45,287 nucleotides of DNA, taken from Pseudothauera rhizosphaerae (GTDB lineage Bacteria > Pseudomonadota > Gammaproteobacteria > Burkholderiales > Rhodocyclaceae). This document shows, one piece after another, positions 1 through 45,287 of the stretch. The stretch covers positions 1-45,287 of the forward strand of contig NZ_SSOD01000024.1 of assembly GCF_004801305.1 (NCBI RefSeq), given 5' to 3'. The position numbers were made by a program, and so were the translations under genes. Each line of letters opens with the position of its first letter. Positions within the stretch are counted from its first letter, which is position 1. Under the pieces are notes generated by a model that searched no databases, was not told the DNA's origin, and saw only the letters and a program-made list of their open reading frames with translations.

Positions 1-670
1 CGGCTTTGGTGCCGTTGGAGAGCACGGTATCGACGCCGAAGAGTTCGGCGCCGGAATCGATGCTGCCGTTGCCGTTGCGGTCGAGCACGAGCAGCGCGTC
101 GTCGGCCTTCACCCAGCCCGTGCCGGTACGGATGCCGTCGCCGTCATGGTCGAAGAGGATCGTGCCGTCGATGCCGCGCGTTTCGATGCCGTCGCCGTCA
201 AGGTCAAGGACCAGCGGGTCGACTCGGACGGGTTGCCAGGCGCGGGCGGAATTCCAGGGATTATTAATCTCCGCTGCATGTGCCTCATTGGAGCCAAAGT
301 ACTTGTCAGTCAAACTGAGAGCAGTTGCCAACGTACCGACTGCTTTAGCAATGTTCGCGATACGGCCAGCAGGTGATAGCTGAAAACCAACGGCTGCTGC
401 CACTGCAGAGACACCACCAATAACACCCAACACATCGCCCAGCGAAACATCCCTACCATTCTGCATGTCGCTGAGAATCTTCTGAGCGCTGACCATCGCC
501 CATTCTGCGTTCAACGCAATTGCGGCTCCTGGAGATGTAACAATTAAATTGCCTAACGTACTCACCGCCGCTGCTGCACCAGAGAGATTCACAAAATATT
601 CTGCGCTACTTGTACTCTGAGCCACATTATCAGCAGTATCGATCAAAGAAAGAGTATCGGACCAACTCAT
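1..670 (-). CDS. Partial RTX-like / polymorphic-toxin calcium-binding protein (N-terminal 223 residues)
   Basis: The reading frame is open from an ATG at 670 to the left edge of the window, so only the N-terminal 223 residues are visible. A GAGGTG Shine-Dalgarno sequence stands before the ATG. Residues 1-140 are Ala/Gly-rich and helical-looking, without a classical signal peptide. From about residue 150 the sequence becomes acidic and repetitive: [14 protein letters not shown], then [11 protein letters not shown], then [17 protein letters not shown]. This series of Asp/Asn-Gly loops is typical of large secreted calcium-binding (RTX or polymorphic-toxin) proteins of Proteobacteria. Such proteins are usually exported by type I secretion and can carry an enzymatic C-terminal domain, but neither the C-terminus nor a secretion system is visible. 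A 75-residue membrane protein gene ends 8 bases upstream, suggesting co-transcription. Family assignment is fairly sure; toxicity is inference. Confidence 0.75.
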
Positions 671-678
671 GACTCACC

Positions 679-906
679 TCACTTGAAAAGAGCGAATGCG
701 TTAACAAAAATCAAAACAGCCCCACCAAGAACTGCCGGGAAAAATGAAAACTTAGCAACTGCATTATTTATCCTAGCAAGCACAGGTGATTCCTTACTAT
801 CCATAGAAGGCTTCTTGAAAATCAAGACAAATGAATTAGAAATGAGATGAATAATTACCGGAGCCGCAGCAATCTTACTAACAAGACTGAGATCATACCC
901 ATCCAT
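679..906 (-). CDS. Small two-helix membrane protein upstream of the RTX-like gene
   Basis: This gene encodes 75 residues with two hydrophobic segments (about residues 9-30 and 50-73) separated by a short charged loop. The ATG at 906 is preceded by a good AGGAG ribosome binding site (912-916). The gene ends 8 bases before the start of the RTX-like protein on the same strand, so the two are probably one transcript. I do not recognise a family. A role as an immunity protein, holin-like export helper or membrane anchor for the large protein is possible from position alone; nothing in the sequence proves it. Confidence 0.6.
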   Translation of the reverse strand: MDGYDLSLVSKIAAAPVIIHLISNSFVLIFKKPSMDSKESPVLARINNAVAKFSFFPAVLGGAVLIFVNAFALFK

Positions 907-940
907 AAAAGCTCCTATTTTTCAGCGTCAATAAAAATAA

Positions 941-988
941 CGAGTCGGTGTCATTTGAACTCTTAGAAACCCAAATGGCACAAGCCCG
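941..988. repeat. 48-bp palindromic repeat, copy 1 (degenerate)
   Basis: This is the most diverged of three 48-bp copies of the same inverted repeat (others at 1138-1185 and 2340-2387). The left arm and the loop are well kept and the right arm has several mismatches. It lies in the leader between the 75-residue membrane gene and the AT-rich gene cluster. The rest of 907-1208 holds copy 2 and no convincing gene. Confidence 0.7.
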
Positions 989-1137
989 AGTGGTTTTCCC
1001 TATAGCCTCAAAATTCAACCATGCAATTTAGCTTACACCAGAAAGCCTTTCATCATGCCTGGATGACATATCCGTGATGAACCTCACGTCACCCAGGCTG
1101 CACAGGCGGCGGCGCATGCCTACCCGCAAAACAAAAA

Positions 1138-1185
1138 CGGGTCAGTGTCATTTGAACTCTTAGAACCTCAAATGACACTGACCCG
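1138..1185 (-). terminator. 48-bp palindromic repeat, copy 2: perfect 18-bp stem, terminator-like on the minus strand
   Basis: The two 18-base arms (1138-1155 and 1168-1185) are exact reverse complements, with a 12-base loop. On the minus strand the hairpin is followed directly by a T-rich run (TTTTTGTTTT), so it would work as a rho-independent terminator. It sits 23 bases after the stop of the 47-residue ORF, that is, at the end of the three-gene minus-strand cluster. The same palindrome occurs at 941 and 2340, so it is a repeated element that may have been recruited as a terminator. Confidence 0.7.
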
Positions 1186-1208
1186 AGCGGCTTGACAGCG
1201 AAATTCCG

Positions 1209-1352
1209 TTACTCATGACGAAACCATGAAAAACATAGAACAGGACCGACAGTCATCACAGCAACAACATGGACTGCAATGCCGCAGAACAAAACCAAAA
1301 TTGAACCCAAAAATAACAAGCCGAATCTTTCAGCCAACATTAATTTGAACAC
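1209..1352 (-). CDS. 47-residue membrane protein, GTG start
   Basis: This short ORF begins with GTG at 1352 and ends with TAA at 1209. A strong GGGGAGGG ribosome binding site lies just upstream, between it and the stop of the preceding 188-codon gene (1371). The product begins MFKLMLAERFG and is mostly one long or two short hydrophobic stretches (residues 11-42), ending in the charged tail WFRHE. An internal ATG at codon 5 is an alternative start. It is the last gene before the perfect palindrome at 1138-1185. The codons are AT-rich like those of its two upstream neighbours. No family is recognised. Confidence 0.5.
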   Translation of the reverse strand: MFKLMLAERFGLLFLGSILVLFCGIAVHVVAVMTVGPVLCFSWFRHE

Positions 1353-1370
1353 ATACCCTCCCCATGTAAA

Positions 1371-1895
1371 TCACCGATCAACAAAAAAATTGATAATCAA
1401 TGCTGAAATTGTCAAAACAAAAATCCATGTAAGAAATGCAGACAGCAAGGCAAAAGAGAAGATCGAAAATAAAATATACTTCGCTGGCCCTCCCTCCCAA
1501 ACAGGAAGAAAAACTATCCCGACAGCAATTACTACCATAAAGAACAAGCCAGCTTTAGTTGGGCCACTTCCACCATCCCTGGGAAAAATTAAATTCCAAC
1601 AAGAATCACGCCTGCAAACAAGAAACCATAAGAACAGCAACGGCGAAAATAGCCACATAATGGAATAATGATAAATAGCATCTATCCCAATAAAGCTATT
1701 TGAGGGATTCGCATACCTTACAACCGGTACAATAAAACCCACATAGCGATATATAGAATCAAAAATACTCAAAAACCCGAGATCAAACCTTATCAACAAA
1801 GCGATGACTTCAGAAAATAAAATCCACACCAATAAAGAAGGCTCCAAAAACGCCATATTCAAAATTTCTTTTTTCACAGACCTATTAATCTCCAT
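1371..1895 (-). CDS. Hypothetical multi-pass membrane protein (AT-rich island)
   Basis: This protein of 174 residues has about four hydrophobic segments: near the N-terminus after the MEINRSVKKEI start, a central one around SIMWLFSPLLFLWFL, and two in the C-terminal half. I chose the ATG at 1895 because AAGGA lies 8 bases upstream. The frame is open back to an ATG at 1937, which would add 14 residues but lacks a good ribosome binding site. The DNA is far richer in A+T than the genes beyond 2480, suggesting horizontal acquisition. It follows the 112-codon gene with almost no gap and precedes the 47-codon ORF, so the three look like one operon. No family is recognised. Confidence 0.6.
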   Translation of the reverse strand: MEINRSVKKEILNMAFLEPSLLVWILFSEVIALLIRFDLGFLSIFDSIYRYVGFIVPVVRYANPSNSFIGIDAIYHYSIMWLFSPLLFLWFLVCRRDSCWNLIFPRDGGSGPTKAGLFFMVVIAVGIVFLPVWEGGPAKYILFSIFSFALLSAFLTWIFVLTISALIINFFVDR

Positions 1896-1939
1896 ATTCA
1901 TCATCCTTATTATCATTAATACGTCAATAACCTCCATTT

Positions 1940-2263
1940 CTAACTATCTTGATCAAAGGTTTTCTTGGCATTTATTTTGTTTTTCCATCTTACGCGCGCC
2001 TCTTTTGTAAGCAACGGATAGAAAAATACAAAAAAATCCTCCAAATTCCGAGCAGAGCTACTGCATAGTCCCTCCAAGAGAAATGAGCTTGATATCGCCT
2101 TTAACCACAATGATAGGGATACAACGCCAAATGAAATTCCAAATAAATGATTAGCTATGCTCTTGCTTTCATTGTCGAGATAGCTGCCATGAGCAAGCAG
2201 ATAACTAGATATCCCAACGATTGCAAAAATATGAATCAATCTTGATAGGACTTTCTCTTTCAT
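1940..2263 (-). CDS. Hypothetical small membrane protein (AT-rich island)
   Basis: The product has about 107 residues from the ATG at 2263 (MKEKVLSRL...). The frame is open to a TTG at 2278, which would give 112. Two hydrophobic helices (about residues 8-25 and 38-60 of the shorter form) are followed by a basic, Lys-rich C-terminus ending KKTFDQDS. The stop lies 2 bases from the longest possible start of the next gene, consistent with co-transcription. Base composition is AT-rich like the two genes downstream. No known family is recognised; a membrane immunity or accessory role for the nearby RTX-like protein is speculation from position. Confidence 0.55.
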   Translation of the reverse strand: MKEKVLSRLIHIFAIVGISSYLLAHGSYLDNESKSIANHLFGISFGVVSLSLWLKAISSSFLLEGLCSSSARNLEDFFVFFYPLLTKEARVRWKNKINAKKTFDQDS

Positions 2264-2339
2264 TGCTCTAATTTCCAATGAGTCTTAACTTGCATTTTTG
2301 ATCGTTCTTCACTCACCGGCACACCCCATATAGCAATTA

Positions 2340-2387
2340 CGAGTCAGCGTCATTTGAACTCTCGAAATCTCAACTGACATTGACCCG
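2340..2387. repeat. 48-bp palindromic repeat, copy 3
   Basis: This is the third copy of the inverted repeat, with the same 48-base length and a few arm mismatches. It lies between the end of the glycosyltransferase gene (2481) and the start of the AT-rich cluster (2263), that is, at the compositional border of the island. Its counterpart at 1138-1185 closes the other side of the cluster. Confidence 0.7.
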
Positions 2388-2480
2388 AGAAATTCCACAC
2401 GACAAAACTCCGCACCGGCCAGCCCAGCAGGACCGAAGCACTGCGGTGGGCGGAACTGCCTTCCCGCAGCCCGGCCGCGG

Positions 2481-3707
2481 TCAATCAGCAAGACACACCT
2501 CCTGCGCCTGCATACCCACCAACTCGGCGTATCCAGCCAACCCCCTATCCACCGCATATCTCCGACTGACGGTTTCGCGCGCAACGCGACGGACTGCCGC
2601 GTAGCGCTCACCACCTTCCAGCGCTTCGCATATCCGCTCCGCCAGCCCCTCCGTATCGAAGAAATCCACCAGCACGCCGTTTTCGCCATCCCGTATCACT
2701 TCCTCCACCGGCGCGGTGCGCGAGCCGATGATGAGGCAGCCGCTGGCCATGGCTTCCAGCAGCGACCAGGAGAGCACGAAGGGGTAGGTGAGATAGACGT
2801 GGGCGGCGGAGACTTGCAGCACCTTGCGGTATTCGGCGTGGGGCAGCCGGCCGGTGAAGTGGGTGCGTGCCGGGTCCAGGGTGACTTCGCGCAGCATTTT
2901 CTCGCGCCAGTTGGGGGCGTCGGGGGGGCGCTCGCCGTAGCTGACGTCGTCTCCGCCGACGATGACGGCGTGGCAGGTGCGGTGGCGGCGCTGCACGGTC
3001 TGCAGGGCGCGCATGAAGCGGTGGAAGCCGCGGTAGGGTTCCAGGTTGCGGGCGACGTAGGTGATGACCGGGTCGCCCGCCTTGAGCACGGTGCCGGAGG
3101 GGGTGGTGAGGGTGGCGGCGGGGTCCGGGCGCAGCAGGGGGGTTTCGATGCCTTCGTGGATGACCTGGATGGCCGGCTGGAAGGCGGCGGGGTGGCGGCT
3201 GCGCTGCCAAGCGGTGGGGCTCACCCCCGCGTCGCAGTGGGTGAGGTTGAGGGCATGCAGGGCGTTCCAGGTGCGCATGCGGGCGAAGTCGTCCGCGGTG
3301 GCGGGGAATTCGGGGTCGAAGCCGGCATCGGTGCCGGTGGCGCCGTAGTACCACTCGCAGAGGTGGATGAGGCGGGCATGGGGGAAGACGTCGCGCAGGT
3401 AGAGGGTTTCACCCCAGCCGGGGTGGGCGATGACCACGTCCGGGATGAAGCCGCGCTGGCGCAGGCGCTGTAGCGCCCGGGCGACGGCCTGGCCGTGGAG
3501 GACGGCGCTTTCCATCTGGCGCAGGTAGGGGTGCTGCGCCTGCCCCGGCGGGCGGTGGAGGCGGTAGGTGTACCAGCGCACGCCGGGCATGCCCGGGGCG
3601 GTGTCGCGCCCCAGGCCGACGACTTCGCAGTCCGGGCGCCGGGACCATGCGTGCGCGAGATGGCGGAACTGGCCGGGGAAGTTCTGGTGGAGGAGGAGGA
3701 TGCGCAC
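2481..3707 (-). CDS. Glycosyltransferase family 4 protein
   Basis: This is a GT-B fold glycosyltransferase of about 408 residues. The N-terminal domain starts with the Rossmann-like strand and loop RILLLHQNFPGQFRHLA. The C-terminal nucleotide-sugar domain contains GDPVITYVARNLEPYRG, a FTGRLPHAEY strand and the sugar-nucleotide motif (about residues 325-350) LSWSLLEAMASGCLIIGS followed by APVEEVI, the E-x7-E pattern of GT4 retaining enzymes. I prefer the GTG at 3707, which gives the usual MRILLLHQNFPG start. The frame is open to a TTG at 3728, and neither has a clear ribosome binding site. It stands alone, so the acceptor (surface polysaccharide or glycolipid) cannot be told. Confidence 0.85.
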   Translation of the reverse strand: MRILLLHQNFPGQFRHLAHAWSRRPDCEVVGLGRDTAPGMPGVRWYTYRLHRPPGQAQHPYLRQMESAVLHGQAVARALQRLRQRGFIPDVVIAHPGWGETLYLRDVFPHARLIHLCEWYYGATGTDAGFDPEFPATADDFARMRTWNALHALNLTHCDAGVSPTAWQRSRHPAAFQPAIQVIHEGIETPLLRPDPAATLTTPSGTVLKAGDPVITYVARNLEPYRGFHRFMRALQTVQRRHRTCHAVIVGGDDVSYGERPPDAPNWREKMLREVTLDPARTHFTGRLPHAEYRKVLQVSAAHVYLTYPFVLSWSLLEAMASGCLIIGSRTAPVEEVIRDGENGVLVDFFDTEGLAERICEALEGGERYAAVRRVARETVSRRYAVDRGLAGYAELVGMQAQEVCLAD

Positions 3708-3861
3708 GGGCGGCCGGTTGCTTCGCAACGACTTTGGGATAACCGTGCGACATTAACATGCCTGCCAAATAAATCCACCGCGCATTACGTCACGATCAGG
3801 GCAATCGCATAAATGCCTGAGCGCTGAATTTTCCCGTCTGCAAACACCTGCCCATGGCATG

Positions 3862-3933
3862 GTAGGAGCGGGCTTGCCCGCGATGCGGCCTGTGGGAAAA
3901 CGAACGCCGCATCGCGGGCAAGCCCGCTCCCAC
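3862..3933. repeat. REP pair (Pseudomonas-type), copy 1
   Basis: This is an inverted pair of the unit GTAGGAGCGGGCTTGCCCGC, with arms at 3862-3884 and 3911-3933 and a spacer of about 25 bases. The unit closely resembles the REP sequences common in Pseudomonas and related genomes. It lies in the 292-base gap between the glycosyltransferase start and the ccoG stop, which holds nothing else recognisable. Confidence 0.85.
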
Positions 3934-3999
3934 GGCGGCAAGGGATTTCATGCGATTGCCCTGACGTCACGATGAAGCCCGCAGAGCCGCCAGCCCGGC

Positions 4000-5397
4000 T
4001 CAGGGCAGGATGAAGGTGCTCGGCTCCACCGCCCGCGTATCCGCGTCGCCCTCGGCGCGTACAGCGAAGCGGATCGGCTGCACGCCGGACAGGCCGCTGC
4101 CCGCCGGCATGGACACCGCGACCCGCACCGGGGTCACGCTGCCCGCCGCGGCGTCGAAGATGTGCGTGCCGGCGATGTGGGCGCCCGGCAGGCCCTCCAC
4201 CTCCACCGCGAAACGCCGCGGCGCTTCGGCCAGGTTGATCAGCTTCAGCGTGTAGTCGTTCTCGATCCGCCCGTCCCGGGTTTCGCGCAGCAGCGCGCCC
4301 CGGTCGCGCAGCACGTCCACGCGCAGCAGCGGGCGCTCGGCGAGCAGCCACAGGCCGGCGGCCGTAAAGGCGGCGGCGAGGGCGGCATACACCCACACCC
4401 GCGGGCGCATCCCGGCCGGTGCGGGCTCGCCGGCCAGTTCCGCCTCCGTGGCGAAGCGCACCAGGCCGCGGGGCGCGCCGATCTTCGCCATCACCGTGTC
4501 GCAGGCATCCGCGCACAGCCCGCAGTTGATGCACGGGTACTGCAGGCCGTCGCGGATGTCGATGCCGGTGGGGCACACCTGCACGCAGATGCCGCAATCC
4601 ACGCAGGCGCCGTCGCGCCGCCCGGCCCGGCGCGGTTCGCCGCGCGCGGCGTCGTAGCCCACGTTGCGGGTATGCCGATCCACCATCACGCCCTGGAAGC
4701 GCGAATACGGGCACATGTGCTGGCACACCGCCTCCCGCGCCAGGCCGGCCTGCACGTAGGTGAAGGCTGCGTAGAACAGCAGCCAGAAGCTCTCCCACGG
4801 CCCGGTCTGCCAGGCGGCCAGGCGCGGCAGCAGTTCGCGGATGGGGGTGAAGTAGCCGACGAAGCTGATCGCCGTCCACGCCGCGATCAGCGCCCACAGA
4901 CCGTGCTTGGCCAGGCGCAGCGCCGCCTTGCGCGCCGTGAGTGGCGCGGCGTCGAGCCGGGCGCGGGCGAGGTGGTCGCCTTCCACGCGTGCTTCCACCC
5001 AGGCGAAGATCGCGGTGTACACCGTCTGCGGACAGGCGAAGCCGCAGAACACGCGGCCGGCCAGGGCGGTGGCCAGGAACAGCGCGGCGGCTGCCACGAC
5101 CAGGGCGATCGCCAGCAGCAGCGCATCCTGCGGCCACAGGGTGAGGCCGAAGAAGTGGAACTTGCGCTGGGCGATGTCGAACAGCACCGCCTGCCGCGCC
5201 TCCCCGCCGCGCTCCCAGGTGAGCCAGCAGCCACCGTAGAACACGATCTGGGTGAACCACACCATGGCCCAGCGCAGGGTGTTCCAGCGCCCGGACGCGG
5301 CCCGCGCGTGGATCTTGCCTTTCCGCCGGTACAGTTCGATCCGGGCCTCATGAACCTTGCTCGCCGCGCTTCCCACGCTCCGCTCCTCCGCCGGCAT
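4000..5397 (-). CDS. ccoG: Cytochrome c oxidase accessory protein CcoG (FixG/RdxA family)
   Basis: This is a membrane-bound double [4Fe-4S] protein of about 465 residues. Homologues act in copper delivery to cbb3-type cytochrome oxidase, reducing Cu(II) to Cu(I). Visible features are a TM helix around WFTQIVFYGGCWL, a second helix before the CGFACPQT motif, the HMCPYSRFQGVM motif, and a ferredoxin-type pair CVDCGICVQVCP and CINCGLCADACD. A further TM helix precedes a C-terminal periplasmic Ig-like domain ending at the stop. The start is uncertain: ATG at 5397, ATG at 5415 and GTG at 5445 are all in frame, without clear ribosome binding sites. The gene usually sits beside ccoNOPQ or ccoHIS, but none of those is in this window. 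Confidence 0.93.
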   Translation of the reverse strand: MPAEERSVGSAASKVHEARIELYRRKGKIHARAASGRWNTLRWAMVWFTQIVFYGGCWLTWERGGEARQAVLFDIAQRKFHFFGLTLWPQDALLLAIALVVAAAALFLATALAGRVFCGFACPQTVYTAIFAWVEARVEGDHLARARLDAAPLTARKAALRLAKHGLWALIAAWTAISFVGYFTPIRELLPRLAAWQTGPWESFWLLFYAAFTYVQAGLAREAVCQHMCPYSRFQGVMVDRHTRNVGYDAARGEPRRAGRRDGACVDCGICVQVCPTGIDIRDGLQYPCINCGLCADACDTVMAKIGAPRGLVRFATEAELAGEPAPAGMRPRVWVYAALAAAFTAAGLWLLAERPLLRVDVLRDRGALLRETRDGRIENDYTLKLINLAEAPRRFAVEVEGLPGAHIAGTHIFDAAAGSVTPVRVAVSMPAGSGLSGVQPIRFAVRAEGDADTRAVEPSTFILP

Positions 5398-5505
5398 CGC
5401 AAACGGGCCGGCCATCTGTGACTTGGACGCGGCGCAGTACACCACCCGGGCGCAGATGGGAGCAGATTCAGCCGGTGCGATTTTCCATAGGAACAGATGC
5501 GGCGC

Positions 5506-6936
5506 TCACGCCCCACCGCCAGCGGCGAGTTGTTCGCGCAGCAGCGCCGCCAGCGCGGCGATTGCCCGGTCCGGCCCGTCGGGTTGCGGATGGCCGAAGT
5601 TGAGCCGGATGCAGCGGCCGAACTCCCGCTGCGCGGAGAAGATCGGCCCCGGCGCGAGGCTGATGCCGCGCGCCAGCGCCGCCTGGTGCAGGGCCAGCGC
5701 GTCGGCGCCGGGCGGCAGTTCCAGCCACAGGAAATAGCCGCCCGCCGGGCGCGCGAGCCGGGTGCCGGGCGGGAAATGGCGCTCCACCGCATCCACCAGC
5801 GCCACCTCGCCCCGGGCAAGTTCGTGGCGCAGCCGGCGCAGGTGGCGGTCGTAGCCGCCGTGCCGCAGGTAGGCGGCCAGCGCGTCCTGCACCACCACCG
5901 TGGTCGCCAGGCTGGTGGTGAGCTTCTGGCGCACGATCTGCGGCGCGAAACGCCCGCCGGCCACCCAGCCGACGCGGAAGCCCGGCGCCAGGCACTTGGA
6001 GAAGGAGGACACGTGCATCACCAGCCCATCCGCATCCAGCGCGCGGGTGCAGGGCGGCGGCTCGGCGCCGAAGAACAGTTCGGCATACACGTCGTCCTCG
6101 ATCAGCGGCACCCGGTGGCGGCGCAGCAGCGCCACCAGCGCCTCGCGCCGCGCGGCCGGCACCAGCGCGCCAGTGGGGTTGGCGAAGTTGAGCATGAACA
6201 GGCAGGCCTTCACCGGATGCACGCGCAGCGCCTCTTCCAGCGCCTCCACGCTCACCCCTTCGCGCGGATGGGAGGGAATCTCGATGACCTGGAGGCCGAG
6301 CCGCTCGCTCGCCTGCAGGCCGGCGTAGAAGGTGGGCGACTCCACCGCGATCACGTCCCCCGGCCGGGTCACCGCCTGCAGGCAGAGGTTGAGCGCTTCC
6401 ATGGCGCCGGAGGTGACGACGATCTCCTCCGGAGCCACCGCCGCACCGCGCGCGTGGTAGCGCAGGGCGATCTGCCGGCGCAGTTCGGCCCGGCCCGGCG
6501 GCAGGTCGGCCACCGTGTCGCGCGGGTCCAGCCGGCGCGCGGCCGCGGCGAGGAAACGCCCGAGCTGCGGGAAGGGGAACAGTTCCGGCGCCGGAAAGCT
6601 GGAGCCCAGCGGCACCACGCTGCGGTCCTTGACGCTTTCCAGTATCTGGAAGATGAAGTCGCTCACCTGCAGCGGCGCGCTGCCCGCCGCCGGGCGCGGC
6701 ATGCGCGGTTCCGGCAGACGCTGCCCCAGCCGGGCGCGCACGAAGTAGCCGGACTTGGGGCGCGCCTCGATCAGCCCGCGGCTTTCCAGCAGGTAGTAGG
6801 CCTGCATCACGGTGACCGCGCTCACCCCGTGGCTGCGGCAGGCGCGGCGCACCGAGGGCAGCCGGTCGCCGGGGCGCAGCACGCCGGCGGCGATCAACTG
6901 GCCGGTCTGCTCGGCGATCTGCTGGTAGAGCGTCAT
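5506..6936 (-). CDS. MocR-type regulator: GntR HTH fused to a PLP aminotransferase-like domain
   Basis: The product has 476 residues from the ATG at 6936 (MTLYQQIAEQ). The first 75 residues form a GntR winged helix (RPGDRLPSVR, GVSAVTVMQAYYLLESRGLIEAR). The rest is a fold-type I aminotransferase-like domain with NFANPTGALVP, a DDVYAEL segment and the PLP-lysine motif VSSFSKCLAPGFRVGW. Members of this family are transcription regulators that bind PLP or amino-acid adducts rather than active aminotransferases; PdxR and GabR are the studied examples. A TTG at 6954 would add 6 residues. The target is unknown. It is divergent from the NorE-like gene and lies upstream of ccoG on the same strand. 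Confidence 0.88.
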   Translation of the reverse strand: MTLYQQIAEQTGQLIAAGVLRPGDRLPSVRRACRSHGVSAVTVMQAYYLLESRGLIEARPKSGYFVRARLGQRLPEPRMPRPAAGSAPLQVSDFIFQILESVKDRSVVPLGSSFPAPELFPFPQLGRFLAAAARRLDPRDTVADLPPGRAELRRQIALRYHARGAAVAPEEIVVTSGAMEALNLCLQAVTRPGDVIAVESPTFYAGLQASERLGLQVIEIPSHPREGVSVEALEEALRVHPVKACLFMLNFANPTGALVPAARREALVALLRRHRVPLIEDDVYAELFFGAEPPPCTRALDADGLVMHVSSFSKCLAPGFRVGWVAGGRFAPQIVRQKLTTSLATTVVVQDALAAYLRHGGYDRHLRRLRHELARGEVALVDAVERHFPPGTRLARPAGGYFLWLELPPGADALALHQAALARGISLAPGPIFSAQREFGRCIRLNFGHPQPDGPDRAIAALAALLREQLAAGGGA

Positions 6937-6991
6937 CGGGGAACGGCGGCGCAAGGACGGGCGGCCAGTCTAGCAAAGGCCGCCGGGCCCC

Positions 6992-7179
6992 AATACGGTT
7001 CAGTCAAGCCTGGCAAAGCCCCTCTCCCCTCGCGGGAGAGGGGTTGGGGAGAGGGGGGCTGCGTCAGCCAGGCCGCCACGAACGGCCTTACGCCCCTGCG
7101 GGGCGCCCTCTCCCCGGCCCTCTCCCACAAGGGGAGAGGGGGCGGGAGTTCGATGCGATTTGCTTGATTGAACCGTATT
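6992..7179. mobile_element. MITE-like palindromic element, copy 1 (188 bp)
   Basis: The ends are inverted repeats: AATACGGTTCAGTCAA at 6992 and TTGATTGAACCGTATT at 7164-7179. Inside are two GC-rich hairpins of the CCCCTCTCCC...GGGAGAGGGG kind. A second copy lies at 10620-10819. It carries no gene and no transposase, so it would need one in trans. It occupies half of the 390-base gap between the divergent MocR and NorE-like genes; the remainder holds only the possible FNR-type site noted separately. Confidence 0.7.
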
Positions 7180-7195
7180 GCCGCCCCGCCCGTTC

Positions 7196-7209
7196 TTGAG
7201 CCGCAGCAA
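7196..7209 (+). promoter_or_regulatory. Possible FNR/DNR-type site upstream of the NorE-like gene
   Basis: TTGAGCCGCAGCAA keeps the spacing of the FNR/DNR core TTGA-N6-TCAA with a single mismatch in the right half-site. It is 117 bases upstream of the norE-like ATG. An oxygen- or NO-responsive regulator would fit a denitrification accessory gene. A match of this quality can arise by chance in this much sequence. Confidence 0.25.
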
Positions 7210-7326
7210 GGCGCGGGCGCCGCCCGCCCGGCAGACTGTGCGGATCGGAAATCGCCCGTTCTGCGCCTGTGCTGCCCCCATGGATTGCGGCAGCATGGCC
7301 GCCTCGCCATTCGTCATGGGGTCCCC

Positions 7327-7932
7327 ATGAGCACCCTCGCCCTGCCCGCCGCCGAACCGCAGTCCCCACCCGCCGCGCGCGGGCGGATTCCCGGCAATCA
7401 CGGCATCTGGGCCGGCATCACCTGCGAATTCGTCGAGTTCCTGGTGCTGTTCATCGTCTATTTCGTCGCCCGGGCGCATTTCCCCGCCGACTTCGAAGCG
7501 GGCGCGGGCCGGCTCAACACGCTGGCCGGCACGGCGATCACCCTGGTCATGGTCACCAGCAGCCTCTTCATCGCCTGCTCGGTCGCCACGCTGCGCGCCG
7601 GCCGGCGGCGCCAATCGATCGCCTGGCTGGCCGCGGGGATCGTCACCGCACTCGGCTACCCGCTGGCGAAGTACCTGGAGTTCCGCTGGAACATGGCGCA
7701 CGGCATCACCGGCGGGGCGGGCATCTTCTTCACGGTGTATTACTACCTCACCCTGACCCACCTGGTGCATGCCTTCTGGGGCATCCTGGGCATGCTGTGG
7801 GTACTGGCGCGGCATGCGACGGGCGCCTACACCGCGGACGGCCACGGCGGCCTGGAGGCGCTGGCAAGCTACTGGCACGCCACCGACATCATCTGGCTGG
7901 TGATCTTCTCGTTCTTCTACGTGCTGGCGTAA
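7327..7932 (+). CDS. norE: Cytochrome c oxidase subunit III family protein, NorE-like
   Basis: This is an integral membrane protein of 201 residues with five hydrophobic helices. It belongs to the heme-copper oxidase subunit III family in its short form, as found in NorE (ITCEFVEFLVLFIVYFV, FTVYYYLTLTHLVHAFWG, YWHATDIIWLVIFSFFYVLA). NorE helps full activity of cytochrome c-dependent nitric oxide reductase in denitrifiers, although it is not catalytic. I chose the ATG at 7327 because it starts the family-like N-terminus; the frame is open further upstream into the MITE-like element. A NorF-like gene follows 3 bases after the stop. No norCB is in the window, so the pair is an orphan here. Confidence 0.8.
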   Translation: MSTLALPAAEPQSPPAARGRIPGNHGIWAGITCEFVEFLVLFIVYFVARAHFPADFEAGAGRLNTLAGTAITLVMVTSSLFIACSVATLRAGRRRQSIAWLAAGIVTALGYPLAKYLEFRWNMAHGITGGAGIFFTVYYYLTLTHLVHAFWGILGMLWVLARHATGAYTADGHGGLEALASYWHATDIIWLVIFSFFYVLA

Positions 7933-7935
7933 ACC

Positions 7936-8250
7936 ATGAACCCGGAACATCCCGCACGGCATCCCTCTTCCGCGCTGGCGCCGCTGTTCGCCGCCTGGCT
8001 GGCGCTGGTCGCGCTGACCCTGCTCAGCCTCGCACTGGGGGCCTGGTTCCACGGCTCGGACTGGCTGCCGCCCGCGGTGGCGCTGCTGATCTGGCTGAAA
8101 GGCACGCTGGTGGCGCGGCACTTCATCGAAGCGCCGCTGGCCCACCCCTTCATCCGCTGGCTGCTGCGCGCCTTCGTCGCCTTCGCGCCGCTGGCGCTGG
8201 TGGGGATCGCCTTCTTCGGCGGCGAGTTCGCGCGCTGGGCGACGCTTTAG
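7936..8250 (+). CDS. norF: NorF-like / cytochrome c oxidase subunit IV family membrane protein
   Basis: The product has 104 residues with three hydrophobic helices (about 14-35, 43-60 and 73-97) and the central ALLIWLKGTLVARHFIEAPL segment, which is characteristic of the small prokaryotic subunit IV/NorF family. It starts 3 bases after the NorE-like stop and is surely co-transcribed with it. Its TAG stop overlaps the TAA stop of the convergent binding-protein gene (8247-8250), so the two transcripts run into each other without any terminator between them. Confidence 0.75.
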   Translation: MNPEHPARHPSSALAPLFAAWLALVALTLLSLALGAWFHGSDWLPPAVALLIWLKGTLVARHFIEAPLAHPFIRWLLRAFVAFAPLALVGIAFFGGEFARWATL

Positions 8251-9380
8251 TGCACCACCCGCCCGCCTTCGCCCAGCATGGCGAAATCCACGTAGCTGGA
8301 GCCGGAGCGGCCCTTCTGGGCGAAGTCCAGCGTGTAGCCGCCCAGGTCCACCCGGCGGATGCCGTGCAGGCTCCTCACCACCGTGGCCGCGGTCGGCGTG
8401 CTGCCGGCGTTCTGCAGTGCATGCACCAGCGTCTTGGCGGCGATGAAGCCTTCGATGGAGCGCCCGGACAGGTCCGGGTCGTCGCTCTTCTCGCGCAGAC
8501 GCAGGTATTCCAGGTTCACCGCGATGGTGCGCTGGGTCTCCAGCGGCAGCACCACCGAGAAGGCGAAACCGCGCGCGCCCACCGGCCCGAGCTTGTCGAG
8601 GAGTTGGCGGGTGTCGATGATGGACATGCCGTACAGCGTCGCCGTGCCGCCGGCGGCGCGGTACTGGCGCACGAACTCGATGGCCGCCAGCGTGGTGGCG
8701 CCCAGGAACACCACCTGCGGGTCGGCCTTCAGCATTGCCTCCACCGTGGCTTCCACCTCCACCGTGTTGCGCGGATAGCCTGCGCGGGCGGTCAGTTCGA
8801 TGCCATGCCGCTTGGCGGCGATCTCGGCGCCGTCGATGACGTCCTGGCCCAACGCGTCGTCCTGGTACACCAGCCCGACGCGCTTGATGTTCAGGCCGGC
8901 CAGGTTGGTAAACAGGCGGTTCACCTCCTCGTGGTAGCTCGCCTTGATGACGAACACGTTGCTGCCGGAGATGGCGGTGGAGGCGCCGGACACCGCGCCC
9001 ACCAGCGGCACCCCGGTCTTGTGCAGCACGCCGTCGGCGATCAGCGCTTCCACGTTGGTGGTGCCGACCGTGCCGATCAGCGCCACCGGGGATTCCTGTT
9101 CGATCAGTTCCCGCACCAGCGCCACGGTCTTGTCCGCCTTCTGCGCGTCGTCCCGGGTGACGAGGCGGACTTTAGCGCCGCGCACGCCGCCTTGGGCGTT
9201 GACGTGGTCGATGTAGAGTTTGACGCCGGCATGGATGGCGCGCCCGGTCACCGCCTGCGAACCGGAAAACGGCGCCACCTGCCCGATTACGATCTCCCGC
9301 CCGTCGGCAGCCGCGCCGAAAGGCAGGCCCGCGGCCGCGAGGCCCGCGACAACGGCGAAAGAGCGAAATACACGTAGCAT
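8247..9380 (-). CDS. ABC-type branched-chain amino-acid-like substrate-binding protein (LivK family)
   Basis: This periplasmic type I binding protein has 377 residues from the ATG at 9380. A signal peptide is visible (MLRVFRSFAVVAGLAAAGLPFGAAA), followed by the family start EIVIGQVAPFSGSQAVTG and the motifs SPVALIGTVGTTN and VGLVYQDDALGQDV. The fold is that of LivJ/LivK-like receptors for amino acids, amides or aromatic acids; the ligand cannot be named. The frame is open to 9509 but the signal peptide decides for 9380. There are no permease or ATPase genes beside it, so it is an orphan receptor that must share a transporter, or feed a sensor, elsewhere. Confidence 0.85.
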   Translation of the reverse strand: MLRVFRSFAVVAGLAAAGLPFGAAADGREIVIGQVAPFSGSQAVTGRAIHAGVKLYIDHVNAQGGVRGAKVRLVTRDDAQKADKTVALVRELIEQESPVALIGTVGTTNVEALIADGVLHKTGVPLVGAVSGASTAISGSNVFVIKASYHEEVNRLFTNLAGLNIKRVGLVYQDDALGQDVIDGAEIAAKRHGIELTARAGYPRNTVEVEATVEAMLKADPQVVFLGATTLAAIEFVRQYRAAGGTATLYGMSIIDTRQLLDKLGPVGARGFAFSVVLPLETQRTIAVNLEYLRLREKSDDPDLSGRSIEGFIAAKTLVHALQNAGSTPTAATVVRSLHGIRRVDLGGYTLDFAQKGRSGSSYVDFAMLGEGGRVVH

Positions 9381-9531
9381 GGCCGATATCCCCAACGAGA
9401 CCCGCGCCCATGCGCGGCGAATGAAGATGGAATTATTGAGCGCTATTGTGCACTGCGCAATTGCGGATGTCCGCAATATGTGCTTGGCACTGCACGGCAG
9501 CACCACCATGCAGTGTGTATGAAGGCCATTG

Positions 9532-9550
9532 CGGCCGCGTTACGCGGCCG
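9532..9550. other. GC-rich hairpin after the cysteine-synthase-like gene
   Basis: A perfect 8-base stem (CGGCCGCG/CGCGGCCG) with a TTA loop lies 2 bases after the stop codon of the minus-strand PLP-enzyme gene. No T-run follows, so it is at best a weak terminator or an RNA 3'-end stabiliser. Confidence 0.4.
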
Positions 9551-9552
9551 GC

Positions 9553-10581
9553 CTACAGCAGCGGTTCGATACGGCGCAGATACGGCGCCATATCGCCGAT
9601 GTGCCGGGCCACCCACTCGTCGTTCCAGTAGGTGTCCGGGTAACGCTCGCCCCCGTCGCACAGGACGGTGACGATGGAGCCGCGCTCGCCGCGGGCCTGC
9701 ATCTGCCCGGCAATCTGCAGCGCCCCCCACAGGTTGGTGCCGGTGGAGCCGCCCGCCCGGCGGCCGGTGAGCCGTTCCAGCCAGCGCAGGGCGGCGATGG
9801 AGGCCGCGTCCGGCACCTTGATCATGCCGTCCACCACTTCGGCGAGGAAGGACGGCTCCACCCGGGGCCGGCCGATGCCCTCGATGCGGCTGCCGTGCTC
9901 GCCGCGCAGGCTGCGGTCGCCGCGCCGGAAGCTGTCGTAGAACACCGAATGATCCGGGTCCGCCACCACCAGACGCGTGTCGTGGCCCTTGTAGCGGATG
10001 TAGCGCCCGATGGTGGAGGCGGTGCCGCCCGTACCCGCGCTCATGACGATGGCGGCCGGCTCGGGATGGGGCTCGTCGGCCATTTGGCGGAAGATGCCCG
10101 CGGCGATGCTGTCGGGCCCGCGCCAGTCGGTGGCCTGCTCGGCGTAGGTGAACTGGTCCATGTAGTGGCCGCCGCGTTCCCGCGCCAGGCGCCGGGCCTC
10201 GGCGTAGATTTGCGTGGTGTCGTCCACGAAATGGCAGGCGCCGCCGTGCAGGCGGATCTGTTCGATCTTGCGCGGCGCCGTGCCCACCGGCACCACGGCC
10301 ACGAAGGGCAGGCCCAGCAGGCGGGCGAAGTACGCCTCCGACACCGCGGTGCTGCCGGAGGAGGCTTCCACCACGGTCGTCCCCTCGCGGATGCGGCCGC
10401 TGCAGATGGCGTGCATGAAGAGCGAACGGGCCAGGCGGTGCTTGAGGCTGCCGGTGGGCTGCACGCTCTCGTCCTTGAGGTAGAGGTCGATGCCGTCCAG
10501 GCCCGGCACTTCCAGCTTCAGCAGGGGGGTGTCGGCGGCGCGCAACTGGTCGCCGGTCAGGTGCCTGACGGCGGTGCGCAC
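9553..10581 (-). CDS. PLP-dependent cysteine synthase family protein, 5' end disturbed by a repeat element
   Basis: This is a fold-type II PLP enzyme with a conserved core of about 345 residues. The PLP lysine is in PTGSLKHRLA, the substrate loop is ASSGSTAVSEAYFARLLG, the phosphate-binding loop is MSAGTGGTAS, and the C-terminal part is GGSTGTNLWGALQIA with LCDGGERYPDTYWND. Relatives are cysteine-synthase/cystathionine-beta-synthase-like; the true reaction is unknown. Conserved sequence starts just before the GTG at 10581 (DWVRTAV). The frame stays open upstream through the whole repeat element 10620-10819 to an ATG at 10887, which would add about 100 low-complexity residues. No proper start with a ribosome binding site is visible, so the annotated start is the minimal one. 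An Lrp-family gene is divergent. Confidence 0.8.
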   Translation of the reverse strand: MRTAVRHLTGDQLRAADTPLLKLEVPGLDGIDLYLKDESVQPTGSLKHRLARSLFMHAICSGRIREGTTVVEASSGSTAVSEAYFARLLGLPFVAVVPVGTAPRKIEQIRLHGGACHFVDDTTQIYAEARRLARERGGHYMDQFTYAEQATDWRGPDSIAAGIFRQMADEPHPEPAAIVMSAGTGGTASTIGRYIRYKGHDTRLVVADPDHSVFYDSFRRGDRSLRGEHGSRIEGIGRPRVEPSFLAEVVDGMIKVPDAASIAALRWLERLTGRRAGGSTGTNLWGALQIAGQMQARGERGSIVTVLCDGGERYPDTYWNDEWVARHIGDMAPYLRRIEPLL

Positions 10582-10619
10582 CCAGTCCTTGCCGGCACCG
10601 TCTTCCCGGTGCGGGGGGC

Positions 10620-10819
10620 AATACGGTTCAGTCAGGTGAACGGCATGATCTTTTCTCCCCTCTCCCCTCGCGGGAGAGGGGTTGGGGGAGAGGGGGAAAG
10701 CCGCCGCCGGAATGGCACGCTGCCGCCCCTGCGGGGCGCCCCCTCTCCCCGGCCCTCCCCCGCAAGGGGGGAGGGAGCACAGCGACACCCGCAGCACGGT
10801 TGACTCATATGAACAGTAT
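10620..10819. mobile_element. MITE-like palindromic element, copy 2 (200 bp), at the 5' end of the PLP-enzyme gene
   Basis: The left end AATACGGTTCAGTCA is identical to that of the copy at 6992. The right end is degenerate (TTGACTCATATGAACAGTAT). The inner hairpins CCCCTCTCCCCTCGCGGGAG and CCCCTGCGGGGCGCC are shared with copy 1. The element lies between the conserved coding part of the cysteine-synthase-like gene and its presumed upstream region. In that gene's reading frame it contains no stop codon. Confidence 0.7.
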
Positions 10820-10978
10820 CGCGGCGCGGCGGGGAGGAAATGGAGCGGAGCTGCGGGGGCGAACCGGACGGATGCGGGGGCGTTCATGGCGGTGGGCAGG
10901 AAGGGCTTTGCGATAGGGAAATCCTAGCCCTGGACGCGCAAACGGAATTCTATTTATTGACCTTCATCGCCTAGAATC

Positions 10979-10993
10979 CAGAAAAATTTTCTA
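10979..10993 (+). promoter_or_regulatory. Lrp-type operator upstream of the Lrp-family gene
   Basis: CAGAAAAATTTTCTA matches the published E. coli Lrp consensus YAGHAWATTWTDCTR at 14 of 15 positions. It ends 7 bases before the first possible ATG (11001) of the Lrp-family gene and lies between this gene and the divergent PLP-enzyme gene. Autoregulation, and possibly control of the neighbour, are inferred. Confidence 0.55.
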
Positions 10994-11012
10994 CTCTGAA
11001 ATGGAAAACGCC

Positions 11013-11471
11013 ATGGACCGTTTCGACCGCCACATCCTCACCCTGCTCCAGCGCGACGCCTCCATGCCCCTCAAGGACCTGGCCGAAGCCGTCAGCCTGT
11101 CCACCACGCCATGCTGGAAGCGGGTCAAGAAGCTCGAAGAGGACGGCTACATCCGGGCCAGGGTGGCGCTGCTGGACCCGGTGCGCCTGGGGCTGGGGCT
11201 CTCCGTGTTCGTGCATCTGAAGACCGCGCGCCACGAGAGCGCCTGGCTCGAACGCTTCGCCGCCACCGTGGTGCAGTTCGAGGAGGTGGTCGAGTTCTAC
11301 CGCATGTCCGGCGAATGGGACTACCTGCTGCGCGTGGTGGTCAGCGACATCGCCGCCTACGACCGCTTCTACAAGAAGCTGATCGAGTCCACCGACGGGT
11401 TGTCCGACATCTCGTCCAACTTCGCCATGGAACAGATGAAGTACACCACCGCGCTGCCCATTCCATACTGA
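11013..11471 (+). CDS. Lrp/AsnC family transcriptional regulator
   Basis: The product has 152 residues from the ATG at 11013 (MDRFDRHILTLLQRDA); an in-frame ATG at 11001 adds four. The N-terminal HTH is LKDLAEAVSLSTTPCWKRVKKLEEDGYI and the C-terminal RAM/Lrp effector domain includes VVEFYRMSGEWDYLLRVVV. Family members sense amino acids and work as dimers to octamers. The divergent PLP-dependent cysteine-synthase-like gene is the natural candidate target, as Lrp-type regulators often control adjacent amino-acid enzymes. A near-perfect Lrp box lies in its leader. Confidence 0.9.
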   Translation: MDRFDRHILTLLQRDASMPLKDLAEAVSLSTTPCWKRVKKLEEDGYIRARVALLDPVRLGLGLSVFVHLKTARHESAWLERFAATVVQFEEVVEFYRMSGEWDYLLRVVVSDIAAYDRFYKKLIESTDGLSDISSNFAMEQMKYTTALPIPY

Positions 11472-11616
11472 ATGGACGCAGATTGGCGCATGTCGCACAC
11501 CCCACAGCGCTACCGGCCAACCACCGACATCCGACGCCGCGAGTCCCGTACACAGCCTGCAAGCCATTGATTTTGCAGACGGGGCAAACTGGTATTGGTC
11601 TTGCTCGGAGCAATCC

Positions 11617-13302
11617 ATGGACAATTCCGCTCCGCCCGACACCTCCGCCGCGGCACCGCTGCCCGCGGCGGACGTCGTGCGCATCTACCACCGCCGCACC
11701 GCGCACTGCTTCGACCGCTACGCGCCCGGCCCGGCAACGCTGGACTGGGACGCCCAGCCGGCGCCTTTCCGCCGTTACGCCGACGCGCCGGTGACGGCCC
11801 TGCCCCTCATCGACACCCTGCTGCTGCACCCGCAGGCCGCGCCCGACGGGCTGGCCGCCGCCCTCGCCCGTTCCTGGGCGGCCCTCGGCGAGCCGGCGCC
11901 CGCCCTCGCCCCGGACCGCGCCAGCCTGGGCGCGCTGCTGCAACTGGCCTTCGGCGTCACCGCGTGGAAGTCCTTCGGCCCCGAGCGCTGGGCCGTGCGC
12001 GCCAATCCGTCCAGCGGCAATCTGCACCCGGTGGAAGCCTGGGTGATCAGCCGCGGCATCGCCGGTCTGACCGACGGCGTGCACCACTACCGCCCGGACG
12101 ACCATGCCCTCGAACTGCGCGCCGCCGACCCGGCGCCCGCCGCCGATGAACCCGCCGCACTGCTGCTCGCCCTCAGCAGCGTGATGTGGCGCGAAGCCTG
12201 GAAGTACGGCGAGCGTGCCTTCCGCTACTGCCAGCTCGACGTGGGCCACGGGCAGGGCGCGCTGAAACTGGCCGCGGCACTGCTGGGCTGGCGGCTCGAC
12301 GAACAGCGCCACGTGGGCCACGCTACCCTCGCCGCGCGGCTGGGCCTGGACCGGGCGGCGGACTATACCGCGCGCCGCGCCGCCGAAACGGAGCTGGAAG
12401 AACCCGAAATCCTGCTCGCCGTGGGCTGGCCGGCCCCGCCGCCGGCCGTCGATCCGCAGCGCCTGCGCGAGGCGGCCGCCCGCGCGCACTGGTCCGGGCG
12501 CGCGAGCGAGATCGACCCGCGCCCCCACTACCGCTGGCCCATCGTCCAGGAGGTGGCCGCAGCGACGCGGCGGGACGACCGCCCCGCCCCTGCCGCGCCG
12601 CAAACCGGGACCGCGCCCGCCGCGGCTCCGGCCGGCGCCCACGGCCCGCGCGCCATCGACCTGATCCTGCGCCGCCGCAGCGCCCAGCGCTTCGACGCCG
12701 AGCACGAGATGAGCACCGACGGACTCATCCGCCTGCTCGCCGCCGCGGGCCATGCCGACGGCGACGGGCTGCCGCCCCTCGACGTCCTCGTCTACGTCCA
12801 ACGTGTAGCCGGCCTCGCGCCGGGGCTCTACCTGCTGCCCGATGGGCCGGACGGCGCCCTCACCGCGCGCCTGGCGGACACCGCGCCGGCCCTGCCCGGC
12901 ACCAGGCTCATCGCCCTGCAAACCCTGGAACCGCAGCCCCTGCGCCGCCTGGTGCGCAGCCTGCACTGCCACCAGGACATCGCCGCCAACGCCTGCATCG
13001 CCTTCGGCTTTCTCGCCGCGCTGGACGAAGCCCTCGCCGCCGATCCGGCCAGTTACCGCGATCTGCACCGCGCCGCCGGGCAGGCCGGCCAGCGCCTGTA
13101 TCTGGCCGCCGAGTCGCTGGATCTGCGCGGCACCGGCATCGGCTGCTTCTTCGACGACCCCGTGCTGGAAAGCGCCGGCCTCGCCGACAGCGGCTATCGC
13201 CCCCTCTACCACTTCACCGTCGGGCGCGCTCTCGACGACCCCCGCATCGAAACCACGCCGCCCTACCCGCCCGAACGCCTTGCCGAGGACCATCGCCCAT
13301 GA
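11617..13302 (+). CDS. SagB/ThcOx-type didomain nitroreductase-family oxidoreductase
   Basis: This protein of 561 residues has two consecutive FMN-dependent nitroreductase-like domains. The first (about 100-260) contains the flavin-binding segment RANPSSGNLHPVEAWV and the REAWKYGERAFRYCQLDVGH helix. The second (about 345-550) contains DLILRRRSAQRFD and ends with the typical GYRPLYHFTVGRALDDPRI. SagB-like domains are dehydrogenases that oxidise azolines in peptide natural products, but no precursor peptide or YcaO cyclodehydratase gene is visible here, so the function is open. A GGAG ribosome binding site precedes the ATG. Its stop overlaps the start of the rhodanese-ankyrin gene (ATGA at 13299), so the two proteins are translationally coupled. 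Confidence 0.85.
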   Translation: MDNSAPPDTSAAAPLPAADVVRIYHRRTAHCFDRYAPGPATLDWDAQPAPFRRYADAPVTALPLIDTLLLHPQAAPDGLAAALARSWAALGEPAPALAPDRASLGALLQLAFGVTAWKSFGPERWAVRANPSSGNLHPVEAWVISRGIAGLTDGVHHYRPDDHALELRAADPAPAADEPAALLLALSSVMWREAWKYGERAFRYCQLDVGHGQGALKLAAALLGWRLDEQRHVGHATLAARLGLDRAADYTARRAAETELEEPEILLAVGWPAPPPAVDPQRLREAAARAHWSGRASEIDPRPHYRWPIVQEVAAATRRDDRPAPAAPQTGTAPAAAPAGAHGPRAIDLILRRRSAQRFDAEHEMSTDGLIRLLAAAGHADGDGLPPLDVLVYVQRVAGLAPGLYLLPDGPDGALTARLADTAPALPGTRLIALQTLEPQPLRRLVRSLHCHQDIAANACIAFGFLAALDEALAADPASYRDLHRAAGQAGQRLYLAAESLDLRGTGIGCFFDDPVLESAGLADSGYRPLYHFTVGRALDDPRIETTPPYPPERLAEDHRP

Positions 13303-14135
13303 CCACCGCCACCACCGCCGCCCACGTCACCGACCGCAGCCAGCGCCGCATCGCCCCCGCGGACGCCGCCGACATGCTCGCGCGCTGGCGCAGCGGCGCC
13401 CTGCCCACGCTGGCGCTGTTCGACGTGCGCGACGCGCGCAGCTACGCGCAGGGCCACGTCGAAGGCGCCGAACACCTCTCCGACGCCGGCTTTCCCGCCG
13501 CCGCCCGGCGCCTGACCAAGGACACGCCGGTGCTGATCTACTGCTACCACGGCAACGCCAGCCGCACCTGGGCGCAGACCTTCGCCGACTTCCGCTTCGC
13601 CGAGGTCTGGAGCGTGGATGGCGGCTACGACGCGCTGGCCGCCGCCATCACCCCCCTCGCCGGACAAGGCCACGCCCCCTGCCGCGCGGAAGCCGCCGGC
13701 GCCTCGCTCGTCGCCTTCCTCGTCGAATACGGCTTCGACCTGGACGACCTGGATGCCCCCCGCGCCCACGGCCTCACGCCGCTGATGCGCGCGGCCCTCG
13801 TCGGCCGTGCCGACCTGGTGGACGAACTGGTGCAACTGGGCGTATCCGTCGCCCGGCGCAACATGGACGGCAACAACGCCCTGTGGCTGGCCTGCGTGGG
13901 CGGCTCCGCGGACGCCGTGTGCCACCTGGTCGCGGCCGGCATCGACGTGGACAACCGCAACGACATGGGCGCCACCTGCCTGATGTACTGCGCCTCGGCC
14001 GGCAAGGCGGACACGCTGGCGCTGCTGCTCGAATGCGGCGCCGATCCGTTGCTGACCAACTTCGACGACGCGCGCGCGGCGGACCTCGCCGCCACGCGCG
14101 AGTGCCTCAAGCTGCTGCGCCACACCGCGCGCTGA
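13299..14135 (+). CDS. Rhodanese-ankyrin fusion protein
   Basis: The product has 278 residues. Residues about 15-125 form a rhodanese domain: ALFDVRDARSYAQGHVEGAEHL, then the active-site loop YCYHGNASRTWA, with Cys in the position that carries the persulfide. Residues about 150-275 are four ankyrin-type repeats (HGLTPLMRAALVGRADLVDEL, NNALWLACVGGSADAV, GATCLMYCASAGKADTLALLLE). The start overlaps the SagB-like stop as ATGA, so the two are made together. Rhodaneses move sulfane sulfur and ankyrin repeats bind proteins, which suggests a sulfur-transfer partner for the flavin enzyme. That role is inference. Confidence 0.9.
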   Translation: MTTATTAAHVTDRSQRRIAPADAADMLARWRSGALPTLALFDVRDARSYAQGHVEGAEHLSDAGFPAAARRLTKDTPVLIYCYHGNASRTWAQTFADFRFAEVWSVDGGYDALAAAITPLAGQGHAPCRAEAAGASLVAFLVEYGFDLDDLDAPRAHGLTPLMRAALVGRADLVDELVQLGVSVARRNMDGNNALWLACVGGSADAVCHLVAAGIDVDNRNDMGATCLMYCASAGKADTLALLLECGADPLLTNFDDARAADLAATRECLKLLRHTAR

Positions 14136-14153
14136 GGGGCGGGCCGCCCGCGC

Positions 14154-15158
14154 TCACGGGGACGGCGCGTAGCCGGCTTCCCTGTACACGCGCTCGATCA
14201 ACTCGGCCGGAATGCGGCGGCGCGCCTCCTCGTGCACGGGGGCCAGGGCCTCGCGCCAGGCGCGCCTGTCCTCCGCGCTGAGCCCGACGACCTCCGCCTG
14301 GCCCGAGGCTTCGAGCGCCGCCAGCGCCGCGGCGTTGCCCTCCAGCGCGGCCCGGTTGGCGAAGACGGTCGCCTCCCCCATCGCCTCTTCCAGCACGTTG
14401 CGCAGGTCGGCCGGCAGGCCCTCCCAGAAAGTACGGTTCACGAGTACCGCATACCCCAGCCAGCCGTGATCGGTCAGCGTCAGGTGGCTCTGCGCGTGGT
14501 GCATGTTCTGGGTGTAGAAATTGGAAACCGGGTTTTCGGTGCCGTTGACCGCACCCACCTTGAGCGAGGTGAACACTTCGCTGAACGCCATCACCACCGG
14601 CGAGGCGCCCAGGGTGGTCATCTGCGTTTCCAGCACCTTGGAGGGCTGGATGCGCATCTTCAGGCCGCGCACGTCCTGCGGACGGCGCAGCGGCCTGTTG
14701 GCGCTCATCTGCTTGAAGCCGTTGTCCCAGAAAGCCAGGCCGACGGCGCCCTGGGCACGCATGCCGTCGAGCAGTTCGCGGCCGATCGGCCCCTGGGTGA
14801 TGCGATGCACCGCGGCCACGTCGGCGAACAGATAGGGCAGGTCGAAGAGCTCGAACTCGGTGCTGCGCAGCACCTTTATCTTGGACAGGGAGGGCGCCAG
14901 CATCTCCACGAGGCCCGCCTGCAGCGCGGCCATTTCGTCCTTGTCGCCAAAAAGCCGGCTGTTGGGGTACACCTCGACCCGCACCCGCCCCCCGCTGCGC
15001 TCGGCGGCCAGGCGGGCGAAATGCTCCGCCGCCCGGCCCTTGGGCGCGTCCGGCGCCACCACGTGGCTGAAGCGGATCACCACCGGGTCCGCGCCCTGCG
15101 CCAGGGCGCCCGGTATCGGCAGCATGGCTGCCATGAACAGATAGAGAAGTCGTCGCAT
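14154..15158 (-). CDS. TRAP transporter substrate-binding protein (DctP family)
   Basis: This periplasmic binding protein has 334 residues. The signal peptide is MRRLLYLFMAAMLPIPGALAQ. The mature part starts VVIRFSHVVAPDAPKGRAAEHFA and contains FDLPYLFADVAAVHRI, the conserved helix with GLKMRIQPSKV, and the FTSLKVGAVNGTENPVSNFYTQ motif that holds the carboxylate ligand region in DctP proteins. GGAGGA lies 7 bases upstream of the ATG at 15158. Ligands of this family are usually C4-dicarboxylates or other organic acids. The small (DctQ) and large (DctM) permease genes are missing from the window, so the receptor is an orphan. Confidence 0.9.
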   Translation of the reverse strand: MRRLLYLFMAAMLPIPGALAQGADPVVIRFSHVVAPDAPKGRAAEHFARLAAERSGGRVRVEVYPNSRLFGDKDEMAALQAGLVEMLAPSLSKIKVLRSTEFELFDLPYLFADVAAVHRITQGPIGRELLDGMRAQGAVGLAFWDNGFKQMSANRPLRRPQDVRGLKMRIQPSKVLETQMTTLGASPVVMAFSEVFTSLKVGAVNGTENPVSNFYTQNMHHAQSHLTLTDHGWLGYAVLVNRTFWEGLPADLRNVLEEAMGEATVFANRAALEGNAAALAALEASGQAEVVGLSAEDRRAWREALAPVHEEARRRIPAELIERVYREAGYAPSP

Positions 15159-15234
15159 GATCCGGTCCTCCGTGCTCGGCCTCCCCTCTGTGTTCAATCT
15201 AGCAGCGTGACCCGGCAGCGCCAGTGCCTGAGCG

Positions 15235-15309
15235 TGGGAGCGGGCTTGCCCGCGATGGAGCGGTTCCGCGTGCAAATGGACGCCCCATCGCGGGCAAGCC
15301 CGCTCCCAC
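15235..15309. repeat. REP pair (Pseudomonas-type), copy 2
   Basis: This is an inverted pair of GTGGGAGCGGGCTTGCCCGC with arms at 15235-15257 and 15287-15309. The spacer (GCGGTTCCGCGTGCAAATG) is almost the same as in the copy at 18986, so arms and spacer were copied as one unit. It lies between the divergent dctP-like and azlC genes. Confidence 0.85.
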
Positions 15310-15387
15310 AGGGGGAGCTGCGGGTAGACCACGCGCCGCGCTGGGCGATAATCCGCACTTTCGACCCAGCGCTCCCTGGCAGCATCG

Positions 15388-16119
15388 ATGACCTCCACCC
15401 CCTCTTCCCCGACCGCGCGCGACGAATTCCTTGCCGGCATGCGCGCCGAACTGCCGCTTCTCCTCGGCGTGGTGCCCTTCGGGCTGATGTTCGGCGTGCT
15501 CGGCCTGGCCGCGGGACTCCCGGCATGGGCGGTGGTGGCCATGTCGTCCATCGTCTTCGGCGGCGCCTCCCAGGTGGTGTTCGCCCAGTTGTGGGGGGCG
15601 CCGACCCCGCCGGCGGTGATCTGCACCACCGTGGCCGTGGTGAACCTGCGCCACGCGCTCTACAGCGCCAGCGTGGCCGAATGGCTGCGCGGCCTGCCCT
15701 GGCGCTGGAAGCTCGTGCTCGCCTACCTGCTCACCGACGAGGCCTACGCCGCCGCCCTGGTGCGCTTCCGCGACGGGCCGCCGGGCGCCTACCGGCACTG
15801 GTTCCTGTTCGGCACCGGCTTCACCCTGTGGACCGGCTGGCAGATCGCCACCGTGGGCGGCGTGCTGGTCGGCGCGGCGATCCCGCCGGGCTGGTCGCTG
15901 GATTTCTCCATCGCGCTGACCTTCATCGCGCTGCTGGTGCTGGCCGTCCACCGCCGCAGCGAACTGGTGGCGGCACTGGTGGCCGCGGCGGTGGCGGTGC
16001 TCGCCCAGCCGCTGCCCCACAAACTGTGGATACTCGCCGCGGCCGCGGCGGGCATCGCCGCCGGGCTGGCGGCCCGGAGGCTGGACGCCGGCCGCGCGGC
16101 CGTGGAGCAAACGCCATGA
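15388..16119 (+). CDS. azlC: AzlC family branched-chain amino-acid exporter, large subunit
   Basis: This is an inner-membrane protein of 243 residues with the AzlC signature start (LPLLLGVVPFGLMFGVLGLAAGL), a MSSIVFGGASQVVFAQLWG helix, NLRHALYSASVAEWL and LLTDEAYAAAL. With AzlD it forms an exporter for branched-chain amino acids or analogues such as azaleucine in Bacillus; E. coli YgaZH is the homologue. Its stop overlaps the azlD start (ATGA at 16116), confirming one functional unit. Confidence 0.92.
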   Translation: MTSTPSSPTARDEFLAGMRAELPLLLGVVPFGLMFGVLGLAAGLPAWAVVAMSSIVFGGASQVVFAQLWGAPTPPAVICTTVAVVNLRHALYSASVAEWLRGLPWRWKLVLAYLLTDEAYAAALVRFRDGPPGAYRHWFLFGTGFTLWTGWQIATVGGVLVGAAIPPGWSLDFSIALTFIALLVLAVHRRSELVAALVAAAVAVLAQPLPHKLWILAAAAAGIAAGLAARRLDAGRAAVEQTP

Positions 16120-16442
16120 ACGACCTGGGGCTGCCGCTCACCCTCTTCGTGTCCGGGCTGGCAACCTTCCTGATCCGCCTGTCCTTCATCGCCGGCGAGC
16201 GCTGGCTACCGCGCGGCGAGGGCCTGCATGCGGTGCTGGCCTACGTGCCGGCGGCGGTGCTCGCCGCGCTGATCGCGCCCGAACTGCTGGTGCGCGACGG
16301 CAGCGTGCTGCTCACCGCGGACAACGCCCGCCTGTGGGCCGGCCTCGTGGCCATCGCGGTGGCGCTGGCCAGCCGCTCGGTGATGGCCACCATCGTCGCC
16401 GGCATGGGTGCGCTGTGGCTGCTGCAATGGCTGGGTGGATGA
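16116..16442 (+). CDS. azlD: AzlD family branched-chain amino-acid exporter, small subunit
   Basis: The product has 108 residues with three to four hydrophobic helices. ATFLIRLSFIAGERWLPRG followed by VLAYVPAAVLAALIAPELL is the AzlD signature. It pairs with AzlC, with which it shares an ATGA overlap and therefore coupled translation. It is the usual length for the family. Confidence 0.9.
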   Translation: MNDLGLPLTLFVSGLATFLIRLSFIAGERWLPRGEGLHAVLAYVPAAVLAALIAPELLVRDGSVLLTADNARLWAGLVAIAVALASRSVMATIVAGMGALWLLQWLGG

Positions 16443-16547
16443 GGAGAATGCCGGACGCCGGCAATCCCGCAGCAGCTCGTCCCGGCAAGGGTAGCGCGCC
16501 CTTTGCGCTACAATGCCCGGCGTCTCCGCGTGGAATACCTTTTCCGC

Positions 16548-17726
16548 ATGACATCCCCTCCGGTGAATGATGAACACCGCATCGATGCCGCGTTGTTCCG
16601 GCATCTGGTGGACCGCTCGGCGATTCCTCTCGTCGGCAGCGGCGCCGCCAGCCTGCTGGTCGGGGCATCCCTGGCCGGCACCGCGCATCAGACGTTGGCC
16701 TTTGCATGGGTCGCCGCCGTCTTCCTGGTCATCGCCATCCGGGTCTGGCTGGTGCGGCGCTGCCAGGCGCGGATCGCACGGGACGGCTACCGGGCCGCCG
16801 AGGCCCACCGTTTCGCCGCCACCACGGGCCTGTCCGGCCTGATCTGGGGATGCGCCGGGCTGGGGGTGCTGAACAACGCCTCACCGGAATCCCTGGTGGT
16901 CATCATCACCTCGATCCAGGCCATGACCATGGGCGGCGCCCTCACGCTGGCCGCCTTCCCCGTCGCCTTCTACGCCTTTTCGCTGCCGGCCATGGTGCCG
17001 CTGATCGGGGCGCTGGCCCTCAAGGGCGACACGACGGGCACCGTGCTGGCCATCTTCAGCAGCATCATGTTCGTGCTCATCGCGCGCGTCGCCAAGGAAT
17101 TCAACGGTTCCCTGCGCAACGCCTGGCAAATGACCTTCGAGCGCACCGACCTGCTGGAAGCCCTGCAGCAATCCCACGACCGGCAGGCCAACCTGGCCAA
17201 CACGGACGGCCTGACCGGCATCGCCAACCGCCGCCGCTTCGACGACCTGCTGGAGCGGGAAGCAGTGCGCCTGCAGCGCACGGGAGAGCCGCTCTCCCTG
17301 CTGCTGATGGACGTGGATCACTTCAAGGCCTACAACGACACCTACGGCCATCTGGCCGGGGACGAATGCCTGAAGCGGGTGGCCGAAGTCTTCCAGGCCA
17401 TGCTGAGCCGCCGCTCCGATCTGGCGGCCCGCTACGGCGGGGAGGAGTTCGCCGCCATCCTGACCGAGACCGACCACCGGGGCGCCCTGCAGGTGGCGGA
17501 GCAGATACGCACCGGCGTGGAAGCCCTGGGCATCGCTCACCGCAGCGCCGCCACCGCGCCCCACGTCACGGTAAGCCTGGGCGTCGTCACCCTGGACGGC
17601 CGCGAGCCGAAAACCCCCGCCCAAGCCATCGCCCTGGCCGACCGGGAGCTCTACCGGGCCAAGCGCGAAGGCCGCAACCGCATCGCGGCCTGGAGCGGAA
17701 GCGGAGACATCGCGGAAACCGCCTGA
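16548..17726 (+). CDS. GGDEF diguanylate cyclase with N-terminal membrane domain
   Basis: The product has 392 residues from the ATG at 16548 (MTSPPVND). Residues about 25-195 contain five to six hydrophobic helices forming a membrane sensor of no family I recognise. A short coiled segment (LLEALQQSHDRQANLA) links to the GGDEF domain: DGLTGIANRRRFDDLL, LLMDVDHFKAYNDTYGHLAGD, RYGGEEFAAIL and ADRELYRAKREGRN. The catalytic motif is GGEEF, and an RxxD (RRSD) stands five residues before it, so a product-inhibition I-site is present. It should make c-di-GMP at the inner membrane. An in-frame TTG at 16503 is less likely as start. Confidence 0.93.
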   Translation: MTSPPVNDEHRIDAALFRHLVDRSAIPLVGSGAASLLVGASLAGTAHQTLAFAWVAAVFLVIAIRVWLVRRCQARIARDGYRAAEAHRFAATTGLSGLIWGCAGLGVLNNASPESLVVIITSIQAMTMGGALTLAAFPVAFYAFSLPAMVPLIGALALKGDTTGTVLAIFSSIMFVLIARVAKEFNGSLRNAWQMTFERTDLLEALQQSHDRQANLANTDGLTGIANRRRFDDLLEREAVRLQRTGEPLSLLLMDVDHFKAYNDTYGHLAGDECLKRVAEVFQAMLSRRSDLAARYGGEEFAAILTETDHRGALQVAEQIRTGVEALGIAHRSAATAPHVTVSLGVVTLDGREPKTPAQAIALADRELYRAKREGRNRIAAWSGSGDIAETA

Positions 17727-17775
17727 ACGCTTCGGAAACATGGCGGCCGGAATCCCTCCCGCCGCCGTGCCGCGC

Positions 17776-18942
17776 TCAACCCGCCAGTGCCCGCATCTCC
17801 GCGATCAGGTCGGCCTTGCCTTCGAAGCCGATGCCCGGCAGTTCCGGCATCTCGATGTGGCTGTCCACCACCTTCACGCCGTCCGGGAAGCCGCCGTAGG
17901 GCTGGAACAAGTCGGGGTAGGATTCGTTGCCGCCCAGGCCCAGGCCGGCGGCGATGGCGAGCGACATCTGGTGGCCGCCATGGGGGATGCAGCGTTTGGG
18001 CGACCAGCCGTGCTCCTTCAGCATGTCCAGCGTGCGCAGGTACTCCACCAGGCCGTACGAGAGCGCGCAGTCGAACTGCAGCCAGTCCCGGTCGGCCCGC
18101 ATGCCGCCGTAGCGGATGAGGTTGCGGGCGTCCTGCATGGAGAAGAGGTTTTCGCCGGTGGCCATCGAACCCTCGTAATGGTTCGCCAGTTCGGCCTGCA
18201 GGGCGTAGTCGAGCGGATCGCCGGCTTCCTCGTACCAGAAGAGGTCGTACTGGCTCAGAGCCTTCGCATATTCGATGGCGGTGGGCAGATCGAAGCGGCC
18301 GTTGGCGTCCACCGCCAGCTTGCAGCCGGCGGGCAGGATGGACAGGATGGCCTCGATGCGGCGTAGATCCTCGGCCAGCGGCGCACCGCCGATCTTCTTC
18401 TTCACCACCCTGTAGCCGCGATCCAGATAGCCGCGCATCTCGTCCTTGAGCGCTTCCAGGTCCTGCCCCGAATGGTAGTAGCCGCCCGCCGCATAGACGA
18501 AGATGCGGCGCTCGGGCGTACCGCTGCCGTAGCGTTCGGCCAGCAACTGGTAGAGCGGCTTGCCGGCGATCTTGGCGACGGCGTCCCACACCGCCATGTC
18601 GATGGTGCCCACGGCCACCGAGCGCTCGCCGTGGCCGCCGGGCTTCTCGTTGGTCATCATCGTTGCCCAGACCTTGTGCGGGTCGAGGTTGTCGCCGGCC
18701 TCGTCGAGCAGGGATTCCGGCGCGGCCTCCAGCACCCGCGGGCGGAAGCGCTCGCGGATCAGGCTGCCCTGGCCGTAACGGCCATTGGAGTTGAAGCCGT
18801 AGCCGATCACCGGCTTGCCGTCGCGGATCACGTCGGTGACCACGGCCACCAGGCTCAGCGTCATCTTGCTGAAATCGATGTAGGCGTTGCGGATGCTGGA
18901 TTTGATGGGTTTGGTGACTTCGCGGATGTCGACGATTTTCAT
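17776..18942 (-). CDS. tarD: D(-)-tartrate dehydratase (enolase superfamily)
   Basis: This 388-residue member of the mandelate-racemase group of the enolase superfamily closely resembles TarD of Bradyrhizobium, which converts D-tartrate to oxaloacetate. Catalytic and metal residues are all visible: K181 and K183 (VVKKKIGG), D212 (AVDANGRF), E238 (YEEAGDP), E264 (TGEN) and H321 (IPHGGHQ). Family stretches such as NAYIDFSKMT, GYGFNSNGRYGQG and NEKPGGHGERSVAVG are present. A strong GGAGGAGG ribosome binding site precedes the ATG. The divergent LysR gene at 19148 is the likely regulator. The specific name rests on recalled similarity. Confidence 0.85.
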   Translation of the reverse strand: MKIVDIREVTKPIKSSIRNAYIDFSKMTLSLVAVVTDVIRDGKPVIGYGFNSNGRYGQGSLIRERFRPRVLEAAPESLLDEAGDNLDPHKVWATMMTNEKPGGHGERSVAVGTIDMAVWDAVAKIAGKPLYQLLAERYGSGTPERRIFVYAAGGYYHSGQDLEALKDEMRGYLDRGYRVVKKKIGGAPLAEDLRRIEAILSILPAGCKLAVDANGRFDLPTAIEYAKALSQYDLFWYEEAGDPLDYALQAELANHYEGSMATGENLFSMQDARNLIRYGGMRADRDWLQFDCALSYGLVEYLRTLDMLKEHGWSPKRCIPHGGHQMSLAIAAGLGLGGNESYPDLFQPYGGFPDGVKVVDSHIEMPELPGIGFEGKADLIAEMRALAG

Positions 18943-18985
18943 GGGGTTTCCTCCTCCTGAACGGAACGATCTGAAAGCGTCCCCT

Positions 18986-19060
18986 GTAGGAGCGGCCTTG
19001 GCCGCGATGCGGCGGTTCCGGGTGCAAATGACACGGCATCGCAGCCAAGGCCGCTCCTAC
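18986..19060. repeat. REP pair (Pseudomonas-type), copy 3
   Basis: This is an inverted pair of GTAGGAGCGGCCTTGGCCGC, a sequence variant of copies 1 and 2. The paired arms changed together (GGCTTGCCC in the other copies, GGCCTTGGCC here), so the hairpin is kept. It lies in the tarD-LysR intergenic region. Confidence 0.85.
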
Positions 19061-19147
19061 GGGGCCAACGGACAGGGCGAAGCTTATTGGATTCCTTAAA
19101 GCGTAGAATCTACTCATATTCAAATCATTCAGTCGAAAAAGTTAATA

Positions 19148-20053
19148 ATGGACGCGGCCTCCGAACTCGCCTTCTTCGCCCTGCTGGCCGACAAGGGCTC
19201 CTTCACCGCCGCCGCGCGGGAACTCAACCTGACTCCGCCGGCCGCCAGCAAGCGCCTGGCGCAGATGGAGCAGCGCCTGGGCGTGCGCCTGCTCAACCGC
19301 AGCACGCGGCGCATGAGCCTGACCGACGAGGGCGAGCTCTACCTGGAACACGCCCGCCGCATCCTGGCGGACATCGAGGAACTGGAACTTTCCCTCGGCA
19401 AACGGCGCGCCTCCCCCAAGGGCCTGCTGCGCATCAATGCCACGCTGGGCTTCGGCCGCACCACCATCGCCCCCATCGTCTCGGCCTTCGCCCGCCGCCA
19501 CCCGGAAGTGGAGGTACACCTGCAGCTCACGGACACACCCCTGGACCTGGTGGCGAGCGGCTTCGACCTGGGCATCCGCTTCGGCGAACTGCCGGACAGC
19601 CGGCTCGCCGCGCGCAAGCTGATGTCCAACCGCCGCTTCCTGTGCGCCTCGCCCGCCTACCTGGCGGCCCACGGCACGCCGCGCAGTCCGGCGGAACTGG
19701 CCCGCCATGCCTGCATCCTGCACCGGCAGAACGACGAAGCCTGGGGCACCTGGCGGCTTACCCGCGGGCGGCAGGCGGAAACCGTGAAGGTGCGCGGCGC
19801 GCTGGCCAGCAACGACGGCGACGTGGTGCTGGGCTGGGCGCTGGACGGGCACGGCATCCTGATCCGCTCCGAATGGGACCTGGCCAAGTACCTGCACAGC
19901 GGCCGCCTGCAGACCGTGCTGCCCGAGTGGACGCTGCCGCCGGCCGACCTCTACGCGGTTTATCCGGCACGGCGCAACCTGCCCGCCCGGGTGCGCGCCT
20001 TCATCGACGCCCTGCTCGACGCCTTCGAACGTCCCGCGGGCGATGGAAGCTGA
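19148..20053 (+). CDS. LysR family transcriptional regulator, likely of tarD
   Basis: The product has 301 residues. The N-terminal winged HTH is LAFFALLADKGSFTAAARELNLTPPAASKRLAQME followed by LGVRLLNRSTRRMSLTDEG. The effector domain follows (LRINATLGFGRTTIAPIVSAF, LASNDGDVVLGWALDGHGILI). LysR proteins bind T-N11-A sites between divergent genes and respond to a pathway ligand. The gene is divergent from tarD with about 205 bases between, which makes tartrate the reasonable ligand guess. Confidence 0.92.
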   Translation: MDAASELAFFALLADKGSFTAAARELNLTPPAASKRLAQMEQRLGVRLLNRSTRRMSLTDEGELYLEHARRILADIEELELSLGKRRASPKGLLRINATLGFGRTTIAPIVSAFARRHPEVEVHLQLTDTPLDLVASGFDLGIRFGELPDSRLAARKLMSNRRFLCASPAYLAAHGTPRSPAELARHACILHRQNDEAWGTWRLTRGRQAETVKVRGALASNDGDVVLGWALDGHGILIRSEWDLAKYLHSGRLQTVLPEWTLPPADLYAVYPARRNLPARVRAFIDALLDAFERPAGDGS

Positions 20054-20116
20054 ATCGGCAACGCCCATGATGAGTTATGATTGCGCGCTTATGTCGCACG
20101 CTGAACCGCCCCATCG

Positions 20117-21475
20117 ATGATCCGCAAATTGCTGCGCAAGGTTTTCCGCCGCGCCGCGGACGCCCCCGCCGCCGAACCCGCACTGATCCCCGTCGCCCGC
20201 CACGGCATCCGCCGCGGGCAGGTCTCGCCCGCCGCGCGCAAGGTGTGCAAGGTGCTGCAGGAAAGCGGCCACAAGGCCTACGTGGTGGGCGGCGCGGTGC
20301 GCGACCTGCTGATCGGCCATCCGCCCAAGGATTACGACGTGGCCACCAGCGCCACGCCCGAGGAAGTCCGGGCGCTCTTCCGCCGCTCGCGCATCATCGG
20401 CCGCCGCTTCAAGATCGTGCACGTGATGAGCGGGCCGGAGACCATCGAGGTCTCCACCTTCCGCGCCAGCCAGGACGCCGACAGCGCCGAGACCGATGAA
20501 CACGGCCGCGTGCTGCGGGACAACGTGTTCGGCACCATGGCCGAGGACGCCACGCGGCGCGACTTCACCGTCAACGCCCTGTACTACGACCCCGAAACCG
20601 AGACCATCGTGGACTACCACCACGGCGTGGCCGACGTGCAGCAGAAGACCCTGCGCATGATCGGCGACCCGCGCACGCGCTACCGGGAAGACCCGGTGCG
20701 CATGCTGCGCGCGGTGCGCCTGGGCGCCAAGCTCGGGCTGGTCATCGATCCGGCTGCGCGCAAGCCCATCCGCGAGATGGCCTTGCTGCTGGAAAACGTG
20801 CCCGCGGCGCGCCTGTTCGACGAGATGCTCAAGCTGCTGTTCTCCGGCTACGCGGTGGGCTGCCTGAAGCAGTTGCGCGAGGAAGGCCTGCACCACGGCC
20901 TGCTGCCGCTGCTGGACGTGATCCTGGAACAGCCCCTGGGCGAGCGCTTCGTGTGGCTGTCGCTGGAGAACACCGACGAGCGCGTTCGTGCCGACAAGCC
21001 GGTCTCGCCCGGCTTCCTGTTCGCGACCCTGCTGTGGCACGAAGTGCTGGCCAACTGGGAGGCCAGGAAGGCCGAAGGCGAACACACCCAGCCAGCCCTG
21101 TTCTCGGCCATGGACGAGGTGCTCGACGCCCAGGCCGGCAAGCTCGCCATCACGCGGCGCATCGTCGGCGACATCAAGGACATCTGGGCGCTGCAGCCGC
21201 GCTTCGACCGGCGCAGCGGCAAGACCCCCTACCGCCTCATTGAGCAGCCCCGCTTCCGCGCCGGCTGGGACTTCCTGCGCCTGCGCGCCCTGTCCGGCGA
21301 GATTCCCATGGAACTGCCGGACTGGTGGGACCGCTTCGCCCACGCCGGCCCCGACGAGCGCGAAGCCCTGCTGAACGCCGCTCCCGCCGGCAGCGAGGCC
21401 CCGGCCAAGAAGCGCCGCCGCCGGCGCCGCAAGCCGGCCGGCGCCGGCGCGGCCGAAACCGCCGACGCATCATGA
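20117..21475 (+). CDS. pcnB: Poly(A) polymerase I
   Basis: The product has 452 residues. The nucleotidyltransferase core is YVVGGAVRDLLIGHPPKDYD, with the GG motif and the catalytic DxD (DYD), followed by RRSRIIGRRFKIVHVM and RRDFTVNALYYDPETE. The RNA-binding helical part contains YREDPVRMLRAVRLGAKLG. The C-terminus is a basic tail (KKRRRRRRK) typical of proteobacterial PcnB. It adds 3' A-tails that direct RNA to decay. The stop overlaps the folK start as ATGA, the usual pcnB-folK operon. Confidence 0.95.
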   Translation: MIRKLLRKVFRRAADAPAAEPALIPVARHGIRRGQVSPAARKVCKVLQESGHKAYVVGGAVRDLLIGHPPKDYDVATSATPEEVRALFRRSRIIGRRFKIVHVMSGPETIEVSTFRASQDADSAETDEHGRVLRDNVFGTMAEDATRRDFTVNALYYDPETETIVDYHHGVADVQQKTLRMIGDPRTRYREDPVRMLRAVRLGAKLGLVIDPAARKPIREMALLLENVPAARLFDEMLKLLFSGYAVGCLKQLREEGLHHGLLPLLDVILEQPLGERFVWLSLENTDERVRADKPVSPGFLFATLLWHEVLANWEARKAEGEHTQPALFSAMDEVLDAQAGKLAITRRIVGDIKDIWALQPRFDRRSGKTPYRLIEQPRFRAGWDFLRLRALSGEIPMELPDWWDRFAHAGPDEREALLNAAPAGSEAPAKKRRRRRRKPAGAGAAETADAS

Positions 21476-21975
21476 CCCCTTCCCCTCCGGGCTCCGGCCC
21501 GGTGCGTGCCTACATCGCCTTCGGTGCCAACCTGGGCGAACCGGCCGCCGCCTTCGAATTCGCCTGTACGCGCATCGCCGCGCTGCCCGGCACCCGCGTA
21601 ACCGCCCGTTCCGCGCTGTACCGCAGCGCCCCGGTGGGTGTCAGCGGCCAGCCGGATTACATCAACGCGGTGATCGGCGTGGACACCACGCTACCCGCCG
21701 CCGATCTCCTCGCCGCGCTGCTCGCCATAGAGGAGGCCGCCGGGCGCACGCGCGACTACCACCAGGCGCCGCGCACGCTGGACTTGGACCTGCTGCTCTA
21801 CGGCGACGCCGAAATCCACCTGCCCCAGCTCCACGTGCCCCATCCGCGCATGCACCGGCGCGCCTTCGTGCTGCTGCCCCTGGCGGAGATCGCCCCCCAG
21901 GCGGTGATCCCCGGCCACGGCCCGGTGGCCGCGCTGCTGCCCGGCGTGGCCGACCAGACCATTTCCCGACTCTGA
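21472..21975 (+). CDS. folK: 2-amino-4-hydroxy-6-hydroxymethyldihydropteridine pyrophosphokinase
   Basis: The product has 167 residues. HPPK transfers pyrophosphate from ATP to the pterin in folate synthesis. Visible motifs are YIAFGANLGEP, LYRSAPVG, QPDYINAVI, the signature PRTLDLDLLLYGD with the Mg-binding Asp pair, and VPHPRMHRRAFVLLPLAEIAP. The usual RWGPRT is changed to YHQAPRT, still within family variation. Its start overlaps pcnB (ATGA). Confidence 0.95.
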   Translation: MTPSPPGSGPVRAYIAFGANLGEPAAAFEFACTRIAALPGTRVTARSALYRSAPVGVSGQPDYINAVIGVDTTLPAADLLAALLAIEEAAGRTRDYHQAPRTLDLDLLLYGDAEIHLPQLHVPHPRMHRRAFVLLPLAEIAPQAVIPGHGPVAALLPGVADQTISRL

Positions 21976-22008
21976 CCCGACCCGTTCTCCTCTCGAGGAG
22001 TCCCGACC

Positions 22009-22392
22009 ATGCCCGCCTGGCTGCACACCCTCCCCGCCACCGTACACAACGTCCCGGTGTGGGTGCAGACCGCCTTCCTGCTCACGCTCTCCAACGTGTT
22101 CATGACCTTCGCCTGGTACGGCCACCTGAAAGGGCTGCAGTCCAAGGCCTGGTTCGTCGCCGCGGCCATCAGTTGGGGCATCGCCTTCTTCGAGTACCTG
22201 CTGCAGGTGCCGGCCAACCGCATCGGCGCCACCGCCCTCACCCTGCCGCAGTTGAAGATCATGCAGGAGGTCATCACCCTGCTGGTGTTCGTGCCCTTCG
22301 TCGTGCTGTACATGAAGCAGCCGGTCAAGCTTGACTATCTTTGGGCCGGCTTGTGTATGCTTGGCGCGGTGTACTTCATCTTCCGCAGCTAG
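22009..22392 (+). CDS. DUF486 (DMT-type) membrane protein
   Basis: The product has 127 residues with four hydrophobic helices. The core QTAFLLTLSNVFMTFAWYGHLK, AAISWGIAFFEYLLQVPANRIG and QEVITLLVFVPFVVLYM identifies the DUF486 family, a short relative of drug/metabolite transporters without assigned substrate. AGGAG precedes the ATG. It is inserted between folK and the deoxynucleoside kinase, with 15 bases to the next gene. Confidence 0.88.
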   Translation: MPAWLHTLPATVHNVPVWVQTAFLLTLSNVFMTFAWYGHLKGLQSKAWFVAAAISWGIAFFEYLLQVPANRIGATALTLPQLKIMQEVITLLVFVPFVVLYMKQPVKLDYLWAGLCMLGAVYFIFRS

Positions 22393-22407
22393 GAACCCCG
22401 CCGCCCC

Positions 22408-23046
22408 ATGCTCGACAAGGCCCGCTACATCGTCGTCGAAGGCCCCATCGGCGCCGGCAAGAGCTCGCTCGCCCGCCGCCTCGCCGAACGCCTGCCGGCC
22501 GAGACGCTGCTTGAACATCCCGAGGCCAACCCCTTCCTCGGGCGCTTCTACCAGGGCATGGAGCGCTGGGCGCTGGCCACGCAGTTGTCCTTCCTGTTCC
22601 AGCGCGTCGACCAGCTCGCTGCATTCGCCGGCGGCGACCCGAACCGCCGCGTAGTGTCCGACTTCATCCTGCAGAAGGACCCGCTGTTCGCCGCCCTGAA
22701 CCTGGCAGACGACGAACTGGCCATCTACCAGCGCATCTACGACGCCATGATGCCGCCCGCGCCCCCCAGGCCCGACCTGGTGATCTACCTGCAGGCTCGC
22801 CCCGAGACGCTGATGGAGCGCATCCGCCGCCGCGGGATGGACGCCGAACGGCGCATCTCCGAAAGCTACGTGCAACGCGTGGCCGAACGCTTCGCACGCT
22901 TCTTCTACCAGTACGATGCCGCACCGCTCTTCATCGTGGATGCCGAGGTGCTGAACCCGGTGGACCACGAGGACGACTTCGAGCTGCTGCTCGACCGCCT
23001 GCGCAGCATGCGCAGCTACCGCGAGTTCTTCGCCTACGCCGGCTAG
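22408..23046 (+). CDS. Deoxynucleoside kinase (dGK/dAK family)
   Basis: The product has 212 residues. The P-loop is VEGPIGAGKSSLA at residues 10-22. A DFILQKD motif carries the substrate-contacting region, and the lid is RIRRRGMDAERRIS. This family phosphorylates deoxyguanosine/deoxyadenosine (or thymidine) for salvage. In Betaproteobacteria it commonly stands between folK and panB, as here. Confidence 0.88.
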   Translation: MLDKARYIVVEGPIGAGKSSLARRLAERLPAETLLEHPEANPFLGRFYQGMERWALATQLSFLFQRVDQLAAFAGGDPNRRVVSDFILQKDPLFAALNLADDELAIYQRIYDAMMPPAPPRPDLVIYLQARPETLMERIRRRGMDAERRISESYVQRVAERFARFFYQYDAAPLFIVDAEVLNPVDHEDDFELLLDRLRSMRSYREFFAYAG

Positions 23047-23054
23047 CACCGCAA

Positions 23055-23121
23055 CCGTTCGCCCTGAGCCTGTCGAAGGGCGATAGTTACAATCGGGCTT
23101 CGACAAGCTCAGCCCGAACGG
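23055..23121. repeat. Inverted repeat pair of the CGTTCGCCCTGAGC type
   Basis: The arms CCGTTCGCCCTGAGCCTGTC (23055) and GACAAGCTCAGCCCGAACGG (to 23121) are imperfect reverse complements around a 19-base spacer. This palindrome family is widespread between genes of many Proteobacteria. It separates the kinase gene from panB. Confidence 0.8.
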
Positions 23122-23215
23122 TATTCAGCATTTTTGGCGCAAACAAGCTTGTGCAATGCACCAGGATGGGGAAAACTCCCGTCCTTTGCTTTCGCACCCC
23201 CATGGGAGAGCGTCG

Positions 23216-24879
<1,664 letters not shown>

Positions 24880-25060
24880 GGGTCCGCATCGGTCGAACCA
24901 CCTGCGGAGCAGGGATGTCTCAATCTCATGCGGTAACCTGTTGCGCAGGCCGCGGACATTGGGGTTTCCAGCGCTTGCGTCCGCGCCCGCCTCGTCCTAT
25001 TGCAAGAATGAAAACCACACAGCGGGCGAACGGCACCGACGACAAGAGGAGGAAGGAACG

Positions 25061-25507
25061 ATGAGCACGATGACGGTTCGGCAGGTTCTGGACATCAAGG
25101 GCCACAAGGTCCATTGCGTGGCCCCGGGGGTCACCGTGTTCGAGGCGCTGGCACTGATGGCCGAATACAACATCGGCGCCGTGCTGGTGACCGACGGGGA
25201 ACGGCTGGTGGGCATCTTCACCGAGCGCGACTACGCCCGCAAGGTGGTGCTGAAAGGGCTGCGCTCGGCCGAGGTGAGTGTGGGCGACCTGATGACCCCC
25301 GCGCCGGCGACGGTCGGCCCCGAGCAGACCGTGGACGAGGTCATGAACATCATGACCGACAAGCGCTTCCGCCACCTGCCGGTGATGGAGAACGGCCGGC
25401 TCGCCGGCATCATCACCATCGGCGACGTGGTGAAGTCCATCATCGACCTGCAGCGCCGCACGATCTCCCACCTGTCGAACTACATCGCGGGCGACATTGC
25501 CACCTGA
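25061..25507 (+). CDS. CBS-pair domain protein
   Basis: The product has 148 residues made of two CBS motifs: HCVAPGVTVFEALALMAEYNIGAVLVTDGERLVGIFTERDYARKV, and SVGDLMTPAPATV with RHLPVMENGRLAGIITIGDVVKSII. CBS pairs bind adenosine nucleotides and regulate partners. The stand-alone form with an ERDY motif is common in Betaproteobacteria but has no assigned role. An AGGAGGAAGG ribosome binding site precedes the ATG, and a strong terminator follows the stop. Confidence 0.92.
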   Translation: MSTMTVRQVLDIKGHKVHCVAPGVTVFEALALMAEYNIGAVLVTDGERLVGIFTERDYARKVVLKGLRSAEVSVGDLMTPAPATVGPEQTVDEVMNIMTDKRFRHLPVMENGRLAGIITIGDVVKSIIDLQRRTISHLSNYIAGDIAT

Positions 25508-25529
25508 GCTTGCAGGCACTCATGCGCTG

Positions 25530-25557
25530 ACGCCAGCCCCGCGGGGGCTGGCGTTTT
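25530..25557 (+). terminator. Rho-independent terminator after the CBS gene
   Basis: The stem ACGCCAGCCCC / GGGGCTGGCGT (11 base pairs) with a GCG loop is followed by TTT. It lies 22 bases after the CBS-gene stop and ends the plus-strand block before the convergent gdx gene. Confidence 0.88.
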
Positions 25558-25589
25558 CATTGGCCTTCGACCCGCTCGGGCATTGCCGG

Positions 25590-25910
25590 TCACGCCGGCG
25601 TTGCGAGCTTGAGACCGACGATGCCCGTGACGATCAACCCGAGACTCAGCAGCCGTAGAAGATTCGCCGCTTCCCCCAGCAGGGCGATGCCGAGCACGGC
25701 CGTACCGACCGTTCCCACGCCCACCCAGATGGCGTAGGCGGTGCCCACCGGAAGGGATTTCATGGCGACGCCGAGCAGGCCGAGGCTGACGATCATCGCA
25801 AATACCGTTCCGGCCGTCGGCCAGGGACGGGTAAAACCCTCGGTATATTTGAGCCCGACTGCCCAGCCGATCTCGAACAGACCCGCAACGATGAGAATGA
25901 CCCAGTTCAT
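25590..25910 (-). CDS. gdx: Guanidinium exporter of the SMR family (Gdx/SugE)
   Basis: The product has 106 residues and four TM helices. The signature [19 protein letters not shown] carries the central Glu13 used for H+/substrate exchange and the W and K typical of the Gdx (guanidinium) subgroup rather than Emr[18 protein letters not shown] lies in helix 3. I chose the ATG at 25910 over the GTG at 25919 because it gives the standard family N-terminus and stands behind GAGAGG. A guanidine-II riboswitch-like structure precedes it, which supports guanidinium as substrate. Confidence 0.92.
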
Positions 25911-25931
25911 GATGAACACCTCTCGAACAGA

Positions 25932-25975
25932 CGGGGCCGTCCCCGATTGAAACGGAGAGGTGAGGTCGTCCTCAC
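25932..25975 (-). promoter_or_regulatory. Guanidine-II (mini-ykkC) riboswitch upstream of gdx
   Basis: On the minus strand two short hairpins stand in tandem: GTGAGG-ACGA-CCTCAC (25975 to 25960) and CGGGG-ACGG-CCCCG (25945 to 25932), joined by a 14-base linker. Two GC stems each capped by an ACGR tetraloop are the definition of the mini-ykkC / guanidine-II class, in which the loops kiss and each binds a guanidinium ion. The second stem ends 7 bases before the GAGAGG ribosome binding site of gdx, suggesting control of translation initiation. A GC-rich hairpin further upstream (25994-26021) may end the yceI transcript. Confidence 0.88.
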
Positions 25976-26041
25976 TTCCTGAGAGAGAGCCCGCCGCCGG
26001 ATGGGTGTCCCCGGCCGGCGGGCAGGTCCGCTGACGGAATC

Positions 26042-26623
26042 TTACTGCTGGATCGCTTCCACCGCGATGGACAGCGTCACCTCGTCGCTCACGTTGGGCG
26101 CGAATTTGCCCGCGTTGAACTCGGAACGCTTGATCTGCGCCACGGCGTTGGCGCCCAGCGCCGGCTTGCGCGCCATCGGGTGCGGCATCGAATGGAAGGA
26201 GGTCAGCGTCAGCGTGACCGGGCGGGTGACGCCCTTGATAGTCAGCTCGCCGTCGATGGCCACCGGCTTGTCGCCGTCGAAGCGCACCGCGGTGGACTTG
26301 TAGGTGATGGTCGGATGGTTGGCGGTATCGAGGAAATCCTCGCCCTGGATATGCTCGTCGAACAGCGCGTAGCCCGTATCCACCGAGGTGGTGTCTATGG
26401 TGATGTCCACCGCACCGGTGCGCGCTTCACGGTCCCACACGATGGTGCCCTTGGTGGTGTTGAAGCGATGGATCTGGTTCGAGAAGCCGAAATGGCTGTA
26501 CTCGAAGCGCGGGAAGGTATGCGTGTTGTCGATGACGTAGGTCTCGGGCGCAGCCAGGGCCGGCGCGGCGAGGGCGGCAGCGAGGGTGGCGGCGGAAGCG
26601 AACAGGGCGAATCGTTTGTTCAT
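26042..26623 (-). CDS. YceI family periplasmic protein (second of a tandem pair)
   Basis: The product has 193 residues. A signal peptide ([24 protein letters not shown]) is followed by the YceI lipocalin-like barrel: [61 protein letters not shown] and [20 protein letters not shown]. YceI proteins bind long isoprenoids or amphiphilic molecules in the periplasm. GAGGAGA precedes the ATG at 26623. It follows another YceI gene and a b561 gene on the same strand. Confidence 0.92.
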
Positions 26624-26658
26624 GCGATGAATCTCCTCGGGTTGGGGGAAAGTAGCTG

Positions 26659-27228
26659 TCAGCGCGCGGCGGCGGCGACCACGTTGAAACGGACCTTGAC
26701 CTCGTCGGCGACCACGCCGACGTCGGACCACATGCCTTCGCCGATAGCGAAATCGAGGCGCTTGAGGGTGAACTCTCCCTCGAACACGCCGTTGCCGCCA
26801 TCCTCGCGGAAGGTGAAGGGTGCGGTGGCCGGCCGGGTGCGGCCCTTGATGGTGAGCTGGCCGGTGACCTCGAAGCGGTTGCCGCCCAGGGCCTTCACCG
26901 CGGTGGACTCGAAGGTGGCGCGCGGATGTTCCTTGACGTTGAACCACGCCTTGCCGACCACCTCGTCGTTGGCGTCCTTGGAGCCCGCATCGATGCTCGC
27001 CAGTTCGATCTCCAGGCGGGCGCGGCCCTGCTCCGGACTGGCGGGGTCGAACTGCAGGCTGGCGTCGAACTTGCCGAAGCTGCCGCCCACCTCCACGCCC
27101 ATCTGTTTGGACACGAAGCTCACGGCGCTGCGTTCGGCCAGCACCTGCCCGTAGTTCGCGGCCACGGCGCTGCCCGCAAAGGTGGCGAGGGACAGGGAAG
27201 CGAGCAGGACGGACAGGCTGCGGGTCAT
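26659..27228 (-). CDS. YceI family periplasmic protein (first of a tandem pair)
   Basis: The product has 189 residues from the ATG at 27228 (MTRSLSVLLASLSLATFAGSAVA signal peptide), which has GGAGA at the right spacing; an ATG at 27240 is also in frame. The barrel shows SAVSFVSKQMGVEVGGSFGKFDA, a DEVVGKAWFNVKEHPRATFES segment, GQLTIKGRTRPATAPFTF and SDVGVVADEVKVRF. It is clearly paralogous to the neighbour but distinct in sequence. It lies 16 bases after the b561 stop, so the three genes form one operon. Confidence 0.92.
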   Translation of the reverse strand: MTRSLSVLLASLSLATFAGSAVAANYGQVLAERSAVSFVSKQMGVEVGGSFGKFDASLQFDPASPEQGRARLEIELASIDAGSKDANDEVVGKAWFNVKEHPRATFESTAVKALGGNRFEVTGQLTIKGRTRPATAPFTFREDGGNGVFEGEFTLKRLDFAIGEGMWSDVGVVADEVKVRFNVVAAAAR

Positions 27229-27244
27229 CGGTTTCTCCATTCGA

Positions 27245-27793
27245 TCAGTTCCTGGGGGTGCCGGCGGGCAGCATGCGCACCAGCACGTCGTCGCGATTGA
27301 CGAGGTGATGTTTGAGCGCCGCCACGGCGTGTACCAGCACGACGAGCAACAGCAGATAGTTGAGCGAGACGTGCGCGCCCTGCAGCAGGTCGCCGAGGAA
27401 CTCGTTCTTGCCGAGCAGATCGGGTATCGGCAGCACGCCGAACCACACGGTCTGGAAGCCCTTGGCCGAACTCATCAGCCAACCCGACAGGGGGATGGCG
27501 AGCATCAGCAGGTAGAGCAGCCCATGGGCGGCGGTGGCGCCCAGGCGTTCCAGGGCCGACATGCCGTCCGGCAGCGGCGGCGGCCGGTGGCCCGCCCGCC
27601 AGGCCAGGCGGACCAGCACCAGCACGAAGGCGGTCACGCCCGCCCACTTGTGCCACGAATAGATCTGCAGCTTGCGCGGCGACAGGGGCAGTTCGGTCAT
27701 GTACACCCCGACGGCGAACAGGCCGAACAGCAGCACGGCCATCAGCCAGTGCAGCGCGATCGCGGTGGCGGTGTAGCGGGTGTCCTTCGTCAT
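27245..27793 (-). CDS. Cytochrome b561 family membrane protein
   Basis: The product has 182 residues and four TM helices with the heme-ligand histidines of the family: IALHWLMAVLL, SWHKWAGVTAFV, AAHGLLYLLMLAIPLSGW and GAHVSLNYLLLLVVLVHAVAALKHH. It is a diheme membrane electron carrier, probably oxidising ubiquinol or exchanging electrons with periplasmic partners. The pairing with YceI matches the yceJ-yceI operon of E. coli. A perfect inverted repeat at 27881-27899 stands 88 bases upstream. Confidence 0.93.
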   Translation of the reverse strand: MTKDTRYTATAIALHWLMAVLLFGLFAVGVYMTELPLSPRKLQIYSWHKWAGVTAFVLVLVRLAWRAGHRPPPLPDGMSALERLGATAAHGLLYLLMLAIPLSGWLMSSAKGFQTVWFGVLPIPDLLGKNEFLGDLLQGAHVSLNYLLLLVVLVHAVAALKHHLVNRDDVLVRMLPAGTPRN

Positions 27794-27880
27794 ACGGGTT
27801 CTCGTGGAATCCTGGGTGGCGTTCAGGTTCCACTGTAGTTCGAACCACCGGGATTAAGTAGAGGGCAGTTCGCAATTTAC

Positions 27881-27899
27881 TGTTGCTCGTGGAGCAACA
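27881..27899 (-). promoter_or_regulatory. Perfect inverted repeat upstream of the b561-yceI operon
   Basis: TGTTGCTC-GTG-GAGCAACA has 8-base arms and a 3-base spacer, the shape of a MarR- or TetR-like operator. It lies in the 300-base gap between b561 (minus) and the Yip1-like gene (plus), which otherwise holds nothing recognisable. The binding protein is unknown, and the site could serve either gene. Confidence 0.4.
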
Positions 27900-28093
27900 A
27901 TATCAAGCCCACACTCCATGACGGCCCGGGACTTCGCGGCCACACCGGGCACCTTTGCCGGCGGTGCCGGTCTCATTGCTTGCCGGACGCCCGGACTCTC
28001 GGCGGGCATCCGCCCCGGCAGGGGATGGTGTCCAGGTACAGGCGGTGTCCGGCCCACGACAACGATGTGATCCCCCCGACGAGGAGATATGCC

Positions 28094-28690
28094 ATGACCC
28101 TCCAGGACCTTCCCAAGATGATGGTCTCCTACACCGACGGCTGGCCGGAACTGATCCGCATCCATCCCTCGGTGCAGAAGATGTTCCTGCAGTACGTGAT
28201 GCCGATGTCGCTGATTCCGCCGGCGATGTTCGTCTACGCCATGGTGGTGACGCCCGGAGAGATCTTCCCCGCGCTGGTGCCGCAGATGACGCCGGGCGAG
28301 ATGCTGGCGGTGGTGGTCGCCTTCTATCTCGCGCAACTGGCGATGGTGCCGCTGATGGGTTCCATCATCCAGCAGATGGGCGACGTGGTGGACCTGCGGC
28401 CCGATTACCACGACGCCTTCATGCTGGCGGCCGTTGCGCCGACTCCGCTGTGGCTCTCCGCGCTGGCGCTGTTCATCCCCTCGGCCTGGGTGGCGGGCAT
28501 CGTCGTGGCCGCGGCCTGGGTGGCCTCGGCGGCGTTGATCTACCACGGCGTGAAGCCGCTGTTCGGCATCGACGACGAGAACAAGTCCCGCCTGATGGGC
28601 AGCTTCGTGCTCGGCGCCGGCATCATCGCCTGGGCGGCGCTGATGGTGGTGCTCGTGCTGATGCTGAGCATGGTGGTCGGCCTGCGCTGA
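28094..28690 (+). CDS. Yip1-family membrane protein
   Basis: The product has 198 residues with five hydrophobic helices. The N-terminus (MTLQDLPKMMVSYTDGWPELIR) and the pattern VVAFYLAQLAMVPLMGSIIQQMGD, APTPLWLSALALFIPSAWV and LIYHGVKPLFGI fit the bacterial Yip1-domain family, which has no assigned function. I chose the ATG at 28094 because GAGGAGA stands 8 bases before it; the frame is open to 27980. It converges with pepN, whose stop is 42 bases away. Confidence 0.75.
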   Translation: MTLQDLPKMMVSYTDGWPELIRIHPSVQKMFLQYVMPMSLIPPAMFVYAMVVTPGEIFPALVPQMTPGEMLAVVVAFYLAQLAMVPLMGSIIQQMGDVVDLRPDYHDAFMLAAVAPTPLWLSALALFIPSAWVAGIVVAAAWVASAALIYHGVKPLFGIDDENKSRLMGSFVLGAGIIAWAALMVVLVLMLSMVVGLR

Positions 28691-28732
28691 ACCCCTCCTC
28701 CGCCCGCGCCGCAGGCGGGGGGTCATTGCCGT

Positions 28733-31426
28733 TTACGCGGCGAGCGCCTTCTCGACGATCTCGGTGACGTCCGGCGACAGGCCGTCGGCGGCCAGCACCC
28801 GTTCGAGCTGCGGGCGGATGGCCGCCTGCAGCGCCGGCGTGAAGCGGCGCCAGTTCTCCAGCGCGCGCGCCATGCGCGCCGCCACCTGCGGGTTGGCCGC
28901 GTCCAGCGCGATCACCTGCTCGGCCCAGAACTCGTAGCCGCTGCCATCGGCGAGGTGAAATTCGCCCGGATTGGCGCGGAAGAAGCTGCCCAGCAGCGCA
29001 TACACCTTGTTCGGGTTGGACGGGCTGAAGGCCGGATCGGCGAGCAGTTCCCGCACCTGCGCGAGCACCGGCGCAGCGGCAGCATCCCGCCGCCAGGCGC
29101 CGGCCTGCAGCGCGAACCACTTGTCCAGCACCAGCGTGTCGTTCTGGTAGCGCCGGTAGAAGGCTGCCAGCGCCGCCTCTGCGGCCGGCACGGCACCGTG
29201 CATCAACGCGGCCAGCGCCCCGAAGCGGTCGGTCATGTTGGTGGCGGAGTCGAAACGCGCCGCGGCCAGAGCCACGCCGGCATCGACCCGGGCCGCGCAC
29301 AGATAGCGCAGGGCCAGGTTGACCAGCGCACGGCCGCCCGCATCGGCGGGGTGGTAGCGATACTCGCCCGGCTCCACCAGGCTTTCGGCCAGCGCCAGCC
29401 AGTCGGCGGCGAGCACGCGTCCCAGTTCGGCGCCCACGTGGAGTTGCGCGGCACGCAGTGCGGCGGGGTCGGCCGGTTCCATGCGTTCGAGCAGATAGGC
29501 CTCGCCGGGCAGTGCCAGGGCCTGGGCGCGGAAGGCCGGATCGAGCAGTTCATTGCGCAGCAGCTTGCCAAAGGCGTCGATGAAGGGCGCGGGCACCTTC
29601 AGTGCGCGGCCGGCCGCGGCATCTGCGGCGAGTTGCAGCAGCACACGCTCCGCGTAGCGCTGGGCGGCATCCCAGCGGTTGCAGGCGTCGCTGTCATGGG
29701 CCATGCGGAAGGCGAGCCGCCCGTCGTCCTCGTCCAGTTCCAGGATCACCGGCGCGGAGAAGCCCCGCAGCAGGGAAGGCGCCGGCTCGGCGGCAAGATT
29801 CGTGAAGCGCCATTGCCGCGTTTCGGTGGCGAGTTCCAGCACCCGCGTGGTGGCGCCGGGCTGATGCTCGCCTTCCAGTTGCAGCGGCAGGTCGGCGCCG
29901 TCCGGGCCGATCAGGCCCACCGCCACCGGGATCACCAGGGGCAGCTTGTCGGGCTGGCCCGGCGTGGGCTGCGTGGATTGGGAAAGCGTCAGGGTGTAGC
30001 TGCCGTCCGCCCCGTTCCACTCGCCCTGCGCCCGCAGGCGCGGCGTGCCGGCCTGGCCGTACCAGCGCATGAACTGGTCCAGGTCGCGGCCGTTGGCTTC
30101 GGCCATGGCGTTCACGAAGTCGTCGCAGGTCACCGCCTGGCCGTCGTGGTAGCTGAAGTAGAGGTCCATGCCGTTGCGGAAGCCCTCCGGCCCCAGCAGG
30201 GTGTGCAGCATGCGGATGACCTCGGCCCCCTTCTCGTACACCGTGGCGGTGTAGAAATTGTTGATCTCCTGGTAGCTCTCCGGGCGGATCGGGTGGGCCA
30301 TGGGACCGGCGTCCTCCGGGAACTGGGCGCTGCGCAGCACGCGCACGTCGTCGATGCGCTTGACCGCGCGCGCCGACGAGCCGCCTTCCGCACCCGCGGC
30401 ACACGCCAGCATGTCGGCGGAGAACTGCTGGTCGCGGAACACCGTCAGCCCTTCCTTGAGGGTGAGCTGGAACCAGTCGCGGCAGGTCACCCGGTTGCCG
30501 GTCCAGTTGTGGAAGTACTCGTGGGCGACGACGCTCTCGATGTGCTCGTAATCCACGTCGGTGGCGGTGTCGGGCTTGGCCAGCACGTACTTGGCGTTGA
30601 AGATGTTGAGGCCCTTGTTCTCCATCGCGCCCATGTTGAAGTCGCTCACCGCGACGATCATGAAGCGGTCCAGGTCGAGCTCCAGGCCGAAGGTCTCCTC
30701 GTCCCAGCGCATGGCATGCACCAGGGATTCCATGGCGTGCCCGGCGCGGTCCAGGTTGCCCTTTTCCACCCACACCTGCAGCAGCACCTCGCGCCCGGAG
30801 GCGGTCAGTTCGCGCCGCTCCAGGGCCACCAGGTCGGCGGCCACCAGGGCGAAGAGGTAACACGGCTTGGGGAAGGGGTCTTCCCAGCGCGCATAGTGGC
30901 GGCCGTCGGGCAGCTCGCCCTCCTCCACCAGGTTGCCGTTGGAGAGCAGTACCGGGCAGGCGGCCTTGTCGCCCTCCAGCGTGACGGTGAAGCGCGCCAT
31001 CACGTCCGGGCGGTCCGGGAACCAGGTGATGCGGCGGAAGCCTTCGGCCTCGCACTGGGTGAAGTAGCCGCCGCGGGACAGGTACAGGCCGGACAGGGCG
31101 GTGTTGGCCTGGGGGTTGATGCGGGTGACGATCTCCAGCGCCACCTCGTCCCGGTCTGCCACGTCGATCTCGATGCGGCTCTCCGTGCGGCGCACCGTGC
31201 CCGGCGCAGGATCGAGGCCGTCCACGGTGAGGGCGAGGGTTTCCAGTTCCTCGCCGTCCAGCACGATGGGGCCGGGCGCGGCATCCGGGTTGCGCACGCA
31301 GGCGAGCCGGCTGGTGACCACGGTGGCCTGCGGAGCGAGGGCGAAATGCAGGTCGATGCGGGCGACCGTCCACGCCAGCGGGGCGTAGTCGGCGCGGTGG
31401 ATGGTTGGGGCGTGTTCGGTTCTCAT
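28733..31426 (-). CDS. pepN: Aminopeptidase N (M1 metallopeptidase)
   Basis: The product has 897 residues, the usual length for the proteobacterial alanyl aminopeptidase. The exopeptidase motif GAMEN is at 266-270, and the zinc site is HEYFH at 302-306 with the distal Glu at 325 in LTLKEG. The C-terminal helical ARM-like domain runs to the end. It removes N-terminal residues from peptides in the cytoplasm. Its ATG overlaps the stop of the P-type ATPase gene (ATGA at 31423-31426), so translation is coupled to that unrelated protein. Confidence 0.96.
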   Translation of the reverse strand: MRTEHAPTIHRADYAPLAWTVARIDLHFALAPQATVVTSRLACVRNPDAAPGPIVLDGEELETLALTVDGLDPAPGTVRRTESRIEIDVADRDEVALEIVTRINPQANTALSGLYLSRGGYFTQCEAEGFRRITWFPDRPDVMARFTVTLEGDKAACPVLLSNGNLVEEGELPDGRHYARWEDPFPKPCYLFALVAADLVALERRELTASGREVLLQVWVEKGNLDRAGHAMESLVHAMRWDEETFGLELDLDRFMIVAVSDFNMGAMENKGLNIFNAKYVLAKPDTATDVDYEHIESVVAHEYFHNWTGNRVTCRDWFQLTLKEGLTVFRDQQFSADMLACAAGAEGGSSARAVKRIDDVRVLRSAQFPEDAGPMAHPIRPESYQEINNFYTATVYEKGAEVIRMLHTLLGPEGFRNGMDLYFSYHDGQAVTCDDFVNAMAEANGRDLDQFMRWYGQAGTPRLRAQGEWNGADGSYTLTLSQSTQPTPGQPDKLPLVIPVAVGLIGPDGADLPLQLEGEHQPGATTRVLELATETRQWRFTNLAAEPAPSLLRGFSAPVILELDEDDGRLAFRMAHDSDACNRWDAAQRYAERVLLQLAADAAAGRALKVPAPFIDAFGKLLRNELLDPAFRAQALALPGEAYLLERMEPADPAALRAAQLHVGAELGRVLAADWLALAESLVEPGEYRYHPADAGGRALVNLALRYLCAARVDAGVALAAARFDSATNMTDRFGALAALMHGAVPAAEAALAAFYRRYQNDTLVLDKWFALQAGAWRRDAAAAPVLAQVRELLADPAFSPSNPNKVYALLGSFFRANPGEFHLADGSGYEFWAEQVIALDAANPQVAARMARALENWRRFTPALQAAIRPQLERVLAADGLSPDVTEIVEKALAA

Positions 31427-34179
31427 TGTGCAGATCTTCTGTTGTTGCCGCCCCCGCGGTTGCCGGGGCCGTGGTTCAGGGTCTTGATCAGTGCCTTTTC
31501 CGCTTCCACCAGAAGCAGCATCAGCACGCCGAAGGCAAGGATACGCGACCAGGCGGCCACATCCAGCCCCACGGTGCCGAACAGGGTCTGCAGGGCCGGC
31601 AGGTAGGTGAACGATGCCTGGCACGCGAGCATCAGCGCAATGGCGATCAGCACGTAGCGGTTGCCGAGGAAACCGTCGCGATTGAGGATGGAATCGGTGA
31701 AGCTGCGCACGTTGAAGAGGTAGAAGGCCTCGCCCACCATCACCGCGTTGACCGCCGCGGTGCGGGCGAACTCCAGGCTGGCGCCGCGCCCCACCTCCCA
31801 GACGAAGGCGCCCAGCCCGCCACCCACCAGCAGCACGCCGACGAAGACCACGCGCCAGACCACGAAGCGCGTCAGCAGCGGTTCGGCCGGGTCCCGCGGC
31901 GGGCGTTTCATGATGTCCCGCTCCGGCGCTTCGAAGGCCAGCGCCAGCGCGAGCGTGACCGCGGTGACCATGTTCACCCACAGGATCTGCGCCGGCGTCA
32001 TGGGCAGGGTCATGCCCAACAGGATGGCGGCCACCAGGATGCCCGCCTGGCCGATGTTGGTGGGCAGGATGAAGGCGATGGCCTTGCGCAGGTTGTCGTA
32101 GACCGTGCGCCCCTCCTCCACCGCCGCCGCCACCGAGGCGAAATTGTCGTCGGCAAGCACCATCTCGGCGGCTTCCTTGGCCGCCTCGGTGCCGTTGCAG
32201 CCCATGGCCACGCCCACGTCCGCGCGCTTCAACGCAGGGGCGTCGTTCACCCCGTCGCCGGTCATGGCCACCACTTCGCCGCGGGCCTGCAGCGCCCGCA
32301 CCAGGCGCAGCTTGTGCTCGGGGCTGGCGCGGGCAAAGATTTCGGTATCGCCGACGATGCGCCGCAGGTCGGCATCGCTCATGGCCTCGATCTGGGTGCC
32401 GGTGATCGCATCCAGCTCGGCCGCGAGGCCCAGTTGTTCGCCGATGGCGTGCGCCGTGGCCACGTGGTCGCCGGTGATCATCTTGACCTGGATGCCGGCC
32501 TCCAGGCAGCGCGCCACCGCGCGGACGGCCTCTTCCCGCGGCGGATCGGACAGCCCCAGCACGCCCAGCAGCGTGAAGCCGCCGCGCTCCACGTCGGCGA
32601 AGGTCAACGTCTTCAGCGCGTCCTCGCCCTCGCGCACGGCCAGCGCCAGCAGGCGCATGCCGGAAGCGGCGGCGGCGTGCATGCGGGGCTGCCACCAGGA
32701 AAGATCGAGGGGCTGGTCGCCTTTTTCACCGCGTACCGCCGAACACAGCTCCAGCACCCGCTCCGGCGCCCCCTTCAGGTACACCACGCCGCGGCCCGCA
32801 TGGTCGTGGTTGAGGGTGGCCATGAAGCGGTGTTCCGATTCGAAGGGGATCACATCCGTGCGCGGCCGCGCCTCGCGCTCGAAGGACTCTTCCAGCCCGG
32901 CCTTGCGCGCCAGCGTGATCAGCGCACCTTCGGTGGGGTCGCCCGCCACCTTCCACGCGCCGCCTTCGCGCTGCAGCGCGGCGTCGTTGCACAGCAGCGC
33001 GCAGCGGGCGACGTCCACCAGCAGCGGATGGGCGTCCACCGCCACCTCCCCCTGCTCCAGCGCAAAGCCGCCGTGGGGCGCGTAGCCCACGCCGCCCACC
33101 TCGTACACCCGGCCGGCGGCGATCACCCGCCGCGCCGTCATCTCGTTGCGGGTCAGGGTGCCCGTCTTGTCCGAGCAGATCACCGTCACCGAACCCAGGG
33201 TCTCCACCGCCGGCAGGCGGCGGACGATGGCGCGGCGCCCGGCCATGCGCTGCACGCCGATGGCCAGCGTGATGGTCATGATCGCCGGCAGGCCCTCGGG
33301 AATGGCGGCCACCGCCAGGCCCACCGCGGCAAGGAACATCTCCCCCGCCGAATAGCCGCGCACCAGCGTGCCGAAGGCGAAGGCGGCGGCCGCCACGGCC
33401 AGGATCACCCAGGTCAGCCAGCGCCCGAACTGCGCCATGTTGCGCAGCAGTGGGGTGGTGATTTCCTGCACCTCGCTCAGCATGGCGCTGATGCGGCCGA
33501 TCTCCGTGTGCGCCCCGGTGGCGACCACCACGCCCGTGCCCTGGCCGAAGGTGACCAGCGTGCCGGAATAGGCCATGCAGTCCCGGTCGCCCAGTACCGC
33601 GTCGGCCGCCACCGGCGCGACGCCCTTGTCCACCGCCACCGACTCGCCGGTGAGCGCGGCCTCCTCGATGCGCAGGCTGCGCACCTCCACCAGGCGCAGA
33701 TCGGCCGGCACCCGGTCGCCGGAAGCGAGGTAGACGATGTCGCCCGGCACCAGCTCCTCCGCGTCGATCTCGCAGCGCCGGCCGTCGCGCAGCACCTGGG
33801 CGCGCAGCGAAAGCATGTTGCGGATCGCGTCCAGCGCGCGCTCGGCCTTGCCTTCCTGGATGAAACCGATGACGGCGTTGATCACCACCACGCCGAAGAT
33901 CACCCCGCTGTCCACCAGATGCCCCAGTAGCGCCGTGACCACGCCGGCGACGAGCAGCACGTAGATCAGCACGTTGTGGAACTGCAGCAGGAAGCGCAGC
34001 AGCGGGCCGCGCCGCGGGGGCTGCGGCAGCGTGTTGCGCCCGTGGCGCTGCAGGCGTTCGGCGGCCTCCGCGGCATCCAGCCCGAGGTGGCGGACGACGC
34101 CCTGGGCGCGCAGGACGCTGTCGGCGGATTCGGCGTGATGGCTGACGGCGGGCGGAGGCGCCGCGGCGGGAGCGTTCAT
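31423..34179 (-). CDS. Type II P-type cation-transporting ATPase (SERCA/PMR1-like)
   Basis: The product has 918 residues from the ATG at 34179. Cation ATPase N-terminal domain (about 18-85); the actuator motif TGES is at 177-180; the M4 ion-site motif PEGLP is at 294-298; the phosphorylation motif DKTGT has Asp at 337. The nucleotide domain has KGAPERVLELC, the hinge has MTGDGVNDAPALK, and there are six C-terminal helices. M6 has NMVTAVTLALALAFEAPE, without the Asp of Ca-ATPases, so the ion (Ca, Mn, Mg or Na) is uncertain. The alternative start is ATG at 34203 (8 more residues). It is followed by pepN with overlapping stop/start. Confidence 0.93.
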   Translation of the reverse strand: MNAPAAAPPPAVSHHAESADSVLRAQGVVRHLGLDAAEAAERLQRHGRNTLPQPPRRGPLLRFLLQFHNVLIYVLLVAGVVTALLGHLVDSGVIFGVVVINAVIGFIQEGKAERALDAIRNMLSLRAQVLRDGRRCEIDAEELVPGDIVYLASGDRVPADLRLVEVRSLRIEEAALTGESVAVDKGVAPVAADAVLGDRDCMAYSGTLVTFGQGTGVVVATGAHTEIGRISAMLSEVQEITTPLLRNMAQFGRWLTWVILAVAAAAFAFGTLVRGYSAGEMFLAAVGLAVAAIPEGLPAIMTITLAIGVQRMAGRRAIVRRLPAVETLGSVTVICSDKTGTLTRNEMTARRVIAAGRVYEVGGVGYAPHGGFALEQGEVAVDAHPLLVDVARCALLCNDAALQREGGAWKVAGDPTEGALITLARKAGLEESFEREARPRTDVIPFESEHRFMATLNHDHAGRGVVYLKGAPERVLELCSAVRGEKGDQPLDLSWWQPRMHAAAASGMRLLALAVREGEDALKTLTFADVERGGFTLLGVLGLSDPPREEAVRAVARCLEAGIQVKMITGDHVATAHAIGEQLGLAAELDAITGTQIEAMSDADLRRIVGDTEIFARASPEHKLRLVRALQARGEVVAMTGDGVNDAPALKRADVGVAMGCNGTEAAKEAAEMVLADDNFASVAAAVEEGRTVYDNLRKAIAFILPTNIGQAGILVAAILLGMTLPMTPAQILWVNMVTAVTLALALAFEAPERDIMKRPPRDPAEPLLTRFVVWRVVFVGVLLVGGGLGAFVWEVGRGASLEFARTAAVNAVMVGEAFYLFNVRSFTDSILNRDGFLGNRYVLIAIALMLACQASFTYLPALQTLFGTVGLDVAAWSRILAFGVLMLLLVEAEKALIKTLNHGPGNRGGGNNRRSAQ

Positions 34180-34249
34180 GGTCGGAAGCGACGAAACCGG
34201 CATGGGCCCATGATACCGCCGCCCCATGGCAAGGCGCCGCCCGGCTCCC

Positions 34250-34765
34250 TTATCTGGGCGCGCCCGCGTTGCCCGGCAGCAGCACGATGCAGGTGCCGGC
34301 CAGGCGGTCGTGCAGGAACTGGCGGTCCCGGTCGATGAGCGCCCACAGCAGGCCGGCGCCGAACAGCAGCACCGAGGGCCAGGCGAGCGCGTAGCGCAGC
34401 AGGCACCGGGGCAGGCTGGGCAACTGCCCGCTCGCCGCATCGACGATGGCGAGCCGCCATGTCTGCATGGCCAGCGTCTGCCCGCCACGCCGCCAGTACC
34501 AGATGAAGTAGGCGCCCAGGGCAACGAAGATGTGCAGCCACGCCAGGCCGCCCGGCGGCGCAAAACCGAAGGCCTGCCCGACGATCAGCCACGGCACCAT
34601 GAACACCAGGGCGAGCACGCCGAGCAGCAGCAGGGATTCGTAGAGCATTGCGGCCAGGCGGCGGCGCAGCCCGGCGGGCTCCACGACGAGACGGGGCACG
34701 GCGGGGGACGCGGCAGCGGACGGCGTCCCGGCAGGGGCGTCGGGGCGCGCGGAACTGGATGTCAT
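34250..34765 (-). CDS. RDD family membrane protein
   Basis: The product has 171 residues. A Pro/Ala-rich N-terminus is followed by the RDD domain, here beginning AGLRRRLAAMLYESLLLLGVLAL with the first Arg of the motif kept. The second conserved part is WRRGGQTLAMQTWRLAIVDAASGQ, and the end is LIDRDRQFLHDRLAGTCIV. There are three to four TM helices and the function is unknown. AAGGA precedes the ATG. It lies 70 bases upstream of the ATPase on the same strand and is divergent from ilvI. Confidence 0.9.
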   Translation of the reverse strand: MTSSSARPDAPAGTPSAAASPAVPRLVVEPAGLRRRLAAMLYESLLLLGVLALVFMVPWLIVGQAFGFAPPGGLAWLHIFVALGAYFIWYWRRGGQTLAMQTWRLAIVDAASGQLPSLPRCLLRYALAWPSVLLFGAGLLWALIDRDRQFLHDRLAGTCIVLLPGNAGAPR

Positions 34766-34915
34766 CGGATGATCCTTGGGACGGCGGAGCGGCAGGGAGC
34801 GGCGCTCGCCCGCTTCAACTGGATGTCATGGTGCGGCAGGGCGCAGCCTTGACCAAAATCCGCCTGCGCGGTAACGTCGCCCGTTTTCGAACGTGATACT
34901 GAGCGAGCAAGCGAG

Positions 34916-36628
34916 ATGGTGCTGACGGGCGCGGAAATTGTAATCAGGTGTCTGCAGGAAGAAAAGGTCGAACACGTCTTCGGCTATCCCGGCGGCGCGG
35001 TACTGTTCATCTACGACGCCCTCTTCCAGCAGGAGCAGGTCCGCCACGTGCTGGTACGCCACGAACAGGCCGCCGTGCACGCCGCCGACGGCTACGCCCG
35101 CAGCACGCAGAAAGTGGGCGTGGCGCTGGTGACCTCGGGCCCGGGCGCCACCAACGCCGTCACCGGCATCGCCACCGCGTTCTGCGACTCCATTCCGCTG
35201 GTCATCATCTCCGGCCAGGTGCCCACCGCGGCCATCGGCCAGGACGCCTTCCAGGAAGTGGACACCGTGGGCATCACCCGCCCCTGCGTGAAGCACAACT
35301 TCCTGGTCAAGGACGTGCGCGACATCGCCGCCACCATCAAGAAGGCTTTCTACCTCGCCCGCACCGGCCGCCCCGGCCCGGTGCTGGTGGACATCCCCAA
35401 GGATGTCAGCATGCACAAGTGCGAGTTCGAGTATCCGCAGGAAATCTCGATGCGCTCGTACAACCCGGTGGTCAAGGGCCACCAGGGCCAGATCCGCAAG
35501 GCGGTGCAACTGCTGCTGGAAGCTAGGCGCCCGATGATCTACACCGGCGGCGGCGTCATCCTGTCCGACGCGGCCGAGCAGCTCACCAAGCTCACCCGCC
35601 TGCTGGGCTTCCCCATCACCAACACCCTGATGGGCCTGGGCGGCTACCCGGCCAGCGACCGCCAGTACCTGGGCATGCCCGGCATGCACGGCACTTACGA
35701 AGCCAACATGGCCATGCACTACAGCGACGTGCTGCTGGCCGTGGGCGCCCGCTTCGACGACCGCGTGATCGGCAGCCCGGCGCACTTCGCCGAGGAGCCG
35801 CGCAAGATCATCCACGTGGACATCGACCCCTCGTCAATCTCCAAGCGCGTCAAGGTGGACGTGCCCATCGTCGGCGACGTGCGCGAAGTGCTCGACGAGA
35901 TGATCCGCCAGCTCGAAGCCGGCAAGGCGCGCCCCAACGCGGAGGCGCTGGCCGCGTGGTGGAAGCAGGTCGAGGAATGGCGCAGCCGCAACTGTATGGT
36001 CTACAAGAACTCCGACGAGATCATCAAACCCCAGTTCGTGGTGCAGAAGCTGTGGGAAGTGACCGGCGGCGACGCCATCGTCACCTCCGACGTGGGCCAG
36101 CACCAGATGTGGGCCTCCCAGTACTACCGCTTCGACAAGCCGCGCCGCTGGCTCAACTCCGGCGGCCTGGGCACGATGGGCGTGGGCATGCCCTACGCCA
36201 TGGGCGCCCAGCTCGCCAACCCCGGCGCCACCGTGGCCTGCGTGACCGGCGAGGCGTCCATCCAGATGAACATCCAGGAACTGTCCACCTGCAAGCAGTT
36301 CCGCCTGCCCATCAAGATCTGCAACCTCAACAACCGCTACCTGGGCATGGTGCGCCAGTGGCAGGAGCTGTTCCACGGCGGGCGCTACTCCGAGTCCTAC
36401 ATGGATTCCCTGCCCGACTTCGCCAAGCTGGCCGAAGCCTACGGCCACGTGGGCATCCGCGTGGACAAGCCCGCCGACGTGGAGCCGGCGCTGCGGGAAG
36501 CCTTCACCAAGCACAAGAATGAATTGGTCTTTCTGGACTTCCAGGTGGACCCGACCGAAAACGTCTATCCGATGGTTCAGGGGGGCAAGGGTCTGACCGA
36601 GATGATCCTCTCCGCCGAAGACCTGTAA
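34916..36628 (+). CDS. ilvI: Acetolactate synthase, catalytic subunit
   Basis: The product has 570 residues. This ThDP enzyme condenses pyruvate with pyruvate or 2-oxobutyrate in valine, leucine and isoleucine synthesis. The catalytic Glu50 is in VRHEQAAVHAADGYAR. FAD- and substrate-domain motifs include GPGATNAVTGIATAF and QEVDTVGITRPCVKHNFLV. The ThDP/Mg motif reads GEASIQMNIQEL ... LNNRYLG, so the usual GDG/GEG has Ala in the last position. The regulatory subunit ilvH follows after 33 bases and ilvC after that. Confidence 0.96.
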   Translation: MVLTGAEIVIRCLQEEKVEHVFGYPGGAVLFIYDALFQQEQVRHVLVRHEQAAVHAADGYARSTQKVGVALVTSGPGATNAVTGIATAFCDSIPLVIISGQVPTAAIGQDAFQEVDTVGITRPCVKHNFLVKDVRDIAATIKKAFYLARTGRPGPVLVDIPKDVSMHKCEFEYPQEISMRSYNPVVKGHQGQIRKAVQLLLEARRPMIYTGGGVILSDAAEQLTKLTRLLGFPITNTLMGLGGYPASDRQYLGMPGMHGTYEANMAMHYSDVLLAVGARFDDRVIGSPAHFAEEPRKIIHVDIDPSSISKRVKVDVPIVGDVREVLDEMIRQLEAGKARPNAEALAAWWKQVEEWRSRNCMVYKNSDEIIKPQFVVQKLWEVTGGDAIVTSDVGQHQMWASQYYRFDKPRRWLNSGGLGTMGVGMPYAMGAQLANPGATVACVTGEASIQMNIQELSTCKQFRLPIKICNLNNRYLGMVRQWQELFHGGRYSESYMDSLPDFAKLAEAYGHVGIRVDKPADVEPALREAFTKHKNELVFLDFQVDPTENVYPMVQGGKGLTEMILSAEDL

Positions 36629-36661
36629 CCGCACCCTTCAGAACCCAGGAAAGAGCACACC

Positions 36662-37153
36662 ATGCGTCACGTCATTTCCCTGCTGATCGAGAACGAGTCC
36701 GGCGCCCTGTCGCGCGTATCCGGCCTCTTTTCCGCGCGCGGCTACAACATCGAATCCCTCACCGTGGCGCCCACCGAGGACGCCTCCATGTCGCGCATGA
36801 CCATCGTCACCACCGGCTCGGACGACATCATCGAGCAGATCACCAAGCAGTTGAACAAGCTGGTGGAAGTGGTCAAGGTGGTGGACATCTCGGAAGCCGC
36901 CCACATCGAGCGCGAACTCATGCTGATCAAGCTGCGCGCCACCGGCAAGGACCGGGAAGAGGTCAAGCGCACCGCCGACATCTTCCGCGCCCGCATCATC
37001 GACGTCACCGAGGCCTCCTACGTCGTCGAGCTGACCGGCAACCAGGCCAAGCTCGACGCCTTCATCGGCGCCATCGACAACACGCTGATCCTCGAGACCG
37101 TGCGTTCGGGCATCTGCGGCGTCGGCCGCGGCGACCGCATCCTCAAGCTCTGA
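36662..37153 (+). CDS. ilvH: Acetolactate synthase, regulatory small subunit
   Basis: The product has 163 residues. The N-terminal ACT domain (residues 3-75) is HVISLLIENESGALSRVSGLF followed by RGYNIESLTVAPTED, which binds valine for feedback inhibition. The C-terminal domain has DIFRARIIDVTEASYVVELTG. AGGAAAGAG precedes the ATG. It lies between ilvI and ilvC in the classic order. Confidence 0.96.
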   Translation: MRHVISLLIENESGALSRVSGLFSARGYNIESLTVAPTEDASMSRMTIVTTGSDDIIEQITKQLNKLVEVVKVVDISEAAHIERELMLIKLRATGKDREEVKRTADIFRARIIDVTEASYVVELTGNQAKLDAFIGAIDNTLILETVRSGICGVGRGDRILKL

Positions 37154-38257
<1,104 letters not shown>

Positions 38258-38278
38258 TTCTTCTACCTGCGTACCAAG

Positions 38279-38314
38279 GCCGCGCACGGGCATCCGCCCT
38301 GCGCGGCTTTTTTT
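38279..38314 (+). terminator. Rho-independent terminator after ilvC
   Basis: The outer stem GCCGCGCA/TGCGCGGC (8 base pairs) with an inner GGGC/GCCC stem is followed by seven Ts. It starts 21 bases after the ilvC stop and separates the amino-acid operon from the iron locus. Confidence 0.92.
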
Positions 38315-38383
38315 CGCCCGGCAAACCCGGACTCCACGGACAGCGGGGCATCATGGACATGGCTGCGGTCCTGATCAAGAGAT

Positions 38384-38402
38384 AGAATTAGTAATCGTTA
38401 TC
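38384..38402 (+). promoter_or_regulatory. Fur-box-like sequence upstream of the ECF sigma gene
   Basis: AGAATTAGTAATCGTTATC agrees with the 19-base Fur consensus at about 12 positions, all strong in the right half (TAATCGTTATC). It ends 22 bases before the start of the sigma-factor gene, the expected promoter position for iron repression of fecI-type genes. The assignment rests on motif and context. Confidence 0.65.
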
Positions 38403-38424
38403 ATCTAGATCGACCGCAGCAACC

Positions 38425-38958
38425 ATGGCCAACACAGATGCCCCGCACCAACACATCATCCGCGGCCTGTACACCGACCACCACGGCTGGCTACGGGCCC
38501 GGTTGGGCGGGAAACTGGGCAACGCCGAGCAGGCTGCCGATCTGACCCAGGACGTATTCGTGCGCCTGATGGCCCAATCCCTTCACTCGCTACAGGCCAT
38601 CCGCGAGCCGCGTGCCTTCCTCAACCGCATCGCTAACTGCGTCGTCATCGACCACTGGCGACGCATCGACATCGAGCGCGCCTGGGCCGAGGCCCTCATC
38701 AGCGCGCCGCCGGATATCGCCCCCTCGGCCGAGCACTGCGCCATTGTGCTCGAAACCCTGTACGACATCTGCGCCATGATCGACGCCCTACCGGACAAGC
38801 CGCGCACCACTTTCATCCTCGCCCGCATCGAAGGACTGGGCTACGCCGAAATCGCCCAGCGTCTCAAGGTCAGTGAACGCATGGTCACCAAATACATGAG
38901 CCAGGCCATGCTCCACTGCATCGCCGTGGAACAACCTGCCGGCACGCGGGACGCATGA
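38425..38958 (+). CDS. ECF sigma factor, FecI type
   Basis: The product has 177 residues. Region 2 is NAEQAADLTQDVFVRLM with REPRAFLNRIANCVVIDHWRR; region 4 is DALPDKPRTTFILARIEGLGYAEIAQRLKVSERMVTKYM. FecI-type sigmas transcribe siderophore receptor genes when the receptor and anti-sigma signal that ferric siderophore is bound. The start of the FecR gene overlaps its stop (ATGA at 38955). The predicted target is the receptor gene at 40136. Confidence 0.95.
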   Translation: MANTDAPHQHIIRGLYTDHHGWLRARLGGKLGNAEQAADLTQDVFVRLMAQSLHSLQAIREPRAFLNRIANCVVIDHWRRIDIERAWAEALISAPPDIAPSAEHCAIVLETLYDICAMIDALPDKPRTTFILARIEGLGYAEIAQRLKVSERMVTKYMSQAMLHCIAVEQPAGTRDA

Positions 38959-39953
38959 ACACGCCCGATCCGGGTACAGCTAAGCCCGACTACGCCAGCC
39001 TGCAACAGGCCGCAGAATGGTTCGCTGTGCTTTCCTCCGGCACGGCCACTGAGCGGCAGCGCCAGCACTGGCAAAGCTGGCTCGACGCCCGGGTCGAGCA
39101 CCGCAGCGCTTGGGCCAGGGTGGAAAGCATCAACCAGCGCCTTGACACCCTGGGCACGGCGATGGGCCAGCACACCGCCGCCAGCGCGCTCCAGACCGCC
39201 ACCAAGACGGTCAGGATGCGGCGTCGCACCCTTGGCACACTGGGGGCGATCCTCGCTCTGCTGCTCGGCGGCAAGCTGATCCACGGCCTGCCCCCGGTAC
39301 GCCACACGCTGGCCGCATGGCGTGCCGACTACCGCACTGGCATCGGCGAGCAATTCAGCGAAACGCTCGCCGACGGCAGCCACCTGTGGCTGGACACCGA
39401 CAGCGCCGTCGACGTGCACTACGACGCGGAGCTGCGCCGCATCATCCTGCACGGCGGCGCCCTGCTCGTGCGCACAGCGCCGGACACCGCCCGCCGCCCG
39501 CTGGTAGTTGACACCCCCCACGGCCGCCTGCTTGCCCTCGGCACCTACTTCTCCGTGCGACACAACGACAGGCACATTCACCTGTCGGTCTTCGAAGGCA
39601 CGGTGGAAATCCAGCCCGCCGCCACGGGCGCTGCCACCCAGCGTGTTGCCGCCGGGCAGCAGGCCAGCTTCACCCGCCACGCCTCCGGCCCGCTCCAGCC
39701 CCTCGTCCCGCCCCGACCGCAATGGCAGGACGGCCTGCTCATCGCCGACGAAATGCCGCTCGCCGAATTCCTCGCCGAACTCAGCCGCTACCGCCGCGGC
39801 CACCTCGGCTGCTCCCCCGCAGTCGCCCACCTCAAGGTCGTCGGCGCCTACCCGTTGCACGACACCGACCGCGCGCTGGAACTGCTCGCCACCGCGCTGC
39901 CCCTGCGCATCCGCAGAACCCTGCCCTGGTGGGTCACGCTGGAAGCGCGCTGA
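38955..39953 (+). CDS. FecR-type anti-sigma factor
   Basis: The product has 332 residues. The N-terminal cytoplasmic DUF4880 part (AAEWFAVLSSGTATERQRQHWQSWL) binds the sigma factor. One TM helix (about 92-112, LGTLGAILALLLGGKLI) follows. The periplasmic FecR domain contains ETLADGSHLWLDTDSAVDVHYD, VDTPHGRLLALGTYFSVR and the C-terminal STN-interacting region. It transmits the receptor signal from periplasm to sigma factor. Translation is coupled to the sigma gene by ATGA. Confidence 0.93.
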   Translation: MNTPDPGTAKPDYASLQQAAEWFAVLSSGTATERQRQHWQSWLDARVEHRSAWARVESINQRLDTLGTAMGQHTAASALQTATKTVRMRRRTLGTLGAILALLLGGKLIHGLPPVRHTLAAWRADYRTGIGEQFSETLADGSHLWLDTDSAVDVHYDAELRRIILHGGALLVRTAPDTARRPLVVDTPHGRLLALGTYFSVRHNDRHIHLSVFEGTVEIQPAATGAATQRVAAGQQASFTRHASGPLQPLVPPRPQWQDGLLIADEMPLAEFLAELSRYRRGHLGCSPAVAHLKVVGAYPLHDTDRALELLATALPLRIRRTLPWWVTLEAR

Positions 39954-40000
39954 GCCGCCTCAAAAATACCCCCACGCTCACCCGCTGTCGCGGATTCGCT

Positions 40001-40019
40001 GCCCCCCGAGGGGGCTGTT
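40001..40019 (+). terminator. Hairpin after the sigma/anti-sigma pair
   Basis: The stem GCCCCC/GGGGGC with loop CGA is followed by TGTTT. It lies 47 bases after the fecR-like stop and 117 bases before the receptor ATG. It may end the sigma/anti-sigma transcript, leaving the receptor under its own sigma-dependent promoter. Confidence 0.5.
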
Positions 40020-40091
40020 TTGCCTTGGGGCGGCCCGACGGCAAAAAATTTTTTTGTTTCTCGGTTCCGAATTTTCGATCTCGCCCGGCAG

Positions 40092-40110
40092 ATGGGAATG
40101 ATTCTCTTTC
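40092..40110 (+). promoter_or_regulatory. Weak Fur-like sequence upstream of the receptor gene
   Basis: GATGGGAATGATTCTCTTT contains the left half of a Fur box (AATGAT) and a poor right half. It lies about 25 bases before the ribosome binding site of the receptor gene. Fur or the FecI-type sigma could act here; the match is weak. Confidence 0.3.
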
Positions 40111-40135
40111 CATCCACTGTGCAATAGGAACCGGC

Positions 40136-42664
40136 ATGCCCAATCCGCCCCTTTCCCGCCCCATCCTCATGGCCGCCACAAGACGGCCCGCTCCCCAGTT
40201 GGCCCGGCTTGCCCTCCATCTGGCCTGCGCCGCCCTCCTGCCCACGCTGCCAGTTGGCGCGGCCTTCGCCCAGCCGGTTCAGGCCAGCCAGGAAGCGCAG
40301 ACGCACAGCATCGACATTCCGCCCGGCCGCCTCAGCGCCGTGCTCGGCGCCTACGCCGCACAGGCCGGCGTCCACCTCTCCGCAGACGGCGCGCTCACCC
40401 AGGGGCTGCAAAGTGAAGGGCTGAAAGGCCGCTATGGCGTTGCCGAAGGCTTCGCCCGGCTGCTGCAAGGCAACGGCCTGGAAGCCGTCAGCCGTGGCGA
40501 CGGCGGCTACACCCTGCGCAAGCTGCCGGCGCCGGTGTCGGGAGAGGCGACGCTGACGCCGGTGACGGTGACCGCCACGGGTGTGGCGGATGAGCGCCCG
40601 AATGATCTGCCGCCATCCTACGCGGGTGGCCAAGTGGCGCGCGGCGGGCGCCTGGGCATGCTGGGCAACAAGGACGTGATGGACACACCGTTCAGCATGA
40701 CCAGCTACACGAACCAGACGATAGAGGACCAGCAGGCGCGCACGCTGGTCGACGTGCTGGCCAATGAACCTTCGATCATCACCGGCGGCAAGGGCGGCGC
40801 GACCAACGACTTTTCGGCCTATCGCGGGTTCATGAATCAGGCATTGACCGCCAGCAACAGCCTGAACGGATTGCCGGGCATGGCCCCGATGCAGTTCCCC
40901 TCCACCGATTACATCGAACGCGTCGAGGTGCTGCGGGGGCCGAGCGCCCTGCTGAAGGGCGCCTCCACGGCGAGGATGGGCGCGCTGGGCGGCACCGTCG
41001 ATCTGGTCACCAAGAAGGCCGGCGACGAGCCGCTGACGCAGTTGACCACCCGCTACATCTCGGACTCGCAGTTCGGCGCCCACCTCGACCTCGGCCGGCG
41101 CCTGGGCGCCGACAAGACGCTCGGCATCCGCTTCAACGGCTCCCTGGACGACGGCGACACGCCGGTGGATACCCAGCGTGCGCAGTTCCGCACGGCGGCG
41201 CTCAACCTCGACTACCGCGGCGAGCGCATCCGGCTGTCAGCCGACGTGGCGCACCAGTCGTCGGAAGTCCACGCGCCCAACAGCGTGCTCCGGATCGGCT
41301 CCGTGGCCGGTCTTGCCGCGGTTCCGAAGGCGCCGGACAACAGCACGCCCTTGTCGCCATCGTGGGGGAAGGTGCAGCACAAGGGCACGCTGGGCATGGT
41401 GCAGGGCGAAGTCGATCTCTCGGAGCGCGTGACGGCCTATGCCGCCATCGGCGCGCAGCGGTACGAGGCCCAGGGCAATGCCGATGCGCTGGATCTGGTC
41501 GACAGTGCCGGCGCGATCAGCCTGCGGGCGAAGGCATACCGCGACCGCTACGACGTCCGGTCGATGCAGGGCGGCCTGCGGGCCACGGCGACGACCGGCC
41601 TCGTGGCCCACGTACTCAACCTCCAGTTGTCGCGGCTCCAATGGACGCTCGGCACTACCCCCACCTCGTGCCGGGCCTGCGCCGGTGTCGGCACCCGCGT
41701 CCCCGTGGGCTCCATTTATGACCCGGTTTTCCCCGCAGCGCCAATGGTGGTCGATCCCGGGGAATTCGAGGACACGAGCCGGGTCACGGCGTCGAGCATC
41801 GCCATCGCCGACACGATGTCCTTGCTGGATGACCGCATCCAGTTCACCGCCGGGGTGCGCCGCCAGCGGGTGAAATCGGCGGGCCTCGGCCAGAGAACCT
41901 TGACGGCGACCGTCGACACCTCAGCGTGGTCGCCGTCGTTCGCGCTGGTCGTCAAGCCGTGGGAGCGCGTCTCTCTCTACGGCAGCTATATCGAGAATCT
42001 GGAGCCGGGCTCGGCCGTCGGCAACGGCTATACCAATACCGGTGAAGTGTTTCCGCCCTACAAGAGCAAGCAGTACGAGACGGGCGTCAAGGTCGATTGG
42101 GGCCGGGTGATGACGACCCTGGCGGTGTTCCAGATCGCCCAGCCGAGCACCATGGCCGTCCCCGGCACCGCCGGAGGGCTGCCGACGATGACGCTCGATG
42201 GCGAGCAGAGGAACCGCGGCGTAGAACTGAATGCCTACGGCGAACTGACCCGGGGCGTGCGGCTGCTGAGCGCCGTCACCTATCTCGACGCCATCCGCAC
42301 CAAGACCGCCAACGGCACCTTCGACGGCGCGCGGGCCGCCGGTGTCCCAAGGCTGCGGGCGGTGATCGGCGGCGAATGGGACACCCCGTTCGCCGAGGGG
42401 CTGACACTGACCGGGCGCCTCACCTACACCAGCGACGTGGTGGTCTCCAACGCCCGGCCGGACCTGACCGTGCCGTCGTGGACGCAGGTCGATCTGGGCG
42501 CGCGCTACCTCTGGCAGTCGCCGTTGGCCGCCAAGCCCGTCGCCATCCGCTTCGGCGTCGATAACGTCTTCGACAAGAGCTACTGGAAGGTGCTGCACAC
42601 GGTCGGCAACCTCTGGAGGAGCAATCCGCGCACCTACCGGCTGTCGGCCACCGTTGATTTCTGA
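40136..42664 (+). CDS. TonB-dependent siderophore receptor with N-terminal signalling domain
   Basis: The product has 842 residues from the ATG at 40136, behind AGGA. The order is: signal peptide to about AAFA; STN signalling domain (about 55-125, HSIDIPPGRLSAVLGAYAAQAGVHLSADG) for contact with FecR; TonB-box-like TPVTVTATG; plug domain with DYIERVEVLRGPSALLKG; 22-strand barrel ending in the terminal Phe (RTYRLSATVDF). It imports a ferric siderophore across the outer membrane; the siderophore cannot be named. A CRACAG segment with two Cys in a barrel loop (near residue 520) is unusual. The accessory genes follow directly. Confidence 0.95.
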   Translation: MPNPPLSRPILMAATRRPAPQLARLALHLACAALLPTLPVGAAFAQPVQASQEAQTHSIDIPPGRLSAVLGAYAAQAGVHLSADGALTQGLQSEGLKGRYGVAEGFARLLQGNGLEAVSRGDGGYTLRKLPAPVSGEATLTPVTVTATGVADERPNDLPPSYAGGQVARGGRLGMLGNKDVMDTPFSMTSYTNQTIEDQQARTLVDVLANEPSIITGGKGGATNDFSAYRGFMNQALTASNSLNGLPGMAPMQFPSTDYIERVEVLRGPSALLKGASTARMGALGGTVDLVTKKAGDEPLTQLTTRYISDSQFGAHLDLGRRLGADKTLGIRFNGSLDDGDTPVDTQRAQFRTAALNLDYRGERIRLSADVAHQSSEVHAPNSVLRIGSVAGLAAVPKAPDNSTPLSPSWGKVQHKGTLGMVQGEVDLSERVTAYAAIGAQRYEAQGNADALDLVDSAGAISLRAKAYRDRYDVRSMQGGLRATATTGLVAHVLNLQLSRLQWTLGTTPTSCRACAGVGTRVPVGSIYDPVFPAAPMVVDPGEFEDTSRVTASSIAIADTMSLLDDRIQFTAGVRRQRVKSAGLGQRTLTATVDTSAWSPSFALVVKPWERVSLYGSYIENLEPGSAVGNGYTNTGEVFPPYKSKQYETGVKVDWGRVMTTLAVFQIAQPSTMAVPGTAGGLPTMTLDGEQRNRGVELNAYGELTRGVRLLSAVTYLDAIRTKTANGTFDGARAAGVPRLRAVIGGEWDTPFAEGLTLTGRLTYTSDVVVSNARPDLTVPSWTQVDLGARYLWQSPLAAKPVAIRFGVDNVFDKSYWKVLHTVGNLWRSNPRTYRLSATVDF

Positions 42665-42689
42665 TTTCCACTGTTCCGGAGATCGCGTC

Positions 42690-42866
42690 ATGCAAAAACA
42701 TCTGTCTGCAATCGTCGTTGCCCTGGGCTTTGCCTCCTCGGTTGCCCCTGCCCATCAGGTCTGGCTCGAACAGCCCGCCGAGGGCGGCGCCATGCGCCCC
42801 ATCGACCGCCCGCCGGGCGGCGTGGAGCCGATCCCGGCGGGCCCGGCAGCGGCGCCCGACAAGTGA
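42690..42866 (+). CDS. Small exported protein, resembles the N-terminus of DUF4198
   Basis: The product has 58 residues. A signal peptide (MQKHLSAIVVALGFASSVAPA) is followed by HQVWLEQPAEGGAMRP and a Pro/Gly/Ala-rich end. The AHQVWLEQ start is like that of DUF4198 metal-uptake accessory proteins, which run to well over 200 residues, so this may be a truncated or minimal relative. The C-terminus GPAAAPDK runs into the next start (GTGA overlap at 42863). It lies 25 bases after the receptor stop, in the same operon. Confidence 0.7.
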   Translation: MQKHLSAIVVALGFASSVAPAHQVWLEQPAEGGAMRPIDRPPGGVEPIPAGPAAAPDK

Positions 42867-43171
42867 GCGTCGTCCTCGCCAAGGCGCGCCAGGCCCTCGC
42901 GGCGGGGCCGCTCCTCTCGCGCATCGCCGCCGCGGTGTTCGGCGGCTATGCGCTGGCGGCACTGACCAGCGTGGCCGCCGTGGCGCTGCCCATGAGCCGC
43001 ACCGAGGCGGTGTTCACCGGCCTGCTGCTGAGCTTCGTGATCTACACGCTGGCGGTGATCTGGGTGTTCGCCGTGCGCTCGGCCACGCGCGCCTGGGCCG
43101 GGCTGGTGGTGGTGGCCGTGCCGCTGCTGCTGGCGGCCTGGACGGTGTGGAAAGGTCACGGTGCCGCATGA
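42863..43171 (+). CDS. DUF3649 membrane protein (iron-uptake accessory)
   Basis: The product has 102 residues, with a GTG start overlapping the previous stop. Three TM helices: ARQALAAGPLLSRIAAAVFGGYALAALTS, EAVFTGLLLSFVIYTLAVIWVFAVRSATRAW and VVAVPLLLAAWTVW. DUF3649 proteins stand beside TonB siderophore receptors and PepSY genes in many Proteobacteria; the mechanism is not known. Its stop overlaps the PepSY start (ATGA at 43168). Confidence 0.88.
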   Translation: MSVVLAKARQALAAGPLLSRIAAAVFGGYALAALTSVAAVALPMSRTEAVFTGLLLSFVIYTLAVIWVFAVRSATRAWAGLVVVAVPLLLAAWTVWKGHGAA

Positions 43172-44781
43172 ATGCGTCGAGCCCCACGAAGCAATCCACG
43201 CCCCGGAAGGTGCCGGGCCTGCGCCAGACCATGTCCGACCTGCACATCTGGACGGGCCTGCTGGTGGGCTGGATCCTCTACGCCATGTTCCTCACCGGCA
43301 CGGTGAGCTACTTCAGGGACGAGATCTCGCAGTGGATGCGGCCTGAACTGGCGGCACGAAGCCCGGTGCCCGACGCCGCCGAGGTGGCGCAGCGCGTCGC
43401 CGGCACGCTGGCGTCGCTTGCCCCGGCCAGCCCGCAATGGAACATCGGGCTGCCGGATGAGCGCAACAACGTGGTGAGCGTCTCCTGGCAAAACCCGAAG
43501 ATTCCCGGCCGCCGCGGCCTGGAGACCGCCGTCCTGGACCCGGCCAGCGGCGAAAGGCTGAACGCGCGCGAGACGCGCGGCGGCGACTTCTTCTACGTCT
43601 TCCACTTCCAGTTCCACTACATGCCGGTGCCGTGGGGACGCTGGCTGGCCGGTTTCTGCGCCATGTTCATGCTGGTGGCCATCGTCAGCGGCGTGATCGT
43701 CCACAAGAAGATCTTCGCCGACTTCTTCACCTTCCGCTGGGGCAAGGGCCAGCGAGCCTGGCTGGACGCACACAACGCCCTCTCGGTGCTCGGGCTGCCG
43801 TTCCACCTGATGATCACCTACAGCGGACTGATTACGCTAATGCTGCTCTACATGCCCTGGGGAAGCGATGCCGCCTTCAAGACGCCGGCCGAGCGCCAGG
43901 CACTGACCGCCGAGATGAACGTCCGCACGCCGCCGGGCAAGCCGAGCGGCGAGCAGGCCGAACTCGCACCGGTCGCAGACATGGTGCGCGTGGCGCAAGA
44001 GCGATGGGGCCGCGACAACGTCGGTCGCGTGGCGATCGGCAATCTGGGGGATGCGGGCGCGCGGGTCATGGTCGTGCGCGGCGACGGCGGCCGCATTTCC
44101 GTCAGCCCGCAGTATCTGATGTTCGACGGAAAAAGCGGCGAGCTGCTGCAGGTCAAGGATCGCGTGGGGCCGGCGGCGGAGACGCGCGGCGTGGTGTTTG
44201 CGCTGCATCTGGGCCGCTTCGCCGACACGACGGTGCGCTGGCTGTATTTTCTGGTGAGCCTGGCGGGCACCGCGATGGTGGGCACGGGGCTGGTCTTGTG
44301 GACGGTCAAGCGCCGGGCCAAGCTCCCCGATCCCGAACATCCCTATTTCAGTTTCCGGCTGGTCGAGCGGCTGAACATCGCGACCATCGCCGGCCTGCCG
44401 CTCGCCATGGCCGCCTTCCTGTGGGGCAACCGCCTGCTGCCCGCCAGCCTAACGGGACGCGCGGATTGGGAAATCCATCTGTTCTTCATCGCGTGGGGCC
44501 TGACGCTGGCCTTTGCGAGCCTGCGGCCGCCCAGGCGGGCATGGATCGAACTGCTGTGGGCGACCGCCGCCGCGCTGGCGCTGCTGCCCCTGCTGAACAT
44601 GCTGACGACGGCGCGCGGCCTGCCCGCCAGCCTTGCCGCCGGTGACTGGGTATTCGCGGGTTTCGACCTTGCAATTTGGGCGTTCGCGGCGCTCGCTGCG
44701 ATCCTGGCGCGCAGAACGGCGCTGCACAAGCCAAGGGCCGTCCGGCAGCGCGCGCGGCCGATGGCGGGGGAACCGGCATGA
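43168..44781 (+). CDS. PepSY-associated TM protein (likely ferric-siderophore reductase component)
   Basis: The product has 537 residues. TM helix 1 is HIWTGLLVGWILYAMFLTGTVSYF. A periplasmic PepSY part follows, with HFQFHYMPVPWGRWLAGFCAMFMLVAIVSGVIVHKKIF, DAHNALSVLGLPFHLMITYSG and a second PepSY segment. Four to five TM helices close the protein (VRWLYFLVSLAGTAMVGTGLVLW onward). Conserved His residues in the helices could hold heme. Relatives act with TonB receptors in reducing ferric siderophores (as FpvG/FoxB-like proteins). ATGA overlaps tie it to DUF3649 and DUF3325. Confidence 0.9.
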   Translation: MNASSPTKQSTPRKVPGLRQTMSDLHIWTGLLVGWILYAMFLTGTVSYFRDEISQWMRPELAARSPVPDAAEVAQRVAGTLASLAPASPQWNIGLPDERNNVVSVSWQNPKIPGRRGLETAVLDPASGERLNARETRGGDFFYVFHFQFHYMPVPWGRWLAGFCAMFMLVAIVSGVIVHKKIFADFFTFRWGKGQRAWLDAHNALSVLGLPFHLMITYSGLITLMLLYMPWGSDAAFKTPAERQALTAEMNVRTPPGKPSGEQAELAPVADMVRVAQERWGRDNVGRVAIGNLGDAGARVMVVRGDGGRISVSPQYLMFDGKSGELLQVKDRVGPAAETRGVVFALHLGRFADTTVRWLYFLVSLAGTAMVGTGLVLWTVKRRAKLPDPEHPYFSFRLVERLNIATIAGLPLAMAAFLWGNRLLPASLTGRADWEIHLFFIAWGLTLAFASLRPPRRAWIELLWATAAALALLPLLNMLTTARGLPASLAAGDWVFAGFDLAIWAFAALAAILARRTALHKPRAVRQRARPMAGEPA

Positions 44782-45062
44782 TCCATGCCGCCGTCCTCCT
44801 GCTGTCGCTGGCGGGATTCGCCTGCCTGTCTCTGTCGATGGCGCGTCATCAGCAGGAAGTGTTTGGTGGCCGGGCCTTGTCTCCGTCACGAAGCCGCCTG
44901 CTGTGGGCGATGGGTTTCCTGCTCATCGCGTCGGCGTTGGCGGTGGCGATCATCTTCCTGGGGGCGGGCTTCGGCAGCGTCGCGTGGTTCGGCCATATCA
45001 GCCTGGCAGCGGCGATGGTTTTCATGGCGCTTCTGTGGCAGCGGCGGCGAACATCGGGCTGA
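44778..45062 (+). CDS. DUF3325 membrane protein
   Basis: The product has 94 residues with three TM helices (HAAVLLLSLAGFACLSLSM, LLWAMGFLLIASALAVAIIFLG, AWFGHISLAAAMVFMALLW) and the HQQEVFGG loop of the DUF3325 family. It is the usual last gene of DUF3649-PepSY-DUF3325 iron-uptake accessory clusters; its function is unknown. It is coupled to the PepSY gene by an ATGA overlap at 44778. Confidence 0.88.
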   Translation: MIHAAVLLLSLAGFACLSLSMARHQQEVFGGRALSPSRSRLLWAMGFLLIASALAVAIIFLGAGFGSVAWFGHISLAAAMVFMALLWQRRRTSG

Positions 45063-45162
45063 CTATAGTTCCACTTTGCCAGATTGTTCTTATCTGCCGG
45101 GCCGCGCTTCGAGCAGGTTCCAGAGCAATTGATCCCCCGCATCCGGGGCTGCCTGGACCGCT

Positions 45163-45287
45163 CTAGGGAAGTGCTGAACAAATGCCCGCGGACCGATTTC
45201 GAGCGCGTATCAGTGACGGGCTTTCGACTTTGATGGCGTTTTTCGCTTCCGATCGGGTCGTCCTCGGGCTGTTGCCCTCCGTTTTTG
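45163..45287. mobile_element. Probable left end of an IS5-type insertion sequence (cut by the window edge)
   Basis: CTAG at 45163-45166 is followed by GGAAGTGCTGAACAA-like sequence. The IS5 family inserts at YTAR (often CTAG), and IS5 itself begins GGAAGGTGCGAATAAG, which aligns closely. No transposase ORF is reached before the window ends. The stretch from 45063 to here holds no gene. Confidence 0.45.

Follow-up and report, generated by a model that had tools for sequence, protein, structure and literature searches.

The window, a stretch of 45,287 nucleotides from Pseudothauera rhizosphaerae, carries on its minus strand a gdx (sugE) gene whose product is a predicted SMR guanidinium exporter of 106 aa. 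The gene spans positions 25590–25910, with an ATG at 25910–25908 and a TGA at 25592–25590, and is preceded by a full-length guanidine-II (mini-ykkC) riboswitch aptamer (RF01068) at 25932–25975. The aptamer can be read directly from the sequence as two hairpins separated by a linker, and both stems are also supported by covariation, as explained below. P1 occupies 25960–25975 and is a hairpin of 6 bp, GUGAGG-ACGA-CCUCAC, with the ACGA loop at 25969–25966. This is immediately followed by a linker of 14 nt (25946–25959), which falls inside the range of 7–40 nt given for guanidine-II RNAs in passages of PMC7544219, and by P2 (25932–25945), a hairpin of 5 bp, CGGGG-ACGG-CCCCG, with the ACGG loop at 25940–25937. 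Each of the two loops is closed by a G-C pair. An earlier, sequence-only reading of this DNA had described hairpins with these loops, joined by 14 nt and placed ahead of a ribosome binding site, and all of these elements are present as described.

The end of P2 and the ATG are 21 nt apart, and the Shine-Dalgarno (SD) region GAGAGGUG, again read directly, lies at 25917–25924. The exact complement of 25924–25917 is found at 25955–25962. This putative anti-SD, CACCUCUC, is composed of the last 3 nt of P1 and the first 5 nt of the linker. The mechanically called reading frame begins at a GTG at 25919, which is probably not the true start. Instead, the ATG at 25910 is favoured because the SugE models and the homologues align from there.

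Upstream of the leader and on the same strand, there is a YceI-domain gene (PF04264) at 26659–27240, and a second frame, YceI-like by eye, ends at 26042, with 66 nt between its stop codon and P1. A GC-rich inverted repeat (25981–26023, minus strand), followed by TCTCTCTC, is located between this upstream gene and P1. A consensus scan of 25480–26200 returned no promoter-like site and no terminator, and the repeat at 25981–26023 was not called either. With regard to a possible transfer of gdx, the composition of the region is not odd, the GC content being 64% around gdx and 62–73% nearby, but the closest Gdx within the same genus is 47% identical and two of six genomes of that genus have the aptamer. 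In a plasmid search, 1210 of 72,556 records contained a match to the Gdx protein, in no case above 80% identity. Elsewhere in the host genome there is a second, weak SMR-like match (G000:C20:41629-41892, 23.4 bits).

Identity of the aptamer and the exporter

The sequence-only reading placed the RNA in the guanidine-II class and proposed a covariance search, which has now been run. Positions 25975–25932 of the minus strand match the curated Rfam model RF01068 with 45.4 bits against a gathering threshold of 32 (E = 6.1e-6), and the match is full length, covering model positions 1–48 of 48. When the window was compared with 4227 Rfam families using cmscan, this was the sole match at the gathering threshold. 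In addition, a search of the host genome (4.6 Mb, 45 contigs) with RF01068 at E ≤ 0.001 returned the site in the window only.

The same aptamer is present in two of six genomes of the host genus and, at E ≤ 0.001, in 55 of the 297 genomes sampled from the host's taxonomic family, 53 of them above the cut-off. There are 64 aptamer sites in the family (59 above the cut-off), and the genes downstream are of the SMR type at 41 sites, of the biotin-carboxylase type at 16 and of the PACE type at 5, with none recognised at the remaining 2. Here, SMR and carboxylase genes were classified by sequence motif and by eye, and PACE genes using Pfam. A further set consisted of named Gdx genes, namely the nearest 80 of at least 548 matches. 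An aptamer above the cut-off lies ahead of 38 of these 80 genes (11, 14, 8 and 5 of 20), with the motif positioned 13–31 nt ahead of the gene match, and the other 42 have no aptamer above the cut-off. A search for hairpin pairs at the same 80 loci produced 36 on the sense strands and 0 on the antisense strands.

The covariation analysis used 100 aptamers, which comprise 62 of the 64 family sites and the 38 from named Gdx loci; 95 of these are distinct and 94 were used, with pair counts anchored on the loops. The two remaining family sites, L070 and L071, had been set aside beforehand, as both score under the cut-off and lack a recognised gene, L070 also being without ACGR in P1; they were likewise left out of the anti-SD and accessibility tests described below. 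The sequence-only reading had named the loss of ACGR loops in close relatives, with unconserved stems, as one observation that would speak against it, and the opposite was found. ACGR is present in both loops of 94 of the 95 distinct aptamers, the single exception being L135, where the second loop is ACGC. Standard pairing occurs at pair 4 of P1 in 93 of the 94 aptamers, in GC, CG and AT forms (shuffled partners, mean 50.2, maximum 61), pair 5 of P1 is paired in 88 (shuffled mean 53.5), pair 4 of P2 in 92 (shuffled mean 49.4) and pair 5 of P2, which is loose, in 56 (shuffled mean 42.1), and these counts are not readable as probabilities because related sequences are not independent. The loop-proximal pairs are nearly invariant and so carry little covariation information. 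Overall, the guanidine-II stems are kept by covariation across 94 distinct aptamers.

Folding energy was considered as a proof of structure and, used alone, it is weak: the 101-nt leader has a z-score of -1.54, and 15 of 200 shuffles are as stable. While such an unremarkable value would suit hairpins that arose by chance, that explanation has to contend with the Rfam E-value of 6e-6, the covariation of the stems, the recurrence of the motif before gdx and the confinement of hairpin pairs to the sense strands of the named loci, and its probability is negligible. The structure is beyond chance because the loops, the stems and the position before the gene recur in relatives. The element in the window is a real and typical guanidine-II riboswitch ahead of a typical gdx gene.

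The identification of the gene as SMR/Gdx, also made in the sequence-only reading, is confirmed by curated models. The product scores 141.2 bits against the NCBIfam SugE equivalog NF008512, for which the cut-off is 126, and 98.8 bits against PF00893, whereas the EmrE and Qac models are far under their own cut-offs. The best PDB chain is 6wk5_B, which is presumably Gdx-Clo; its record title is that of an SMR-family multidrug resistance protein, and 103 residues align without gaps. The closest solved chains, 6wk5 and 8vxu, both outrank EmrE. All 41 aptamer-led SMR proteins of the taxonomic family, including the product of the gene in the window, have residues E13, W16, S42, Y59 and W62. The roles of these residues come from the Gdx-Clo study (PMC7695847), passages of which describe Trp16 as conserved in Gdx and as Gly or Ala in Qac. 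Both the ungapped alignment and the five residues are shared with the Gdx/SugE exporters, and the sequence reveals no functional difference from them.

The protein signature had been thought to leave the choice between SugE and EmrE ambiguous. This view does not hold, as the SugE equivalog cut-off is passed, the EmrE and Qac models fall far below theirs and Trp16 is present, making the protein family unambiguous without the RNA. It could be argued that the exporter is a multidrug pump of the Qac/EmrE type which carries the switch by happenstance, as the NCBIfam wording for the SugE family is quaternary ammonium efflux and QAC resistance phenotypes of Gdx proteins are described in portions of a review (PMC12186494). 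The same Trp16, which would be Gly or Ala in a Qac protein (PMC7695847), the greater closeness of 6wk5 and 8vxu among solved chains and the low EmrE and Qac scores make this very unlikely. The assignment to Gdx is retained, and the RNA class and the protein family agree with each other. The sequence-only reading went further, stating that the riboswitch names the substrate and shows a guanidine response in this organism. The class and the gene family stand; the substrate and the response are expectations drawn from the two families.

The pairing of this aptamer with this exporter is already known in bacteria and the window is an ordinary case. The leader resembles that of E. coli sugE/gdx: in each, a pair of short GC hairpins, one with an ACGA loop and one with an ACGG loop, is closely followed by an SD and the start codon of a gdx gene. 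In passages of PMC13064478, the E. coli leader is reported to contain the same two loops and a GGAG SD. Comparison of the two reveals nothing that breaks the class; in the window, the complement of the SD extends from the last nucleotides of P1 into the linker.

Probable translational control of gdx

It is highly probable that this ordinary guanidine-II riboswitch controls the translation of a Gdx guanidinium/proton antiporter, most likely as an ON switch and with anti-SD pairing as the likely device. The aptamer class, its conservation and covariation, the gene family, the diagnostic residues and the complementarity in the window leader are established directly. By analogy with the class, the ligand would be guanidinium, the hairpins would kiss, the control would be translational and in the ON direction, and the exporter would have guanidinium as its substrate. 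In the class model, as found in parts of PMC9094411 and of the review PMC12186494, guanidine-II is a translational ON switch with a putative anti-SD in the linker, and kissing of the hairpins on ligand binding frees the SD. Guanidine control of gdx is supported for the class by work in E. coli, where excerpts of PMC13064478 report that a deletion in the P2 region accompanies constitutive gdx expression and that the resistance conferred by gdx is enhanced by guanidinium.

When applied to the window, the mechanism would proceed as follows. Without guanidinium, CACCUCUC, made up of the P1 end and part of the linker, would pair with GAGAGGUG and keep the ribosome off. Binding of guanidinium to the ACGA and ACGG loops would stabilise P1 and P2, which would then kiss. 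P1 would thereby reclaim its own 3' end and leave the ribosome site free. Gdx would then be made and guanidinium pumped out of the cell.

The exact, 8-bp duplex between CACCUCUC and GAGAGGUG has a calculated energy of -14.3 kcal/mol. Such a value is rare by chance, as 7 of 2000 sequences attain it when the downstream side is shuffled and 29 of 2000 when the upstream side is shuffled. On average, the bases of the SD hexamer AGAGGU are unpaired with a probability of 0.014 in the free leader, which rises to 0.264 once P1 and P2 have been forced. Forcing the two hairpins in the window leader costs 6.7 kcal/mol and leaves five linker-SD pairs in place, in a model that includes neither ligand nor kissing.

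Co-evolution of the duplex between the P1 end/linker and the SD was examined in the 41 SMR leaders of the family, and there was none: the mean energy is -8.6 kcal/mol for own partners vs -9.2 kcal/mol for swapped partners, and 4687 of 5000 partner permutations were at least as low as the own pairing. Own-partner duplexes were somewhat better among the carboxylase leaders (16) and the PACE leaders (5), though not convincingly so (496 and 444 of 5000 permutations, respectively), in sets that include near-identical leaders. Averaged over 78 SMR leaders, access to the SD increases by a tiny amount, 0.026 vs -0.043 to 0.014 in 12 swaps. Access to the SD was raised in 23 of 41 plus 23 of 37 SMR leaders, 3 of 15 carboxylase leaders and 2 of 5 PACE leaders, and in the PACE leaders average access falls when P1 and P2 are forced. 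L135, with its ACGC second loop, and L007, which has 9 nt between the aptamer and the assigned start, were dropped from this accessibility test. As a family feature, a co-evolved anti-SD is thus unsupported over the 41 SMR leaders, and weak in the ensemble version.

These family-wide results bear on a different explanation, in which the aptamer and gene are as described but the ribosome site is governed by something other than linker-SD pairing, namely a different fold, mRNA decay or Rho. The missing co-evolution over 41 SMR leaders and the tiny mean gain in accessibility are what favour it, but the window leader itself contains an exact 8-bp anti-SD that is rare in shuffles, and the published class model, in the portions of PMC9094411 consulted, has an anti-SD in the linker. 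Control by such other means is unlikely, without being far-fetched. Anti-SD pairing is likely the device used in the window leader, and is not demonstrated as a feature of the family.

Guanidine handling in the host and in its relatives

The 16 of 64 family sites that precede biotin-carboxylase-type (guanidine/urea carboxylase) genes have the same aptamer as the window. In the host genome, a single sequence exceeds the urea-carboxylase cut-off, with a score of 1934 bits (G000:C15:53814-57419; L161 8812-12426). Unlike the riboswitch-led carboxylases, this sole full-length enzyme has no Rfam riboswitch at the gathering threshold in the surrounding 19 kb, and Asn occupies its aligned position 706, where all four guanidine-II-led enzymes of the family used in the comparison have Asp. 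This comparison was made without L167, a locus with no full frame, and 706 is the only N/D position with a clean split. According to passages of a review (PMC12186494), Asp is found in guanidine carboxylases and Asn in urea carboxylases, and position 706 is presumably this residue. The host's one full-length enzyme of this kind therefore looks urea-type, making export the likely main guanidine response of the host. Taken as a whole, the findings fix the annotation of the SMR gene in the window as that of a predicted guanidinium exporter. They also lead one to expect that the host responds to guanidine, with export as a likelier route than breakdown.

Five of the 64 family sites (L170 in G090, L171 in G036, L172 in G204, L173 in G094 and L174 in G031) lie directly before a PACE gene with two BTP domains (PF05232). 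The five genes score 135–144 bits vs 25.6 for the Pfam cut-off, and their aptamers score 30.9–40.4 bits, four being above the cut-off and that of G204 reaching 30.9 vs 32. In L179 (G181), a single aptamer (31.6 bits) is followed by gdx and then by a PACE gene, all three oriented alike (1510–2513). A wider set of 58 PACE loci was assembled from the 30 best of the family search and 28 more from an order-wide search. Eight of the 58, which are the six loci above together with those of G249 and G638 described below, have a coding-strand hairpin pair a short distance ahead of a PACE gene or of a gdx-PACE pair, and no hairpin pairs were found in 20 rounds of base-shuffled PACE loci. The link is that of a minority, as the other 50 loci, which include the PACE relative of the host genome (L198), have no such hairpin pair and PACE relatives are present in 110 of 297 genomes of the taxonomic family.

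A literature search for PACE, chlorhexidine or AceI together with guanidine riboswitches found no link in the titles and abstracts listed, although the link may have been recorded earlier, in the 2017 work defining the guanidine-II class. PMC12186494, PMC12335538 and PMC7736828, which deal with guanidine, and the riboswitch review PMC7266159 do not mention a PACE transporter or chlorhexidine, and the available portion of the PACE review PMC6195760 contains neither 'guanid' nor 'riboswitch'.

The chances are about even that, in the host's taxonomic family, guanidine-II RNAs control some PACE (BTP, PF05232) transporters, either directly or behind gdx; an inducer of these pumps, and probably a natural substrate of them, would then be guanidinium or a compound with a guanidino group. 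Chlorhexidine, the best-known PACE drug, is itself a biguanide, and work on diamines followed the 2018 review of these pumps. That review suggested that PACE pumps may have physiological substrates in common which still await description (PMC6195760). A guanidine riboswitch ahead of some PACE pumps offers a direct and testable candidate for such a substrate, and this observation matters more than the element in the window, which repeats a known pairing. Similar arrangements occur further afield: guanidine-II-like hairpin pairs, with ACGR loops by eye, precede PACE genes in a further genus (G249; L186 1986–2044, 25.7 bits) and in another taxonomic family (G638; L222 1458–1502, 26.7 bits), both scoring below the cut-off.
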